A stretch of DNA of 64,000 nt. It comes from Muribaculaceae bacterium. GTDB lineage: Bacteria > Bacteroidota > Bacteroidia > Bacteroidales > Muribaculaceae. The stretch covers positions 1-64,000 of the forward strand of contig JAIDQZ010000018.1 in assembly GCA_029062005.1 (NCBI GenBank), in the 5' to 3' direction. A program made the position numbers and the translations under genes. Below are positions 1 to 64,000 of this stretch, piece after piece (the first letter of the stretch is position 1; every line of letters starts with the position of its first letter). The notes under the pieces are model-generated. The model was not told where the DNA came from, searched no databases, and worked only from the letters and a program-made list of their open reading frames with translations.

Positions 1-77
1 ACATCGGAATTGGTTTGATCGGCAACAAAAAGTATATTAACAAATACACAGGAAACTTAAAATCACTCCGATGACAG

Positions 78-96
78 CAGGGCAACCGCATCAAAA
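78..96 (+). repeat. Terminal inverted repeat of the IS (transposase 3' side)
   Basis: CAGGGCAACCGCATCAAAA pairs with the reverse complement of 1404-1422, with a single C/T mismatch. Confidence 0.85.
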
Positions 97-119
97 TTTG
101 GTTTTAAGTAGCATGTCTT

Positions 120-1220
120 TCAGATAGTCGTTTGAGAGGCTTGCCTTGAATCGTCTTTTTTCAGACTGCTTTTATCTGTATGCTCCTTTATAATCTGCAT
201 TGCTAACTTTCTGATAGTCGAGAGGTTTAGCGCGGCATAGCCCTTTCTGGCACGGCAGGCATCTTCAAGGAATGTTACATCAAGATTCCAGTGCAGCTGA
301 TTTTCGATAGACCAGTGACCGCGGGCTAACATATTGAAGTATGCTGCCTTGGGATAATCCTCATCGCTGATGTAACGTCTGACTGTGGTTGCGGTATGAT
401 CCCCGTAGTCTACCGTGGAAGTGACCTCTACCAATGTTTTCAGACCTGGCCAACGGTCTAAGACTTCCTTGTCTTCGATTGCAACGGCATTTATAATGCG
501 GCAATCGCGCGTTTCGATGCGGCCGTGACCGGCATCCATCTGCGAGGCGGAGTCAATGGGCTTGTTATAGCGGAAAGCTTCTATGATCTGTTCGTTCAAG
601 GCTCCCTGATTTTCTTTGACAGCAAGAAAGTAATTAGCTTTCTTATCAAGGATAGCCTGAGCTATATTTACCTGTGTACCAATGGCATCTATCGAAATTA
701 TCGCACCTTAGACGTCCAGTTTTTCGATAAGCTTCGGTATGGCCACTATCTCATTTTCCTTGTCTTTAAGGCGTTGTTGTCCCATTATCAGGTGATTCTC
801 ACTCACATAGGCATTCATGATATAATCGCCTTTGGTCCCACGCTGTTTAGGCGATGTGCCTCTGAGCTTTTTACCGTCTATGACGACCTGTTTTTCAGCG
901 AGGGTGTCAAGGAATTTCCTCCCATGCTCGACCAGGTATCTCTCAATCTCATCCGGATCCACGGCACACATTAGACGCTCGAACGTGTCAGGCGACGGGC
1001 TACGGTCAGGACGGTCAGCAAGCAGACCGAAATCACGAGCCCGATAAAAGGCGAACTCGCTCATGTAAACATAACCATCACCACCGCAGATATAGGTCAG
1101 CAAAGCGATTGTCAGAAGGTCAGGAAGTGCGTAGGTACAACGCCCCGTAACTCGATGATCCGGTACTGTCATAAAAATTTCGTTCAGCATAATTTCAGTA
1201 TCCATATTGTTAATCTTCAA
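120..1220 (-). pseudogene. ISAs1-family transposase with one in-frame stop
   Basis: Read through, this is a 366-codon DDE transposase with an N-terminal DDE_Tnp_1-associated domain and a transposase DDE domain. Codon 171 (plus-strand 708-710) is TAA, where the reading LDV-stop-GAIISIDA suggests an original lysine codon (AAA or AAG to TAA). The frame is kept on both sides: the 108 bases between the two open segments are a multiple of three. The first acidic residue (VIDGKKLRG) lies before the stop. The second (SIDAIG) and the glutamate-containing C-terminal motif (SIENQLHW) lie after it, so the truncated product cannot be active. The rest looks undamaged, suggesting recent inactivation. Confidence 0.9.
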
Positions 1221-1403
1221 TCATAAAGATACTAAAATTTTTCGAGATACACAAATTTTAAAGCTCTAAAATCAGACTTTTTGCCTTAATTTTTACACTG
1301 TAAAATTACTAAGGATTTATGACAATGGATGTAGTGGATTCAAAGAATTTCGTCTATATCTATATATCATTTTCTAAACGCAAACACGACTTTTCGTCTG
1401 AGG

Positions 1404-1422
1404 TTTTAATGCGGTTGCCCTG
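1404..1422 (-). repeat. Terminal inverted repeat of the IS (transposase 5' side)
   Basis: Reverse complement of the repeat at 78-96 apart from one base. It lies 17 bp upstream of the -33 element of the toxin-antitoxin promoter. Confidence 0.85.
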
Positions 1423-1439
1423 ATTTGAACAATTAAAAA

Positions 1440-1472
1440 TTTGGATATGTTATATAAATGCACTATCCTTGC
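1440..1472 (+). promoter_or_regulatory. Bacteroidota promoter of the toxin-antitoxin pair
   Basis: TTTG at 1440-1443 and TATCCTTGC at 1464-1472 (one mismatch to TAnnTTTGC) are 20 bp apart. Transcription would start about 1476, so the in-frame TTG at 1441 and ATG at 1447 lie inside the promoter. This selects the ATG at 1492 for the antitoxin. Confidence 0.65.
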
Positions 1473-1491
1473 ATTACAAAATGGTATAACT

Positions 1492-1740
1492 ATGAATACA
1501 GCATCAGTAACAAGAAAACAGACCTCGTTTCGATTAAGTGAAAATTTGCTGGAACGTCTCCGGATAGAGGCTAAGAAACAGAACCGCAGTCTCAACAATC
1601 TTGTTGAGAGTGTGCTGCTCGCTTTTGTCTCGGAAAAGCCGAATAAGACAACCTTAGCTGCGATGAAGGAGGCTGAAACATCTGATAATTTAGAGACACT
1701 CGACCTCTCCAACTTCTGCAACTTCGTTGATTCTCTATGA
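1492..1740 (+). CDS. Antitoxin, ribbon-helix-helix type, partner of YafQ-like toxin
   Basis: An 82-residue protein. Residues about 8-45 (RKQTSFRLSENLLERL through NNLVESVL) have the beta-strand plus two-helix pattern of ribbon-helix-helix DNA-binding antitoxins. The acidic, less structured C-terminal half would wrap the toxin. It should repress its own promoter and neutralise the toxin encoded immediately downstream. Its stop overlaps the toxin start by 4 bases (ATGA), the usual translational coupling of such pairs. I chose ATG 1492 because upstream in-frame starts fall within the promoter. The family within type II antitoxins is uncertain; pairing with a YafQ-like toxin suggests a DinJ-like role. 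Confidence 0.8.
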   Translation: MNTASVTRKQTSFRLSENLLERLRIEAKKQNRSLNNLVESVLLAFVSEKPNKTTLAAMKEAETSDNLETLDLSNFCNFVDSL

Positions 1741-2006
1741 AGACTCTGAAGATCACAACTCAGTTTAAGAAGGATCTCAAACGATATAAAAATCGGCCAA
1801 AGGTTATCGAGAAATTGGAGTTCATTCTCGGATTGCTTCAAAATGAATTGCCTATCCCTGAAGAAAACAAACCTCATCCACTGACGGGCAATTATCGTGG
1901 ACACATGGAATGCCATGTGGAAAACGACACATTATTGATATGGTGGGATAAGGAATCCGACATAATCAATTTGGTAAGATTCGGCACACATTCAGAATTG
2001 TTTTGA
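1737..2006 (+). CDS. YafQ-family mRNA interferase toxin (RelE superfamily)
   Basis: An 89-residue basic protein that should cut mRNA on the ribosome and stall growth when free of its antitoxin. It matches the YafQ pattern along its length: an N-terminal KKDLKR helix, then KPHPLTG, GHMECHVENDTLLIW and a C-terminal GTHSELF. The three histidines and the aspartate in these motifs correspond to the residues known to matter in E. coli YafQ (H50, H63, D67, H87), so the toxin looks functional. It overlaps the antitoxin gene by 4 bases. The pair sits directly beside an insertion sequence, typical of a mobile accessory patch. Confidence 0.88.
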   Translation: MKTLKITTQFKKDLKRYKNRPKVIEKLEFILGLLQNELPIPEENKPHPLTGNYRGHMECHVENDTLLIWWDKESDIINLVRFGTHSELF

Positions 2007-2260
2007 AGGAAGTCCAAGAGCATTTAACAGTTTGTAACTGAATAGTTAAAATGAACCCTCGGTCTTGTGTGGGTGGAGAAAATTTTGTAATATTGTAACC
2101 AGATTAGAACGTGTTTAGGAGTCGTTGAGGATATAGGCAGAGGTCAGTTGTATCTGACATCAACAAAATGGCTAATGAATTTTGATCAGAACAATTTTTT
2201 GGTCAATTATAATATTCGCTGAAATATTGCGTTGAATAGTATTTGCCAAATATTATCACA

Positions 2261-2851
2261 ATGAATCAACAAGAAATATTCAATTTAGCTTTTGCCAATC
2301 AGGAAAAGGCTAAAAGAGTTCTGGATAAATCAGGTATAGCAAAAATCTGGGAACAGAATGGCTGCCGTGTAAGTCTCATCGGCTCCTTGCGAATGGGATT
2401 ATTAGCTTCTCACAGAGACATTGATTTACACGTCTATTCAAAAGACATAACTGAGGAAAGTAGTTTTGCCATTGTCGCACAAATAGCAAAGTTACAGGAT
2501 GTGACTGAAATTAAGTGTATTAACGGACTCCACACTGACGAACACTGTATGGCATGGCATCTCTTCTATAAATATGAAGACGAAATCTGGCAGATTGATG
2601 TGATCCACATAGAAGAAGGAACTGAATACGACGGCTATTTCGAGCGAATGGCAGATAGAATTGTTGAAGTGATGACCCCTACCCAGAAAGAAACAATCCT
2701 TAGATTAAAATTCGAGACACCAACAGACAAAGATTATCATGGTGTGGAATATTATGAGGCTGTGATTGCAGATGAAATATCAAAAATGGAAGACTTTGAA
2801 GAATGGGTATCTGAACACCGAAAGAAACCGATTTATTACTGGATGCCCTAA
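2261..2851 (+). CDS. Nucleotidyltransferase-fold protein
   Basis: About 196 residues. The motif IGSLRMGLLASHRDIDLHV near the N-terminus is the GS-x(n)-DxD signature of the polymerase-beta-type nucleotidyltransferase fold, and the aspartate in QIDVIHIEEG could be the third metal ligand. Such proteins adenylylate small molecules or act as stand-alone nucleotidyltransferases. The substrate cannot be told from the sequence, and I see no HEPN partner beside it. A TTG at 2243 is in frame, but the ATG at 2261 is a better start in this AT-rich leader. The gene is monocistronic between the toxin-antitoxin pair and a PH-domain gene. C-terminal residues are rich in acidic and aromatic side chains. Confidence 0.65.
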   Translation: MNQQEIFNLAFANQEKAKRVLDKSGIAKIWEQNGCRVSLIGSLRMGLLASHRDIDLHVYSKDITEESSFAIVAQIAKLQDVTEIKCINGLHTDEHCMAWHLFYKYEDEIWQIDVIHIEEGTEYDGYFERMADRIVEVMTPTQKETILRLKFETPTDKDYHGVEYYEAVIADEISKMEDFEEWVSEHRKKPIYYWMP

Positions 2852-2920
2852 AAATTGCTCTGCCCAGACCAGATAAGGCGAGCCTGTCCTTAACAACTAT
2901 CATAATTTCAAGATCAAATT

Positions 2921-2950
2921 TTTGTATTCCAAGTCTTTATATTAACTTTG
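2921..2950 (+). promoter_or_regulatory. Promoter of the PH-domain gene
   Basis: TTTG at 2921-2924 and a perfect TAACTTTG at 2943-2950, 18 bp apart; the start codon follows 8 bp later, giving a very short leader. Confidence 0.65.
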
Positions 2951-2958
2951 TAGCTGAT

Positions 2959-3378
2959 ATGAATAAGATATATAAATCAAAGGTAGCAAAGTGGTATATA
3001 TGGTTTTGCATAATTATGACCATTGCTTTCATAGGGTCAATATACCTGTGTTATGAATCCTCATGGGTGCTCATTATTGATATTGCATCCATGGGGATTT
3101 GCCTTATAATGATCTATGACATGCTTTTACATACTGATTACACTATAAATGGAGAAAAACTTCATATACGGTGTGGCTTTTTATTCCAAATGGATATTCA
3201 TATTTCCAAAATCACCGAGATAACACATAAATCAACGATTCTTTCTTCTCCGGCTTTGTCAGCTAAACGGATTGGGCTAAAATATGGCAGAACAAATTGG
3301 GTATACGTTTCGCCCAAAGAGCAAGAAGAGTTTATCGCGACATTAAAATCCGTCAATCCGGAGATTAAAGAAAGATAG
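2959..3378 (+). CDS. PH domain-containing membrane protein (bacterial PH, YyaB-like)
   Basis: A 139-residue protein with two predicted membrane helices (about residues 12-30 and 36-55), followed by a small domain of beta-strands (DYTINGEKLHIRCG, IHISKITEI, RIGLKYGRTNWVYVSPKEQEEFIATL) with the pattern of the bacterial PH domain found in YyaB-like proteins. That domain would face the cytoplasm. No enzymatic residues are visible and the function of these proteins is largely unknown. The gene has its own good promoter and no obvious operon partner. It is the last plus-strand gene before the minus-strand GH3 gene. Confidence 0.7.
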   Translation: MNKIYKSKVAKWYIWFCIIMTIAFIGSIYLCYESSWVLIIDIASMGICLIMIYDMLLHTDYTINGEKLHIRCGFLFQMDIHISKITEITHKSTILSSPALSAKRIGLKYGRTNWVYVSPKEQEEFIATLKSVNPEIKER

Positions 3379-3451
3379 GAATGCTCTTCATGTGTATGAT
3401 CATTAATGCATCAGACTGCTTTTGGGGTTAGTGCGTCATTCTGGGCATAAA

Positions 3452-3504
3452 AATAATCCGGCAGGTACAGCTCTTCATGCGCAGAGCATACCTACCGGGT
3501 TATT
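3452..3504. terminator. Imperfect bidirectional hairpin between convergent genes
   Basis: AATAATCCGGCAGGTA pairs imperfectly with CCTACCGGGTTATT, with an inner perfect GCTCT/AGAGC stem. It lies between the convergent ends of the PH-domain gene and the GH3 gene. Confidence 0.45.
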
Positions 3505-3577
3505 GGTGGCGTTATATGCTTATATCGCTTTCCGATACAGATACTTGCCGGAGTAATTGAATTATCTCAGGATTACA

Positions 3578-6304
3578 TTATTTACGTACTACCTTACCTT
3601 TGGTGACGTAATATCCGGGAGCAAGCCTTTCGAAAGAATTTCCCAGATATCGACCTGTAAGATCGAAATATCCAGTCTTGTTTATACCGCTAAAATCTTC
3701 CACGATTCCCTTGACAGAAGAAGGATCTGATTTATAGGTAAGTTTTACCGTGGCTCCCTGAGTAGTCAACGATGATTTGAGTCTGATTTCCGCAGCCGAT
3801 TCTGCAAGCATAAGTTCTACCGTTCCTTCTTCAACATCAAAGGTCTGAGTGTCGGAATTGAAATAACACAGCTGTTCATGCTTCAAAGGAATAGAGACGG
3901 TGCGGCTCTCTCCCGGCTCAAGTTCCACACGTGCGAATCCTACAAGCTGCAGCTGAGGTCGGTCTATCTCCGATTGGCATCGGGCATATAGCTGCACCAC
4001 GTCTGCACCTGCACGGTCACCGATATTCTTGATGGTAGCAGACACCGTAATTTCTTCGTCTTTATTTAGCTTTTCAGACGAAAGAGTCATGTCGGAATAT
4101 TCGAACTCCGTATAGCTCAGTCCAAATCCGAAAGGATAGAGTGGTGTGCCTTTGTGATACATATATGTATATCCTGCATTGCGTATGTCATAATTAAGCA
4201 GGCTTGAGGGAAGATCCGACAAGGAGTTATACCATGTCGAGGTGAGATGTCCCGAAGGATTGAAGTCGCCATAGAGTACGTCTGCAATCGCCTGCCCTTG
4301 AGCCTGTCCGTCATACCATGCCTCCACAATAGCCGGAACATGCTCCTGAGCCCAGTTGACTGTCATTGAAGAGCATGACTGAAGTACAAGGACGATATTA
4401 GGATTAACTGAATATACTGCCTCCAGTAGTTTCTGCTGATCACCGGGGAGATTCAGCGACGAGCGATCATTGCTCTCATCTGAAACAGATAAGTCTGTGC
4501 CACCGCAGAAAATAACTACATCAGCTTTTGCAGCTATCTCTTTGGCTCGCTCGATGTCGGTTGAAGCCGTGCCTGTGATGTCACATCCTTTGTATAAAAA
4601 TACCGGTCCTTCCTCTTCAAGTGGATTTGTCACTGCCGGATCATAAAATCTGAACCAGTCCATATTGGCGCAATATTTGTCACCGTCAGTGCCTCCCTCA
4701 AATTTTGCATAAACCTTATGTGTACCGTTGCAAACAGCAGGATCCACCTCGACAGTAGTCACTACATATTTGCTCCAGTTGCCAGTCACAGGACACGTCA
4801 CTACCGCTACAGGTTCTCCATCCATGTTGTCAAGATAGAATTTAACAATTGTAGGATTATTGTTTTTTGCTCCGTGATAGACATCCAGATGCGTGCGACC
4901 TGAACCAAAGTGAACGTTTTCAAATGCCACCCAGTCATTGTTGAATATATATCCGAGGTTGCCTGATGATCCATTGGCTTCGTGCGTAAGGCGTTTATTT
5001 CCAGTTGGAACAGACTGCTCCAGGCAGTCTTCAAACTGCACCGTACCGTCGTCATAAATATAATCCAGTTTTGATGCGACTCCTTCAAGAACAGTCGTCA
5101 GTGCTGTCGGAGAACCGGAATATCCGCCAAGAATCACGGTGTTGCCTTGCGGACCGATTATTGCCACGCTTTTATCTTTGCTTAGAGGGAGAAAGCCGTT
5201 ATCGTTTTTTAGAAGCACTATGGCTTCTTGCGCCGCTTTCAGGGCAAGTTGCTGATGAGCTTCACAATTAAGAAGATCAGAAGAGACTCCTGTCCAGCGA
5301 ACGGATGAAGCCGGGTCAAACTCACCTACAGAGAAGCGTGCGGCGAGAACTCTGGTCAAAGCACGGTCAAGATCAGACTCCGTCATAAGACCTTTTTCGA
5401 TTGCTTCCTTGCAGTAGTCCTGGAACGTATCGCCGCAGTTCAGGTCTTCTCCATTGACCATCGAAACAGCCGACGCTTCGGCTCCAGTCTTTACGTAATG
5501 ATGCTTGTTGTAGACATCTTCCACAGCTCCGCAATCAGAAGTCACAAAGCCGTCAAATCCCCATTCACCTCTGAGGATATCGATAAGCAGTTCGTGATTG
5601 GCGCCGCAAGGTATGCCGTTGACTGCGTTGTAGGCACTCATTATTGATCTGACGTTAGCCTCTTTAACTGCCATCTCGAATGCCGGCAGGTAGTATTCGC
5701 GAAGGTTGCGGTCGTCTACGTTGCTCGATGAGTTGTGGCGTCCTCTCTCATAGTTGTTGGCAGCGAAATGTTTTGCTGTTGCGATAGTCTTATAATACTT
5801 GTCATCGTCACCCTGCATACCTTTTATGAACTCTACGGCAATGCGCCCCGTAAGAAATGGATCTTCGCCATAGTTCTCTTCATCACGCCCCCAGCGTGGA
5901 TCGCGACTCATATTAATTGTAGGACACCAGTAGATGAGACCTTTGCCTGAATTGTTGTTATATATCCTGCACTCGTCGGATATAGCAGTAGCTACGTCAA
6001 ATACCAAAGGAAGATCCCATGTGGAAGACAATGCTTTCGACACAGGAAACGAAGTGGCAAGTCCCGAACGTGCCACTCCATGTATTGCCTCATTCCAGTA
6101 ATTATAGCCTTTGAGTCCAAGAGAAGGGATTGCTGAGGTTTTATGACCGACCTGATCTATCTTTTGAACAAGAGTCATACGTGAGACTAAATCAGCGGCT
6201 CTCTCTTCCGGGGAAAGGTTCGGATCTTGATACGGAAGAGTTTCCGCAAAAAGTCCTGCAGATAACAACAATGTTCCACCCGCAAGGATTATTGACTTTT
6301 TCAT
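3578..6304 (-). CDS. GH3 beta-glycosidase with inserted CBM6-like module and sorting tail
   Basis: A 908-residue secreted glycoside hydrolase family 3 enzyme, probably a beta-xylosidase or beta-glucosidase. Residues 1-20 are a signal peptide. The GH3 barrel covers about 30-320, with KHF at 178-180 and the nucleophile D257 in VTSDCGA. The second alpha/beta domain is interrupted at about 430-575 by a jelly-roll resembling CBM6 (ending MDWFRFYDP). An Fn3-like domain follows at about 755-830. The last 40 residues (YFDLTGRYLGN through PGYYVTKGKVV) look like a type IX secretion sorting tail, implying surface or extracellular location. Its own promoter lies upstream at 6340-6372. Substrate is inferred only from family resemblance. 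Confidence 0.88.
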   Translation of the reverse strand: MKKSIILAGGTLLLSAGLFAETLPYQDPNLSPEERAADLVSRMTLVQKIDQVGHKTSAIPSLGLKGYNYWNEAIHGVARSGLATSFPVSKALSSTWDLPLVFDVATAISDECRIYNNNSGKGLIYWCPTINMSRDPRWGRDEENYGEDPFLTGRIAVEFIKGMQGDDDKYYKTIATAKHFAANNYERGRHNSSSNVDDRNLREYYLPAFEMAVKEANVRSIMSAYNAVNGIPCGANHELLIDILRGEWGFDGFVTSDCGAVEDVYNKHHYVKTGAEASAVSMVNGEDLNCGDTFQDYCKEAIEKGLMTESDLDRALTRVLAARFSVGEFDPASSVRWTGVSSDLLNCEAHQQLALKAAQEAIVLLKNDNGFLPLSKDKSVAIIGPQGNTVILGGYSGSPTALTTVLEGVASKLDYIYDDGTVQFEDCLEQSVPTGNKRLTHEANGSSGNLGYIFNNDWVAFENVHFGSGRTHLDVYHGAKNNNPTIVKFYLDNMDGEPVAVVTCPVTGNWSKYVVTTVEVDPAVCNGTHKVYAKFEGGTDGDKYCANMDWFRFYDPAVTNPLEEEGPVFLYKGCDITGTASTDIERAKEIAAKADVVIFCGGTDLSVSDESNDRSSLNLPGDQQKLLEAVYSVNPNIVLVLQSCSSMTVNWAQEHVPAIVEAWYDGQAQGQAIADVLYGDFNPSGHLTSTWYNSLSDLPSSLLNYDIRNAGYTYMYHKGTPLYPFGFGLSYTEFEYSDMTLSSEKLNKDEEITVSATIKNIGDRAGADVVQLYARCQSEIDRPQLQLVGFARVELEPGESRTVSIPLKHEQLCYFNSDTQTFDVEEGTVELMLAESAAEIRLKSSLTTQGATVKLTYKSDPSSVKGIVEDFSGINKTGYFDLTGRYLGNSFERLAPGYYVTKGKVVRK

Positions 6305-6339
6305 GATTGTAGGTTAATTTATTTATATTATGCTAAAAT

Positions 6340-6372
6340 GCAAATTTAATAAAAATTTTGTAACTGATCAAA
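6340..6372 (-). promoter_or_regulatory. Promoter of the GH3 gene
   Basis: On the minus strand TTTG (6369-6372) and a perfect TAAATTTGC (6340-6348) are separated by 20 bp, 36 bp from the GH3 start codon. GH3 is therefore probably transcribed independently of hrpB. Confidence 0.7.
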
Positions 6373-6395
6373 TTAAACTATAAAATATTCATATC

Positions 6396-8813
6396 TTAAA
6401 TTGGATTTTCCGGCCAGCTGTGTTTTGGATACCGGCGGCGTAGTTCTTTGCGCACCTCGAAATATGTCTCCCGCCAGAAGCCTTCCATGTCCTGGGTAAG
6501 CTGTACCGGCTTGAAACCTGGAGACAACAGTTCCATTAACACCTGACGCCTGCCTTCATCCACAGTAGGTGTCTTCATCATTCCGAAACATTCCTGAAGC
6601 CTGACACTGACTACCGGAGCTTCTGCACCACGCCTGTAATGGATACGCACATTGCGTCCGGAAGGCAGTTTCAGATTTTCAGGCACTATCCTGTCAAGTG
6701 CCTGCTGCTGCTCATAGTTCAATAATCCAAGAATCACATCCTGCATATTGATTTTTCGCAGTTCCTGAACTGTTGAAGCATTTCCGATATACATCGGAAG
6801 CCATTCAGCGGCAGAGGCAAGTACACTTTTTGTAGAGACATCAGGCAATTCGAGCTCCGGATGCCAGGATGCGGCAACAGTAATCCTGAGTTGCAATCCT
6901 CTCACTACATCATTGAAATCAAACATTGTCAGACCCTCCTTGGATGCCGCGTCAGCTATAACAGCTGTTATCGCTCCACGCACATCTCCCTTCGCGGAAC
7001 GGGCAGCCAAAACAAGGCATCCCAGCCGCAATTCTTCCCTGATCACGACTTTTCCTTCACGATTGTTCCATAAGGCACATTCCGACCATTTTCCCTTAGA
7101 CATTACAAAATCCCTGTCTAAAGGAGCAGCAAGAAATATGCGTGAACCCATGGATGCGACTGCGAGAAACTCATTGCGTGCAAGATCATCCGACGGGTGC
7201 AATGAGACAGGACCGGCTCCCGCAGCCAGCCTGTATTTGCCATTTTCATCACGCATGCATATCCGCTCAGGATATGCCATGGCTACAAGACTGCCTATAT
7301 CTTCAGAAGTCGGAATGAACGCAACTTGCGATACTTTGACAAGCCGGCGGTATTGGGCGGAAATACTGTCAATTTTCTTCCATTGCGGAGGCATGTTTCC
7401 TTTTCGATACTCGTGCAACATCATAATACGCGATGACAGGTCGGCATCCGTCTCATCCTGATATGGATCCCTTTCTTCCAACAAAGCTGCCACATCACAT
7501 GCCGCTGCTTTCATAGCTCCTGCTTCAGTCAGCATGCTTGCTATTCTCGGATTGCATGGCAGCTGAGCTATAAGTTTTCCTTTTTCCGTAAGTCTGCCGG
7601 AATCATCTGTAGCGCCCAAAACATCCAGAATATTTCGTGCGTTAGAAATGTGTCCTGATGGGGGAGGGGTGATCCATGGCAGACGTTTGGGATCCGTTTC
7701 TCCCCAGGCTGAAGTAATCAATAACATTGAAGAAAGATCAGACGATTCAATTTCCGGTTGTCGACATTCCTTCATCCTTGACTCTGTAGCTTTTGTCCAT
7801 AACCGGTAGCATATGCCCGGCATCTGTCGCCCCGCACGTCCGGTTCTCTGTTCCGCCATATCCATAGAAATCCTTACGGTAGCCAGTCTGCTCATGCCTG
7901 TAAGAGGTTCAAATACCGGCGTCTTGTAAAGGCCGGAATCAATTACGACCGATATTCCGTCAATGGTCAGCGAGGTCTCTGCAATGGGCGACGCAAGCAC
8001 AACCCTACGCTTTCCACCTGCAATTGACGACATAACAATCTGTTGTTTTTCATGCGACAACATTCCATACAATGTCTGGATCTCCACATTTTCAATTGTT
8101 TCTCCGAGCATATCACTACATTTCAGGATCTCAGCTTGTCCCGGAAGGAAAGCGAGGATATTGCCATCATGTTCACGCAGAGCCTTTCTGACCGCATTTG
8201 CCACAGATTTAGCACATTCATGGAAATTGAAATCTTCACCGTAGACTATCTTTACATCATAGCATTTTCCTTGACTGTGCAGATATCTTGCATCTAACTT
8301 TTTTGCAAGTGCGACGCCATCTATTGTTGCAGACATCACGAGGATCTTAAGATCAGGGCGTATTACGTTCTGTATCTCCCGAGTGAGAGCAAGTGTGAGA
8401 TCAGAACTTAGGCCCCTTTCGTGGAACTCATCAAAAATAACTGCAGCCACGTCTTCCAATGTCGGATCATCGATCAGCATACGTTCAAGAATTCCTTCCG
8501 TGATTACCTCTATACGTGTGGCTTTTGATACTTTTGTGTCAAAACGGACGCGATATCCGACAGTGGCTCCTATGTCTTCTCCCAACATCGATGCCATGCG
8601 TTCAGCCACCTGACGTGCGGCTATCCTTCTCGGCTCAAGCATCAGTATTTTTCCTTCAGAAAGACATTCAAGGATAGAAAGCGGTAGAAGCGTTGATTTG
8701 CCGGCTCCTGGAGGCGCTGTCACCACAAGACGAGGATGTGTGTCAAGCGATGTATTTACATCATCAGCGATAGCAGAGACGGGCAAATGGTTGAATTTAT
8801 TTTGTATTCTCAT
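6396..8813 (-). CDS. hrpB: ATP-dependent helicase HrpB
   Basis: An 805-residue DEAH-box (DExH) helicase matching HrpB in length and order. Walker A is APPGAGKST, motif II is IFDEFHERG (DEFH), motif III is SATIDG and motif VI is EQRTGRAGRQMPG. A helicase-associated domain and the C-terminal HrpB-specific region (ending RRRYPKHSWP) follow. It is cytoplasmic; its precise substrate is unclear, with RNA metabolism assumed for the family. I use ATG 8813 (MRIQNKFNHLP). The 31 residues in the longer frame from 8906 overlap the promoter region and look like translated leader. It is divergent from the AAA ATPase gene. Confidence 0.9.
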   Translation of the reverse strand: MRIQNKFNHLPVSAIADDVNTSLDTHPRLVVTAPPGAGKSTLLPLSILECLSEGKILMLEPRRIAARQVAERMASMLGEDIGATVGYRVRFDTKVSKATRIEVITEGILERMLIDDPTLEDVAAVIFDEFHERGLSSDLTLALTREIQNVIRPDLKILVMSATIDGVALAKKLDARYLHSQGKCYDVKIVYGEDFNFHECAKSVANAVRKALREHDGNILAFLPGQAEILKCSDMLGETIENVEIQTLYGMLSHEKQQIVMSSIAGGKRRVVLASPIAETSLTIDGISVVIDSGLYKTPVFEPLTGMSRLATVRISMDMAEQRTGRAGRQMPGICYRLWTKATESRMKECRQPEIESSDLSSMLLITSAWGETDPKRLPWITPPPSGHISNARNILDVLGATDDSGRLTEKGKLIAQLPCNPRIASMLTEAGAMKAAACDVAALLEERDPYQDETDADLSSRIMMLHEYRKGNMPPQWKKIDSISAQYRRLVKVSQVAFIPTSEDIGSLVAMAYPERICMRDENGKYRLAAGAGPVSLHPSDDLARNEFLAVASMGSRIFLAAPLDRDFVMSKGKWSECALWNNREGKVVIREELRLGCLVLAARSAKGDVRGAITAVIADAASKEGLTMFDFNDVVRGLQLRITVAASWHPELELPDVSTKSVLASAAEWLPMYIGNASTVQELRKINMQDVILGLLNYEQQQALDRIVPENLKLPSGRNVRIHYRRGAEAPVVSVRLQECFGMMKTPTVDEGRRQVLMELLSPGFKPVQLTQDMEGFWRETYFEVRKELRRRYPKHSWPENPI

Positions 8814-8877
8814 TCTCACCTGATTTTTATTCTTTAAATGTCTTGCATCAGCTTGTAGGGCAAAATGAAAACATATG

Positions 8878-8886
8878 GCAAATTTA
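8878..8886 (-). promoter_or_regulatory. -7 box of hrpB
   Basis: Perfect TAAATTTGC on the minus strand, 64 bp from the chosen start. No clear -33 TTTG at the right distance. It supports the start at 8813 over 8906. Confidence 0.5.
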
Positions 8887-8932
8887 ATAAAAAAATTGAA
8901 AAGCATACTGCATCATATTCTAATTTTTTTAT

Positions 8933-8941
8933 TAATTTTGC
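8933..8941 (+). promoter_or_regulatory. -7 box of the AAA ATPase gene, directly against the start codon
   Basis: Perfect TAATTTTGC followed by only three bases (ATT) and then the ATG at 8945. The predicted transcription start coincides with the start codon, so the mRNA would be leaderless. Confidence 0.6.
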
Positions 8942-8944
8942 ATT

Positions 8945-9898
8945 ATGCTATATCTTGAAAAATTTTTATTCCCTGATCTTGAAAATGACAATCTCTATTT
9001 TGATGATCCAAAGGGTTCTTTTTTTGATGAAAATACTTATCCCTTCCATCTCATGTCTGAAATAGGGTTATGGTCATTGGATTTCGAACCGTTGACCATC
9101 CTTTATGGTGGCAATGGATCCGGCAAATCCACTATAATCAATGTCATAAGTCAGAAACTGTGTGCCGATCGTCGCTCTATGTTTAATTCAGGTCCATATT
9201 TTGAAGAGTATGTAAGCAGATGTCAGTATCAGGCATCAGAAACCCTTGAGGGAGAAACTCTTTATAAGGGTCATCGCGAACCGCAAAGATACGACATATC
9301 CAAGATCACAACCGTTCTGACAAGCGACGATATCTTCCATTCGATGCTCGACCTCAGGCTTGAAAATGACAGAAAACTTAAAAAAAGTCAATTCCTGATG
9401 GATGATTACCGCAATCCAGAAGATCTTCCACGTCATCTGAATTTTGAGACCGGCTATAATGTTGATAAGTTCAAAAGGGGAGTGGAGATCAGACAGGCAC
9501 GAAACAGCATGCGCAATAGAAACAAATCGTTCAACAAGATTCTTCTTGATAAAATTGGGCGTATGGAAAGGGGATTCAGTAATGGAGAGACGGCATTGAT
9601 GAAACTTTCAGAACTGCTTGAATCGCCGGGACTCTATCTGCTTGACGAACCGGAAAACAGCATGTCGTGTGAGTTCCAGATTAAACTGGCATCAATCATC
9701 TCATATCTTGCAAGATATGGAAAATGTCAGTTTCTGATATCTACCCATTCCCCATTTATCCTGTCGATGGAAAATGCCAAGATATATAATCTTGACCATA
9801 ATCCCGTCGACATATGCAAATGGTGGGAACTTGACAATATGAAAAGCTATTTCGAGCTATTCTATAAATCAAAAGACCATTTTTTGTGTAACGATTAG
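8945..9898 (+). CDS. AAA family ATPase, ABC/SMC-like
   Basis: A 317-residue soluble ATPase. Walker A is GGNGSGKST (residues 55-63), the ABC-signature-like FSNGETALMKLSELL precedes Walker B GLYLLDEPE, and the switch histidine is in STHSPF. There is no membrane segment and no TOPRIM or nuclease domain. It is the short AAA_21 type of single-gene ATPase often annotated only as AAA family; the role is unknown. The N-terminus MLYLEKFLFP is typical for these proteins, supporting ATG 8945. Only 19 bp separate it from the DUF1349 gene downstream, so they may be cotranscribed. Confidence 0.8.
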   Translation: MLYLEKFLFPDLENDNLYFDDPKGSFFDENTYPFHLMSEIGLWSLDFEPLTILYGGNGSGKSTIINVISQKLCADRRSMFNSGPYFEEYVSRCQYQASETLEGETLYKGHREPQRYDISKITTVLTSDDIFHSMLDLRLENDRKLKKSQFLMDDYRNPEDLPRHLNFETGYNVDKFKRGVEIRQARNSMRNRNKSFNKILLDKIGRMERGFSNGETALMKLSELLESPGLYLLDEPENSMSCEFQIKLASIISYLARYGKCQFLISTHSPFILSMENAKIYNLDHNPVDICKWWELDNMKSYFELFYKSKDHFLCND

Positions 9899-9917
9899 AA
9901 GGGTAATAGTTTGAAAA

Positions 9918-10571
9918 ATGAATAAAAAACAATTTTTAATCTTATCGGCAGCTGTGGGCTGCCAGCTCGCCATGGGACAGTCACTTGAAAAAATGAACTG
10001 GTTTAACGAACCGGACAACTGGGAGATAAAAGAAAAAAAACTCATAATGGACGTTACTCCAAGAAGCGATTTCTGGAGAATATCGCATTATGGATTCACT
10101 GTCGATGACGCACCGTTCTATTTTGCCGAATATGGTGGTGAATTTGAGGCAAAGGTAAAGATATCAGGCGACTATAAAGTGCGTTTCGATCAAGCCGGCA
10201 TGATGATACGTATCGATCATGAGAATTATATCAAGACTGGTATCGAGTTTGTAGATGGGAAATACAATATTAGCACTGTCGTGACCCATCGGACTTCGGA
10301 CTGGAGCGTGATAGCACTCGACCGCCCTGTCGAATTCATTTGGATCAAAGCGGTAAGAAGAAGAGATGCTGTAGAGATCTTCTATTCGTTCGACGACAAG
10401 GAATATGTAATGATGCGAAATGCGTGGCTTGAAGCAAACCATCCGGTAAAGATCGGTATGTTTGCAGCATGTCCAGACGGCAATGGATTCAAAGCAACAT
10501 TCTCAGATTTCAAAGTAAAGCATCTTCCGGATATAGTCCGCACCGAATGGCTTGAAAAGAATGCGGAATAA
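9918..10571 (+). CDS. DUF1349 secreted concanavalin-like protein
   Basis: A 217-residue protein with an N-terminal signal-like stretch (about residues 1-20, ending LAMGQ), followed by a beta-sandwich of the DUF1349 family (concanavalin A-like fold). The family pattern is clear: FWRISHYGFTVDDAPF, FDQAGMMIRID, IEFVDG and a late VKIGMFAACPDG. Members are thought to bind or process glycans, but activity has not been settled and I see no certain catalytic pair. It lies 19 bp after the AAA ATPase gene and may be expressed with it, although no functional link is obvious. Confidence 0.75.
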   Translation: MNKKQFLILSAAVGCQLAMGQSLEKMNWFNEPDNWEIKEKKLIMDVTPRSDFWRISHYGFTVDDAPFYFAEYGGEFEAKVKISGDYKVRFDQAGMMIRIDHENYIKTGIEFVDGKYNISTVVTHRTSDWSVIALDRPVEFIWIKAVRRRDAVEIFYSFDDKEYVMMRNAWLEANHPVKIGMFAACPDGNGFKATFSDFKVKHLPDIVRTEWLEKNAE

Positions 10572-10691
10572 CAGTAAACGCAAATACAAATCGGATCAAC
10601 TGTTTTGGTCTTAAAAATCAGAATGACACGCAAACTGTAAATGTGGTAAGTATTTTACCAATTAAGGTCGGAATCCTGACAAATTATTCAT

Positions 10692-10700
10692 TAATTTTGC
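10692..10700 (+). promoter_or_regulatory. -7 box of the hydrolase-acetyltransferase operon
   Basis: Perfect TAATTTTGC, 40 bp before the ATG at 10741. It supports that start over the in-frame ATG at 10711, which would lie about 6 bp past the predicted transcription start. Confidence 0.55.
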
Positions 10701-10740
10701 ACAATGTTGAATGAAATTTAAGTCATTCAATATTTATATT

Positions 10741-11814
10741 ATGAAGAAGATTATTTCGGGACTTATGATAGTGTCAACGGTAGCATTTACTGCCAACTCA
10801 ACAATTATGGACAACGTTAATACTAACAGAGCTCTTGCTCCGGTTGAGCAACTGACTCTGACTCAGGAATGGGATAAGGTATTCCCTAAAAGTGAGAAAG
10901 TAGATCACCATAAGGTGACTTTTGTAAACAGATATGGTATAACACTTGCAGCCGATATGTATATTCCCAAGGGTGTGTCGGGCAAACTGCCGGCTATTGC
11001 CGTAAGCGGTCCTTTCGGTGCTGTAAAGGAGCAGTCGAGCGGTCTGTATGCTCAGCAATTGGCTGAGCGTGGCTATCTTACCATAGCATTTGATCCTTCT
11101 TTTACAGGCGAGAGTGGCGGAAAGCCACGTCGTGTGGCTTCTCCCGATATTAATACAGAGGATTTTTCAGCCGCTGTTGATTTCCTTTCTGTGCAGCCGG
11201 AAGTGGATGCAGAGCGTATCGGTATACTTGGAGTATGTGGCTGGGGTGGAATAGCAATAGAGGCAGCCATCAACGATCCACGTATCAAAGCGACCGTAGC
11301 TTCAACTATGTACGACATGACAAGGGTGAACGCAAACGGATATTTTGATTCAGAAGACTCGAAACAACAGCGTAATTCTAAACGGGCTGCAATGGCAAAA
11401 CAACGTACGGATGACTACATGAATGGAGAATATACGCGTGCCGGAGGCGTTGTGGATCCGCTCCCTGAAGATGCTCCTCAATTTGTAAAAGACTATCACG
11501 CTTATTATAAGACTCCGCGTGGTTTTCATCCAAGATCCGGGAATTCCACGGATGGATGGAATGCCACATCAGCTCTTCCTTTCGTCAACTTTAAGTTTTT
11601 CGAATATGCCGATGAACTTGATAATGCAGTTCTTATTGTTCATGGAGATCAGGCACACTCATATTATTTCGGAAAGGATACGTTTGCGAAGCTGAAGGGT
11701 GACAACAAGCAGCTGCTCACTATAAAAGGAGCAAGCCACTGCGATCTTTATGATCAGCTTAATATCATTCCGTTTGATGAAATTGCAGCATTCTATAAAG
11801 AATATCTGAAATGA
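10741..11814 (+). CDS. Secreted alpha/beta hydrolase, dienelactone-hydrolase-like
   Basis: A 357-residue protein with a signal peptide ([16 protein letters not shown] and following) and a single alpha/beta-hydrolase domain. The nucleophile elbow reads LGVCGWGG, with cysteine where most family members have serine, as in dienelactone hydrolases. The acid lies in [11 protein letters not shown] and the histidine in GASHCDLYD. The core motifs [13 protein letters not shown] and [15 protein letters not shown] are typical of a Bacteroidales hydrolase group annotated only as alpha/beta hydrolase. The substrate is unknown. It overlaps the next gene by 4 bases, so the two are coupled. Confidence 0.75.
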
Positions 11815-12374
11815 AGACAGAAGAGTTTATTAGAATAATGGATTCGGGTGATGTAATTCCGGGAGGCTCACCTATTCATGCAAAAATGCACGCTTTAAGT
11901 CAGGAGGCTATCAGAATCACGATGGAAATCAATAATTCCTATCACAATCATGATGAAATAGTAGCATTGATGTCGGAACTTACAGGCACATCCATTCATG
12001 ACAGTTTCAGTCTTTTTCCTCCATTCTATACAGACTGCGGGAAAAATCTAAGGATCGGCAAGCGGGTATTCATAAACTCCGGCTGCAAGTTTCAGGATCA
12101 GGGCGGAATTACAATTGGAGATGATGTCCTTGTCGGGCATAACTGTGTAATCGCCACCCTCAATCATGCTATGGATCCGGATCGTCGTGCCGACATGATT
12201 CCGGCACCTGTCAAAATCGGCAACAAGGTCTGGATTGGAGCTAACGTTACGATTCTTCAAGGTGTGACTGTCGGGGAAGGAGCTATAATAGCAGCCGGAG
12301 CTGTCGTCAACAAGGATGTGCCCCCACGCACTGTTGTAGGGGGAATACCAGCAAAAGTTATAAAATCAGTTTGA
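11811..12374 (+). CDS. Sugar O-acetyltransferase (maltose acetyltransferase family)
   Basis: A 187-residue left-handed beta-helix acetyltransferase of the Maa/NodL/LacA group. An N-terminal helical cap (to about 60) precedes hexapeptide repeats. The catalytic histidine is in [10 protein letters not shown], and the C-terminal [10 protein letters not shown] is the usual ending. It would transfer acetyl from acetyl-CoA to a sugar hydroxyl in the cytoplasm. The ATGA overlap with the upstream hydrolase gene suggests joint expression. Its stop lies 7 bp from the lipA stop on the other strand. Confidence 0.85.
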
Positions 12375-12381
12375 TTTCATG

Positions 12382-13230
12382 TCAATGCACATGCCGCTCG
12401 GCATGATATGAGGAACGAACCATCGGAGCAGACTCTATATGCCTGAATCCGAGCCTAAGTCCTTCAAGACGATAATGCTCGAACGTTTCAGGTGTGATAT
12501 ATTCCTGTACTGTATAGTGATTGGCGGTAGGTTGAAGATATTGACCTATCGTCATCACTTCACATCCTGCATCCAGAAGATCCTTCATAGTCTGTATTAT
12601 CTCATCAGGTGTCTCGCCAAGACCTAACATGATTCCGCTTTTTGAGCGTATGCCGCTCTTGGCAATCTGACGGATCACTTTTAATGAGGTGTCATAGGTG
12701 GCATGACAACGAACTGCGGGAGTAAGCCTTCTGACAGTCTCAAGATTATGGGAAATTACATCCGGTTTTTCATAAATTATCTTATTCACAAGATCCTCCC
12801 TTCCTTGAAAATCGGGAATCAATACCTCCATCGTGACTTCAGGACACTCAGTCTTGAGAGTGCGTATCAATTCCGCCCAGTGTGAAGCACCAAGATCCTC
12901 CAGATCGTCACGGTCGACAGAAGTCACGACTACGTGTTTCAATTTGAGAGTTTTCACAGATTCCACTATGTCTGAGATCTCCTTGCGGTCGAGGGGGAGT
13001 GGACGACCGGTAGCTACATTACAGAATTTGCAACTGCGTGTGCAGATATTTCCTCCGATCATAAATGTTGCCGTTCCATTACCCCAGCACTCTGCCCGAT
13101 TCGGACACATTCCACTCGAACAGATGGTATGGAGATTTTTTTCATTTAGCAATCCAACCACCTGACTTGCCTTAAATCCGCGGGGGAGTCTTATCTTCAG
13201 CCATTCCGGCTTCCTTCTATAATCTGCCAT
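12382..13230 (-). CDS. lipA: Lipoyl synthase
   Basis: A 282-residue radical SAM enzyme that inserts two sulfurs into octanoyl groups on E2 and H proteins. The auxiliary cluster cysteines are in CSSGMCPNRAECWG, and the radical SAM cluster motif CTRSCKFC follows (CxxxCxxC). The C-terminal SAPMVRSSYHA contains the conserved RSS serine ligand. Length is normal. Its ATG shares one base with the stop of the upstream DHHW gene (TAATG), so it is probably translated from the O-acetylation operon message. That is an unusual neighbourhood, as no lipB or other lipoylation gene is present here. Confidence 0.93.
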   Translation of the reverse strand: MADYRRKPEWLKIRLPRGFKASQVVGLLNEKNLHTICSSGMCPNRAECWGNGTATFMIGGNICTRSCKFCNVATGRPLPLDRKEISDIVESVKTLKLKHVVVTSVDRDDLEDLGASHWAELIRTLKTECPEVTMEVLIPDFQGREDLVNKIIYEKPDVISHNLETVRRLTPAVRCHATYDTSLKVIRQIAKSGIRSKSGIMLGLGETPDEIIQTMKDLLDAGCEVMTIGQYLQPTANHYTVQEYITPETFEHYRLEGLRLGFRHIESAPMVRSSYHAERHVH

Positions 13231-14852
13231 TATTCTTCTGTCTTCTCTGGTTGAACGGGAGTCTCTTCCTTAATCGATTTCTCAGGCTCCTGTGATGATG
13301 TCTCCTCAATTGCAGGAACTGATGCTTCAATACGTGTCTCAGGCTTGGAAGAATTAGATTGCACATTATCATTCTTCTTTGAAGCGGATTGAGAATCTGA
13401 GGCTGCTGGAGCAGGGATTCCACCTTTTTGTGTAAGCATTTTTTTCACTTTCGATGCGCTTCCACTACTGTAAGCATTGAATACATTGAAGCAGACTGCG
13501 ATATCCGTGATTCCATTCTTGGTAACATATTCTTTAAGATTATGTGTGAAATAACGGAAATCGACTACGTGTACTTCATTGAAGCTATAGAAAAGATTCC
13601 CCGGTACGGCATTGCCATATGAATCTTTGATTATCAGTAATTTTCTATTACCTGGGGTTGATGTCTTGACTTTCACGTAAGCCTGGTCTGTGCCTATGAA
13701 GGTGAGATATGCGTTTCCGCTGCCGTCCTTGAACTTCTTGAAAAAGGCAGACTTGTATGGACGCGACTCCCTGACAATCTTAAAATTCTTATTTAGCGTA
13801 TAAGATACAAATTCAGAATCAAAGCTTACCTGATTAGGCACATAATAGACAAAATCCTCAGGCGCTTTCTTGACCGAAATATCTTTAGAATATCCGTACA
13901 TTGAACCCACAAAATTCTTGACTACGTGCTTGTCATATGCATCGAGTCCTTTGAATGGTACCCCTGCAGCTTCTGCCAGTTTCTTTGCAGCATAATATCC
14001 TCCAAGTCCGGCCCAATGGTGGTCAGTCCTCAGATAAATATCTTCCTTCTTATGTTTCAGGAGTTCGTCATATATGTCTACGAACTTCACTTTTGGAGAC
14101 AGCCGATCCCTGATGCTGTATATAAACGGTTTCTGTGGATTGCTTGCTTTCGCAGCCTTGGCAGGAAGATAATATTCAGTAGCGAGGGGAGCCACCATAG
14201 CGTAAACATTCCGGCCCGGAAATTCTTCCGCAAGAGTGTTGAGAAGGTCTACATAGCCGCCGCCACCCTTGGCGGTCCCTCCGAATGCCATAAGAGCCCT
14301 TACATTATCGCCTTTACCAATAATAATAGTTCCGGAACTTCCAAGTTTTGCTTTGCCGTCATTTATGTCTTCCTCCTCATCGGCTTCAGGATCCTGATGA
14401 CTTGCTTCTTCATGTCTGTCAGCAGTCTTGTCTTTAATATCAGATGTGCTTTTTTCCTGCTCGGTATCATTGTCTGATTCCGATGCGATATTTCCTGTAT
14501 CAGCGGGCCGGAACGATACTGTCTCTTCGTCTGAGCGGAAATCTGCCTTCATGGCTCCTCTGATTTTCATGCTCGCTGTCATAAGTTCGTCGCGATACGG
14601 TTCGGTATCGCTAAACCAACTTGATATATCTGCTGTGAATTTTCCGGGATTTTTCCTTATAGCTTCCAGATCTGAAACATCCGGAAATTCGGCAAGATCT
14701 CTTTTTTCGAGTTCTGAATATTCAGTACGAGGCAAGAATACAAATACCGCGGTGAGGATGGCGAAAAAAAATCCCACCATCACAATATACATAACTGACG
14801 CGCCATGCTTACCCTTTACTTCGGGCAATTCATTTTCTGACTTCTTGTCCAT
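13230..14852 (-). CDS. DHHW-family protein, AlgJ/AlgX-like O-acetylation factor
   Basis: A 540-residue protein with one N-terminal membrane helix (about 18-40) and a large extracytoplasmic SGNH-like domain. The signature LRTDHHWAGLGGYYA gives the family its name, and IIKDSYGNA provides another conserved active-site block. Such proteins accept acetyl groups from an MBOAT partner and pass them to a polysaccharide. Residues about 110-170 and the last 75 residues are low-complexity, rich in Ser, Glu, Lys and Pro, and probably disordered. The MBOAT gene is 24 bp upstream. The polymer modified is not identifiable. Confidence 0.82.
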   Translation of the reverse strand: MDKKSENELPEVKGKHGASVMYIVMVGFFFAILTAVFVFLPRTEYSELEKRDLAEFPDVSDLEAIRKNPGKFTADISSWFSDTEPYRDELMTASMKIRGAMKADFRSDEETVSFRPADTGNIASESDNDTEQEKSTSDIKDKTADRHEEASHQDPEADEEEDINDGKAKLGSSGTIIIGKGDNVRALMAFGGTAKGGGGYVDLLNTLAEEFPGRNVYAMVAPLATEYYLPAKAAKASNPQKPFIYSIRDRLSPKVKFVDIYDELLKHKKEDIYLRTDHHWAGLGGYYAAKKLAEAAGVPFKGLDAYDKHVVKNFVGSMYGYSKDISVKKAPEDFVYYVPNQVSFDSEFVSYTLNKNFKIVRESRPYKSAFFKKFKDGSGNAYLTFIGTDQAYVKVKTSTPGNRKLLIIKDSYGNAVPGNLFYSFNEVHVVDFRYFTHNLKEYVTKNGITDIAVCFNVFNAYSSGSASKVKKMLTQKGGIPAPAASDSQSASKKNDNVQSNSSKPETRIEASVPAIEETSSQEPEKSIKEETPVQPEKTEE

Positions 14853-14876
14853 ATAATAATATACTAATCTTGATAA

Positions 14877-16340
14877 TTAGAATCTTGTGTATATAAACGC
14901 ATTGTTGGTGGCTCCTACAAGCAAGGCAACACAGCAACATAATATCACTATCGAGACTACAGCATGACAAAACTGTACGGTATAGTTTCCTGCATACGGT
15001 ATGCTTTTTGCCATTTTGTATCCTATTTTTTCAACCTGCTTCCTGACAGGAAGACAAAGAATTATTGCAGCTACCCATAGCCATAGATTGTCAATTATAA
15101 CAGTCTCTACGTGCATGGGAAGTCCCTGCGGTTCATTCTGACCGAAAAACGCCGTGAAGAACTGTGACATTCTTCCGAAATCATCAAAATAAAACAGTCC
15201 CCAGCCGACGAGGATAAGAAATATACTATATATGTATAAGCCTATTCTGGGAATATTCCACCGTAGCAGTGTATATTTCTCAATCATTATTATAAGACCG
15301 AAATACACGCCCCATATGATGAAATTCCAGCTCGCGCCATGCCACATCCCGGTAAGAAACCATACTGTCATTATATTGAGTGCCTGATGCCTTCTGTTAC
15401 CACCCATCGGGATATAGACATAATCACGGAAAAATGAGCCGAGACTCATATGCCAGCGGCGCCAGAAATCTGTCATCGAGGTGCAGGTGTAAGGATGGTT
15501 GAAATTTTCCGGGAAATGAAACCCTACGCATCTTCCTATACCGATTGCCATGTCCGAATATCCGGAAAAATCAAAATATATCTGTATTGAGAATGCAAGT
15601 ATACCTATCCATGCGGCGGCAGCCGACATATTCTCAAGATTTCCGCCAAGCAGGGCAGTGGCTATCTCACCCATGATATTGGCTATTATGACTTTTTTAC
15701 CCAATCCGATGATAAATCTGTAGACACCGTCAGCCACATCATCTGCCGTGGCTCGCCTTCTCGTTATTTCTTCAGCAACAGTGCCATAGCGCACTATTGG
15801 TCCGGCTATAAGCTGAGGGAACATAGAAATATATAGAAGGAGATCGAAATAATTCCTTTGAGGCTTTGAGTCTTCACGGTAGACGTCTACAAGATATGAA
15901 ATGGATTGAAAGATGTAGAAACTTATGCCAATTGGAAGAGCAATCTGAGGATCCGGAATATCAAGACCGGCACTTCTCGCTATACCGGAGAAAAAACCGA
16001 GATACTTGAAGCTTCCGAGAGCTGCAAGATCTGCTGCCACACCTATTATCAGCCATGCCTTGCCGATTGCATTATGCTTCTTGTAAAGCAGCAGACCGCA
16101 GAAATAATTGACAAGAACCACTGCAAGCATAAGAAAGACATAGATCGGTTCACCCCATGCATAAAACAATATTGAAAAGATCGTAAGCACGATATTACGG
16201 TATAACATCGGGCGACGGAGAGTTTTCTCACGTTTTACAGCATAACGGATTCTTGATTTATCTATCCATCCGAAAAGAACATAAAGAATACCGAATAGAG
16301 GAATAAAACAGAATATGAAGAATAGATCTGAGAATACCAT
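14877..16340 (-). CDS. MBOAT-family O-acyltransferase (AlgI-like)
   Basis: A 487-residue polytopic membrane protein with about ten to twelve helices. The catalytic histidine is in GMWHGASWNFIIWG and the upstream block YSDMAIGIGRCVGFHFPENFNHPY is the AlgI-type signature. It should move acetyl groups from cytoplasmic acetyl-CoA across the membrane to the DHHW partner for transfer to an exported or cell-surface glycan. The gene lies between an SGNH hydrolase gene 17 bp upstream and the DHHW gene 24 bp downstream, the standard arrangement of such O-acetylation modules. Confidence 0.9.
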   Translation of the reverse strand: MVFSDLFFIFCFIPLFGILYVLFGWIDKSRIRYAVKREKTLRRPMLYRNIVLTIFSILFYAWGEPIYVFLMLAVVLVNYFCGLLLYKKHNAIGKAWLIIGVAADLAALGSFKYLGFFSGIARSAGLDIPDPQIALPIGISFYIFQSISYLVDVYREDSKPQRNYFDLLLYISMFPQLIAGPIVRYGTVAEEITRRRATADDVADGVYRFIIGLGKKVIIANIMGEIATALLGGNLENMSAAAAWIGILAFSIQIYFDFSGYSDMAIGIGRCVGFHFPENFNHPYTCTSMTDFWRRWHMSLGSFFRDYVYIPMGGNRRHQALNIMTVWFLTGMWHGASWNFIIWGVYFGLIIMIEKYTLLRWNIPRIGLYIYSIFLILVGWGLFYFDDFGRMSQFFTAFFGQNEPQGLPMHVETVIIDNLWLWVAAIILCLPVRKQVEKIGYKMAKSIPYAGNYTVQFCHAVVSIVILCCCVALLVGATNNAFIYTRF

Positions 16341-16357
16341 ATCTTGATAGTGGATTT

Positions 16358-17197
16358 TTATTCAGTTTTCAAAATTTTAAGTCGCTTTATATTATTGAGA
16401 ATATAGCATCCTAAATGTGCCGCACCTTGCGGATTGGTATGAACACCGTCATATGTATATTTGTAATGATTTACTTCGTCATCGTGTCTGACAGCCGTTT
16501 CCTGATCAGCCCTGAGTACAACGCATCCCCTCGAACGTCCCGCTCTGTCTATTATATCAGATACTTTCAAGGTAATGTCTGCCGATACTTTTGACATCTG
16601 AAGCGGTGTGACAAGTATCTGGCTCGATTCCGGAAATCTATGTCTAAGAATGTCGCAAACGAGTTTTACACTTCCGCAAAGCGAGGTAACCATATCAGGA
16701 GAAATAATCATAGGGTCTGTGACAGTCATGACAGTATCCACACAGTTGAATATCCCAGGTCGTCTGTCTGAAAACCATGCATCATTAGCTCCAGCAAAAA
16801 TCATGATGCAGTCCGGATCCGAAACTCCTTCTTCATCATATTTTTCAATAAGGCGCAACACCTGATTATAGATGACATTATTGTCATGAAGAACTTCGCT
16901 ATAAAAAGATGTATCTGCAATCGTAGATGTAGTGTTGGTCCATGTTGCTCCGCTTCTTGCAAAAATATCTATATCATCAAAAAGCCTGCTTTGTCGAAGT
17001 GTGTGTGTCCAGCCAGTAGGATTTTCACATGAATCTCCTCCGATCCACGTCATGGAGTCTCCTAAAACCGCAATTTTTGATCCATTGCCCGCATATGCCT
17101 TTGCTAATGAAAAATGCATGACTACAAGCAGAATCAAAGAAACCGCCAATAAAAAGCTGTCTTTATTATAACTATATAATTTACAATGAATAAACAT
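16358..17197 (-). CDS. SGNH/GDSL hydrolase of the O-acetylation operon
   Basis: A 279-residue exported esterase-like protein. Residues about 13-35 are a signal or membrane anchor. Block I is AVLGDSMTW (serine nucleophile), the block III-type motif is IFAGANDAW, and block V is YDGVHTNPQGAAH (aspartate and histidine). It is the first gene of the operon with MBOAT, DHHW and lipA and could act as acetyltransferase or deacetylase on the same polymer. The start at 17197 is 41 bp from a perfect -7 box, and a palindromic operator candidate overlaps the promoter. Confidence 0.8.
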   Translation of the reverse strand: MFIHCKLYSYNKDSFLLAVSLILLVVMHFSLAKAYAGNGSKIAVLGDSMTWIGGDSCENPTGWTHTLRQSRLFDDIDIFARSGATWTNTTSTIADTSFYSEVLHDNNVIYNQVLRLIEKYDEEGVSDPDCIMIFAGANDAWFSDRRPGIFNCVDTVMTVTDPMIISPDMVTSLCGSVKLVCDILRHRFPESSQILVTPLQMSKVSADITLKVSDIIDRAGRSRGCVVLRADQETAVRHDDEVNHYKYTYDGVHTNPQGAAHLGCYILNNIKRLKILKTE

Positions 17198-17237
17198 TGC
17201 CTGATTTCAATACCTGTTGTTATATGTGAATAACGTT

Positions 17238-17269
17238 GCAAAATTACACCGAATTTGTCAAATGACAAA
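17238..17269 (-). promoter_or_regulatory. Promoter of the O-acetylation operon with overlapping palindrome
   Basis: On the minus strand TTTG (17266-17269) and a perfect TAATTTTGC (17238-17246) are 19 bp apart. The palindrome TTTGTCA-AA-TGACAAA (17254-17269) covers the -33 element and part of the spacer, a good place for a repressor. Confidence 0.65.
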
Positions 17270-17351
17270 ATTTCATTGATAAAAAATACATTCATTAAAC
17301 CAAAAAATCTGAATAAGTGTTATAAATTCTGAAAACACATAAGTCAACAAC

Positions 17352-17365
17352 TGTCATCTATGACA
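17352..17365. promoter_or_regulatory. Second TGTCA/TGACA palindrome in the divergent intergenic region
   Basis: TGTCAT-CT-ATGACA, with the same half-site as the palindrome at 17254-17269 but 2 bp wider spacing. It lies about 50 bp before the DUF308 gene start. Confidence 0.4.
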
Positions 17366-17412
17366 TTTATTGATGAATATACTTATTTAATCACAATTTA
17401 ATACTAAAAACT

Positions 17413-17979
17413 ATGACACGCGCAATGCTTAAAACAGCCTCCAACTTTTGGTGGATCCCTATGGTTACAGGACTTCTTTCGATCGGACTTGGAATATGGT
17501 GTCTGTTAAGTCCAGGAACCTCACTCCCCGTCATGGCATATACATTTGCTCTCGTAATCTGCGCCGTAGGCTTCCTCAATACAGTTTTCGCTCTGCTTAA
17601 TATCGGAAGTATATCGGGATGGGGATTCAAATTACTGGTAGGAATTATAGAGATAGTATGTGGCGTATGGATGATGATTCTTCCGGAATCATCCATGGTG
17701 GCGGCATTTATCTATGGAGTAGGATTCTATCTCGTATTCGTTGCTCTCAATGCAGTTTGTGAAGCAGTACTTTATTATGGCGACACCAAATACTGGCTTG
17801 CAATGCTTCTTTCATTCATATTGTGCACACTCCTGCTTGCAGTTATATTTCTTGCAGGTCCGCTCGCAGGTGGAATAGCCGTATGGCTTTACATCGGAAT
17901 AGCATTCATCACATTTGGAATCTATAGAATTCTTCTGTCAATAAAGATATGCCAGGCAAACAAAATGCTCAACAGGTAA
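17413..17979 (+). CDS. DUF308 (HdeD-like) membrane protein
   Basis: A 188-residue protein with six predicted membrane helices arranged as repeated pairs, the HdeD/DUF308 pattern (GLLSIGLGIWCLLSPG near the N-terminus). Related HdeD of E. coli is linked to acid resistance, but the biochemical role of the family is unknown. It is monocistronic, diverges from the O-acetylation operon, and ends 21 bp before a strong terminator. The shared intergenic region contains two related palindromes, which hints at common control. Confidence 0.8.
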   Translation: MTRAMLKTASNFWWIPMVTGLLSIGLGIWCLLSPGTSLPVMAYTFALVICAVGFLNTVFALLNIGSISGWGFKLLVGIIEIVCGVWMMILPESSMVAAFIYGVGFYLVFVALNAVCEAVLYYGDTKYWLAMLLSFILCTLLLAVIFLAGPLAGGIAVWLYIGIAFITFGIYRILLSIKICQANKMLNR

Positions 17980-18000
17980 TATAAAAAAACATAAAAGATA

Positions 18001-18053
18001 AAATAAAGATAAAAGGGAAGACTCCTGATGGGTCTTCCCTTTTATCTTTATTT
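18001..18053. terminator. Bidirectional terminator with a perfect 22-bp stem
   Basis: Bases 18001-18022 are the exact reverse complement of 18032-18053, with a 9-base loop. The GGGAAGAC/GTCTTCCC core is flanked by A-rich and T-rich arms, so a U-tract forms in both directions. It separates the DUF308 gene from the convergent PL11 gene. Confidence 0.9.
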
Positions 18054-18140
18054 AAACTACAGTTTATGTATGGTAGTTTATGGGTTTGTCTTACTTTACT
18101 TAAGTCTAAATTATAAAACTTAAATAGACAAAATTTATTG

Positions 18141-21100
18141 TCACTTCTTAATGAATTTATGAGTCTCTTTTGAGGAGCCATTGTCGATCACAAGAACATA
18201 TATTCCTTTTTCAAGACCGGATGTGATGCCTTTTCCTGCTTCTCCACTTGCGGTCTTAACTATTCTTCCTGTGAATGCATCAACCACCATGAAATCGGCT
18301 ACGCCATTTGATGCTATTATTTCTTCCACGCCTGAAGGATCGAGACGCTCATAATTAGCCTTTATATCTTCATTCGACATAGCATATGGATAAATTGTAA
18401 ATTCATCGATCAAGCCATTATATGTCCTGTGTTCATTTCCTTCTGTAAGTTCGTCATTACCTCCTATATACATCAGGTCGCCAGGATTGAAGCTTATCGC
18501 ACCTGTTCCGATATTGTTGGTAGTCATGTTCTGCTTTCCGTCAATATAGATTTTTAACGAATTAGCATCGGCATTACGCACACATACGAGATGGTGCCAC
18601 TCACCGTCAAAACAGTTGGCTGCGCCATATGCATAGCAATCGCCTTTGACTTCATTATCATTTATCGAGAAGCACAGGCGGTTTACGCTTTCGGTCTTTA
18701 ATCTTTCAAGACCTACCCAGTTACCGGAAAGACCTGTTGCATCATCTTTGCTGTGTGAGCCTATACAGAAGAGATATCCGTCTTCATCAGTCGACTTCAT
18801 CCATAATTCTATCGAGAAATCCTCATTGCCAAACATCAGTTCATCATATACTTTCTGAGTCAGATAGCCCGTGCCGTCAAATGAGACAGCGCTGCCGGCA
18901 ACACCATTAGCAGAACTTACAGAACCTACAATATCAGCCACAGTGCCAGTCTTATAATCATTTGCTACACTTGTAGCTCCTACGGCATCAAAAGAGAAAT
19001 AGGCTGCGCGTCTGCTCTTGTCAATGTAAACCACTTTTATTGTGCATGTCATCGATTCTTCTTCACCGTCTTCAGAGCCAATGGTGGAAATAGTAAATTT
19101 CCAAATTCCTTTTTCTGTCGGAGTGCCGGCAATCTTGCCTGTCTTGGAATTACTGTCGAATGTGAATTCCACACCTTCAGGAAGACCAGACACCTCAGCG
19201 CCCGTAGCATGAAGAACCATGAATTCCATAGTCTTCATTTCATCGCCAAGAGATATCTCCTGATTAACTGACCCCTTGGTCATGACTATGCGCGCATGAA
19301 TGTCATACTTTGCTTCCATGTTATAGCTGAGGTGGGGGGGCTGATTGTAAGCCACATTTTGCCATGCTATCGCTTCACGATACTGACGGTCGGTCATAAG
19401 ACAAGGCACCTTATACTCAGTCGGGATAGTGGTGGTGAAAATAATAAGATCCGATTGAGTCTGACCATCGTGAAGGATCACTTCCTCACGCCAGTCACCG
19501 AAAAGGTCAGCCTGAAGATTAGGAGTCGCTTTCGTAGTATTGCATGAGGCAGCATGAGAAGTGCTACCAAATGATTTTAGGCTTGATATTGATGTCAGAT
19601 CTTCATTGGGCTTTGTAATGGAAGTTCCATCAAGAAGTTCATCCAGCAGGTCACCGTCCCAGAAAATTCGGAAATTGACCGACGGACGTTTGCTTCCGAC
19701 CACAGTTCCGGAGTTCATCACATTTCCATTAAGTGATGACCAGTATTCACTGCCGGGGTATTTGGAAGAGACATTAGCAATAAGTCCTCGACCTATATCC
19801 TCACCCGGATTTGACTGATAATAGAGTACCTTACCTGTCTTTCCGTCACGAAGTGATGTGGCATATTTACCTTTCTTGTCTTCGTGAGGCATGTAGATTT
19901 CAAGACCTTCATTCTCAAGGATAAAGTCACCTACGTGAAGGGCATCTCCATGTCCTCCGCCTGTGGAATGCATGAATGAACCATCGTGATCCACAGCACC
20001 GGATCCAATAATTATCTCATCGAAGCCATCGCCGTCAAGATCCGCAATTGAAAGGGAATGTGTGCCCTGACCATATATGCCTTCTCCCGATTTTTCTGAC
20101 TTATGGAGCCATTTCTCCGTGAGTTTTTTACCATCGAAATCAACAGCCCATACGTAGGATGCTGTATAATAACCGCGAACGAATATCGCACTCGGCTTTA
20201 CTCCGTCAAGATATGCCACGCCGGCAAGATATCGTTCGCTGCGGTTGCCATTGGAGTCTCCCCATCCGGACGAGCTCTTGTCATTTTTGCGTATGGTACG
20301 TGGGGGATTATAAGCTATGGTATTGATTTCAGCACCGGTCAGACCATTGAAAACGGTTAGATACTCAGGACCATCCTTAACCACACCGGCGAGACTGCCG
20401 GATTTGGTACGATAGTCGTCCGTGACTTTGTCATTACCCATAAGGACTGCATTACCTTTACCATCGATAGTGCCCGGAGCTGTCTTACAAATCAGTTCTG
20501 CCTTGCCGTCACCGTCAAAGTCATAGACCATAAACTGAGTATAGTGATTGCCTGAACGAATATTCTGTCCAAGATCGATTCTCCACAGCTTTGTTCCGTC
20601 AAGTTTATAGCAATCAAGAATAGTATTTCCGGTATACCGGAACTGATCGCCATTGTCAGCCTGATTTGTAGGGAACCATTTCACGATATACTCGAATTCA
20701 CCATCCCCATCAACATCTCCGACGGAAACATCATCCGGAGTATATGTATAATCCCTCTGCTCTTTTGATCCTCCGGCAGGAGATTTGCCGCCTGCGGGTC
20801 GGTCGAGGTGAATTTTCATATAGTCGGAAGCCCAGACATTCGCTGCGTCGGCAGATTCCTTTTCCACTCCGTTAAGGAGCGCCTTTATGGTGTATTTCGA
20901 ATCTACAGTGCCTTCCGGATCTGTGAAATTAGTCATTCTTGTCAGAGACTTATCATTAATCTTGACACCGTCCCTATATATATCGAAAGCAAGCTTGGAA
21001 TCATCGGTAGGTAGAGATCGCCAGGATACGAAGACCCCGTTGGTGGATTTTACGGCGAGCACTCCACGACCGAGATTGTCGGCATTTATAGTATGGGAAT

Positions 21101-21161
21101 ATTGAGCCCATGAAGCAGTAGATGCGGCAAGCATAATAGCTGCCAATGCTGATTTTCTCAT
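18141..21161 (-). CDS. PL11 rhamnogalacturonan lyase with LamG and sorting tail
   Basis: A 1006-residue secreted enzyme that cleaves the rhamnogalacturonan-I backbone by beta-elimination. Residues 1-19 are a signal peptide. The PL11 eight-bladed propeller occupies about 20-625, rich in calcium-binding DGDG motifs (VGDVDGDGEFEY, YDFDGDGKAEL, IADLDGDGFDEI). A short Ig-like piece (about 630-715) and a LamG/concanavalin domain (about 720-935) follow. The last 55 residues (VVDAFTGRIV to the end) resemble a type IX sorting tail, so the enzyme is probably extracellular. It lies 20 bp downstream of the HIT gene. Its products suit the GH105, GH106 and GH28 enzymes encoded nearby. Confidence 0.9.
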   Translation of the reverse strand: MRKSALAAIMLAASTASWAQYSHTINADNLGRGVLAVKSTNGVFVSWRSLPTDDSKLAFDIYRDGVKINDKSLTRMTNFTDPEGTVDSKYTIKALLNGVEKESADAANVWASDYMKIHLDRPAGGKSPAGGSKEQRDYTYTPDDVSVGDVDGDGEFEYIVKWFPTNQADNGDQFRYTGNTILDCYKLDGTKLWRIDLGQNIRSGNHYTQFMVYDFDGDGKAELICKTAPGTIDGKGNAVLMGNDKVTDDYRTKSGSLAGVVKDGPEYLTVFNGLTGAEINTIAYNPPRTIRKNDKSSSGWGDSNGNRSERYLAGVAYLDGVKPSAIFVRGYYTASYVWAVDFDGKKLTEKWLHKSEKSGEGIYGQGTHSLSIADLDGDGFDEIIIGSGAVDHDGSFMHSTGGGHGDALHVGDFILENEGLEIYMPHEDKKGKYATSLRDGKTGKVLYYQSNPGEDIGRGLIANVSSKYPGSEYWSSLNGNVMNSGTVVGSKRPSVNFRIFWDGDLLDELLDGTSITKPNEDLTSISSLKSFGSTSHAASCNTTKATPNLQADLFGDWREEVILHDGQTQSDLIIFTTTIPTEYKVPCLMTDRQYREAIAWQNVAYNQPPHLSYNMEAKYDIHARIVMTKGSVNQEISLGDEMKTMEFMVLHATGAEVSGLPEGVEFTFDSNSKTGKIAGTPTEKGIWKFTISTIGSEDGEEESMTCTIKVVYIDKSRRAAYFSFDAVGATSVANDYKTGTVADIVGSVSSANGVAGSAVSFDGTGYLTQKVYDELMFGNEDFSIELWMKSTDEDGYLFCIGSHSKDDATGLSGNWVGLERLKTESVNRLCFSINDNEVKGDCYAYGAANCFDGEWHHLVCVRNADANSLKIYIDGKQNMTTNNIGTGAISFNPGDLMYIGGNDELTEGNEHRTYNGLIDEFTIYPYAMSNEDIKANYERLDPSGVEEIIASNGVADFMVVDAFTGRIVKTASGEAGKGITSGLEKGIYVLVIDNGSSKETHKFIKK

Positions 21162-21181
21162 TTGTTTATCATTAGGTTAAT

Positions 21182-21616
21182 TTATTCTTCAGATAGAGCC
21201 TTACGCATGTCCTCTACCATTTTCGAGTATTCATCGTCGCTCAGATAGACTTCTCCGGGATTCATACGGAAGATTCCACCGTAATCGGGACCGTCTACAT
21301 ATTTAGGGGCAAGATGGAAATGAAGATGGGAAAGTTTGTCGCTATAGGCACCATAATTAATTTTCTCAGGATGGAACACCTTGTCCATTGCACGGGTCAC
21401 ACGCACCACATCTTTCATGAATGCATCACGCTCTTCATCCGACAATTCATTAAGATCGTTGACATGTCCGTTATATGCCACCAGACAACGACCATGATAA
21501 GTCTGCTCTTTAAAAAGGAATGCCCGTGACACACTTAGCTGAGCTATCTCGATCATGAGATTGTGGAGCGTCTCGTTGTCTGTGCAATAGAGACAATCTT
21601 TTGGATCACTATACAT
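21182..21616 (-). CDS. HIT-family protein
   Basis: A 144-residue protein with the histidine-triad motif LSHLHFHLAPK near residue 100. HIT proteins hydrolyse or transfer nucleoside monophosphates (AMP-lysine, dinucleoside polyphosphates). CLYCTDNE at the N-terminus contains a CxxC pair, and the C-terminus is acidic. It is the promoter-proximal gene of a two-gene unit with the PL11 lyase 20 bp downstream. The pairing with a pectin lyase is not obviously functional. A 5' leader of about 90 bases is predicted from the -7 box at 21711-21718. Confidence 0.85.
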   Translation of the reverse strand: MYSDPKDCLYCTDNETLHNLMIEIAQLSVSRAFLFKEQTYHGRCLVAYNGHVNDLNELSDEERDAFMKDVVRVTRAMDKVFHPEKINYGAYSDKLSHLHFHLAPKYVDGPDYGGIFRMNPGEVYLSDDEYSKMVEDMRKALSEE

Positions 21617-21710
21617 AGATGTTTAGATTATAATAGGTTAGTCTTTATCTGAATAAGATCTTGCAATATATACTTTTGGTAAGTATTCACGCAAATAGTC
21701 TTTTAATTTA

Positions 21711-21718
21711 CAAAGATA
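21711..21718 (-). promoter_or_regulatory. -7 box of the HIT-PL11 unit
   Basis: Perfect TATCTTTG on the minus strand, 94 bp from the HIT start codon; no clear -33 element. Confidence 0.5.
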
Positions 21719-21784
21719 GCAATTTAAATCGAGAGAGAAAAGTTATTAAATATAAAAATTGTTAATGTTTTTTTGAAAAATTTC

Positions 21785-21816
21785 TTTTGTAATGTCGTAA
21801 AAAAATGATAATTTTG
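21785..21816 (+). promoter_or_regulatory. Promoter of the recombinase-NusG fusion gene
   Basis: TTTTG at 21785-21789 and perfect TAATTTTG at 21809-21816, 19 bp apart. The start codon is 46 bp further on, so the gene has its own strong-looking promoter. Confidence 0.7.
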
Positions 21817-21862
21817 TATAGAGGATTTTTTATTCCCCAATTTTGAATAACCGACTTATCGT

Positions 21863-23314
21863 ATGCAGCCTGAATTTGACTCTTCAGAAACAGAAATATC
21901 AGAACAGACAGACTCCGGATTTATAGGATTTCTTGAAAGAATTCCGCATGACGGCCTTTCGGATTTACTTGTATCAAGAGTGATCCCGTCCATTCTTCGC
22001 TCCATGAGGATACACAGATTCCCTGATTTTACCGAAGAGTCCCTAAAATATTGGGTTGCAGATATGATTTTGGACAGACTTAAGGGAAGTACTGTCAAAC
22101 GCTATGTAGGCGCACTCCATACTCTTTATAGAAACTGGCATTACAACAGCAGGAATGAATCAGAAGAGATTGACTTTTCCATATCACAGGATATCTTCAA
22201 CAGCAATAATGGGAAAAGGCTTGCAGAAATTGAGGACAATCTGAAGGCATCAGAGAAACTGGCAAAGTTATCCATTAAGCAGGACTCGCCTGCATATGTA
22301 TATAACCGGGCGTTTTTTTATCTTCTCTTTAATCCCTCAGCGTCTTTCAATGATATTCTCACGCTGAAATTTTCCGATAATATTCCCTCATGTCCGCACC
22401 TGGAAGATATTGTCACTTCATTGCGAAACGCACCTCAGGCAAAATATGTATTTCAGCTTCAACAAGGCAAGAGAAGGAATGGTGCAATCATAAAGGATCT
22501 TATTTCCGAACTTCATGCCACTGCAAGAAGAGCCGGCATTAAATCAGGTGATAGATTCTCAAGAGAATCCATCACTTCAATTTGGATAGCAGCAGCAATC
22601 AAAGAAGATATTCCTCTGTCTGAGATAAGGGCGATGATTCCTGTTATGCCTGAAGAGTATTTTTTTCTTTCCATTATTCCTGTATCTGAAATATCTGATT
22701 CCCGTAAAGCGGAAATAATGAACACAGTCGCCTATGCACTGACAAATAAGAATCCCGGTTGGTTTGTGCTCAGGCTGAGAAACGGAGTTTCTCCTGAAAG
22801 GATCAAAGAACGTTTAAAGGAAAAGGAGAGTCCGCTTCAGCGACAGATCAAGTATTACTACCCCTTGCGGGTGACGAAGAAACTGGAGAAGAAGAGAGTT
22901 GTCACTATAGAAACTCCTGTAATTCCTGGAGTCTTGTTTTTTAGATTGCCCAATGACAGGGTGACATCTCTGATGAGCATAATAGGGGATATGGCTTGGT
23001 GCTATCGCACTACGGCAAATCCGTCGAGTCCATACTCAGTGATCCCACAAAAGGAGATGAAGATATTTCAAAAAAGTGTAGGAGCTTTTACCGTTGATGT
23101 TGAAATGGACATTATCTCTGAATTGCCATCCTTGCAGATAGGAGACAAAGTCATTATTGAAGACGGATCTTCACTTGACGGTCAGACGGCTACCATAAGA
23201 AAAGTGCAGAATATGGACGGGACAATAACTTATACACTTCGTCTCTCCGACTCGGAGTACATCAGATGGAAAGATATCCGGCTGCCAGGATCACATCTTG
23301 CGAAAGCCGACTGA
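21863..23314 (+). CDS. Degenerate tyrosine-recombinase-like region fused to NusG-type NGN-KOW module
   Basis: A 483-residue protein. Residues about 20-95 resemble the SAM-like core-binding domain of tyrosine recombinases (STVKRYVGALHTLYRNW). Residues about 140-290 resemble their catalytic domain, but the first arginine position reads LFNPSASFNDILTL and the HxxR region reads ESITSIWIAAAI. The key basic residues are missing, so no strand cleavage is expected. Residues about 298-405 are an NGN domain (PGWFVLRLRNGVSPERI, TPVIPGVLFFRL, VIPQKEM), and 423-472 a KOW segment (LQIGDKVIIEDGSSLDGQTATI). I infer a specialised NusG/UpxY-like elongation factor carrying a DNA-binding arm. It is monocistronic between pectin-use genes; no target operon is evident. 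Confidence 0.7.
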   Translation: MQPEFDSSETEISEQTDSGFIGFLERIPHDGLSDLLVSRVIPSILRSMRIHRFPDFTEESLKYWVADMILDRLKGSTVKRYVGALHTLYRNWHYNSRNESEEIDFSISQDIFNSNNGKRLAEIEDNLKASEKLAKLSIKQDSPAYVYNRAFFYLLFNPSASFNDILTLKFSDNIPSCPHLEDIVTSLRNAPQAKYVFQLQQGKRRNGAIIKDLISELHATARRAGIKSGDRFSRESITSIWIAAAIKEDIPLSEIRAMIPVMPEEYFFLSIIPVSEISDSRKAEIMNTVAYALTNKNPGWFVLRLRNGVSPERIKERLKEKESPLQRQIKYYYPLRVTKKLEKKRVVTIETPVIPGVLFFRLPNDRVTSLMSIIGDMAWCYRTTANPSSPYSVIPQKEMKIFQKSVGAFTVDVEMDIISELPSLQIGDKVIIEDGSSLDGQTATIRKVQNMDGTITYTLRLSDSEYIRWKDIRLPGSHLAKAD

Positions 23315-23329
23315 TATTTGTTTATATAT

Positions 23330-23366
23330 GAATGACCCCGGACAACCAACTGTCCCGGGGTCATTC
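23330..23366. terminator. Terminator between the NusG fusion and GH105 genes
   Basis: GAATGACCCCGG (23330-23341) pairs perfectly with CCGGGGTCATTC (23355-23366) around a 13-base loop. It lies between convergent genes and should serve both. Confidence 0.75.
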
Positions 23367-23395
23367 ATCTTAATTATTAGTATAATTCAATAGAT

Positions 23396-24529
23396 TTACA
23401 ATTTATATACTTCCACTCCTGCAAGCAGGAAACATCCGGTTCCATAATCATCGAAATCAGGTACGGAATCATAGGCGACCGGTTGTCCGTCTTTAGGCTC
23501 TTTTCCGGTTCCCTGTACATATCCGAGGTATCCGTTTTCGTGTACAGCCTCTTTCACCATTGCATTCCATGCCTTAGTGATGACAGGCATATATTTTGCC
23601 TTATCAAGTATTCCGTTGCGGACTCCCCAAGCCATACCGTATACGAAAAGTGCAGTACCCGTAAGTTCTTTTCCTCCAAAATTTTCAGGATCATGAAGTG
23701 ATACATTCCAGAATCCGTCTGGACGCTGACATTTGACAAGGGCTGCACACATATCCTGAAGATCCTTAACATATATTGATCGATGCGGATCATCTTCGGG
23801 GGTATCTTCAAGAACCCTGACAAGGGCAGCCACTACCCATCCGTTGCCACGACTCCAATAGCAGTTCTTTCCGTTAGGTTCCTTATAAGGAGGAACAAAA
23901 TCCGCATCACGCCACCAGAGTCCTTCTTTCTGATTGTAAAGACCGCCGGCAAGTGTGTTACGGCTCCATTCGTACATGTCCCAAGCCTTCTCTCTGTATT
24001 TTTTATCACCTGTCACTGCGCTAAGCTTTGTCAGTACCGGCATTCCCATCTGAATAGCGTCAATCCATGTCCAGTCATCTACCTGGGGGGTATTCACAAG
24101 CATGTTGCATAGAGAGATGGTCTGTGTCAGCATCTCAGGCTTCGGAGTCAGCTTATATAGATCTATGTAAGTCTGACCGCAGGCGTAATTGTCAGCATTT
24201 CGCGTTGTGGTATCATCACGTCGCATGCCCCATTTGAAACCATCCGCCCAGTCAGTCGCATATTGCCAGTATTTTTTATCTGGATATATGGAATGAAGAG
24301 CCATAAGACCCTCAAAATAAATCGAACGTGTCCAGATATTAGCCTCATACACTTTCTTTCTTGAATAGTAAGGAATACCCAGAAGAGGATCCGGATGTCT
24401 TCTCATATAGAGGTCGTTGACCTTTATGAGCGTTTTGAGAGTTTCCTGACGGGGGGGAAGCTGCTCCTTGGCGCCGTATGCGGGAACAAACATCAGAAAT
24501 GTCAGGATTCCTAAGATAAATTTTTTCAT
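23396..24529 (-). CDS. GH105 unsaturated rhamnogalacturonyl hydrolase
   Basis: A 377-residue exported enzyme (signal peptide about 1-19) of the YteR/YesR type. It hydrolyses the 4,5-unsaturated galacturonyl residue from the non-reducing end of lyase products such as those of PL11. The (alpha/alpha)6 barrel motifs are present: WTWIDAIQMGMPVL with the catalytic aspartate, YWSRGNGWV and a late ELTGTALFVYGMAWGV. It is the last gene of the pectin operon, 11 bp after GH106. Runs of seven and six G on the plus strand lie in the coding sequence at 24451-24457 and 24085-24090. Confidence 0.9.
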   Translation of the reverse strand: MKKFILGILTFLMFVPAYGAKEQLPPRQETLKTLIKVNDLYMRRHPDPLLGIPYYSRKKVYEANIWTRSIYFEGLMALHSIYPDKKYWQYATDWADGFKWGMRRDDTTTRNADNYACGQTYIDLYKLTPKPEMLTQTISLCNMLVNTPQVDDWTWIDAIQMGMPVLTKLSAVTGDKKYREKAWDMYEWSRNTLAGGLYNQKEGLWWRDADFVPPYKEPNGKNCYWSRGNGWVVAALVRVLEDTPEDDPHRSIYVKDLQDMCAALVKCQRPDGFWNVSLHDPENFGGKELTGTALFVYGMAWGVRNGILDKAKYMPVITKAWNAMVKEAVHENGYLGYVQGTGKEPKDGQPVAYDSVPDFDDYGTGCFLLAGVEVYKL

Positions 24530-24540
24530 AGGTTAGTCTT

Positions 24541-27300
24541 TTAATATTGTTTTGTAGTTAACGGTATTATCTTGACTTCAGAATTGATGCCGGACGGGAC
24601 TGTCTCCCAATCTGAATAATCCACCACTTTTTTCCCGATTACGCTTGCGATATTAGCATCTTTGAAAATTTTCCATTTCTTTCCACTTCTGTCATAATCG
24701 GCTATGCGATTGGCTGGAAGATTGGTGACATCTATTTCAAGTGTGTTTGCACCGGAATGCAGATATTTCCCAATTTCTATTGTGAAAGGGACACTCCATA
24801 CTTTTCCGACTTCGGTGCCATTGACTTTGACTGACGCACTTTCACGCAAATCACCAAGATCAAGCAGCCATTCATCGGCTACAATTTCAGAAGGGAGGTC
24901 GAAAGTAGTCTTGTAACGGGCTGTTCCCGTATTGACTTTAGCTTCTTCCGGAGCAAGATTAGTCCATGCAGTGATAGTATCTGTCTCGAAAGTTCCTTCG
25001 ATAGCCGGCTGGCTGTCAAGGAATGTGATGCTCCAACCTTTGTCAATACTTACAGGCGTTCCCTTATCATAATAATTCCAGGCATCTGCGATGACGTCTG
25101 TCGGGAATGTCTTTAGAAGCAGTGATTGACCGGGATCCAACTGAAGAAGAATCTCTGTAGTACCATTAGATCCTTTTCGTGTCTTAGCCTTACCTTTCTT
25201 ACCGGTGAGAGGATCGAAAATCATAACGCTTTCAGCCGGAACTGCAAGGGTTTCCCAACCGTCTATGCCGTTTTCATTAAGAAGAGCAAGGAAATAATTA
25301 TGTCCACCGGCTTCATTGACACGTCTCAACAGGGATACTCCTTTTGAGCGAAGAGGCTCAGGAGTTGCTCCAGCCATTCTTATGGCAGTCTGGATGTCTT
25401 TAGCAGGAGAAACCATATCTTTTTTTAGATCTTCAAGCTTATTCCTGCGTGCATCGAGATTGCCGAGACCCGGTACGTCTTTAGGCTGACTTTCGGTAAA
25501 GATTACATTTGCGCCTTTAGTCTTTAATTCCTTGAGCGCTTCTAAAGTTTCTACGGGCATATAATTGACAGGTGGCACAATAATTGCCTTATACCGATTA
25601 CCACCACGTGAGATAACAGTGCCGTCATTCCCGACACTGAGATCAGAAATCAATGCGTCCGAAAGATAATCAGGATCAAGTCCTGCCTTGACAAGTTCAC
25701 CCACCATCGCCTTCACGTCAGGCATCTTCCTGTCCATGCTATGTATATCAAACATCATGTAGATGCCATCCTGTCTCTGCCATATGTCATCGATAGGGAA
25801 ATAGAGCAAGACATCAGAGTCCGGAGTACCTGCAGAGAGAAATGCCTGGCAGCGCGTGATGTATTTGAACAGAGCATCGGCATCTTTCCATATCGTATTG
25901 GTCGGTGACATATTGACAGATGCATAGAAGAGCCATCCAGGAAATTCCACTCCTTTAGGAGAATAGGTGGCTCCATGGAAAAAGATATGGTTGACACCCG
26001 CAGCAAGCATCTGGTCGATCTCGGGCTTTGCAACTGAGAGAGACGTATGAAAATGTTCGGTCAGCCATGTTAATGTCTCCGCAGATACAAAAGGTTTTCC
26101 GGCGATATGGGCAGCTGATGAGGCAAACTTGAGTACAGCAGGGTCTGCATCGCTATGGCGCGAATCACCGGTGGGATGAAGACCGGGGATATTGAAGTCT
26201 GATCTGCCGAATGACTCACATTCCGGAATATCCACGATAGCATATAGATCAATTATATTGGCCGGGCTGCCATGGCTCTGATTGCGAATCTCGGCACCAT
26301 GTGCATGCGCCCACCGAGTCCATAGATCGGTGAAGTTTTCCCTGAGCACTCTGGCAAGCGTATATCTGTAGTCACGCACAATACGCCCCCTGAGTTCAGT
26401 CTGATTTCCCTGATCCTCAAATTCCGGCAAATACATTTCCAGTCTGTAGCCATGGTCTTTTTCAAATTCATTAAAAAGACCTTTCGTCCAGTCCGAGCCA
26501 TACACTTCGTATGAATCGTTGAACATAACCTTAGGAAACATATCCTCTTTGCCTGAGAATGCTCTGTCAAAACGGTCAAGGTATTTTTTCACTGCAATAC
26601 TATCGTAATGGTTGACTACATAGCCTTCTCCTCCTGGAGCCGCACGCTTCACTTTTTGGAATGTTCTTCCTGCGAAAAGAGCATATACCTGCCATTTCCC
26701 TTTCTTTGGAGCTGTCCAGTTCAGTAGTCCGTTTTTAGAGAGCCTGTCCGTAATATCCAATCGTGTGTCGCCGTCAACTGCAATGATTTTCTCTACAGTA
26801 GCCACATTTTTCTGTTTGTCATCATTAGGCTCTATCTTGACCGCAAGTTTTTTACCGGGATCTACATCCCACTTTTCAATTATAAGTTTCTGTGCACTCT
26901 CATCCACAGTAACCTCCGGTCCACCGAAAGGCCAGCCGGTACCGTTATTCATCTCAGGCTGAAGTCCGAGTCTCCTGCTTTCATTCGTGACGTGTCTCAG
27001 CATATCCATCCATTTATCGGACAGATACTGAATATCATTGTCTTCATTTCCCTGTACGCCATAGATAGGAGTGATCTCAACCCCCCCCATCCCTTTACGC
27101 GCGAACTCTTCAAGATTGAAAGTAAGACCTTCCGGATCAACTGCGCTTCCATGCCACCACCATCTTACAAATGGCTTGTTGACTGTATATTCAGCATACC
27201 AGTCAGTAGATTTGTCATCTGCATGAGAAAAAAATATCGCACTTCCGAGAAAACAAAATGCCACTAATTCTTTTAATCTCGACTTCATGCCAATTACCAT
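24541..27300 (-). CDS. GH106 alpha-L-rhamnosidase
   Basis: A 919-residue exported enzyme removing terminal rhamnose from pectic oligosaccharides. The family signature is plain: RWWWHGS near residue 46, GVEITPIYG, NGTGWPFGGP, the NDSYEVYG block with acidic catalytic candidates, and a C-terminal jelly-roll (DLGDLRESASVKVNG to NTLEIDVTNLPANR). The signal peptide starts best at the second ATG (27288, MKSRLKELVAF); the first ATG at 27300 adds only four residues. It is 75 bp after the preceding operon gene, a gap containing a hairpin. A run of eight C (27081-27088, plus strand) falls in the MGGVE codons. Confidence 0.92.
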   Translation of the reverse strand: MVIGMKSRLKELVAFCFLGSAIFFSHADDKSTDWYAEYTVNKPFVRWWWHGSAVDPEGLTFNLEEFARKGMGGVEITPIYGVQGNEDNDIQYLSDKWMDMLRHVTNESRRLGLQPEMNNGTGWPFGGPEVTVDESAQKLIIEKWDVDPGKKLAVKIEPNDDKQKNVATVEKIIAVDGDTRLDITDRLSKNGLLNWTAPKKGKWQVYALFAGRTFQKVKRAAPGGEGYVVNHYDSIAVKKYLDRFDRAFSGKEDMFPKVMFNDSYEVYGSDWTKGLFNEFEKDHGYRLEMYLPEFEDQGNQTELRGRIVRDYRYTLARVLRENFTDLWTRWAHAHGAEIRNQSHGSPANIIDLYAIVDIPECESFGRSDFNIPGLHPTGDSRHSDADPAVLKFASSAAHIAGKPFVSAETLTWLTEHFHTSLSVAKPEIDQMLAAGVNHIFFHGATYSPKGVEFPGWLFYASVNMSPTNTIWKDADALFKYITRCQAFLSAGTPDSDVLLYFPIDDIWQRQDGIYMMFDIHSMDRKMPDVKAMVGELVKAGLDPDYLSDALISDLSVGNDGTVISRGGNRYKAIIVPPVNYMPVETLEALKELKTKGANVIFTESQPKDVPGLGNLDARRNKLEDLKKDMVSPAKDIQTAIRMAGATPEPLRSKGVSLLRRVNEAGGHNYFLALLNENGIDGWETLAVPAESVMIFDPLTGKKGKAKTRKGSNGTTEILLQLDPGQSLLLKTFPTDVIADAWNYYDKGTPVSIDKGWSITFLDSQPAIEGTFETDTITAWTNLAPEEAKVNTGTARYKTTFDLPSEIVADEWLLDLGDLRESASVKVNGTEVGKVWSVPFTIEIGKYLHSGANTLEIDVTNLPANRIADYDRSGKKWKIFKDANIASVIGKKVVDYSDWETVPSGINSEVKIIPLTTKQY

Positions 27301-27329
27301 TAAAGTTCAATTATTTAATAAAATTGTGA

Positions 27330-27356
27330 ACAATGAGGAGTATCAGTCCTCATTGT
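27330..27356. terminator. Intra-operon hairpin before GH106
   Basis: ACAATGAGGA (27330-27339) and TCCTCATTGT (27347-27356) form a perfect 10-bp stem with a 7-base loop. On the minus strand it follows the upstream gene stop and is trailed by a mixed AT tract rather than a clean U-run, so an attenuator or mRNA-stabilising hairpin is as likely as a terminator. Confidence 0.5.
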
Positions 27357-27375
27357 CCTTGATTGCTGCGGATTG

Positions 27376-29514
27376 TCATGGAAGGGGTTTTATTCCTTCC
27401 CAACGCACATCCCATGTTCCATCTTTTGGGAAACCAGGATTTTCGATTTCACATCCGTCCCAGCCGGCAGTCATAAGTGCTATAGCTGTCAGCAGACCGC
27501 CATTGCCGGGAAGATAACACCTAAGCCTGTTGTCCTGAAAATTATGACCGTTAGGGAGATAAGTGTTGGTTCTCTTATCCATCAACAGAGCATTGACCGC
27601 CTTCTCCGGTTCACCGATCCTGACAGCGCACATGGCAGTGGTGGGGTAGTCCCAGCCCCACGTCTTGTCCCAATTCCAGTTGTCATATATCCAATCAAAA
27701 GTGTTGTTGAGAATTTTCGGATCTGCAAGAGGAGAAGCAGGAAGGATACCGAGTGATCCAAGAACTGCCATATGGTCAGAAGTGAAACGCACGTCCTCGT
27801 AAGTCTGAGGAGCTGTCTCCGCAGCCAGATAAAGTGAATCCTTAGCTGCGAGATGTGACAGTCCATTAGAAATCTCATCCCATTCAGGATTTCTTTCAAG
27901 CCCCATCCTCTCGCGCCATTTCTGTGCGGTATTGAGTCCAAAATGCCAATACGACAGTTCAAAAGGAGGATTCACCGTTTCCGCGGCCCGAAGGGTCTCC
28001 TGTGCAGGAATGATACCTTTAAGGATATATCTGTCGTTTTCATCATCCCTGTCAGCGAAAGAAGCCATAAATTCAGCTGTCTTTTCGATAAGAGGATAAT
28101 ATTTGTGAAGGACAGCCGTGTCGGGATTTGCACGATATAACAATTCTGCCAGATATATGATATGAGGCTGCTGCCAGATGAGGAATGATCCGACACCTGA
28201 AGGCGCTTCGATTGAAGAAGGATCAGTCATTTTCATCCACCTGACTCCTTTGAAACCCTGCCTGTCTGCGATTGACTTTGCATTAGCTTCTGCTTTCTCA
28301 TACCATGGAAGTGTGCGTCCAAGCAGATCCTCATGACCGTAAAGTGCAAATTGAGCCTGATGCCACCATATCATCTCAAGGTGGAATTTGCCAAACCATG
28401 AATTGTAAGTCAATCCGGTCTCCTGAGGAGGCGTATCACCTGCACAATTGACAGCGAGAAGATATTGTGACAAAACGACCCTTCGCTCAAGTTCCGGAGC
28501 CCTGGGATCTGTACAGTAGCTGAAATCCACGACTCCACCTTCCTTCCAGAAATTCTGCCAATATTTACTTGCTTCAGCTATAATAGAGTTTGCCCCCGGA
28601 TTTGCGCCCTCGGTCATATCTGCCGTAAACTGAGCTGTAAAGCTCCATTTATCAGCATCAGGAGAAATTATATATGTATGTCCTTCTCCTTTAGTCATCT
28701 CGGTCTTACCATCCCAATTCAGAGTAATGAAATAAGAGGTCGAGTCCAAAGAATGCCTGACAATTGCTTTTCCCGGTGCCGACATCACAATCTCAGACAC
28801 ATGAAGTGAATCTGCATCCCAGTCACAAGCATCGTCGCTATGCTTTCCGGTAGGATAGGGGAGACGCAAGGCAATGGAATGGCGTGACGGATCAGAAATC
28901 CTGGCAGCAACAATATCAAGTTCGGGATCTACGGATGTCTGCACTTCGACATTAGAGCCATCTGTCGCGAATTTTGAATTTATGACACCGTTCCACATAT
29001 CGAGAGTCTGATCGATATCTGATATCGCATCTATATCAAGATCATGGAAACCTATGGCGCCGAGGTGAAGTCTGTGTGGATTTACACGAAAATAGTTGGC
29101 AGCGTCTTTATTTCTGCCGTCTTCCTTGAACTGAACTGAATATAGCTCCTGTCTGCCACGACCGAAATCATATTCCTTCAGGGTCTCCTCAAACTTATAG
29201 TCCTCCTTATTGGGAAAACTATGCCATCCCCAGTCGCTCATGGTTCCGAGAGGAACACCTGCTGAATATATCTCGGGGAATGTCTGGAGTCCTGTAATAT
29301 CAGCTGTAAAAGCGAACCGCCCGTTGCCGACGGTGAGAGATGCCATGGTGTCGACAGAAGTCACATGCGGATTATTGCGCGCCACAAGGGCATATCTGTC
29401 GATCTTTTCTGTATTGGATGTGCACCCGGATATGACTGCCGCCGCAACGATTAAATTCGTCGCGACGACAGCAATATAGTTCGGCATGCAAATTGAATTG
29501 CAAGATGTTTTCAT
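27376..29514 (-). CDS. Six-hairpin glycosidase-like lipoprotein of the pectin operon
   Basis: A 712-residue protein with a lipobox-like VISGC after an N-terminal hydrophobic stretch, so probably membrane-anchored. An N-terminal beta-sandwich (to about 290) precedes an (alpha/alpha)6 barrel, the layout of GH65/GH95-like enzymes. Conserved-looking barrel segments are LTYNSWFGKFHLEMIWWHQAQFAL, where a catalytic acid may be, and NWDKTWGWDYPTTAM. I cannot assign a GH family. Position between the GH28-GH105 and GH106 genes, with a 4-base ATGA overlap to the former, argues for a role in trimming rhamnogalacturonan side chains or backbone fragments. A second ATG at 29487 could be the start. Confidence 0.65.
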   Translation of the reverse strand: MKTSCNSICMPNYIAVVATNLIVAAAVISGCTSNTEKIDRYALVARNNPHVTSVDTMASLTVGNGRFAFTADITGLQTFPEIYSAGVPLGTMSDWGWHSFPNKEDYKFEETLKEYDFGRGRQELYSVQFKEDGRNKDAANYFRVNPHRLHLGAIGFHDLDIDAISDIDQTLDMWNGVINSKFATDGSNVEVQTSVDPELDIVAARISDPSRHSIALRLPYPTGKHSDDACDWDADSLHVSEIVMSAPGKAIVRHSLDSTSYFITLNWDGKTEMTKGEGHTYIISPDADKWSFTAQFTADMTEGANPGANSIIAEASKYWQNFWKEGGVVDFSYCTDPRAPELERRVVLSQYLLAVNCAGDTPPQETGLTYNSWFGKFHLEMIWWHQAQFALYGHEDLLGRTLPWYEKAEANAKSIADRQGFKGVRWMKMTDPSSIEAPSGVGSFLIWQQPHIIYLAELLYRANPDTAVLHKYYPLIEKTAEFMASFADRDDENDRYILKGIIPAQETLRAAETVNPPFELSYWHFGLNTAQKWRERMGLERNPEWDEISNGLSHLAAKDSLYLAAETAPQTYEDVRFTSDHMAVLGSLGILPASPLADPKILNNTFDWIYDNWNWDKTWGWDYPTTAMCAVRIGEPEKAVNALLMDKRTNTYLPNGHNFQDNRLRCYLPGNGGLLTAIALMTAGWDGCEIENPGFPKDGTWDVRWEGIKPLP

Positions 29515-32075
29515 TTTGTCAAATTATCATATTCGAGACCGGCGAGAATGAACGGACCTACACCCTTTGCATCATTGTCACGTATCGGTTCGCTCAGATA
29601 ATATTCAAAGGTACCGTTACGACGCTGATCTTTTCCTCCGCCAAGTCCTGCAACTGCACAACAATTGGTCAGCGAGATAGTGCCGTCTTCATTTTCTTTG
29701 ATGAATGTGTCAACTATACCCTCATATCCTTTCTTAGCGGGTGCAAGATAGGATTCGTCAAGAAGTCCAAGGCGTACTGCGCGAAGTAGATTGTAGACAA
29801 ACATTGAAGAAGCAGTTGCCTCCAGATAGTTGCCTTTTCTGTTGGGCGAATCCATCACCTGATACCACACTCCTGACGCAGGATCCTGATACTTCACGAT
29901 ACCGTCGGCAACACTCTTCAGAAGAGCAAGCATTTCAGGACGCTTGGGATGATCGACGGGCATTTTCTCAAGAACATCTGTTATAGCCCATATATACCAG
30001 CCCATAGCGCGACCCCATGCATGCTGTGACTGACCTGTCTTTCTGTCAGCCCAGAACTGCTTTTTCTTTTCATCCCAGGCATGACGATAGAGACCTGTAG
30101 CAGGATCATATGTCTTTTTGCCTACGGTAATAAACTGATTGGCTATGTCATCCCAAAGCTTAGGATCAGCACCAAGGAATTTGTTGACATATTCTGCATA
30201 GAAAGGCTGACCCATATAGAGTCCGTCAAGCCACGCCTGCCATGGATAGATCTGCTTATGCCAGAAGTTCTTTGACTTAGTCCTCGGATGAGACAGCAAC
30301 TGATCATAGATGTTGTCGGCTGCTTTCTTGAAGCGTTCCTCACCTGTTATATCATATGCCTTGAGAATCTCAATGCCACCCTTGACATTATCGATATTGT
30401 ACGAATCTTTCTTGAATGCCTTGATTGTGCCATCAGGATTTACAAAGAAATCTGTGTAATTTAATGCATAGTCAAGCATTTCTTTGTCATTGTATGCCTG
30501 AGCAGCAGCGAGTATACCTTCGATCTCGACAGCAGCTGCATAGCTCCATTTCACTCCACTCACATCAAGAGTCTCGCTCTTTGGATTACGTATCATTTCA
30601 GATTTTGCCAGCTGATAGGCGAGAGGTTTGCCATACAGGCACTCAATACCATTGATCTTGAGATTATCAAAAATCACATCTTTTACTTCACCTGTGATAT
30701 TGTTGCCGTCAGCAACGCCATTGAAGTTACAGTCCTTAACTTCTATATCATAGACATTGCATTTGTCTTTCAAACCAACAATCATCACGCCATACTTGCT
30801 CTTATTGCAAGTCACGTTTTCAAGATATACGTTGCGCACTGTCGGAGGATATGCTCGTTTACATCTTTCTTTGGGTTCATAATCAAGATTGATTTTGAGT
30901 ACAGCCTCTTTACATTGACCTACTTCAACATTGCGCACATAAATATCTTCAATCACGCCTCCACGGCATGTATTGGTCTTGATACGGATCACTCGGTCAA
31001 GGTCCGGACTATCCATCTTGCAGTTTTCTACAAAAAGTGTTTTATAACCACCTGAGATTTCACTTCCAACCACTACGCCGCCATGACCATTCTTCATGTA
31101 GCAGTTACGGACTATTATGTTTTCGCTTGGGATATTTCTGGTAAGACCGTCACGGTTGCGTCCACTCTTTATAGCGATACAATCGTCGCCGGTGTCAAAA
31201 TAACAATTTTCAATAAGCACATCCTTGCATGATTCAGGATCGCATCCGTCGCCGTTAGGACCGTCGTTCTGGACATGAACGCCACGCACTGTGACATTCT
31301 GGCAGAGCAGAGGATGCATCACCCAGAATGCAGAACGAAGCATCGTCACATCCTCAATAAGGACATTCTTACATTCAACTGGATTAACAAGCTGCGGACG
31401 CATACCCCAGTTAGACCCGAGTCGACGCTCTTCAAGCTTAACTCCGTTTTCATTCCATTCCTGAAGAATGACACGTCCTGTACGCTGTGACTCCATACCG
31501 GGTTTCCAACCCCATTTATCATTACCAACCATAGCCCACCAGTTTTCACGACTTGCGCCTCCGTCAATGGTACCTTTACCGGTAATTGCTATATTCTCTT
31601 GCTTATAGGCATAGATCATCGGTGACCAGTTCCAGCACTCCATACCTTCCCATGATGTTTGAACAAGAGGATAATACTGATGAGTGTCATCTGTGAAAAG
31701 CAAGGTAGCCCCTTCTTCAAGATGAAGATTCACATTACTGAGAAGCTTGACAGGACCGGTGAGCCAGGTTCCTGCAGGGACTATGACCCGGCCGCCGCCC
31801 TCAGCACTACACTTAGCTATGGTTGAATTTATTATATCTGTATAAAGGACATTTCCATGCTTGTCTTTCTTGACATTTTTGGTACTTTTTTTCTTTCCTT
31901 TATTATCGAACTGTAAGATGTAGTCCTTGTCTCTGAAAGAGGGAGCCTTGATGCGCGACTCCACCTGGGGATAGACGTCAGCCCATGCCTTCTGAGCTCT
32001 TTCGACTATACCTTCCGCCATAGTCGAACCGATGCCTATCAGCAGGGCTGATAGAGAAATTAAAAATTTTTTCAT
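29511..32075 (-). CDS. GH28-GH105 fusion enzyme
   Basis: An 854-residue exported protein joining two pectin activities. Residues 1-20 are a signal peptide. Residues about 30-485 are a GH28 beta-helix with all family landmarks: NGDGCD, TGDDCIAIKSG, NGHGGVVVGSE and RVIRIKT. Residues about 495-854 are a GH105 barrel with YPWQAWLDGLYMGQPF (catalytic aspartate) and HAWGRAMGWYIW. GH28 would release galacturonate hydrolytically, and GH105 would remove unsaturated galacturonate left by lyases. Having both on one chain suits mixed lyase and hydrolase products in the periplasm. It is 5 bp from the CE12-GH28 gene and overlaps the next gene by 4 bases. Confidence 0.9.
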   Translation of the reverse strand: MKKFLISLSALLIGIGSTMAEGIVERAQKAWADVYPQVESRIKAPSFRDKDYILQFDNKGKKKSTKNVKKDKHGNVLYTDIINSTIAKCSAEGGGRVIVPAGTWLTGPVKLLSNVNLHLEEGATLLFTDDTHQYYPLVQTSWEGMECWNWSPMIYAYKQENIAITGKGTIDGGASRENWWAMVGNDKWGWKPGMESQRTGRVILQEWNENGVKLEERRLGSNWGMRPQLVNPVECKNVLIEDVTMLRSAFWVMHPLLCQNVTVRGVHVQNDGPNGDGCDPESCKDVLIENCYFDTGDDCIAIKSGRNRDGLTRNIPSENIIVRNCYMKNGHGGVVVGSEISGGYKTLFVENCKMDSPDLDRVIRIKTNTCRGGVIEDIYVRNVEVGQCKEAVLKINLDYEPKERCKRAYPPTVRNVYLENVTCNKSKYGVMIVGLKDKCNVYDIEVKDCNFNGVADGNNITGEVKDVIFDNLKINGIECLYGKPLAYQLAKSEMIRNPKSETLDVSGVKWSYAAAVEIEGILAAAQAYNDKEMLDYALNYTDFFVNPDGTIKAFKKDSYNIDNVKGGIEILKAYDITGEERFKKAADNIYDQLLSHPRTKSKNFWHKQIYPWQAWLDGLYMGQPFYAEYVNKFLGADPKLWDDIANQFITVGKKTYDPATGLYRHAWDEKKKQFWADRKTGQSQHAWGRAMGWYIWAITDVLEKMPVDHPKRPEMLALLKSVADGIVKYQDPASGVWYQVMDSPNRKGNYLEATASSMFVYNLLRAVRLGLLDESYLAPAKKGYEGIVDTFIKENEDGTISLTNCCAVAGLGGGKDQRRNGTFEYYLSEPIRDNDAKGVGPFILAGLEYDNLTK

Positions 32076-32080
32076 TACTG

Positions 32081-34174
32081 TTAGAGTTTATCGTATTCGT
32101 TTTCTTCAGGCAAATTGAGTCTTTCCGCTTCTTGATTGAAAGTCTTGCCATTCATTTTCACATTTTCAAATCTGACCTCGGGATAAGCCACTACTGTCAA
32201 TGATGGATCCTTGGCCTCTACCTTAACATTTTTGAACAGTATATTTGAGACCTTATCATCAGGATTTCCCTGGATATGACAAAGAGTGTTACAGGTCACG
32301 TCTACATTCTCTATCTTGATATCACGCACTATTCCATACGGCTTTTCATTGCTTCCTTCAAGAGTAAAGAACTGCTTCCATGGCTTCATATCCATAACAG
32401 TACCACAGACACCGGTGATATTATCGATCACAACATTCTCATATATCTGATATGTGTCAGGACGCATCTTAAGGCGCAGGACGGCAGCATTTATGTTAAC
32501 CTTGCAGTTTCTGACCGTCACATTCCTGGCATGGATACATTCGCTGCCGAGAGTGAGGACACCGTGCAGATTCCTTCCGAATTCACAGTTCTCCACGAGT
32601 ATATCCTCGCAAATTCCGTTGTCCATAGTACGGTTGGCATATACTCCCTTCCCCCCCTTCAGGCATACACCGTCATCATCGCAGTTAAGATAGCAGTTGC
32701 GAACCACTACCCGGCGACAGGCGTCAAGATCAAGCGCATCGCTGCTCGGAGCCCTCACTTCACCACGGGGCGCAGTGATGCGGCAGTTTTCTATCAGTAC
32801 ATCGTCACACATATATAGGTGAGTGGTCCAGAATGGTGAGTTCTGCAGGTTCACACCTGAAATCTTCAGATCATTGCAACCCCAAAGGAAAACGAGTCTC
32901 GGACGGTGGGCCTCAAGATTGGTCCATTTCCTCTTTGCAGCAACAGCACGGTCACGATTGTTCCAGAAATCCATCCAGTAGTTGTAACCGTTGCCGTCTA
33001 TCGTACCCTCACCGGTTATTTCAAAACCTTTGACAAAATATGCGTTGATGAGAGCTGCATAATAATATATGCTCTTTCCTTCCATACGTGAAGGAATCAG
33101 CGGGAAATTATCAATATCGTCTGATCCCTTTATTTTGGCTCCCTTTTCGAGATGAAGACGGGTGCCCGGCTTAAAGAACAATGCACCTGTCAAATATGTG
33201 CCGGCTGGAAAGACTATACGACCACCGCCATTTGCTTCGGCAATATCTATGATCTTCTGGATTGCTTCTGTCTGAAGCATGGTGCTGTCGTTAGCGTAAA
33301 CGGCAAGGTCGGTCACCACGTAATCAATCTCACGGGCATTCTCTTGAGGGATGACATACTTGGCAAGTTCCGGAACCCTCTTTGCGAGAGAATCAGCCGC
33401 AATTCTGGCAAGGACCGTGCCACCATAGATATTCAGATGAGTATTGTCAATTTTTCCTTTTGGGCAGAATTTATATTTACCTTCGGGAATCCACATGTAG
33501 AGGGCTTTAGACTTCTCTGTTCCGAGATACTGCACAAGATTGTGTGTAGCTGCATTGAAATCTATAAAAGTCACTTTCTGCTTTTTTGCCACATTACGCG
33601 GACTATTCAGGTATTCTCCATGTGTATCGACAAGTACGGAACCCTCTTCCTTAGGATCAACCTTCGCCGGACCTGCTTCATGATCGCTTACATCCTTTGT
33701 ATTGTCAACCTTTTCGGAAGGGAAATTACGGCGTACTATAGAGTTCATCAAGATAGGAGTCGCCCCTTTCTTCTTGACATCTTTCACTATCTTCGTAAGA
33801 TTGGCATCGAAAGTTGAACCCGGCTCTGAATATCTTTCCTGACTCTTGATCTTCTCATCGTTATGCCCGAACTGTATGATGACGTAGTCTCCCTTCTTGA
33901 CACCGGACATCATCTTGTCCCAACGCCCGCCATCGATGAAGCTTTTAGAGCTTTGTCCGTTCACTGCGTGATTGCAGACTTTCACAGGTCCCTGAAGCAT
34001 CATCGGCAACATTTGTCCCCAGCCACGTTCCTGTTTTTCATCATCGGTTGGCTTATTAGCCATTGTAGAGTCACCCGCCATCCAAATGGTGATGGTGTCG
34101 GTCTGCTCTTGTGCAATAGCTCGCGCAGGCAGTAATCCTGCCAGCGCGAGTAAAAATATAGATATTTTCTTCAT
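32081..34174 (-). CDS. CE12 rhamnogalacturonan acetylesterase fused to GH28-like hydrolase
   Basis: A 697-residue exported protein (signal peptide about 1-21). Residues about 28-265 are a CE12 SGNH esterase: WMAGDSTMA carries the serine, FGHNDEK the oxyanion residues, and DNTHLNIYG the aspartate and histidine. Residues about 280-680 are a GH28-like beta-helix. Its motifs deviate: SSDALDLDA, NCDDDGVCLKGG, NLHGVLTLGS where most members have GHG, and RLKMR for RIK. A changed substrate specificity is therefore likely. Deacetylation and hydrolysis of acetylated galacturonate units in one chain is the inferred job. Seven C (32651-32657) interrupt the KGGKG codons without breaking the frame. Confidence 0.88.
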   Translation of the reverse strand: MKKISIFLLALAGLLPARAIAQEQTDTITIWMAGDSTMANKPTDDEKQERGWGQMLPMMLQGPVKVCNHAVNGQSSKSFIDGGRWDKMMSGVKKGDYVIIQFGHNDEKIKSQERYSEPGSTFDANLTKIVKDVKKKGATPILMNSIVRRNFPSEKVDNTKDVSDHEAGPAKVDPKEEGSVLVDTHGEYLNSPRNVAKKQKVTFIDFNAATHNLVQYLGTEKSKALYMWIPEGKYKFCPKGKIDNTHLNIYGGTVLARIAADSLAKRVPELAKYVIPQENAREIDYVVTDLAVYANDSTMLQTEAIQKIIDIAEANGGGRIVFPAGTYLTGALFFKPGTRLHLEKGAKIKGSDDIDNFPLIPSRMEGKSIYYYAALINAYFVKGFEITGEGTIDGNGYNYWMDFWNNRDRAVAAKRKWTNLEAHRPRLVFLWGCNDLKISGVNLQNSPFWTTHLYMCDDVLIENCRITAPRGEVRAPSSDALDLDACRRVVVRNCYLNCDDDGVCLKGGKGVYANRTMDNGICEDILVENCEFGRNLHGVLTLGSECIHARNVTVRNCKVNINAAVLRLKMRPDTYQIYENVVIDNITGVCGTVMDMKPWKQFFTLEGSNEKPYGIVRDIKIENVDVTCNTLCHIQGNPDDKVSNILFKNVKVEAKDPSLTVVAYPEVRFENVKMNGKTFNQEAERLNLPEENEYDKL

Positions 34175-34194
34175 TTCTGATTATATTCAAGAAA

Positions 34195-35715
34195 TTAATC
34201 TACCACGATCTTCTTGTAGCGAGGCACAAGAAGCTTCATTATGCACCATCCTAAAAGATATGCAACACCACATATGCAGAATACGATAAAGTAGCCTGCA
34301 GGTTTTCCTGTGAAGCTGAACATGGACATCTGAGTCTCTGCCGCATAATCAAACAGAACGCCTGAACAAAGATTGATAAGGAAAGATCCGCAACCACCTG
34401 CCATGCCGCCGATTCCTATAATGGTGGCAATTGTGCTCTTCGGGAACATATCACCTACTACGGAATAGATGTTGGCACTCCACGACTGATGTGCAGCACC
34501 GGCTATACCTATTATGATGATGGGCATCCACTGAGAAACTGAACTCAGAGGCTGGGCAAGAAGTGCAAGGAGTGGGAAAAGCGCAAAGATGAACATTGCC
34601 TTCATGCGGGCAGCATAAGGATTGACTGTGATCCCTTTCTTAGCTGCATTATCTATAAAGATAGAAGGAAGCTTGCCACCATAGATCGATAGCATAGTGA
34701 TAAGATAAAGCACAAATATCATCATCATGCCTTCTCCTGATGAAGTGGAAAGGTGGAATACATCTGTGATGTATGCCGGTGTCCAGAACAGGAAGAACCA
34801 CCAGACACCGTCAGTCAGAAACTTTCCGAAGAAAACAGCCCAAGTCTGAGGATATTTGAAACACTGCCAGAAAGGAATTGTCGATGTCTCGCTGTCTTCG
34901 ATTTCTGCCTTTTCCCTCGGAGACTCGTCGGGTGTGTCGTTATCCTGTTCGATGTATGCAAGCTCTGCCTCATTCACATGGGGGTTCTGAGCCGGTTCCT
35001 TATAAAGGAATACCCAGAAACCCATCCAGATGAAGCCCAAAGCGCCAATGACGATAAAAGCCATCTCCCAGCCGTTGCCCCAGCCTATTCCCTGGAAGAA
35101 CTTTGCAAGAGGACCGATACTGAACGGGGCAATAAGAGCACCTACCGCTGAACCTGCATTGAAAATTGATGTCGCATATGCACGGTCACGCTTCGGGAAG
35201 TATTCCGCCGTAACCTTGATAGCAGCAGGGAAGTTGCCTGCCTCGCCAAGGGCAAGGATAGTACGCGCAGCGAGGAAAAACCATACTGAAACTGTAGCTA
35301 TTGCCACCGCAATGTCGCCGGATGCTTCTATGAGAGCGGATGCGTTCTTGAGGTCGACACCCTTGAATATTTCAAAATATCCCTCTGTCGCAATTCCGCA
35401 TAATGCATGTGCACAGGCACCTGCTGACCATACACCGATGGCCCACAGATAACCTTTTTTCGTACCCATCCAGTCTATGAATCGACCGGCAATAAGGTTT
35501 GCGATCGCGTAGACTATTGAGAAGACCGCAGTAATTAGACCATAATTTGCATCAGTCCAGTGGAACTCCGGTGATATAAATTCTTTCCATGTAAGAGAAA
35601 GCACCTGTCGGTCCATATAATTGACCGTAGTAGCGAGGAAGAGAAGCAGACAGATGGTCCAACGGAAGTTGGTCATCTTCTGGTTGGCAGCAGCCAATGG
35701 AGAATTATTTGCCAT
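34195..35715 (-). CDS. exuT: MFS hexuronate transporter, ExuT-type
   Basis: A 506-residue inner-membrane carrier with about twelve helices, of the anion:cation symporter family that imports galacturonate and glucuronate. Typical motifs are NYMDRQVLS in helix 1, RFIDWMGTKKG after helix 2, and RTILALGEAGNFPAAIK in helix 4. The central loop (about 245-275) is long and acidic. It lies 2 bp from uxaC and 20 bp before the CE12-GH28 gene, linking periplasmic pectin hydrolysis to cytoplasmic uronate catabolism. It seems to be the only sugar importer of this cluster. Confidence 0.88.
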   Translation of the reverse strand: MANNSPLAAANQKMTNFRWTICLLLFLATTVNYMDRQVLSLTWKEFISPEFHWTDANYGLITAVFSIVYAIANLIAGRFIDWMGTKKGYLWAIGVWSAGACAHALCGIATEGYFEIFKGVDLKNASALIEASGDIAVAIATVSVWFFLAARTILALGEAGNFPAAIKVTAEYFPKRDRAYATSIFNAGSAVGALIAPFSIGPLAKFFQGIGWGNGWEMAFIVIGALGFIWMGFWVFLYKEPAQNPHVNEAELAYIEQDNDTPDESPREKAEIEDSETSTIPFWQCFKYPQTWAVFFGKFLTDGVWWFFLFWTPAYITDVFHLSTSSGEGMMMIFVLYLITMLSIYGGKLPSIFIDNAAKKGITVNPYAARMKAMFIFALFPLLALLAQPLSSVSQWMPIIIIGIAGAAHQSWSANIYSVVGDMFPKSTIATIIGIGGMAGGCGSFLINLCSGVLFDYAAETQMSMFSFTGKPAGYFIVFCICGVAYLLGWCIMKLLVPRYKKIVVD

Positions 35716-35717
35716 GA

Positions 35718-37133
35718 TTAGAATTTAAAGTAATTTTTAGCATTGTTATAGCAAATATCCTCGATCATCTGATTGACACGCTTTTCCTCATATCCGGTAT
35801 AAGGAATCTCTCCATTCTCGATGTCGGTTCCGACAAGGTTGCAAAGGGTGCGGCGGAAATATTCATGGCGCGGATAAGAAAGGAACGAACGGCTATCGGT
35901 AAGCATACCTACAAAGCGGCTCAGAAGTCCGAGCAGTGAAAGAGCGTTCATCTGCTTCTGCATTCCATCTTTCTGATCAAGGAACCACCAGCCTGAACCA
36001 AGCTGTATCTTACCGGCGATGCTGCCGTCCTGGAAATTACCGAGCATAGTAGCCATCACCTCATTGGCACATGGATTCAGGTTATAGATGATGGTTTTTG
36101 TAAGTTTGCCGTTGCTGTTAAGCTTATCAAGATATTTTGCACACTTCTTTGCAGTATTGAATTCTCCTATAGAATCAAAGCCGGTATCCGGACCAAGAAG
36201 CTTGAACATCTTTGAATTATTATCACGGATAGCGCCATAATGGAACTGCTGAGTCCAACCGCTTTCATAATCCATTTCTCCGAACACGATCATCATGGCA
36301 CTCTTGAACTTATCAACTTCTTCCTGAGTAAGTTCACCGCCGTTCATCACTTTGGCGAAGATTGCGTCGATTTCCGGCTGTGTGTAATCCTCGGCATAGA
36401 ATTCCTCAATGCCGTGGTCAGAGAGGCGGCATCCCATTTCCTCGAAGAAGTCATGGCGTTTCTGAAGGGCATCCACAAGGTCGTTGAAAGTACGGATTTC
36501 AATCCCGGCAGCTTCCCCGAGTTTAGCCATATATTCACGGTATTCAGCCGGTTTATCTACAGCCATAGCCTTGTCAGGGCGCCATGTGGGAAGCATCTTG
36601 ATTTCAAATCCGGAATCCTTTACCTGCTTATGATATTCAAGAGAATCTGCCGGATCATCGGTAGTGCAGACAGTTTCGACATTATATCTGCGCATGAGTC
36701 CGCGTGCAGTCATATTGGGATCATTGCGGAGCTTGTCATTACACTCATCGAAAATTTCCTTTGCCGTCTCAGGGTTAAGGAGCTTATCAATTCCGAAAGC
36801 GGTCTTGAGCTCCAGGTGAGTCCAATGATAGAGTGGATTACGGAATGTATAGGGCACAGTTTCCGCCCATTTCTGGAATTTCTCCCAGTCTGTGGTGTCT
36901 TTACCTGTGCAGAAACGTTCGTCTACTCCGTTACTGCGCATAGCACGCCATTTATAGTGGTCACCACCAAGCCACAACTCAGTGATAGATGAGAATTTGT
37001 GATCGTCAGCCACCATCTTGGGAATCAGATGGCAGTGATAGTCGATAATCGGCATTTTAGCCGCATGCTCGTGGTAGAGTTTCTGTGCGGTTTCATTCTG
37101 CAGCAGAAAGTTTTCGTCCATGAATGGTTTCAT
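35718..37133 (-). CDS. uxaC: Uronate (glucuronate/galacturonate) isomerase
   Basis: A 471-residue amidohydrolase-superfamily enzyme converting D-galacturonate to D-tagaturonate and D-glucuronate to D-fructuronate. The metal-binding HxH is at 33-35 in IDYHCHL, and other family blocks are CTTDDPADSLEYH, LPTWRPDKA and LTDSRSFLSYPRHEYFRR. Length is standard. It lies 22 bp after uxaA and 2 bp before exuT. Confidence 0.95.
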   Translation of the reverse strand: MKPFMDENFLLQNETAQKLYHEHAAKMPIIDYHCHLIPKMVADDHKFSSITELWLGGDHYKWRAMRSNGVDERFCTGKDTTDWEKFQKWAETVPYTFRNPLYHWTHLELKTAFGIDKLLNPETAKEIFDECNDKLRNDPNMTARGLMRRYNVETVCTTDDPADSLEYHKQVKDSGFEIKMLPTWRPDKAMAVDKPAEYREYMAKLGEAAGIEIRTFNDLVDALQKRHDFFEEMGCRLSDHGIEEFYAEDYTQPEIDAIFAKVMNGGELTQEEVDKFKSAMMIVFGEMDYESGWTQQFHYGAIRDNNSKMFKLLGPDTGFDSIGEFNTAKKCAKYLDKLNSNGKLTKTIIYNLNPCANEVMATMLGNFQDGSIAGKIQLGSGWWFLDQKDGMQKQMNALSLLGLLSRFVGMLTDSRSFLSYPRHEYFRRTLCNLVGTDIENGEIPYTGYEEKRVNQMIEDICYNNAKNYFKF

Positions 37134-37155
37134 ATATATGTCTTTTATTAGGTTA

Positions 37156-38655
37156 TTATAAGGTTACTCCGTTTTTAAATATAGCGATCTCATGAATTCC
37201 GGCTTTCTCGGAATTTACTTTCTTACCGCTTGCTACATCAAGAACGAAATCGGCAAATTTTTCAGCAACTTCACGCATATCTGCATCTTCCACAAGTACA
37301 CCGGCATTGAAATCGATCCAATCAGGCTTTCTCCTTGCAAGACTGCTGTTGGTAGAGATTTTAGCTGTAGGAACGAATGTGCCGAATGGAGTGCCACGCC
37401 CGGTAGTGAAAAGCACTATCTGGCATCCTGAAGCAGCCAAAGCCGTAGATGCCACAAGGTCATTGCCGGGTGCAGAAAGGAGGTTAAGTCCGGGATTATG
37501 AATTCTCTCTCCATATGCCAATACGCCTTTGACCTCGCTTTTACCACTTTTTTGAGTACATCCGAGAGCTTTTTCCTCCAGAGTCGAAATTCCACCCGCT
37601 TTATTGCCCGGAGAAGGATTTTCCCCTACTGGTTCTCCATGACTTAGGAAATATTCCTTGAAATCGTTTATGAGAGTGATTGTCTCACCGAGAAGTTTGT
37701 CGTCCGCGCATCTCTGCATCAATATAGTCTCGGCTCCAAACATCTCCGGCACTTCAGTAAGGACTGTTGTACCTCCCTGGCAATCACATAGAAAATCAGA
37801 GAATTCTCCAAGAAGGGGATTTGCTGTAATACCTGAGAATCCGTCGCTGCCGCCACATTTAAGACCTATCTTGAGTTTGGATGCAGGAAGGGTAGTGCGT
37901 CTGTCCTGTCTTGCTTTTTCATATAGGGAACGGAGAATATTCAACCCGTATTCAACTTCATCGCCCTCCACTTCCTGACAGACCATGAACTTGACACGAT
38001 CCTTGTTGTAATCACCACAGAATTTTTCAAACACGGCAGGTTGGTTGTTTTCACAACCCAGTCCAACCACAAGGATTCCACCGGCATTGGGATGAAGCAC
38101 CATATCCCGAAGGATCTTTTTAGTGTTTTCATGATCATCACCAAGCTGAGAACATCCATAATTATGAGGGAATGCAAATATGCCATCCACACCTTCTGCC
38201 CCGGTCTCGGCATTTAGGCGATCCACTATCTGCTTTGCGATACCGTTGACACACCCGACAGTAGGGATAACCCAAATCTCATTTCTCACGCCTGCCTGTC
38301 CATCCGGACGGATAAATCCTTCAAAAGTCCTTTCGCCACCCTCACAATGACTCTTGACCACCGGCTTACGCTTCACATCAGAGTAATCAAGCTGTCCGGC
38401 AAGATTTGTCTTTATGTCATGGTCATCAAGAAATGATCCCAATGCTATGTCATGCTTCGCGTGACCAATCGGGAAACCATATTTAATTATGTTTTCCCCT
38501 TCCTTTATATCTTTTAGAGAAAATTTGTGACCGGCGGGAATATCCGATTGAAGAGGAAATACCACCCCGTCTATATTTACCTCATTACCCTTCTGCAATG
38601 CGGATATTGCCACTGCCACATTGTCGGAAGGGTTGATTTTAATATAATCTTTCAT
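37156..38655 (-). CDS. uxaA: Altronate dehydratase
   Basis: A 499-residue enzyme dehydrating D-altronate to 2-keto-3-deoxygluconate. The N-terminal SAF domain (to about 95) and the C-terminal dehydratase part are both present, with the conserved VGCVNGIAKQI, HNYGCSQLGDD, GLGCENNQ and LKCGGSDGFSGITANPLLG blocks. It follows uxaB after 83 bp that contain a strong hairpin. KDG kinase and aldolase, the next steps, are not in the window. Confidence 0.94.
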   Translation of the reverse strand: MKDYIKINPSDNVAVAISALQKGNEVNIDGVVFPLQSDIPAGHKFSLKDIKEGENIIKYGFPIGHAKHDIALGSFLDDHDIKTNLAGQLDYSDVKRKPVVKSHCEGGERTFEGFIRPDGQAGVRNEIWVIPTVGCVNGIAKQIVDRLNAETGAEGVDGIFAFPHNYGCSQLGDDHENTKKILRDMVLHPNAGGILVVGLGCENNQPAVFEKFCGDYNKDRVKFMVCQEVEGDEVEYGLNILRSLYEKARQDRRTTLPASKLKIGLKCGGSDGFSGITANPLLGEFSDFLCDCQGGTTVLTEVPEMFGAETILMQRCADDKLLGETITLINDFKEYFLSHGEPVGENPSPGNKAGGISTLEEKALGCTQKSGKSEVKGVLAYGERIHNPGLNLLSAPGNDLVASTALAASGCQIVLFTTGRGTPFGTFVPTAKISTNSSLARRKPDWIDFNAGVLVEDADMREVAEKFADFVLDVASGKKVNSEKAGIHEIAIFKNGVTL

Positions 38656-38695
38656 GAATATAGTTTAGTAGCTGATCAAATAAATGAAAAAACTT

Positions 38696-38724
38696 TACCC
38701 GGTCGGCTGAACTCCGACCGGGTA
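38696..38724 (-). terminator. Strong hairpin with U-tract between uxaB and uxaA
   Basis: TACCCGGTCGG (38696-38706) and CCGACCGGGTA (38714-38724) form a perfect 11-bp stem with a 7-base loop. In the minus direction it is followed by AAAGTTTTTT, the form of an intrinsic terminator inside an otherwise continuous operon. Confidence 0.75.
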
Positions 38725-38738
38725 GTAAAAGGCAGGAA

Positions 38739-40220
38739 TTATAAGATGCTCTCTACAGTAGCGAGCATTCCCTTATCCTGAATACTGTCAAGATACTCAA
38801 CTACAAGGTCGGTAAGACCTGGAATTTCATTGAGGTTTCCATGTTCTTTCCAGATCAGATCTTCTGCAGCGAGGACACCTTCAGCAACTTTACGTGTGTC
38901 GCCGGTTGCCCAGAGTTCAGTCAGGAGATCCATGATCTTCTGGTCATCCTTAGGCTGAATTGGCGCACCGTCTTCACGTTTGCCTCCTTTGTAATAAGTA
39001 ATGATGGCTGCAAGACCGAGAACAAGACCCTTTGGAAGCTCACCCTTACGTTCGAGATATGTCTTCACGCCCGGCAGATCACGGGTCTGATATTTCGGGA
39101 ATGAATTCAACATTATCGAGGTCACCTGATGATCGACGAATGGATTGTTAAATCTTTCAAGAACGCTTTCACCATACGCTGTAAGTTCTTCCATCGGAAG
39201 GTTGAGAGTCTGCATTAGCTCGTCAAACTGAACCTTATGGATGAACTTACCGATGACGGGATGATTGCATGCATCACGCACGATATCCACTCCGCTAAGA
39301 TAGCTCACCGGGGAGAGCACAGTGTGGGGACCGTTGAGAAGAGTCACCTTACGCTCATGATAAGGAGCTTCCGAATCCGTGATGATTACATTAAGACCGG
39401 CCTTTTCAGCAGGAAATTCAGCGCGAAGATCTTCTATGCTCATGTTTTCAGGGCGTTCGATCACCCATACATGGAATGCTTCGCCTTGAACCACAACATT
39501 ATCTTTATAGCCGAGTTTTTCCTGAATATTTGCGATATCCTTACGGGGGAATCCGGGCACGATACGGTCGACCAGAGTAGCGCATACATAGTTGTATGTA
39601 TTAAACCAGTTCTTGAATCCTTCATAGTCTTCACCAAGCTGATCTTTCCAGAGGTCTATGTAATCGTTGATGAATTTCTTGAGATGATGTCCGTTTTCGA
39701 ATATCAGCTCGCAAGGCATAATGATGAGACCTTTCTTTGGATCTCCATTGAAAGCCTTATAGCGTGTGTAAAGGATCTGAGTCAGCTTGGCAGGATAAGA
39801 TGCAGGGGGGGCATCATTAAGTCTGCACTCAGGATCAAATGCAATACCGGCTTCCGTAGTGTTGGAAATCACAAAACGTATTTCCGGCTGAACTGCCAGA
39901 CCAAGCACGGCATCATGCTGACCCCATGGGTTCAGACCGCGGCTGATCACGTCTATTCTTTTAAATGAGTTAACTATCTCGCCGTTAAGACGTCCTTGCA
40001 GGTTGACATTGTACATGTAATCCTGAGCTGAGAGCAACTTCAATGCGAAGTCATCGGGAGTGCCCTGAAGCACTACGACAGATGAATTGAAGTCGGTGGC
40101 TTCATTCATATTCTTTACGATCCAGTCTACAAAGGCGCGAAGGAAATTTCCTTCACCAAACTGAATGATTCTCTCGGGAGCCGTAGCCTTAGGTGCGGTT
40201 AGTTTGTTAAGAACTTTCAT
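38739..40220 (-). CDS. uxaB: Tagaturonate reductase (altronate oxidoreductase)
   Basis: A 493-residue NAD-dependent enzyme of the mannitol dehydrogenase family reducing tagaturonate to altronate. The N-terminal nucleotide-binding start RIIQFGEGNFLRAFVDW, VVLQGTPDDF, the TLVDRIVPGFPR block and KVTLLNGPHTVLSP are family features. I start at ATG 40220 (MKVLNKLTAP) because the 28 extra residues of the longer frame come from the promoter and leader. It is the first gene of the hexuronate-pectin operon, preceded by a good -33/-7 promoter. Seven G (39805-39811) lie in the DAPPA codons. Confidence 0.93.
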   Translation of the reverse strand: MKVLNKLTAPKATAPERIIQFGEGNFLRAFVDWIVKNMNEATDFNSSVVVLQGTPDDFALKLLSAQDYMYNVNLQGRLNGEIVNSFKRIDVISRGLNPWGQHDAVLGLAVQPEIRFVISNTTEAGIAFDPECRLNDAPPASYPAKLTQILYTRYKAFNGDPKKGLIIMPCELIFENGHHLKKFINDYIDLWKDQLGEDYEGFKNWFNTYNYVCATLVDRIVPGFPRKDIANIQEKLGYKDNVVVQGEAFHVWVIERPENMSIEDLRAEFPAEKAGLNVIITDSEAPYHERKVTLLNGPHTVLSPVSYLSGVDIVRDACNHPVIGKFIHKVQFDELMQTLNLPMEELTAYGESVLERFNNPFVDHQVTSIMLNSFPKYQTRDLPGVKTYLERKGELPKGLVLGLAAIITYYKGGKREDGAPIQPKDDQKIMDLLTELWATGDTRKVAEGVLAAEDLIWKEHGNLNEIPGLTDLVVEYLDSIQDKGMLATVESIL

Positions 40221-40261
40221 TTGTTTTGATTGATTCTTAGATAGGTTGTTTCTTCTAAAAT

Positions 40262-40294
40262 GCAAAAATAACAAAACTAACTCAAATATGCAAA
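40262..40294 (-). promoter_or_regulatory. Promoter of the hexuronate-pectin operon
   Basis: On the minus strand TTTG (40291-40294) and perfect TATTTTTGC (40262-40270) are 20 bp apart, 41 bp from uxaB. An inverted repeat GCAAATA (40290-40296) / TATTTGC (40307-40313) touches the -33 element and could be an operator. Confidence 0.65.
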
Positions 40295-40324
40295 TAAAAG
40301 GCAAGATATTTGCGGCGAAAAGGG

Positions 40325-41359
40325 TCAGATGGAGAATGACAGTATTACCCTCTGATAGAAATTGAAATGAGATGGAGCAATATTGAAGTCAAGCGATGCT
40401 TTGAGCGACATGAATTTCCGTCTGAGGAATATTACGGAAGCGGAAGTCCTGTTGTAGAGCGACGCAGCATAATATGGCTCGCCCTGATTCAGCACATAGG
40501 AAAATTTTCCATAAAAAGGGAAAAGCTTTCCGCCGGCATAAAAAGTATTATTCAGTTCGAGGAATTTCCATCTGATATCGAAATCGACCCAGACTCCGGC
40601 AGGTGTTTTCCATAACATGTCTCCTCTGTCTCTGGTAAAGCTGCCGAGTGCGCCAACCCTTAGCGAGCATGAGTCAAGAGAAGAAGCTACACATCTGGCA
40701 ATATCTATTCCGACATAAGGATTATAAAGGATATCGTCTACTACGTTTTGTCCGGGTATTCCGGATTTATCAAGCGCAAGATGGTCTAACATAGCCAGAC
40801 CACCCCACAGGAATTTCCGGTCAGCATAATATCGCTCTCCGCTTGCTATTATATTGAAAGCCTCCCTTTGAGTCTCTGTCTGCATACCACGCCAGTCAAG
40901 AAATGCCTGGAAATATCCTTTGTCGTTGCGGTAACCTATAAGGGCACCCCTGATATTTCGCTGGGAATACTTCACAGAATCGTTCCATATATAATTGGGC
41001 ATCTCGGCATAAAGCTGATCCCTGCCAAACATGCCCATTGCAAATCTTAGTCCCTTGGATTGGTATCGATAATAAAGAGTCGGAGACAGACGGTGTCCTT
41101 CCCATTCACATCCGATGGGTTGAGTCCACACCACACCTCCTGCCACACGATGCCTGTCATTATTGAGGCTGATTCCGATTTCCGGAGCAAGCTGCGTCTG
41201 GAAGAATGTTTTGGCAGATGCATGCTGTGTGTCTCCTTCGCGGTTGTCAAACACTGCAGACAAATCTACACTCCAATAAAGATCCGGTCTTTGAGCGTAA
41301 AGACCGGATATGGATATAAGTGCCAATACCGCTGAGACAATGATCTTGTTATAATTCAT
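40325..41359 (-). CDS. Predicted outer-membrane beta-barrel protein
   Basis: A 344-residue protein with a clear signal peptide (1-22, ending SGLYAQ) and many alternating aromatic strands (LSPTLYYRYQSKGLRFAMGMFG, GYFQAFLDWRGM, FYAGGKLFPFYGKFSYVL), ending in SLKASLDFNIA and YQRVILSFSI, the aromatic-strand ending of an outer-membrane barrel. I recognise no named family. It lies 3 bp after the PAP2 phosphatase gene, so the two are probably one transcript acting on envelope lipids or envelope traffic, although this is inference. Confidence 0.65.
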   Translation of the reverse strand: MNYNKIIVSAVLALISISGLYAQRPDLYWSVDLSAVFDNREGDTQHASAKTFFQTQLAPEIGISLNNDRHRVAGGVVWTQPIGCEWEGHRLSPTLYYRYQSKGLRFAMGMFGRDQLYAEMPNYIWNDSVKYSQRNIRGALIGYRNDKGYFQAFLDWRGMQTETQREAFNIIASGERYYADRKFLWGGLAMLDHLALDKSGIPGQNVVDDILYNPYVGIDIARCVASSLDSCSLRVGALGSFTRDRGDMLWKTPAGVWVDFDIRWKFLELNNTFYAGGKLFPFYGKFSYVLNQGEPYYAASLYNRTSASVIFLRRKFMSLKASLDFNIAPSHFNFYQRVILSFSI

Positions 41360-41362
41360 ATT

Positions 41363-41965
41363 TCAGGCAATATCTCTTTGGTAGAAAGTAGAGTATGTTT
41401 TCTTCATCAAAGTATATACTCCGTTGACAATGACTAAAGCAAGATAACCGAACACACTTCCAAAAGCCGCGCCACATAAGAGGTCGGTAGGATAGTGGAC
41501 CCCTACATATAGTCGTGACAGACTGACTATGATGGCCCATGCAAAAATAAATGCAGTGAATTTTCTTGACTTCATCACACACGACAGAAGGGTAGCCAGT
41601 GCAAATGTATTTGCAGCATGGCATGATGGCCAGCTATAACCACCCGGGTGAATATCCTTCACAAGGGTAATCATACTGAATATAGGATTTTCCGGATTGC
41701 AGGGACGAAGTCTTCCTACATATGGTCTGATCACATGAGCGCATATCTGGTCTGCCATGACAATAGCTACAACTACTGCCACAAGAGTCAGAATAGCAGA
41801 CTTTGGACTTAATCTTTTAAACAGAAGGTCGATCAAAAACATATAGAAAGGAATCCAAATCCATCTTCCGGTGATCAATGCAACTGTCTCGTCTAAAAAC
41901 GGAGTATGATAGCTGTTGAAAAACAATAAAATATTTTCGTCAAGCGATGTAATAGTTTCAATCAT
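41363..41965 (-). CDS. PAP2-family membrane phosphatase
   Basis: A 200-residue integral membrane protein with about five helices and the three PAP2 phosphatase blocks: IRPYVGRLRP, SWPSCHAANTF, where cysteine replaces the usual glycine of PSGH, and SRLYVGVHYPTD with the catalytic histidine. It would dephosphorylate a lipid such as undecaprenyl diphosphate or lipid A phosphates on the periplasmic side. It is the first gene of a two-gene unit with the outer-membrane barrel protein and has its own promoter. Confidence 0.85.
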   Translation of the reverse strand: MIETITSLDENILLFFNSYHTPFLDETVALITGRWIWIPFYMFLIDLLFKRLSPKSAILTLVAVVVAIVMADQICAHVIRPYVGRLRPCNPENPIFSMITLVKDIHPGGYSWPSCHAANTFALATLLSCVMKSRKFTAFIFAWAIIVSLSRLYVGVHYPTDLLCGAAFGSVFGYLALVIVNGVYTLMKKTYSTFYQRDIA

Positions 41966-42002
41966 ATAAAATGTCAGTTCAAAATATTATCTCTTATTTA
42001 TC

Positions 42003-42034
42003 GCAAAATTAGTTCTTTTTTTCTTTAAAACAAA
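42003..42034 (-). promoter_or_regulatory. Promoter of the PAP2-barrel unit
   Basis: On the minus strand TTTG (42031-42034) and perfect TAATTTTGC (42003-42011), 19 bp apart, 37 bp from the PAP2 start. Confidence 0.7.
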
Positions 42035-42126
42035 GAATTTGCTAATATTTTATGAATTATTAGTAAATTAAGCATAAAAATGAAGGTTGTCCAAATTCGT
42101 GATTTGTATTCATTTAAAAATAAAAA

Positions 42127-42156
42127 CCGGACTTGATTGAGTTGAACCAAGTCCGG
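42127..42156 (-). terminator. Terminator of the PurF-like gene
   Basis: CCGGACTTG (42127-42135) pairs with CAAGTCCGG (42148-42156). In the minus direction the stem is followed by TTTTTATTTTT. It lies 69 bp beyond the stop of the PurF-like gene. Confidence 0.75.
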
Positions 42157-42224
42157 ATATAAGATCAAGTCTCTTAAAAAATGAGAATTAGTATAAACTT
42201 GAGAATCAGTATATATCTTTGATT

Positions 42225-43637
42225 TTAGAAATGTGACGTTCCGTCGAAACAATGAGTGCAAACCTGATCTTTTGGCAAACCGATTGCATCTATCAGGTTT
42301 TCAAGTGTATTGAATTTAAGAGACGTGAGTCCGTAGCGTTCCCTCATCTTCTCTACCATCTTGCAATAACGACAGCTTCCGGTCTTTGCATATTCTTCAA
42401 GATGTGCGTTAGGATCCCCTTCAAGCTCCTCAATGATACGGCGGGTGAGCAGTTCCATCTCTGATTTAGACGAAGTGAAGTTGAGATACCTGCAGCCGTA
42501 AATAAGAGGGGGACAGGCAATTCGCATGTGTACTTCTTTTGCTCCGCAGTCGAACAGCACTTTCACATTGTCATTAAGCTGAGTGCCTCTTACAATTGAG
42601 TCATCGCAGAATAAAGCTCTTTTTCCATTAAGCATTGCTTCGTTAGGCACAAGCTTCATCTTGGCGATGAAAGAACGCATCGACTGGTCGGAGGGGGTGA
42701 AACTTCTTGGCCATGTTGGGGTGTATTTGGAGATGCAGCGTTGATAAGGGGTGCCGTGACCAGCAGCGTATCCAAGCGCCATGCCGACTCCGGAATCTGG
42801 TATACCGGCTACACAGTCTATCTCTGTTTCTTTATCCTGCTGACCGAGGGCGTAACCGGATTTAAACCGAACCTCCTCGACATTTCTGTTTTCATAGGTT
42901 GAAGTAGGAAATCCATAATATACCCACATGAATGCACAAATCTGCATTTCCTTGTTAGGCTTACGGAGCTGAGTGATTCCATCGGGTTTCAATTCAACTA
43001 TTTCACCGGGACCTACATCACGGAGTAGACGATAATCAAGGTTAGGAAATGAAGTGGATTCGCTGCTTACAGCATAACCGTCTTCTTTTTCTCCGATAAC
43101 GATAGAGGTCCTGCCAAGCTTGTCACGACCTACAATCACAGAGTCTTCTGTAAGAATAAGCATTGAGCATGATCCCTTGACTTTATTGTAGACATTCTCG
43201 ATTCCTTCTACGAAAGTCTTTCCTTGATTTATCAGCAAGGCAATCAGTTCTGTGGGATTAGTGACACCGGAACTGAGCTCCGCGAAGTGGGCGCCGCTTT
43301 CAAGAAGTTCTTTTTCAAGTTCGTCGAGATTATCAATCTTGGCTACTGTAACTATAGCATATCTGCCAAGATGAGAATTAATCGTGATCGGCTGAGGATC
43401 CGTGTCACTGATGACTCCGATACCGATGTTGCCTTTATACTTGTGCAACTCGGATTCAAACTTTGTTCGGAAATATGAGCTTTCAAGAGAGTGGATAGAA
43501 CGGCAAAAACGTTTTTCATCCGCATCATAAGTCACCATACCTCCGCGGCGAGTGCCGAGATGTGAGTTATAGTCAACGCCATAAAAGATATCGTTGACAC
43601 ACTTTCGTTTTAAGGCTGCGCCAAAAAAACCTCCCAT
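42225..43637 (-). CDS. PurF-like amidophosphoribosyltransferase paralogue without the nucleophile cysteine
   Basis: A 470-residue protein of the PurF family: an N-terminal glutaminase-type domain (about 1-230), then a phosphoribosyltransferase domain with the PRPP loop ALFCDDSIVRGTQL. Normal PurF starts MCGIxG, with Cys2 as the glutaminase nucleophile; here the start is MGGFFGAAL, glycine instead. It should not hydrolyse glutamine and may use free ammonia or have another role. SCRYCKM and a C-terminal CTHCFDG resemble the iron-sulfur ligand region of B. subtilis-type PurF. It is monocistronic and a true purF is probably elsewhere. I do not assign the symbol. Confidence 0.85.
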   Translation of the reverse strand: MGGFFGAALKRKCVNDIFYGVDYNSHLGTRRGGMVTYDADEKRFCRSIHSLESSYFRTKFESELHKYKGNIGIGVISDTDPQPITINSHLGRYAIVTVAKIDNLDELEKELLESGAHFAELSSGVTNPTELIALLINQGKTFVEGIENVYNKVKGSCSMLILTEDSVIVGRDKLGRTSIVIGEKEDGYAVSSESTSFPNLDYRLLRDVGPGEIVELKPDGITQLRKPNKEMQICAFMWVYYGFPTSTYENRNVEEVRFKSGYALGQQDKETEIDCVAGIPDSGVGMALGYAAGHGTPYQRCISKYTPTWPRSFTPSDQSMRSFIAKMKLVPNEAMLNGKRALFCDDSIVRGTQLNDNVKVLFDCGAKEVHMRIACPPLIYGCRYLNFTSSKSEMELLTRRIIEELEGDPNAHLEEYAKTGSCRYCKMVEKMRERYGLTSLKFNTLENLIDAIGLPKDQVCTHCFDGTSHF

Positions 43638-43719
43638 AAGACTTTCAAGTTTAACTTGTTACCTGTACTGTTGAGTGATTCGACTACGGATTAAGCATAC
43701 CGTAAACCCGATTCATGAT

Positions 43720-43728
43720 GCAAAATTA
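43720..43728 (-). promoter_or_regulatory. -7 box of the PurF-like gene
   Basis: Perfect TAATTTTGC on the minus strand, giving a leader of about 80 bases. No clear -33 element. I saw no obvious purine riboswitch fold in the leader. Confidence 0.5.
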
Positions 43729-43810
43729 ATAAAAAGTTGGAAAAATTCTCATGAAGTAAAGAAAAAATTTCATCTTCTTTTTGCGCCGGTCATGAGTGGA
43801 ATCGGAAGAC

Positions 43811-44224
43811 TCAGGAATAGACAGTGAGGACAATGGTACGCGGACCTCCATAATCGCGAAATTCACAGAGATAAATACCTTGCCATGTGCCGAGGCAAAG
43901 TCTTCCGTTTGTGATCGGAATAGTCAGCGAGATATCGGTAAGTGTAGCTTTGGCATGTGCAGGCATATCGTCAGGACCTTCCATTGTATGATAGTAATAT
44001 GATTGTTTTTCCGGAACAATATGATCTAATATGCTGTCAAGATCATGTCGGACATCCGGATCGGCATTTTCATTTATAGTAAGTCCGCATGACGTATGCT
44101 TGACAAATACATTTAGCAATCCCGCTTCAGGAAGCGGGGAAGGAAGATTCCGCATAATTTCACCGGTGACGAGGTGACAGCCGCGCCGCATGGGCTTTAG
44201 CTGAATTTCTATCTGTCGTATCAT
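43811..44224 (-). CDS. YjbQ family protein (UPF0047)
   Basis: A 137-residue small beta-rich protein of the YjbQ family, which forms trimers and has been linked to secondary thiamine phosphate synthase activity. Family blocks are VFVKHTSCGLTINENADPDVRHDL, the PDDMPAHAKATL histidine region and LGTWQGIYLCEFRD. The start codon is three bases after a perfect -7 box, so the message should be leaderless. It is divergent from the large DUF4450-like gene. Confidence 0.88.
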   Translation of the reverse strand: MIRQIEIQLKPMRRGCHLVTGEIMRNLPSPLPEAGLLNVFVKHTSCGLTINENADPDVRHDLDSILDHIVPEKQSYYYHTMEGPDDMPAHAKATLTDISLTIPITNGRLCLGTWQGIYLCEFRDYGGPRTIVLTVYS

Positions 44225-44227
44225 TCT

Positions 44228-44236
44228 GCAAAATTA
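44228..44236 (-). promoter_or_regulatory. -7 box of yjbQ, directly against the start codon
   Basis: Minus strand TAATTTTGC, then AGA, then ATG: the same geometry as the AAA ATPase gene at 8933-8947. Confidence 0.6.
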
Positions 44237-44245
44237 ATCAAAAAC

Positions 44246-44276
44246 TTGTAATAATAAAGTTTTATTATTAATTTTG
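44246..44276 (+). promoter_or_regulatory. Promoter of the DUF4450-like gene
   Basis: TTG (44246-44248) and perfect TAATTTTG (44269-44276), 20 bp apart, 19 bp from the start codon. Confidence 0.6.
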
Positions 44277-44295
44277 TGATAAACTTAATTTATCA

Positions 44296-47200
44296 ATGAA
44301 GAAGAAAATTTCATCAACTATTGCTTTATGCATGCCATTAATCATGGCAGGACAGGCATATGTGAGGCAGTTTGACCACAATCCTTTAGAACGAAGTACG
44401 GAAAGAGTGATGCAATATACACCGACTTCGGGAGGATATATATATTGTAAAAACGGAGACAACCTTTACACCCGTGCTCTTTATGGAGGCAATTCGGCTT
44501 TCAGGATAGAGACCAGCGACCGTCCTATCTTCGGAGCTTTCCATGGCAAAGATAACAGAAATATTCATTTTATTGTGAGTGCGAATGGCAGAAGCCTGCG
44601 TCTTGACTCAGCAGCCGAATGCCGTTCTTACTATAGAGGTGGCGAACGCCGCTACGAACTCAATGATCCCTCATGGGGGAAAGGGAAAATAACCCTGATT
44701 ACATTGGCTCCGCGACATAAAGAAGGGTCAATATGGAAGATCGAGGCATCTGATATGCCTCAGGATGCCGAGATAAAGGCTCTATGTGTTCCTACAGTCA
44801 AAATTAAGCTCAGCCGTAACGGAGACATGGGTGCTGATCCCGCCAACTGTTTTGCTCCTGATCCTGATAGTACACCCACAGAGACCAAGGGACTTCGTAT
44901 AGGTGGAGATGTAAAAACGGTATTTGTGGAATATGCCGACAAGAACGTCAATGTTTCCGATCAGGAGAGAATTTCTGACGAATACACAAAAGCGGAGGCT
45001 CAAAGGGAAGAACTTGCTGCCATATTGGAAATCGACACTCCTGATCCTTATTTCAATGTTCTCGGTCCTGTATTGACTCATGCCGCCGACGGAGCATGGG
45101 ACGGCAAGACATGGCTTCACGGTGCAATTGGCTGGCGGTCCCCGCTTGCGGGATGGAGAGGAGCATACAACGGCGATTTTTTAGGCTGGCACGACAGGGC
45201 AAGATCTCATTTCGATGCATATGCGAAGTCACAGGTGGACAGTGTGCCTCCATGCTTTCCGCATCCTTCACAGGATCCTGCCATGCAGATGGCAAGAGCA
45301 GAGAAGAAGTGGGGTACACAGATGTACAGCGACGGATACATCTGCCGCAATCCGGAACGCAATGACCAGATGCATCATTACGACATGAACCTCTGTTATA
45401 TCGACGAGCTGCTATGGCATATCAAATGGACTGGAGATCTCGACTACGCGCGGAAGATGTGGAAGACACTGAAGTCTCATCTTGAGTGGGAGAAACGTAA
45501 CTTCGATCCCGACAACGACGGACTATATGACGCCTACTGCTGCATATGGGCAAGCGATGCATTGTATTACAACAGCGGAGCTGTCACTCACTCTTCTGCC
45601 TATAACTATCGTGCCAACAAGATTGCAGCCGAAATAGCTGAAAAAATCGGTGAAGATCCAACTCCTTACAGAAATGAGGCGGAAAAGATTCTTTCAGCAC
45701 TGAATTCCACTCTTTGGCTTGAAGACAAGGGAGTATGGGCTGAACACAAGGACTTTATGGGACATAAGAGAATACATGATCATCCTGCTTTATGGACCGT
45801 ATACCATGCAATCGACAGTGATGTAGCCGATAATTTCATGGCTTATAGTGCGACTCGCTATATCGACAACAATATTCCACACATTCCTGTTGAAGCAGAG
45901 GGTCTTGAGGAAGGGTATTCCACAATCTCCACCACAGACTGGCTTCCTTATGCATGGAGCATAAATAACGTGGCCTTCGCTGAAGTGATGCACACAGCGC
46001 TCGCTTACTGGCAGGCTGGCAGGTCGGAAGAGGCTGCAAAATTGCTCAAGAGCTCCATGCTCGACGGAATGTTTCTCGGCAATAGCCCCGGCAATATAGG
46101 ACAGATAAGTCATTACGACGCTGCGAGAGGTGAATGCTACAGAGACTTTGCCGATCCGACTGCCATGATGTCGCGTGCGATAGTGCAAGGACTTTTTGGA
46201 TTTGAACCAGATGCTCTGGGACAAACGTTAAAAATTCGTCCGGGACTTCCTTCCGGTTGGGATCATGCTTCTATAAAGCACTCTGATTTCGACCTTGAAT
46301 TCAAGCGTAGCGGTAACAAAGAGATATATGAAATAAGCGTAAGACTCGACTCATTGAAAAATGCGATCTTTCTTCTTCCAGCTTTAACCAACAAAGTGAA
46401 ATATGTGAAAATCAATGGAAAGAAACATGCATGGGACACAGCATCCACATGTGTCGGTAAGCCGATGATCGAGATAACAACTCCATTGACGGGAAAAATG
46501 ACTGTCGAGATCGGATGGAAAGGGAAACCGATATCTGAATCAAAAAAATCCGGCACCGGAAATGTCCGTGAAAGATTCCGTGAAGTTAAGTCAGGAGACC
46601 TCACATGGTGGGAGGAGACAGAGAGTTTCCGACACATAGCTCCGGATGCAGACCGACTCGGTATAAACATAGCAAACAGTAACTCAACCGACTACGAACC
46701 TATCAATCTTATCGACCATTATAATGCGAATATCACCGACATATTCCGCAATCGGTATGAGTCTCCGAGATCACCCTATACAACTCTTCAGATTCCATTG
46801 CAGGGAATAGGCGAGTGGTGTCATCCCGGCGATACGGCTCATATTGATGATTCAGGTCTTCGCAGGGCTCTTGATGATGCCGGGATATTTAACACAGAGT
46901 CAGGAATTCCTTTTGCTTCGGTAAAAGAGGGTAAGAACGTAGTATACACCTCGCTCTTTGACAATTATCCTGACAGTGTTTCCATTTCTTTGAACGGAAA
47001 GGCAAAAGGAATCGATTTATTGTTAGCAGGTAGCACCAATCATATGCAGTGCTATATGGAGAATGGCAAAATAGTCGTGAAATACACCGACGGAACAGAG
47101 GAGGTGCTTCCTCTTATTGCACCTTATAACTGGTGTCCCATCGAACAGGATTATTATGTTGACGGAAAAGCTTTCAGACTGGACACTCCTCGCCCGCACC

Positions 47201-47406
47201 GACTGATATTCAAAGATGCAACTGTTACGGACAATGTTGAGAAAGAGCTTGACATAAAGGGAGTGTACGGAAGGCGTATCGACGGAGGTGCTGGGGTAAT
47301 ACTCAGGATTGCCCTTGATCCCCAAAAAGAATTGAAGGAAATGATAGTCGAGACTTTATCAAATGATGTAGTGGTCGGATTAGTATCAGCCACATATGAA
47401 AGATGA
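44296..47406 (+). CDS. Large secreted six-hairpin glycosidase-like protein, DUF4450-type
   Basis: A 1036-residue exported protein (signal peptide about 1-20). A beta-sandwich region (about 25-235) precedes an (alpha/alpha)6 barrel (about 250-650) with LHGAIGWRSPLAGWRGAYNGDFLGWHDRAR and YDAYCCIWASDAL, then C-terminal beta domains with GEWCHPGDTAHIDDSG. It resembles the DUF4450 proteins found with pectin-degrading loci in Bacteroides, from memory only. A glycosidase role on plant polysaccharide is plausible, and the acidic residues in the LDYARK and NDGLYDAY regions are candidates. It stands alone with its own promoter, four kilobases from the pectin operon start. Confidence 0.65.
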   Translation: MKKKISSTIALCMPLIMAGQAYVRQFDHNPLERSTERVMQYTPTSGGYIYCKNGDNLYTRALYGGNSAFRIETSDRPIFGAFHGKDNRNIHFIVSANGRSLRLDSAAECRSYYRGGERRYELNDPSWGKGKITLITLAPRHKEGSIWKIEASDMPQDAEIKALCVPTVKIKLSRNGDMGADPANCFAPDPDSTPTETKGLRIGGDVKTVFVEYADKNVNVSDQERISDEYTKAEAQREELAAILEIDTPDPYFNVLGPVLTHAADGAWDGKTWLHGAIGWRSPLAGWRGAYNGDFLGWHDRARSHFDAYAKSQVDSVPPCFPHPSQDPAMQMARAEKKWGTQMYSDGYICRNPERNDQMHHYDMNLCYIDELLWHIKWTGDLDYARKMWKTLKSHLEWEKRNFDPDNDGLYDAYCCIWASDALYYNSGAVTHSSAYNYRANKIAAEIAEKIGEDPTPYRNEAEKILSALNSTLWLEDKGVWAEHKDFMGHKRIHDHPALWTVYHAIDSDVADNFMAYSATRYIDNNIPHIPVEAEGLEEGYSTISTTDWLPYAWSINNVAFAEVMHTALAYWQAGRSEEAAKLLKSSMLDGMFLGNSPGNIGQISHYDAARGECYRDFADPTAMMSRAIVQGLFGFEPDALGQTLKIRPGLPSGWDHASIKHSDFDLEFKRSGNKEIYEISVRLDSLKNAIFLLPALTNKVKYVKINGKKHAWDTASTCVGKPMIEITTPLTGKMTVEIGWKGKPISESKKSGTGNVRERFREVKSGDLTWWEETESFRHIAPDADRLGINIANSNSTDYEPINLIDHYNANITDIFRNRYESPRSPYTTLQIPLQGIGEWCHPGDTAHIDDSGLRRALDDAGIFNTESGIPFASVKEGKNVVYTSLFDNYPDSVSISLNGKAKGIDLLLAGSTNHMQCYMENGKIVVKYTDGTEEVLPLIAPYNWCPIEQDYYVDGKAFRLDTPRPHRLIFKDATVTDNVEKELDIKGVYGRRIDGGAGVILRIALDPQKELKEMIVETLSNDVVVGLVSATYER

Positions 47407-47494
47407 TATAAAAATATTTGCGACAACTTTCTTGTCTATCTGATGTATTATTAATTGTACTGAATTGTCTAACTTATACTATAATGTAAGCCAT

Positions 47495-48376
47495 ATGTTG
47501 ACAGCTGAAAATACCGGAGCTATCGCCAAAGCGATAGAAATGCTCAAAACGATATCCTTTCAGGATGCGATGTCTAAGATTGCAAACACACTTGTAAACT
47601 TCAGTTTCAAGGTGCTTATTGCAATATTAGTTTTCTATGTCGGAAGATTTATCATCAGAAAGATAAATCAGATTCTCTCAAATATATTCGAGAAGAAGCA
47701 TGTCGATCTATCTCTTGCTACCTTTGTGCAGAGTTTCACTCAGATTCTACTCTATTTCATATTGGTAGTGACCATAATCGGTATTTTGGGGATTGAGACA
47801 AGTTCATTCCTTGCGCTGTTTGCTTCTGCAGGTGTAGCAATAGGTATGGCACTAAGCGGCACCTTGCAGAATTTCGCAGGAGGAGTGCTAATCTTAATTC
47901 TTAAACCATATAAAGTGGGAGACTACATCGAAGCCCAGAGTTTTGCCGGCACGGTCAAGGCTATGCAGATGTTTCATACGGTCATCACGACTCCTGACAA
48001 CAAGACAATCCTCATCCCTAATGGAGCTTTATCAACCGGAAGTATCAACAACTATTCGGTGCAGCCAAGAAGGAGAGTGGACTGGACAATCTCCATTCAA
48101 TATGGAGATGATTTCAACAATGCAGCTGAAGCAATAAAGGAAATACTCAATTCAGACGAAAGGGTAATAAAAGATGATCCTTCACAAAGCATATTCGTAG
48201 GATTGAAAGAATTAGGCGACAGTGCAGTCATCCTTACAGTAAGAGCATGGACAGAAAGTTCGGACTATTGGGGACTTTTCTTCGATATGTCACAACGTAT
48301 GTATGCCGAACTGCCGGCAAAGGGTGTAAACTTCCCGTATCCGCAGCTTGACGTTCACCTTAAACACGATCAATGA
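47495..48376 (+). CDS. Small-conductance mechanosensitive channel, MscS family
   Basis: A 293-residue inner-membrane channel opening under membrane tension to release solutes. Three N-terminal helices (about 30-55, 75-98 and 103-130) end in the glycine/alanine-rich pore helix SAGVAIGMALSGTLQNFAGG, followed by the cytoplasmic beta domain (GDYIEAQSFAGTVKAM and later). I start at ATG 47495 (MLTAENTG); a TTG at 47465 would add ten residues. Its terminator lies inside the 3' end of the convergent helicase gene. Confidence 0.9.
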   Translation: MLTAENTGAIAKAIEMLKTISFQDAMSKIANTLVNFSFKVLIAILVFYVGRFIIRKINQILSNIFEKKHVDLSLATFVQSFTQILLYFILVVTIIGILGIETSSFLALFASAGVAIGMALSGTLQNFAGGVLILILKPYKVGDYIEAQSFAGTVKAMQMFHTVITTPDNKTILIPNGALSTGSINNYSVQPRRRVDWTISIQYGDDFNNAAEAIKEILNSDERVIKDDPSQSIFVGLKELGDSAVILTVRAWTESSDYWGLFFDMSQRMYAELPAKGVNFPYPQLDVHLKHDQ

Positions 48377-48390
48377 TCAAAAAGTCACGC

Positions 48391-50490
48391 TCAAGATCCA
48401 AGCCTGTACTTACGTATTATATCAAGGAGGTCGGAACCATATTCCGCCTCCTTTTTTTTGCCTATCCCCGGTATAGAGAGCAGGTCCTCCTTATCATGCG
48501 GCTCTTCATTGGCAAGATGTACCAAAGTTTTGTTACCGAGTATCATGAACGCGGATACACCTTCTTCGGTTGCCTTATTACGTCGCCATTCCACAAGCCG
48601 CTCATATAATTCCGGATTCATGACATCAGCGTTTAGGCGCGAATTCTTTCCCTTGGCAGCCATTTTTACCCATGTGGAATCAGAAAGTGACACATCTCGC
48701 TTGATCTTAAGTAAGTCTGTTGCTGACAGATGTCTGCAAAGAGTAGCCTCCATAAGCGTAGTTTTCAACTTCGCCTCATATTCAACCAAAGTCATCGCAT
48801 CAGAAAATTTCTTGAAAGCCTCCTTGCTGTCAATCTCAGAAGGGATATCCTGGATAAAACGGAATATCGGACCGAGTTCCCTAAGGAAATAGGAACTGGC
48901 TGCTTTCAGTCGTTCATAGATCTGTCCGGAAGTAGCATTATGAGCTGCCATGCGACGGAGTTGAGACTGAAAACGAAGGGACACTTCATGAAGAGCCATG
49001 AACTGATTACTGAATAATTCACCAAAAGATGCCGTCAACTTTGGAAATGCTGCGGAATGACTTGTCTGAAGTACCCTATGTAGCCTTTCCATGGAGCTGC
49101 GGAGACCTGAAAGATCAGGTATTTCAAGATTAAGACGCAGATCAAATTCATTCTTCAGCTGATCGACTTTGGAAGAGTCAACCTCTCTGATTGAACATGC
49201 TGTTTCAAAATCTGAAACCATCCGGTCACTTATTATGGCATATGCAGGCAGCGGAGATTCAAGCACTATGCCATCCAGGCTCCGGCAACGGCTCAATGCC
49301 ACATAGGTCTGTCCATGAGCAAATGCAGCAGAAGCATTAATGATCGCTTTATCAAAAGTAAGTCCCTGACTCTTATGTATTGTAATAGCCCAAGCGGCAC
49401 GTAATGGCAACTGACTGAAGCGTCCTACCACTTTCTCCGTCATTTCCTTGCTGTTATCGTCAATGAAATATGCTGTATTTTCCCAAATTTCACGATCCAC
49501 TTCAATTGGAGCCATATCATCGTCAGTCACCACAATCACCTTGCCATCTTCTGATATGCTCTTGACGCGACCTATAGATCCGTTGAAATAACGCCGCAAG
49601 CCACCGGTGTCATTCTTGACAAACATAACCTGAGCACCTTCCTTGAGTGTAAGATATCTGTCTACCGGATAAATCAATTCAGGAAAATCCCCTTCTATGT
49701 CAGCCTCAAACACATGTGGCTCAGCCGGAAGCTGCTGCATCTTTTCTGAATTCACGTCGTTTGCCTGACGGTTGTGGGTCATCAGCCGTATGTATCGTTC
49801 CGATTCCGGAGGATTGAAACCTGCTATATATCTCGAATTAAGGGTATGTAATATCTGGGAATCAGCCTTGCTTTCACGAATGGCATTGAGTATATGCAGG
49901 AAGTCTGAGTCTTTCTGGCGATATACCTTGGTAAGTTCGACTGTCTCATATTGAGCTGATGCAAGGACATGGCTGTCGAAAAAGTAAGGAGAACGATAAT
50001 ATTCACTTAGCATGTGCCATTCTTCTTCACTTACCACAGGAGGCAACTGCTGCATATCTCCAATCATAATAATCTGTACTCCACCGAAAGGCAGGGGAGT
50101 ATTCCGGTATTGGCGCAATTTCGCATCTATGGCATCAAGCAGATCGGCACGCACCATACTTATCTCGTCTATAACGATTGTGTCGATCGAACGTATTATC
50201 TTTATCTTGTCTTTGGAATACTTCTTGAATCTCTTATTATTTTCAGCTTGTCCTATTCCTGGTATATATGGAGAAAAAGAGAACTGGAAGAAACTGTGGA
50301 TAGTCATTCCTCCGGCATTGAGGGCTGCAATTCCGGTAGGAGCAAGCACAACAATAGACTTCGAACTCTCTTGTTTCAGTTTTTTAAGAAATGTAGTCTT
50401 TCCGGTTCCTGCTTTCCCGGTAATAAAAACATTGGCGCCGGTGTCTTCTACAAGACGCCACGCCAGTTCCATCTGCTTGTTATCCATCAT
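48391..50490 (-). CDS. PIF1-like helicase with C-terminal HRDC domain
   Basis: A 699-residue cytoplasmic DNA helicase. Walker A GKAGTGKTT (24-32), APTGIAALNAGG, Walker B IVIDEISM, GDMQQLPPV, and a late TIHKSQGLTFDKAII with YVALSRCRSLDG mark the PIF1/RecD-like 5'-3' helicase core (about 1-430). A helical middle region leads to an HRDC domain (about 620-695, LYERLVEWRRNKA to LLSIPGIGKKK). Likely roles are fork restart or unwinding of structured DNA. The gene starts with two ATG codons (50490 and 50487) 13 bp after the -7 box. Its last 70 bases carry the terminator of the opposing mscS gene. Confidence 0.88.
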   Translation of the reverse strand: MMDNKQMELAWRLVEDTGANVFITGKAGTGKTTFLKKLKQESSKSIVVLAPTGIAALNAGGMTIHSFFQFSFSPYIPGIGQAENNKRFKKYSKDKIKIIRSIDTIVIDEISMVRADLLDAIDAKLRQYRNTPLPFGGVQIIMIGDMQQLPPVVSEEEWHMLSEYYRSPYFFDSHVLASAQYETVELTKVYRQKDSDFLHILNAIRESKADSQILHTLNSRYIAGFNPPESERYIRLMTHNRQANDVNSEKMQQLPAEPHVFEADIEGDFPELIYPVDRYLTLKEGAQVMFVKNDTGGLRRYFNGSIGRVKSISEDGKVIVVTDDDMAPIEVDREIWENTAYFIDDNSKEMTEKVVGRFSQLPLRAAWAITIHKSQGLTFDKAIINASAAFAHGQTYVALSRCRSLDGIVLESPLPAYAIISDRMVSDFETACSIREVDSSKVDQLKNEFDLRLNLEIPDLSGLRSSMERLHRVLQTSHSAAFPKLTASFGELFSNQFMALHEVSLRFQSQLRRMAAHNATSGQIYERLKAASSYFLRELGPIFRFIQDIPSEIDSKEAFKKFSDAMTLVEYEAKLKTTLMEATLCRHLSATDLLKIKRDVSLSDSTWVKMAAKGKNSRLNADVMNPELYERLVEWRRNKATEEGVSAFMILGNKTLVHLANEEPHDKEDLLSIPGIGKKKEAEYGSDLLDIIRKYRLGS
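48424..48459 (+). terminator. mscS terminator embedded in the helicase gene
   Basis: AAGGAGG-T-CGGAA (48424-48436) pairs with TTCCG-CCTCCTT (48442-48453), with one bulged base, followed by a run of eight T (48452-48459). On the minus strand the same bases encode the GKKKEAEYGSDLL codons of the helicase HRDC domain. Confidence 0.8.
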
Positions 50491-50503
50491 AAGTCTTGTT
50501 TCT

Positions 50504-50535
50504 GCAAAATTAACGACTTATTTTGAAAAAACAAA
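50504..50535 (-). promoter_or_regulatory. Promoter of the PIF1-like helicase gene
   Basis: On the minus strand TTTG (50532-50535) and perfect TAATTTTGC (50504-50512), 19 bp apart; leader of about 10 bases. Confidence 0.7.
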
Positions 50536-50647
50536 ATCCATAAAGACAAACTTTAGAATCCGACTCACAAAAATTGGTGGAGAAGAAATCTGATGAGTAA
50601 GAAAAATGAAGCGGAATACATTTACAAAATAGCATCCTAAAAGTACG

Positions 50648-51475
50648 TCATTTCAATACGTCTCGCCAGTATCCTTGCCTTACGTCATAGGAAAAATCGT
50701 TCTTATATGCCGGATTCTTGATGACGATTCTCAATGGAGGTTCAGTATCCGGTGTAAAGTCCGCCGTGGTTCCGGTTGAGTCAGAAAAAGAATAGTTGGC
50801 ATAACCGGCAGAGCCTTCATAAGAGACAGATCCAATAAGCATAATTGAAGGGTTATCCTTCGTCTGCTCAGCTTTGTCGAATCCCATCAGCCTGTAGGAA
50901 TCATTTTTTGAATCAATCCTGAATACCTTGTCACCATCCATTTCTAAAAGTGTCATCACAGGAGTCCATCCATCCCGATATTCCGGAGCAAGCGACATGA
51001 TCTCCTCTCTTGCAAGAATCTTTTGAAGACCCGATTCTGCAGGAGAAACATAATCTATAATTTGAACACCATCGTCATACCACAACGGGCGGTCGTCTCC
51101 GACACTCCATCCTCTCCATCCATATTTTTCCCAATCATCAAGTTTCGACTTCCTGAAATAATCTCGCAGCGCCTCATCAGCTATAATCGGGAAATAATCC
51201 ACCATCGACACTGAATCTTCAATCGATTTCAAAGGATAAGGACGCGCAATAGGATAGACGCATAATGAAGCAAACCCCGGCGCATCGTTTTCTGAAAGGG
51301 TGCGCATCAGTTCTTTCAATTCATCGTCTGGTCTCGGTTCTACATATGAAGATTCAGAACTATCTTTTTCCGCCTTAGCGTCATGACAGGATACGAACGC
51401 TACTGAACATAAACATAGACCTGTCAGAATCAACGAATTCATACTCATTTTATTATTCTTAAAACAATTCATCAT
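50648..51475 (-). CDS. Predicted lipoprotein of unknown function
   Basis: A 275-residue protein whose N-terminus has a hydrophobic signal ending in FVSC, a plausible lipobox, followed by an acidic-serine linker. The mature part has mixed alpha/beta character with WEKYGWRGWSVGDDRPLWYDDG as its most distinctive stretch. I recognise no family. The start at 51475 shares a base with the upstream lysozyme stop (TAATG); an internal ATG at 51448 would give a more standard signal peptide. Coupling to a lysozyme suggests a cell-wall or envelope role, perhaps as a cognate inhibitor or partner, but this is inference only. Confidence 0.55.
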   Translation of the reverse strand: MMNCFKNNKMSMNSLILTGLCLCSVAFVSCHDAKAEKDSSESSYVEPRPDDELKELMRTLSENDAPGFASLCVYPIARPYPLKSIEDSVSMVDYFPIIADEALRDYFRKSKLDDWEKYGWRGWSVGDDRPLWYDDGVQIIDYVSPAESGLQKILAREEIMSLAPEYRDGWTPVMTLLEMDGDKVFRIDSKNDSYRLMGFDKAEQTKDNPSIMLIGSVSYEGSAGYANYSFSDSTGTTADFTPDTEPPLRIVIKNPAYKNDFSYDVRQGYWRDVLK

Positions 51476-52122
51476 TAATTCAAATTTTGAGATAAGATTT
51501 TTATGGAATCATTATTTTCTCCCGATTTGTCTATATAGGATAGATTAGTGATTTCAGTCACTTCCTCTTCCATATTTTCAGGATCTGCATTAGATGAAGA
51601 TGACTCATCTTCAAGAAGGTCGGCAGGATCTTTTACAAACAAAACAGCCAGTTCCTCCTGTCTTCTCCGCTTAAGCTGAGAGAGCTGTTTGCCTTTATAG
51701 CGGCTGTGTGCAATGTAGGAAGCTTCTATATCTCTGTTTCCCGATTTAAGTTTTGACAGCACACTCGATTTGGCAACTACACCCGGTCCGCAATTATAGG
51801 CAAGCGCAGCGAGCAAAAGACTGTCAGCCCCGAACTCCCTATATTTTGCACAAAGTTTTGCATAGTCTTTACGAGCGAGGGCATCCGCTTCAGATTCTGT
51901 AAGTCTCTTACCACGAGTGAATTTCTCACCGGGCATCACCTTATGTCCATAACCAACAAAGGGCCAGTGACTTGGTCCACTCAAGCCTTCATATTTCTTT
52001 ATAATGGCGATGGCATCTTCAAATGTAGGAGCTTTTTTTTGATTGACAGTCGTTTCTGAGACTGCAAAAACAGCAACGGCTCCTATCAGGAAGAGTAAAA
52101 TCAATAAATGTATTTTTTTCAT
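51475..52122 (-). CDS. Exported GH24-type lysozyme
   Basis: A 215-residue protein: an N-terminal hydrophobic signal or anchor (about 4-20), then a phage-lysozyme fold with the catalytic glutamate E45 in IKKYEGL, VGYGHKV at about 55-61 carrying the usual GYGH block, and LAALAYNCGPG. It should cut the peptidoglycan glycan chain. The C-terminal 50 residues are acidic, serine-rich and probably disordered. It is coupled by a TAATG overlap to the downstream lipoprotein gene. I see no phage genes around it, so a housekeeping or interbacterial role is more likely than lysis. Confidence 0.8.
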   Translation of the reverse strand: MKKIHLLILLFLIGAVAVFAVSETTVNQKKAPTFEDAIAIIKKYEGLSGPSHWPFVGYGHKVMPGEKFTRGKRLTESEADALARKDYAKLCAKYREFGADSLLLAALAYNCGPGVVAKSSVLSKLKSGNRDIEASYIAHSRYKGKQLSQLKRRRQEELAVLFVKDPADLLEDESSSSNADPENMEEEVTEITNLSYIDKSGENNDSIKILSQNLN

Positions 52123-52382
52123 TAATAATTCTTTTTATACTGACAAATTTGACACAGGTTCTGATACTACTGCCATGTCGGTGTCACATTTCTAAAATAA
52201 AACGCATGAGAAACACTAAAGTTTTTATTTGTTTTATCAGTCACATTCTTACTTACCAAAGTCTTTCTACATATTCTAAAATCAAAAGTATGAAGAAGAT
52301 TGTTATATAAATGTATTCTGATCAAAGTCTAAGTTTTGATTAGGAATATGATATACCATCAACATTAAAATAAATAAAAGTT

Positions 52383-52736
52383 ATGAATAAACAGCAGTTT
52401 AAGAAAGCAGTTGAGGCAGTAGGCGCTTCAATGTGCGATGAAATGATGACAGTATACTATAATGTAGAAGGTGCTGATCGAGAAAAAATTTCAATTGCGG
52501 TTGCCAAAGTGCTCGGTGCCACAGGAGCAGCCAAGGCAAATGCTAATCGTTTTTTCGACCGCGGTGTGAAAGGATTTGCATCCGAAAAGGAATACGTTAA
52601 GGCAAAAGGAGAATTTTTCAAGAAACTCTTCGAAAAGATCCGCAAAGACTTCAATGAAGAGATTTCAGCTGCCCTGAAGCTTTTCAACGAGGCTGTTCCG
52701 CAGGAAGTGAAGGATGCCAACAAAGTCAACGCTTAA
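52383..52736 (+). CDS. Small helical protein of unknown function
   Basis: A 117-residue, lysine- and alanine-rich protein predicted to be nearly all helical, without signal peptide or membrane segment. I recognise no family. It is the first gene of a group in which the acyltransferase gene begins 12 bp after its stop and the omega-amidase overlaps that in turn. The 260-bp region before it (52123-52382) contains only AT-rich sequence with a near -7 match TAAGTTTTG around 52329; I see no structured RNA there. Confidence 0.6.
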   Translation: MNKQQFKKAVEAVGASMCDEMMTVYYNVEGADREKISIAVAKVLGATGAAKANANRFFDRGVKGFASEKEYVKAKGEFFKKLFEKIRKDFNEEISAALKLFNEAVPQEVKDANKVNA

Positions 52737-52748
52737 TTAAAATTTGTC

Positions 52749-53300
52749 ATGAATATCTGGAGACTCGCATTGAAATTGACCGGTTGGACGTTTGATATTA
52801 CAGTGCCGGTTTATGATAAATGTGTGATATGCGTGGCTCCGCACACGTCAAACTGGGATTTTCTTCTCGGTCTGGCGGCATATCGTTCGGTGGGAAGGAA
52901 AGCCAATTTCTTAATGAAAAGCTTTTGGTTTTTCTTCCCTATGAAGTATCTGATGAGGTATTTCGGAGGTATCCCTGTGGAAAGAACGAAAGAGAGGTCG
53001 AAGGGATCCCTGACCGAAAGGGTGATACGGCTTTTTCACACCGAGCCATATGTGAATCTGGCTGTTACACCAGAAGGGACAAGAAGTGCTGTCGACCAAT
53101 GGAAGACCGGTTTCCTGTATATTGCTTACGGTGCCAAAGTCCCTATTCTTCTTGGAGTCATAGACTACAGCCAAAAGCATATTCAGATTTCCAAGACATA
53201 TCAGCCTACTGGTGACGTTGAGACCGATATGAAAGCGATCAGAGAGTATTACTCCGATTGGAAACACGCAGCGCGCTATCCAGAAAAATTCATATCCTGA
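52749..53300 (+). CDS. Lysophospholipid acyltransferase family protein (PlsC-like)
   Basis: A 183-residue protein with the acyltransferase blocks APHTSNWDFLLGL (HxxxxD catalytic pair), GGIPVERTK and VTPEGTRSAVDQWKTGF (EGTR, phosphate binding). It should acylate a glycerol-phosphate or related lipid at the inner membrane. It is shorter than classical PlsC (about 240 residues), in line with a compact Bacteroidota subgroup. Its stop overlaps the next gene by one base (TGATG). Confidence 0.85.
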   Translation: MNIWRLALKLTGWTFDITVPVYDKCVICVAPHTSNWDFLLGLAAYRSVGRKANFLMKSFWFFFPMKYLMRYFGGIPVERTKERSKGSLTERVIRLFHTEPYVNLAVTPEGTRSAVDQWKTGFLYIAYGAKVPILLGVIDYSQKHIQISKTYQPTGDVETDMKAIREYYSDWKHAARYPEKFIS

Positions 53301-54097
53301 TGAAAGACCTTAAAGTTTGCCTGTATCCACAGGAAATAATATGGAATGACAAGGAGCGTAACCTCGCCAATCTTGAAGAAGCGTTGATCAGGATGCATCC
53401 TGCCACTGATCTTATGATCATACCAGAGACTTTCTCCACCGGATGCCCTTACGGTGACAAGGAAAGTGTTCGGGAATTGACGGAGCGCAATTCCGGTGCT
53501 ACGGTGGAGAGGCTTAAACTACTTGCCCGTCAATATCATGTGGCTATAGCAGGAAGTTACCTTGCTGATACAGGTGGTCTTCTTGCCAACCGGGCATTCT
53601 TTATTGAGCCGAACGGCGAAGAATATTTCAGCGACAAGAGGCATCTATTCAGCATGGCAGGAGAGGACAGACTTCTTTCGCCCGGACATAAACGTCTGAA
53701 AGTAAGATACCGTGGATGGGAGATTGCAATGGTTGTATGTTATGATGTGCGGTTTCCGGTATGGTGTCGCAATGTCGGTAATGAATATGACCTTCTTATT
53801 GCTGTCGCCAACTGGCCTAAGGCAAGGGTGGAGGCCTGGAAAAAACTCCTTATGGCCCGGGCAATAGAAAACGAAGCATATGTCTGTGGAGTCGATTGCA
53901 AGGGAAAGGATATTAAAGATATAGAGTATGATGGCACATCGCTTGCCATAGACTTCAAGGGAAACGATATATCCATTTCTGATCCGGACGGTGGAGACCT
54001 TGTCTATGCGACTCTTTCACTTGAGAAGCTTAATAGCTTCCGTGAAAAGTTTCCTGCTTACAAAGATGCTGACAAATTCAATATAATCACAGACTAA
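53300..54097 (+). CDS. Omega-amidase, nitrilase superfamily (YafV-like)
   Basis: A 265-residue carbon-nitrogen hydrolase with the Glu-Lys-Cys triad in IPETFSTG, DKRHLFSMAGE and VVCYDVRFPVW. The FSMAGED segment is typical of omega-amidases, which deaminate ketoglutaramate or ketosuccinamate in metabolite repair. I start at ATG 53300, which overlaps the acyltransferase stop; a longer frame from 53258 lies within that gene. Distinct from the N-carbamoylputrescine amidase at 58144. Confidence 0.87.
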   Translation: MKDLKVCLYPQEIIWNDKERNLANLEEALIRMHPATDLMIIPETFSTGCPYGDKESVRELTERNSGATVERLKLLARQYHVAIAGSYLADTGGLLANRAFFIEPNGEEYFSDKRHLFSMAGEDRLLSPGHKRLKVRYRGWEIAMVVCYDVRFPVWCRNVGNEYDLLIAVANWPKARVEAWKKLLMARAIENEAYVCGVDCKGKDIKDIEYDGTSLAIDFKGNDISISDPDGGDLVYATLSLEKLNSFREKFPAYKDADKFNIITD

Positions 54098-54104
54098 TTA
54101 AATA

Positions 54105-54131
54105 AATCGCCTCTCCGGAGACGATTTTTTT
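54105..54131 (+). terminator. Terminator after the omega-amidase gene
   Basis: AATCGCCTC-TCCG-GAGACGATT with a run of seven T, eight bases after the stop codon. Confidence 0.7.
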
Positions 54132-54211
54132 ATTAGCCTTCTTTTTATGAGTCGGATCCTTAATTTAAATACATTATTTTATAACCCTAAGCCTGTTTTA
54201 TGTCAATTTAC

Positions 54212-54243
54212 TTGCCGATATTGATATTTTTATTTAAGTTTGC
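54212..54243 (+). promoter_or_regulatory. Promoter of the TlpA-like gene
   Basis: TTG (54212-54214) and perfect TAAGTTTGC (54235-54243), 20 bp apart, 33 bp from the start codon. Confidence 0.7.
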
Positions 54244-54276
54244 AATGAAATTCACTATATCAATTAGACAGACAAT

Positions 54277-55017
54277 ATGAGGAAAATATTTATTGCATTC
54301 ATTCTTCTTTTGATATATGCTACTCTGAATGCGCAAGAAAAATCCAAGTCGGAGAAATTATATTTAATAGATGGATATTTCTTTAAGGAATGTCCTGTTG
54401 ATATCAGTTCCATAAAAGGAGGGATGTCTATAGAAACAGCTGATGGAATAAAGGCAATCGGATTACTGATCAAAGAACCGATCAGTGAAGAGTTAAAACA
54501 AAAAGCAATCTCCAAGGATCAGATTTTTGAAGCAGACATACTGCTTGATATGTATAATGAAAGCGCTTATCAAATGAGTAAGAGTCCCCTTCCAGATGAA
54601 GAAAAATTGAAAGAAGGTGATAAGTTTCCTACTTTTACTGCAACAGATATCGATGGAAAAATCTGGACTGACACCGATATAGAAGGAAAGGTGATGGTGT
54701 TGAATTGCTGGTTTACAGGATGCAAACCATGCCGGGCAGAAATGCCGGAATTATCACAATGGAAGGAAGAGATGCCTGACGTCATGTTCTTCTCATCCAC
54801 ATATGAGAAAGGAGAGACGGCACGTCCCGTTTTAGAAAAAAACGGTTTTAACTGGATTCCAATTGTAAATGACACTCAGTTTAAAGAATATGTCGGAAAG
54901 GAAGGATACCCGTTGACAATAGTAGTTGATAAATATGGTAAAATAGCGCATATAGAAAGAGGCACTTCCCCTGAACAACGGGAAAACATAAAGAAGACCA
55001 TCTATTCCATTCGATAA
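54277..55017 (+). CDS. TlpA-like periplasmic thiol-disulfide protein
   Basis: A 246-residue exported protein (signal peptide 1-19, ending TLNAQ). Residues about 20-105 are a small N-terminal region without clear family. Residues about 110-246 are an AhpC/TSA-type thioredoxin fold with the redox motif FTGCKPCRAEMPEL and the cis-proline in EGYPLTIVVD. It would reduce or isomerise disulfides in the periplasm. The gene is monocistronic. Confidence 0.85.
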   Translation: MRKIFIAFILLLIYATLNAQEKSKSEKLYLIDGYFFKECPVDISSIKGGMSIETADGIKAIGLLIKEPISEELKQKAISKDQIFEADILLDMYNESAYQMSKSPLPDEEKLKEGDKFPTFTATDIDGKIWTDTDIEGKVMVLNCWFTGCKPCRAEMPELSQWKEEMPDVMFFSSTYEKGETARPVLEKNGFNWIPIVNDTQFKEYVGKEGYPLTIVVDKYGKIAHIERGTSPEQRENIKKTIYSIR

Positions 55018-55205
55018 TATTGCAGACGCTGATTGCCTTATAAGTATATTAATATTATGCGCCGGTATGAACCAAATGTGGTTGTAGTGTGTTTAAATAT
55101 TGTAAAAACAGTAAAAAATTATTCCTCCGTCTTTTAGTCTGCATAATTATGGATTAAGACTTAAGGCGCAAGAGTAATAAAGACATTAATCTTAAAAAAT
55201 AAATT

Positions 55206-55502
55206 ATGGAAACATTCGAAGAAATAATCCAATCTCCTACACCTGTACTGGTAGACTTTTTCGCAACATGGTGCGGTCCATGCCGTATGATGCACCCGAT
55301 TCTTGAAGAACTTCATGAAAAAATGGGCGATAAAGTACGTATAATCAAAATAGATATAGACAAAAATGAGCAGTTAGCTGCTAAATATGTAGTGCAATCA
55401 GTGCCCACATTGATGATCTTCAAGAACAACAAGCTTGAATGGCGTGGTGCAGGAGTTCACTCCGCAGCAGACCTTGAGAGACTGCTTGAAGCATATCTTT
55501 AA
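55206..55502 (+). CDS. trxA: Thioredoxin
   Basis: A 98-residue cytoplasmic thioredoxin with WCGPC at 22-26 and the cis-proline in VQSVPTLMIF. Its monocistronic arrangement and a strong terminator fit a housekeeping thioredoxin. Bacteroidota often carry several, so the symbol is functional rather than strict orthology. The 188-bp upstream region contains no perfect -7 box. Confidence 0.9.
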   Translation: METFEEIIQSPTPVLVDFFATWCGPCRMMHPILEELHEKMGDKVRIIKIDIDKNEQLAAKYVVQSVPTLMIFKNNKLEWRGAGVHSAADLERLLEAYL

Positions 55503-55564
55503 TTAAACAGGTGCATAATACCGCATAATTAAACGATGGTTTAATCTGCCCAAAATATGTCATA

Positions 55565-55600
55565 AAAAATCCCGGACCGTTGAAGTGGTTCGGGATTTTT
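55565..55600 (+). terminator. Terminator after thioredoxin
   Basis: AAAAATCCCGGACC (55565-55578) pairs with GGTTCGGGATTTTT (55587-55600), with one G-U pair; T-rich on the 3' side and usable in both directions. Confidence 0.85.
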
Positions 55601-55698
55601 TATAATTGCCTGCAATAGAACTTCTCAGGCGAATCGTATTATTCCGTATTACTCAAAAATTATGTATCTTTGAGGATACATCAAGGATGAATCATTCA

Positions 55699-57306
55699 TT
55701 ATTTAAATGAGTCAGGAAGATCATTCTCGTACAGGATCGTATCACCTGAAGAGAGGATTTTTGAAAGAAGCAGCTGAGAGTCGGCAAATGAGTCTACTAT
55801 ATGTAGGTTTTTCTCATCGAAGCCGGTAGATAGAATACCGTCGACGAGCGCATTCCTATTATATGCCCCAACGATGATCGCCACATCAAGTTTATTACCA
55901 ATCTGCTTACCGAGTTCACGGTTAAGATTCTCCTGTTCACTTCCTAGTTCAATCATACCAGGAGTAACGATTATCCGTTTTCCTTCTTTGAACTGAGAAA
56001 GTACGTCAACAGCCATTCTTGATCCCGCAGGATTTGAGTTGAATGCATCATCTATGATCGTAACACCACCGGGAGTCCGCTTTACGCTCAGTCTGTGCTC
56101 AACCTGTTCGATTGATGCTACACCACGGCGAATTTCATCATGGGAAAGCCCGAGCTGAAGAGCAACTATCACTGCTGACACAAGATTAGATATATTGCAT
56201 TCTCCGATTAGCCGTGTGTGAAGAGCAATGCTTGTACCATCATCACCTACTACTGTGAAATCCGTGCCTTCAGGCGTGTATATGATATCCTCTGCCCTGT
56301 AGTCACATCCGGAAGAGGAAGACACGCCATAACGGATTACCTTGACATTGTCTACGCTACGGTTGGCACACCATTCAAAATCATTGTTGATTACACCTAT
56401 TCCATCATACGGAAGAGCGTCTATGAGTTCAAATTTTGTCTTCTGAACGTTTTCCATGCTCTTGAAAGATTCAAGATGCATCGGACCGACAGCCGTAACT
56501 ATACCAATCTGAGGATGAACCATATCGCAGATTTCCTTAATATCGCCGACCTGCTTGGCTCCCATTTCACATATGAACACCTCATTATACGGCTTCATCA
56601 TCTCTCGCACTGTACGGATGACTCCCATCGGGGTATTATAGCTGCCGGGAGTCATAAGCACATCATAACGCTCAGACAAAATACGCTGCAGATAATGCTT
56701 CGTTGAAGTCTTTCCATAACTTCCGGTAATTCCGACAATCTTGAGATCGGGCATGTTTTCGAGTATCGACACCGCTTCATTGCGGTATCGCGCATTGATT
56801 GATGACTCAACAGGTTTAAGAATCCATACGGCTAAAATAGCGATAGCCCATGAAAAAATACACAGAAACAGGATAATACCAAGACTAAGCTGTCCACCTG
56901 TGTAATATAGGAAGGCATCGCTACCTCCACGTCCGACAGTAAGAATCACTGAAAGGGATACTGCTATAGAGATTATCACGCAAACACTATAAATCCTCTT
57001 CACACGCGGAGTGAAAACAAGGGGCTTCTTGAATTTCTTGCGAAGCATCAAAACAGACTGTACGCAACATGTACATGCCACAATAATCGCATTGATGGCA
57101 GGAGTCAGGAGGGTAGAAAACAGAAGAAACAAGACACCGACATTGACCATGCGCGATGCTGATGAAATGTCACCCGAACGGTTGAGCCATTTCCAATAGC
57201 GGTCGATGCGATAACTGTTTTGTTGAAGCATGTGAATATCGTGACGGAAATTCAAAAGCATGTATATTCCGCAGATCACGAGGATAATAATTGCAAAAGA
57301 GTTCAC
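55699..57306 (-). CDS. Membrane-anchored Mur ligase family protein (MurF-like)
   Basis: A 535-residue protein with about five predicted membrane helices (roughly 3-20, 50-68, 68-87, 104-124 and 140-162), followed by a complete Mur-type ligase. The ATP loop GITGSYGKTSTKHYL is at about 192, then CEMGAK, GPMHLESF and DDAFNSNPAG. The C-terminal ligase domain ends at the stop. Closest in pattern to MurF (D-Ala-D-Ala adding), but normal MurF is soluble, so this is probably a second, membrane-bound ligase for wall or glycan precursors. It is the last gene of the unit aguA-aguB-hydrolase-ligase, after a 59-bp leader almost free of G. Confidence 0.8.
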   Translation of the reverse strand: MNSFAIIILVICGIYMLLNFRHDIHMLQQNSYRIDRYWKWLNRSGDISSASRMVNVGVLFLLFSTLLTPAINAIIVACTCCVQSVLMLRKKFKKPLVFTPRVKRIYSVCVIISIAVSLSVILTVGRGGSDAFLYYTGGQLSLGIILFLCIFSWAIAILAVWILKPVESSINARYRNEAVSILENMPDLKIVGITGSYGKTSTKHYLQRILSERYDVLMTPGSYNTPMGVIRTVREMMKPYNEVFICEMGAKQVGDIKEICDMVHPQIGIVTAVGPMHLESFKSMENVQKTKFELIDALPYDGIGVINNDFEWCANRSVDNVKVIRYGVSSSSGCDYRAEDIIYTPEGTDFTVVGDDGTSIALHTRLIGECNISNLVSAVIVALQLGLSHDEIRRGVASIEQVEHRLSVKRTPGGVTIIDDAFNSNPAGSRMAVDVLSQFKEGKRIIVTPGMIELGSEQENLNRELGKQIGNKLDVAIIVGAYNRNALVDGILSTGFDEKNLHIVDSFADSQLLLSKILSSGDTILYENDLPDSFK

Positions 57307-57365
57307 TTTTATTGGGGTTGTTAAGTTGTTGGTTGTTGAGTTGTGTGGTGGTGGATACGGCAGGA

Positions 57366-58133
57366 TCAGAGGGAAAAAAAGGAGGTGACGGCGGCACGGA
57401 ATCCAAATGGATTGTCAAGAAACGAATAGTGTCCGCAACCGGGAAAAGAGACAAGTCCTGAGTCGGGAATCAGACGTTTCATCGTCACTGCATCTGAAAG
57501 AGGTGTCGCTGTATCATCTTCTCCCCATATCAAGAGCGTAGGGGCCTTAATTGATGGCATTACATGTTTCAAGTCTTCATTGACGCATTTGCTCATTACA
57601 GCACGCATCATAGGAGAGGAATTTCGATAATCGGCAGATCCTTTCTTGCCACGCATACGCTCCACTGCTTCCGATCCTTTCTTCTTTCCAAGAATGAGCA
57701 ACAATGTTTTTTTTATGGCTTTGAATGAATAAACCTTCCAATAATAAGAAAGACTTCTTTTAGGCTTTATACCAGCAGCATCCACGAGAAGCACCTTGTC
57801 TACATCTCCTCTTGAACTGAGAAGAATGCTTATTCTTCCCCCGAAGGAGTGTCCTACAAGAGAAGGACGATGAAGTCCGAGGAGTGAGATAAATTTCTCC
57901 ATCATTGCCGTGAAATCCTCCACACCCCATACAGCAGGAGGTTCGGTACTTCCGCCATGACCGGGTAGGTCGACATTAAGCACCCTCATCTTTCCAATAA
58001 ATAGATTCTCTATCGAAGCGACGGTATCGACATTACATCCCCAGCCATGCATAATTATCACAGGCTTGAGATTTTCTTCGCCCGAATCACGATAGTGAAG
58101 ATTGACTCCGTCGATATCTATTGTCCTGTCCAT
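57366..58133 (-). CDS. Alpha/beta hydrolase
   Basis: A 255-residue soluble hydrolase with MHGWGCN (oxyanion), VGHSFGGRIS (nucleophile serine), WGEDDTATP (aspartate) and GCGHYSFLDNP (histidine). The substrate is not predictable. It begins 10 bp after aguB and is followed by the Mur ligase gene. Pairs of such a hydrolase with a membrane Mur ligase recur in other bacteria as far as I recall, which favours a wall-related role over polyamine chemistry. Confidence 0.82.
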   Translation of the reverse strand: MDRTIDIDGVNLHYRDSGEENLKPVIIMHGWGCNVDTVASIENLFIGKMRVLNVDLPGHGGSTEPPAVWGVEDFTAMMEKFISLLGLHRPSLVGHSFGGRISILLSSRGDVDKVLLVDAAGIKPKRSLSYYWKVYSFKAIKKTLLLILGKKKGSEAVERMRGKKGSADYRNSSPMMRAVMSKCVNEDLKHVMPSIKAPTLLIWGEDDTATPLSDAVTMKRLIPDSGLVSFPGCGHYSFLDNPFGFRAAVTSFFSL

Positions 58134-58143
58134 ATCAACTACA

Positions 58144-59034
58144 TTATTTCAGGAATCTTTTCGTAAGATCTCCATATGCATCTATTCGCCTGTCACGTAA
58201 AAATGGCCACCACTGTCTGACATTTTCAGAACGCATCAGATCTACGTTCACCACCTCTTCAGCCGACTTGTCATCCGGTGCGAGATACAGAAATTCACCT
58301 TGAGGACCGGTAACGAAACTTGAACCCCAGAAATCTATCCCTGAAGTGACATCTGACATGTCTTCCTCAAAACCTACACGATTGACACTGACAACCGGAA
58401 GCCCGTTGGCGACCGCATGTGCGCGCTGAATTGTGATCCAGGCTTCACGCTGGCGCTGTTTCTCATCTTCGGGATCATCCGGATTCCAACCTATGGCAGT
58501 GGGATAAATAAGGATATCGGCATTGTCAAGAGCCATAAGACGTGCAGCCTCAGGATACCATTGATCCCAACATACGAGCACGCCAAGTCTTCCTACCGAG
58601 GTCTCGATCGGGTGGAAACCCAAATCTCCGGGAGTAAAATAGAATTTCTCATAAAACCCGGGATCATCCGGTATATGCATTTTACGGTATCTTCCGGCGA
58701 CACTTCCGTCAGAGTCAAACACCACAGCGGTATTGTGATAGAGTCCGGATGCACGCCGCTCGAAGCTGCTTGCCACGAGCACCACTCCATTTTCACGAGC
58801 AGCCTCTGAATATACATCAAAAAACTCTCCGGGATGCGGCTCTGCATAGCGAAAATGCTCTACATCTTCACATTGGCAGAAATACAGTGAGTCATGAAGT
58901 TCTGACATGACCACCAGATCCGCTCCTTCTTCTGCAAGAGAACGGATCGCAGCAAGATTGCGCTGGCGATTTTTAGCTACATCTTCGGTGAAAGTATGCT
59001 GTATGATTCCGACTTTAATATTATTCTGTTTCAT
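58144..59034 (-). CDS. aguB: N-carbamoylputrescine amidase
   Basis: A 296-residue nitrilase-superfamily enzyme hydrolysing N-carbamoylputrescine to putrescine, CO2 and ammonia. The triad is in MSELHDSLYFCQ (Glu), RYRKMHIPDDP (Lys) and VLVCWDQWYPE (Cys). The sequence DDPGFYEKFYFTPGDLGF and the C-terminal RQWWPFLRDRRIDAY are characteristic of AguB. It lies 14 bp after aguA, completing the agmatine route. Confidence 0.94.
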   Translation of the reverse strand: MKQNNIKVGIIQHTFTEDVAKNRQRNLAAIRSLAEEGADLVVMSELHDSLYFCQCEDVEHFRYAEPHPGEFFDVYSEAARENGVVLVASSFERRASGLYHNTAVVFDSDGSVAGRYRKMHIPDDPGFYEKFYFTPGDLGFHPIETSVGRLGVLVCWDQWYPEAARLMALDNADILIYPTAIGWNPDDPEDEKQRQREAWITIQRAHAVANGLPVVSVNRVGFEEDMSDVTSGIDFWGSSFVTGPQGEFLYLAPDDKSAEEVVNVDLMRSENVRQWWPFLRDRRIDAYGDLTKRFLK

Positions 59035-59048
59035 CTCAATCAGTTATA

Positions 59049-60083
59049 TCAAACCTTTAAAATTCCCGTCGGTATCTGCATCGTAGCGCAATGCAATGAT
59101 CCGTGTTGTTGAAGAAGAGTTCTGCAATCCATTCCAACTACCTTGTGATTCGGATACGCTATGCATATGCTCCGCATAGCAAGTTCATCCTTATCCGGAC
59201 AGCCATATGTAGGCATGAATATAACTCCGTTTGCTACAAGATAATTGGCATATGTGGCGGGAAGACGCTGTCCATCATCATCATATACAGGATCGGGCAG
59301 TGGAAGCTCCACAAGATTATATGGATTGCCTTCAAGTGTGCGAAAAAGTGTCAGCTGCGCACGCATGGCAAGAAGTTCTTCAAACATGGGATCGTCGAAA
59401 TTTCTGGTTCCCGTGAATACTATAGTGTCATCAGGGGCGAGGCGTGCAAGAGTGTCTATATGGGAATCGGTATCATCGCCCTCAAGGGCTCCGTGATCAA
59501 GCCACAAAACATGCTCTGCTCCGAGACGATCGAGAAGTTCCCTGTTTAGCTCGGCCTTTGTCATTCCTCCGTTTCTGTTTGGACTCATTAGGCATCGTGA
59601 TGTAGTCATCACCGTGCCGTTTCCGTCAGACTCGACCGAACCGCCTTCAAGAATAAAATCTCGTTCATTGCGATAGACAAGCGGCAATATATTACCTTTC
59701 TTTTCGAGAGAAAGATTCACAAGATTGTCCTTGTCCGCTGCAAATTTGAGTCCCCACGCATTGAATCCGAAATCAAGAGCCCGTAAACGCTCGTTTCTGA
59801 CAACCGAAATAATTCCATAGTCGCGAGTCCAGGTATCGTTATATTCCACAAGAATATAGGATATGAGATTCTGATCTGCATCATGCATTATATCCTTTGC
59901 CTCCGCAACATCATTGCATAAAAGAATCACCTTGATTCCCTCTCCTGTGATTGCCTTTACGAGACGCACGTATTGATCGACTGCTTCTGAAAGAATATAG
60001 TTCCAGTCAGTGTCTTTATTCGGCAACGCAAGCAAGATATATTCCACGGGTTCCCACTCCGCAATAAATCTGATATCTGACAT
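59049..60083 (-). CDS. aguA: Agmatine deiminase
   Basis: A 344-residue enzyme of the guanidino-group modifying family converting agmatine to N-carbamoylputrescine. Landmarks are AEWEPVEYILLALP, NDTWTRDYG, the DFILEGGSVESDGNGT block, WLDHGALEGDDTDSHIDT and the catalytic cysteine in GSLHCATMQIP. I start at ATG 60083 (MSDIRFIAEW); the eight-residue extension to 60107 begins with TTG close to the predicted transcription start. Together with aguB this makes putrescine from arginine-derived agmatine. The arginine decarboxylase is not in the window. Confidence 0.94.
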   Translation of the reverse strand: MSDIRFIAEWEPVEYILLALPNKDTDWNYILSEAVDQYVRLVKAITGEGIKVILLCNDVAEAKDIMHDADQNLISYILVEYNDTWTRDYGIISVVRNERLRALDFGFNAWGLKFAADKDNLVNLSLEKKGNILPLVYRNERDFILEGGSVESDGNGTVMTTSRCLMSPNRNGGMTKAELNRELLDRLGAEHVLWLDHGALEGDDTDSHIDTLARLAPDDTIVFTGTRNFDDPMFEELLAMRAQLTLFRTLEGNPYNLVELPLPDPVYDDDGQRLPATYANYLVANGVIFMPTYGCPDKDELAMRSICIAYPNHKVVGMDCRTLLQQHGSLHCATMQIPTGILKV

Positions 60084-60122
60084 TTCAAAAATGGTTTCAT
60101 CCCACAAGGGATATTAGTCTTA

Positions 60123-60130
60123 CAAAATTA
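60123..60130 (-). promoter_or_regulatory. -7 box of the aguA operon
   Basis: Perfect TAATTTTG on the minus strand, 39 bp before the aguA ATG; supports the start at 60083. Confidence 0.55.
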
Positions 60131-60174
60131 TAAAAAATCTTTGAGTATATATCCTTATATTGGGCTTTTTTTGC

Positions 60175-60182
60175 TAAATTTG
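60175..60182 (+). promoter_or_regulatory. -7 box of the DUF1599 gene
   Basis: Perfect TAAATTTG, 23 bp before the start codon; no TTTG at the standard distance. Confidence 0.55.
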
Positions 60183-60205
60183 TGGAATAAATTATTAGAC
60201 AGTTT

Positions 60206-60757
60206 ATGAAACAGCATAATACAGCGCAAGAATTTGCAGAAGCGAAGAAAGAATGCCGTGATCTTTTTGAGAAGAAACTTTTCGATTATGGCACGTCCTG
60301 GAGAATCATGCGTCCGATGAGCCTTACTGACCAGATAATGATTAAGGCTATGCGGATAAGAAGCATTGAAGAAAAAGGGGTAACTCTCGTTGATGAGGGA
60401 ATAAGACCGGAATTCATAGGAATCGTAAACTATTCCGTGATGGCTCTCATTCAGCTCGAACTTGGTCCCGGAGAGAATCTTGAGCCATCAGCATGCCTTG
60501 CTCTTTATGATGAAAAGCTTAATAGCGCCACACGCCTGATGGAGAATAAGAACCACGACTACGATGAAGCGTGGCGACACATGAGGGTGAGCAGCTTCAC
60601 CGATATAATTCTTCAAAAGCTCATGCGTACTAAAGAGATAGAAGGACATGACGGCAAGACTATAGTGAGCGAGGGAATAGACGCAAATTACATGGATATG
60701 ATAAATTACGCACTTTTTGCTCTCATCAAGACTGCTTCTCCCGTTAACGAAGCATAA
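60206..60757 (+). CDS. DUF1599 protein, tandem repeat of one domain
   Basis: A 183-residue soluble protein made of two copies of the same helical unit. DYGTSWRIMRPMSLTDQI in the first half matches DYDEAWRHMRVSSFTDII in the second, and VDEGIRPEFIGIVNYSVMALI matches VSEGIDANYMDMINYALFALI. DUF1599 has been described as a nucleotide-modification-associated domain; its function in Bacteroidota is not established. The BT_3928-like gene follows at 78 bp, an order I recall from Bacteroides genomes. Confidence 0.85.
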   Translation: MKQHNTAQEFAEAKKECRDLFEKKLFDYGTSWRIMRPMSLTDQIMIKAMRIRSIEEKGVTLVDEGIRPEFIGIVNYSVMALIQLELGPGENLEPSACLALYDEKLNSATRLMENKNHDYDEAWRHMRVSSFTDIILQKLMRTKEIEGHDGKTIVSEGIDANYMDMINYALFALIKTASPVNEA

Positions 60758-60835
60758 TTTTCCAAATTATCCAAGGGTATCTCGCTTCATAAGCTGTTGG
60801 CTACCCTGCACCGCCATACGAATAATTGATCTGAC

Positions 60836-62272
60836 ATGAAGGGGATTGCAAACGACGAGCACGAAAAAAAAGAGTCGGGAGGCACGGAGGTAAGAAAGAC
60901 ACCTCTCGGTATCGAAAAGAAGTTTGACAAGTTTGGCGATTGGCTCGACGACTCATGGGCGGTGCGTAAGGCAACGCCCTGGCTTAACAGATATCCTAAG
61001 TCAATAACAATATTTACATGGCTTATAAGGATAGCCATTGGTGGGATATTCATAGTGTCCGGACTGAGCAAAGGAATAGATCCATGGGGATCGTATTACA
61101 AGATGGTGGAATATTTGACTGCGATGCATATCCCTGTCAATGAACTCGGCAATGCCGTGCTGGCTTTGGTATTCTCGCTTTTCACCGTTGAATTTATAAT
61201 AGGCATTTCTCTCGTGTTCGGATGTTACCGGAAAGCAGCTCCTATTACGGGAGCACTTTTCATGCTTGTAATGCTTCCGCTGACACTATGGATCGCTATA
61301 ACAGATCCGGTTGCAGACTGTGGTTGCTTCGGTGATTTCATTGCTATTTCAAACTGGTCGACTTTTATAAAGAACTGCCTTATTTCCATAGGAATTGTCT
61401 GGCTTCTTAAATTCAATACGAAAACACGATGCCTCATCTCGCCATCGATACAATGGATGGCGACTGTAGTGGCTGCTGCCTATATCGTAATTGTAGGATA
61501 TATAGGCTACTGGCAGCAGCCAACTATAGATTTCAGACAATACAAGATAGGCACGCGTCTGCTTGCGGCTGACGACGAGCCGGAATATGACATGAGATAT
61601 GAGTTCGTCTATGAGAAGGATGGAGAGTACCGGATTGTGGATGAAGACGACGAATTGCCCGATGAATCTGAAGGATGGAAATTTGTAAGACGTGATGAAA
61701 AAGAATTTGTCAGTAACGAACATGCTGACTCTGTGTCTTCATCTGAGGCATCCGATTTCAGAATATGGAGTGAAAACGGCGAGGAGGATGTCACTGATCT
61801 TCTTAGTGGATATGACAGACAGATGATATTGCTTGTGCCTGACATAAGCGAATTGTCGATGGCTACAAGCTGGAAGATCAATAAACTCTATGACATGTCG
61901 AAGGCATCTGACTCAGAATTCTTCGCAGTCGTGGCAGGAAGCGCTAAAGAAATCGAAGAATGGCGTGATCTCTCATCAGGGCAGTATCCTATCTATACTG
62001 CAGATGACACTTCTATCAAGGAACTCGCAAGGGGAAATCCAGCATTGGTAGGTCTTGAAAAAGGAAGGATCATATGGAAATCTTCTCTCAGTGCCCTAAG
62101 ACTCAATGATGACGATATCGATGATACCGAAATAAGCGCCTCGCCTGTAGGAATGACAATGACAGGACAACAGGCATTGATCTATCTTTCCCTTCTGTTA
62201 CTGTCATTTTTAGCTATACTGTGTATATTCTCATCCATACGTTATTGGTATGGTAAAAAAGGGAGCCATTAA
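60836..62272 (+). CDS. BT_3928-like membrane protein (DoxX/MauE domain plus C-terminal domain)
   Basis: A 478-residue protein with four N-terminal membrane helices in a DoxX/MauE arrangement (about 58-200), including the DPVADCGCFGDF motif whose cysteines resemble those of MauE-type redox proteins. A fifth helix is near 210-230. An acidic extracytoplasmic segment (about 240-320), a thioredoxin-like C-terminal domain (QMILLVPDISEL to GLEKGRIIWKS) and a last helix (about 440-465) follow. Disulfide or quinone redox work at the inner membrane is inferred. The gene converges on rodA. Confidence 0.75.
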   Translation: MKGIANDEHEKKESGGTEVRKTPLGIEKKFDKFGDWLDDSWAVRKATPWLNRYPKSITIFTWLIRIAIGGIFIVSGLSKGIDPWGSYYKMVEYLTAMHIPVNELGNAVLALVFSLFTVEFIIGISLVFGCYRKAAPITGALFMLVMLPLTLWIAITDPVADCGCFGDFIAISNWSTFIKNCLISIGIVWLLKFNTKTRCLISPSIQWMATVVAAAYIVIVGYIGYWQQPTIDFRQYKIGTRLLAADDEPEYDMRYEFVYEKDGEYRIVDEDDELPDESEGWKFVRRDEKEFVSNEHADSVSSSEASDFRIWSENGEEDVTDLLSGYDRQMILLVPDISELSMATSWKINKLYDMSKASDSEFFAVVAGSAKEIEEWRDLSSGQYPIYTADDTSIKELARGNPALVGLEKGRIIWKSSLSALRLNDDDIDDTEISASPVGMTMTGQQALIYLSLLLLSFLAILCIFSSIRYWYGKKGSH

Positions 62273-62318
62273 CAGAGAACGTAACTTATGTCCTGTCTCA
62301 AAAAATATGGACCTAAGG

Positions 62319-63788
62319 TCAGTCACGCCGTTCCTTACGAGATGCATCTATCCTCAGGAGTATAAACAACAGAATAGTAAAGCCCCAAAGAGCCGACCCA
62401 CCGTAACTGAAGAAGGGTAGAGGGATACCTATGACAGGACATAATCCTATCACCATTCCTATATTGATGCAAAGATGGAATATCAGATATGACACCACAC
62501 AATATGCGTACACCCTGCCGAAGGCAGTGCGCTGACGTTCGGCTATGTGAATGATGCGTAGAATCAACGCGAGAAAGGCGAGAAGCACTGCACTGCTTCC
62601 GGCAAATCCTTCTTCCTCACCTATAGTACAGAAAATAAAATCAGTATGCTGCTCCGGCACATATTTGAGTTTGGTCTGAGTTCCGTTGAGGAATCCTTTG
62701 CCGGTCATCCCTCCTGAACCAATAGCTATCTTTGACTGATTGACATTATATCCGACACCCCTTATATCGTCAACAATTCCTAAAGCCACCTTTATTCGCA
62801 TCTGCTGGTGAGGTTCGAGTATGTGACCGAACACATAGTTGACAGAGAAGAGAAACATCACAGATACCACCATGAAGACTATACTTACCACATACCGCTC
62901 AATCTTGTGCCTGTACATCGCTATAGAGACATAAATAAGAGCGGCTACTATCATACCGATAAAGAACCAGGTTCCTGGCACTTTAATTCCAAGCATAGTC
63001 AACAGCGCTACTATAACACCGCTCGCAGTAAATCCTATAAGCACATTTCTGGAAATAATCGCATCCTTGCAATAGAAAAGAAGCATGCAGCAGAAGACGG
63101 CTATTATCAGGCAGAAGACAGTAAACTCACCTGCAGGAATTCCAAGCAAAAGCGGCTCAACATACTTTACAGCCACTACAAAATACGTAATGGCACACAA
63201 TGCGGAAAAAAGTACGAGACCGCTCATTCCTTCGCGATACAGCACAAAAAATAAGGATATATAGACAAGTGCGGAACCGGTCTCATGCTGCAGAAGTATA
63301 AGAGTGACAGGAATGAATATAATTATGAATGCCCTGAAATAATTACTGAGTTTCTGATTAAGGTTGAAATTATAAGAACTGAACAATTTTGCCAGAGCAA
63401 GTGCGGTTGCGAACTTACCGAATTCAGCCGGCTGAAGGCTCACAGGACCCAGAACCAGCCATGACCTTGAGCCCTTTATGTCAGGAGCCACAAATATAGT
63501 GACCACCATAAGAAGAAGGACGCATATGTAGACGGGATAAGCATATGTCTCATAAATCCTATAGTCGAATAGAAGAATAGCACATCCGATGATCACCGAT
63601 AGTCCTATCCAAAGAAACTGCTTTCCGGAAAACTCCGCAAAGTCAAACATGCTGGCTCGGTCGAAGTCATAGCTCGCGGCATATATGCTCACAGCTCCTG
63701 CCACCACAAGAATAAGATAGAGAATTATAGTCGGCCAATCAAGCCACCTGAACACGGAGGTGTTGGCATCAATGTTTTTTGACTCCAC
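62319..63788 (-). CDS. rodA: Rod-shape-determining peptidoglycan polymerase RodA
   Basis: A 489-residue SEDS-family glycosyltransferase with about ten helices, acting in the elongasome with PBP2. Family blocks are GSRSWLVLGPVSLQPAEFGKFATAL, NVNQSKIAIGSGGMTGKGFLNGTQTKLKYVPEQHTDFIFCTIGEEEGF and GIPLPFFSYGGSAL. Its start overlaps the end of the PBP2 gene by 20 bases, the classic mrdA-rodA coupling. Confidence 0.96.
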   Translation of the reverse strand: MESKNIDANTSVFRWLDWPTIILYLILVVAGAVSIYAASYDFDRASMFDFAEFSGKQFLWIGLSVIIGCAILLFDYRIYETYAYPVYICVLLLMVVTIFVAPDIKGSRSWLVLGPVSLQPAEFGKFATALALAKLFSSYNFNLNQKLSNYFRAFIIIFIPVTLILLQHETGSALVYISLFFVLYREGMSGLVLFSALCAITYFVVAVKYVEPLLLGIPAGEFTVFCLIIAVFCCMLLFYCKDAIISRNVLIGFTASGVIVALLTMLGIKVPGTWFFIGMIVAALIYVSIAMYRHKIERYVVSIVFMVVSVMFLFSVNYVFGHILEPHQQMRIKVALGIVDDIRGVGYNVNQSKIAIGSGGMTGKGFLNGTQTKLKYVPEQHTDFIFCTIGEEEGFAGSSAVLLAFLALILRIIHIAERQRTAFGRVYAYCVVSYLIFHLCINIGMVIGLCPVIGIPLPFFSYGGSALWGFTILLFILLRIDASRKERRD

Positions 63789-64000
63789 TTGTAATAATTG
63801 TATTAGAGTTCAACATTCTTTCTTCAAGATATTTCCTTTCGGGAGCTATCGAGCCTTTGAGATATTTTTCCATGATCAGACTGCCTATAGGAACACCGTA
63901 AGTAGCTCCGAACCCCGCATTTTCCACATAGACTGCTACTGCTATCTTAGGATCGTTCATAGGAGCGAAACCCATAAATGCAGAGTGATCCTTGCCATGT
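63769..64000 (-). CDS. mrdA: Penicillin-binding protein 2, C-terminal end (runs out of the window)
   Basis: Only the last 76 codons are present; the gene continues beyond 64000. The visible part begins HGKDHSAFMGFAPMNDPKIAVAVYVENAG, the typical end of the PBP2 transpeptidase domain, with FGATYGVPIGSLIMEKYLKG following. It is the transpeptidase partner of RodA. The start codon and the active-site serine lie outside the window. Confidence 0.93.
   Translation of the reverse strand, partial: HGKDHSAFMGFAPMNDPKIAVAVYVENAGFGATYGVPIGSLIMEKYLKGSIAPERKYLEERMLNSNTIITSGVKKH

Follow-up and report, generated by a model that had tools for sequence, protein, structure and literature searches.

What does a recombinase-type domain do in a protein that also carries a transcription elongation module? 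The question is raised by a gene in the 64,000-nt stretch analyzed here (hereafter the window; positions 1 to 64,000 of contig JAIDQZ010000018.1, assembly GCA_029062005.1, from a Muribaculaceae bacterium). The gene lies at 21863..23314 on the + strand and encodes one 483-aa protein, as judged from its reading frame and from intact relatives. The first-pass annotation had described the product as a catalytically dead recombinase-like half joined to a NusG-type NGN-KOW half, and both parts of that description were borne out. The explanation that we favor, and hold to be probable, is that a dead recombinase was domesticated as part of a UpxY-type NusG paralogue; fusions at the heads of operons would antiterminate those operons, and the clade of the window gene would act in trans. 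The architecture, the catalytic loss, the recurrence in the family, the usual polysaccharide-type context and the detachment of the window's clade are all sequence-based.

Architecture and flanking signals of the window gene

Four domains were delimited, all on the + strand. A core-binding (SAM-like) domain (ca. residues 20-100; 21920..22162) was located by profiles and the structure model, and a catalytic-type recombinase domain devoid of catalytic residues (ca. residues 141-275; 22283..22687) was located by profiles, residue columns and the model. The second half comprises an NGN domain (ca. residues 298-409; 22754..23089) and a KOW domain (ca. residues 421-483; 23123..23311), both found by profile and structure model. 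The UpxY model NF033644 scored 59.9 bits on the protein (62.6 in the genome search), below its curated cut-off of 100. When compared by profile with four intact relatives, the recombinase half was matched with a probability of 98.9 and an E-value of 1.6e-17. Matches of the structure model agree with a recombinase fold, subject to the tool's own caution on helical folds. The KOW domain was modeled in a beta form, which would be compatible with a fold switch. A HEPN match (PF18736, residues 261-332, E = 0.0015) was taken as chance because its 18.7 bits fell under the cut-off of 26.6, it appeared in 1 of 19 relatives, and it straddles two domains.

The gene is monocistronic by gene layout. A fixed promoter (TTTG-N19-TAATTTTG; 21786..21816, + strand) with a short leader precedes it and is kept in 8 of the 9 testable loci of its own clade (the orphans, described below), in agreement with the earlier statement that the gene has its own promoter. 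The terminator postulated with it was found in part: a terminator-type hairpin (23328..23368, no strand assigned) separates the fusion gene from the GH88 gene that converges on it, and a pattern search 3' of the fusion gene for a hairpin with a T-run gave no match. Two other features of the window were recorded. A palindrome (ATACTT-N5-AAGTAT, 21670-21686) is located 5' of the promoter and is not conserved by the orthologues, and a single gene at 29511-32075 combines a GH28 polygalacturonase-type domain with a GH88-type domain.

The intact comparison set consisted of four recombinases, i.e. those just upstream of the fusions in loci L079 and L080 and two encoded at other places in the window's genome. 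All four keep Arg, Lys, Arg, His and Tyr. In the window protein, Arg-I is replaced by P158, Arg-II by T238, His by V261 and Tyr by S270, and the hairpin bearing the catalytic Lys is missing; by alignment, its catalytic set is lost. The W of the intact ARHSW motif is retained as W241 and is invariant in alignment A1 (19 proteins). For the wider family, 75 loci were reduced to 53 unique proteins by dropping those of <430 aa, those containing X, and those with identical ends; some loci from the contig collection were the same contigs as whole-genome loci. Arg is present at Arg-I in 4 of the 53 and at Arg-II in 7, the GH His is present in 8, and 51 show a gap in place of the Lys. An active integrase that carries an accessory domain, which the first-pass annotation said would be proved by homologues with an intact R-H-R-Y set, would share the recombinase-type fold. 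Given the lost set in the window protein and a Tyr column that is Tyr in 0 of the 53 fusions, it is refuted at the sequence level, and we accord it practically no probability. A natural variant of 320 aa (L023, 1069-2031) reads as a core-binding domain plus NGN-KOW, with no catalytic-type domain.

The recombinase half of the window protein has a net charge of -5; the median is -1 over all fusions and +1 over non-orphans, compared to +9 to +24 in the four intact recombinases minus their first 100 residues. Orphan halves are more acidic than non-orphan ones (p = 2e-4, the orphans being one clade).

Distribution, neighborhoods and likely origin of the fusion

Matches were obtained in 29 of 149 genomes of the window's bacterial family, its own included. 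In five of these (G009, G017, G021, G068 and G104) the matches were lone UpxY-size frames of 187-216 aa only, leaving fusions in 24 of 149; among the 24, that of L023 lacks the catalytic-type part by reading, and that of L018 is partly masked. In the genus, 44 of 101 genomes matched, G163 and G172 by short frames only. In the order, 81 of 393 genomes matched at E 1e-8, with up to four candidates per genome scored; at that depth, no full-length fusion was found outside the window's genome, and in other order genomes the two halves matched separate frames. Misses are possible in this search because of the limit of four candidates. One contig with a fusion (L130) was deposited under the name Alistipes, which belongs to another family, and confinement of the fusion to one family is thus not certain. 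A member is also present in the cultured Duncaniella muris DSM 103720 (L126, on NZ_PUEC01000057.1). Viral contigs yielded 10 pattern stretches and 0 relatives.

Neighborhoods were read in 40 fetched loci and the window. Genes were called by a simple script, and clusters were named as polysaccharide-type from one or a few scanned members. On these terms, polysaccharide-type genes in the same orientation follow 25 of the 31 non-orphan fusions at a distance of no more than seven genes, and none of the 10 orphan loci shows this; five of the remaining six non-orphans (L063, L066, L079, L080 and L090) lie near contig ends. The earlier claim that the gene controls nothing obvious in cis thus describes the window copy and its clade, and not the family. 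Representatives of the downstream clusters match flippase, MatE, FrhB, pyruvyl transferase, LicD, nucleotidyl transferase and UDP-sugar dehydrogenase or epimerase families, the MatE match (a cluster of 493-518 aa) being under Pfam's cut-off.

UpxZ proteins restrain other UpxY proteins. No UpxZ match was found among the downstream genes scanned. In seven loci (L062, 10194-11075; L063, 2005-2751; L064, 1770-2519; L067; L073; L076; L083) the first gene 3' of the fusion, where upxZ would be, encodes an unnamed protein of 234-293 aa. Six scanned members of this protein family had no significant match in Pfam or NCBIfam. Standing where UpxZ would, it may be a partner or an antagonist of the fusion.

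Pairing of invertase and upxY genes has been reported for Bacteroidales capsule loci (accessible part of PMC12118408). Six loci of other families were read, four of which (L156-L159) had been picked for the closeness of the two matches. In those four, a recombinase gene (402-411 aa) is separated by 405-928 bp from an upxY gene (159-182 aa) downstream on the same strand, and genes reading like polysaccharide genes come next. In L161 no recombinase adjoins upxY, and L160 has a contig end there. Since the two genes can adjoin in Bacteroidales polysaccharide loci, their fusion is the simplest, and a likely, origin: an invertase gene directly upstream of upxY would have joined it. The Bacteroidales invertases upstream of CPS operons, which are separate genes and have an intact catalytic set in the four compared, are the likely parents of the N-terminal half.

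A palindromic repeat (GGACGCACGG, 2-4 bases, CGTGCGTCC) was seen in frame within the gene of a paralogue from the window's own genome (contig C119). Its copies there (L087, 6661, 7429 and 8032) each read GTHGSCVR, and the same repeat occurs in a relative (L142, 1016 and 1487) and once on contig C127 of the window's genome (L109).

Upstream regions were searched for paired sites of the form CTCTT-N3-AAGAG with complementary centers (ATCTCTT-N3-AAGAGAT), after exclusion of 8 of the 53 loci, whose upstream sequence was short or rich in N. Such pairs precede 12 of the 36 testable non-orphans and 0 of the 9 testable orphans, a contrast that is not significant (p = 0.086). As a control, 1 of 5300 shuffled upstream stretches contained a site. 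The strict count leaves out L081 and L067, which bear other inverted repeats. The survey of homologues that had been suggested earlier, for constant fusion and for neighboring long operons or invertible promoters, showed a recurrent fusion, polysaccharide-type genes downstream of most non-orphans, and paired sites in these 12. A promoter pattern (TTTG-N18-21-TANNTTTG) lies between the sites in 5 of the 12 and is absent in 7. It points toward the gene in L073 and L080 and away from it in L062, L076 and L083. Both orientations thus occur among assemblies, as expected of invertible promoters, and no single locus was seen in both. In L159, from another family of the order, an ATCTCTT-N3-AAGAGAT pair (8012-8198) lies between an intact invertase gene and an unfused upxY; paired sites are absent from that interval in L156-L158. 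The window gene itself has no inverton site upstream, and the motif is at chance in its genome (with one mismatch, 17 places vs. 18 for the reversed control; 0 exact).

The dead half might instead act on inversion, by forming mixed complexes with active invertases or by covering their sites; it would then set the ON/OFF ratio and couple inversion to elongation. The 12 site pairs, the intact invertase gene just upstream of the fusions in L079 and L080, and the pair in L159 would suit such a role. We consider it improbable, as the strict pair is absent from 24 of 36 non-orphans (of which L081 has another inverted repeat) and from all 9 testable orphans, the positive charge of the recombinase half is lost, and the motif is no more frequent in the window's genome than its control.

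The lost charge and the 24 non-orphans without a strict pair likewise argue against a simple DNA recruiter. The first-pass annotation had suggested that the recombinase-derived part may be a sequence-specific DNA or RNA recruiter, or a sensor of invertible promoters. That interpretation was supported in part, namely in the fusion of a dead half to NGN-KOW, its recurrence ahead of polysaccharide-type genes, the inverton sites of the 12 loci and a leader element shared by many (see below); the charge of -5 against +9 to +24, and the retention of the domain in 24 of 36 loci that lack the pair, speak against sequence-specific recruitment to DNA or RNA. The half is just as likely to be a part for protein contact or for recruitment of RNA polymerase. 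Its most likely service is target choice or partner binding, rather than DNA cutting.

A shared leader element

In the leaders of 41 non-orphan fusions, GGGAAGA was found in 12 and GGGTCGG in 11; the maximum in 20 shuffled sets was 7. A motif of this kind, often behind a hairpin, is present in 22 of the 41 non-orphan leaders and in 0 of 12 orphan leaders (three of the latter being cut or masked). A 10-pair stem, modeled on the L079 sequence alone before it was tested, was paired in 84.1% of cells over 14 aligned leaders vs. 75.0% after shuffling (0 of 500 as high), and in 47-69% when slid by 1-3 columns. Seven of the 10 pairs have changed on both sides.

The model of this element, R1, was trained on 14 leaders picked for the GGG motif, which accordingly match it by construction; the held-out unique matches are seven (L078, L126, L085, L138, L071, L073 and L083). 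Over 66 sources (930 kb), R1 gave 24 matches at E <= 0.06, 21 of them unique, and all were on the strand of the fusion and on its 5' side. In the 149 family genomes, 10 of 13 matches (E <= 1e-3) were at fusion leaders, 3 of the 10 being held out under strict filters; the other three comprised two copies of one repeat and one match overlapping an opposite-strand gene. The model had no match at five loci of the family that hold a lone UpxY. Relative to the starts used for L126 and L073, which were mechanically chosen and are probably wrong, the element is at -297 to -232 and at -31 to +31, respectively. The two copies of the repeat, near-identical and in different genomes (L190, 6121-6178; L191, 7238-7295), resemble the element (25 bits), and the L190 copy is near a transposase-like fragment by reading.

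By analogy, R1 may function as a hairpin in the RNA, like that of LoaP, or as a DNA signal comparable to the ops sequence of RfaH. Under the explanation favored here, a fusion at the head of an operon would bind RNA polymerase in its own leader, and the polymerase would then read through the long operon, by analogy with UpxY, the antiterminator of Bacteroides capsular polysaccharide operons, which prevents termination in its leader. A more specific proposal is that the dead invertase continues to recognize nucleic acid from its former locus (the inverton site or the leader hairpin) and so ties the elongation factor to the operon that its active cousin flips, the window's clade having been retargeted to a distant operon. 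We put this forward tentatively, as it is rather more apt to fail than to hold.

The orphan clade and its known counterparts

Together with 11 orthologues, the window gene makes up a single branch (support 100/99) nested among operon heads; in its nearest relatives (L061 and L060), flippase genes follow the fusion. The clade has no leader element and no inverton and, by gene layout, no operon. Eight of 10 orphan loci are near the same RGL11, HIT or GH88-type genes, the exceptions being L056 and L059. Of the 9 testable orphans, 8 have 57-77 bp between the -33 element and the start codon, as opposed to 140-269 bp in the non-orphans with a forward promoter match (15 of 36; p = 1.2e-4). At 60-68% identity, the orphan copies have open frames, except that L056 and L121 are cut by contig ends. 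Median dN/dS values of these copies are 0.04 over NGN-KOW, where 6 of 55 pairs are unsaturated in dS, and 0.09 over the recombinase half, where 8 are; at 0.18 (14 pairs), constraint on the core-binding part is weaker. In L052 (10011-10899), an ECF-type sigma factor gene and a small unnamed neighbor lie between the orphan fusion and pectin-type genes, and genes similar to this region occur in L051 and L057.

With no operon in cis, the window copy could be a relic drifting toward a pseudogene. The open frames, the promoter kept in 8 of 9 loci, and the low dN/dS values of both halves, few as the unsaturated pairs are, render this very improbable. Instead, because the leader element and the operon are missing and constraint is kept, the gene should act in trans; by analogy with RfaH, action of the clade on an unlinked operon is the most likely mode.

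UpxY-model matches in the window's genome were accounted for by a housekeeping-NusG-like frame (which adjoins ribosomal and rpoB-like genes; its identity is by reading), the window fusion, the C119 fusion, and a marginal match at E = 0.07; thus, no lone UpxY was found there. The C119 paralogue has the leader element. A search of this genome (a MAG of 152 contigs) with R1 for a target in trans returned one strong match, at that paralogue (E = 3.1e-9). The next (C84, E = 0.23) was rejected, as it is inside what reads as a peptidase-like gene on the opposite strand, and seven weaker matches had E-values of 0.6 to 9. The sister-clade leader model, R2, had no match in the same genome. Across the 11 orphan-carrying genomes, R1 matches (E <= 0.05) were found at a second fusion in three cases and otherwise only at two positions in G186 that were not accepted as targets (one inside a gene that reads as ftsA-like, one intergenic, E = 0.03).

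The orphans could also be trans-acting antagonists or decoys that compete with resident fusions for RNA polymerase, in the manner of UpxZ. A resident fusion with the leader element is present, by R1, in 3 of 11 orphan genomes, and the clade has no operon of its own. We think this unlikely: NGN and KOW are the best-conserved part, and 8 of the 11 genomes, fragmented MAGs, have no R1 match at a second fusion.

The targeting of NusG paralogues to their own operons is understood for few, i.e. RfaH, which is recruited by ops DNA and whose KOW domain switches fold, and LoaP, which uses an RNA hairpin. The fusions resemble UpxY in their NGN-KOW module and in their usual place, behind a leader and ahead of polysaccharide-type genes; invertible promoters also occur nearby, as in Bacteroidales CPS operons (PMC12118408, in its accessible part). 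The window protein differs from UpxY in its length of 483 aa with a recombinase half, its score below the NCBIfam cut-off, and its monocistronic layout. Neither it nor its clade stands first in a surface-polysaccharide operon (0 of 10 orphan loci), and the genes scanned downstream of fusions lacked UpxZ. It shares the monocistronic layout with RfaH, from which it differs in the extra recombinase half and in phylum. LoaP, unlike the fusions, is not known to have a recombinase domain. It is an operon-specific NusG paralogue, and the leader of its target carries a small RNA hairpin (available text of PMC12691694) with which R1, a putative target of the fusions, is comparable.

Dead tyrosine recombinases with other duties have been described. 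MrpR, the SPbeta repressor, retains the fold, has lost recombination and represses by binding DNA; the available portion of that paper mentions no NusG part (PMC10516654). In TnsF of Tn6022, an inactivated tyrosine-recombinase domain chooses the site for another machine; as far as the accessible text goes, it serves transposition and has zinc fingers, unlike the fusions (PMC10293859). The lost net positive charge of the fusions speaks against DNA binding of the MrpR or TnsF type. No earlier description of a NusG/UpxY-recombinase fusion was found in a full-text literature search, which covered few subscription papers and bioRxiv preprints, and the words integrase, recombinase, fused and fusion are absent from the available main text of two papers on NusG evolution (PMC7593976, PMC7819879). 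Taken singly, the component parts are of familiar types; what appears to be new is the architecture, together with the leader element and the orphan clade.

Since most of the relatives examined precede sugar-coat genes, the fusion looks like a new design of surface-coat switch. Its recruited recombinase domain, covarying leader hairpin and partly invertible promoters make the question of targeting testable, also in the cultured Duncaniella muris. The family shows how a phase-variation enzyme may become an elongation regulator of bacterial surface coats.
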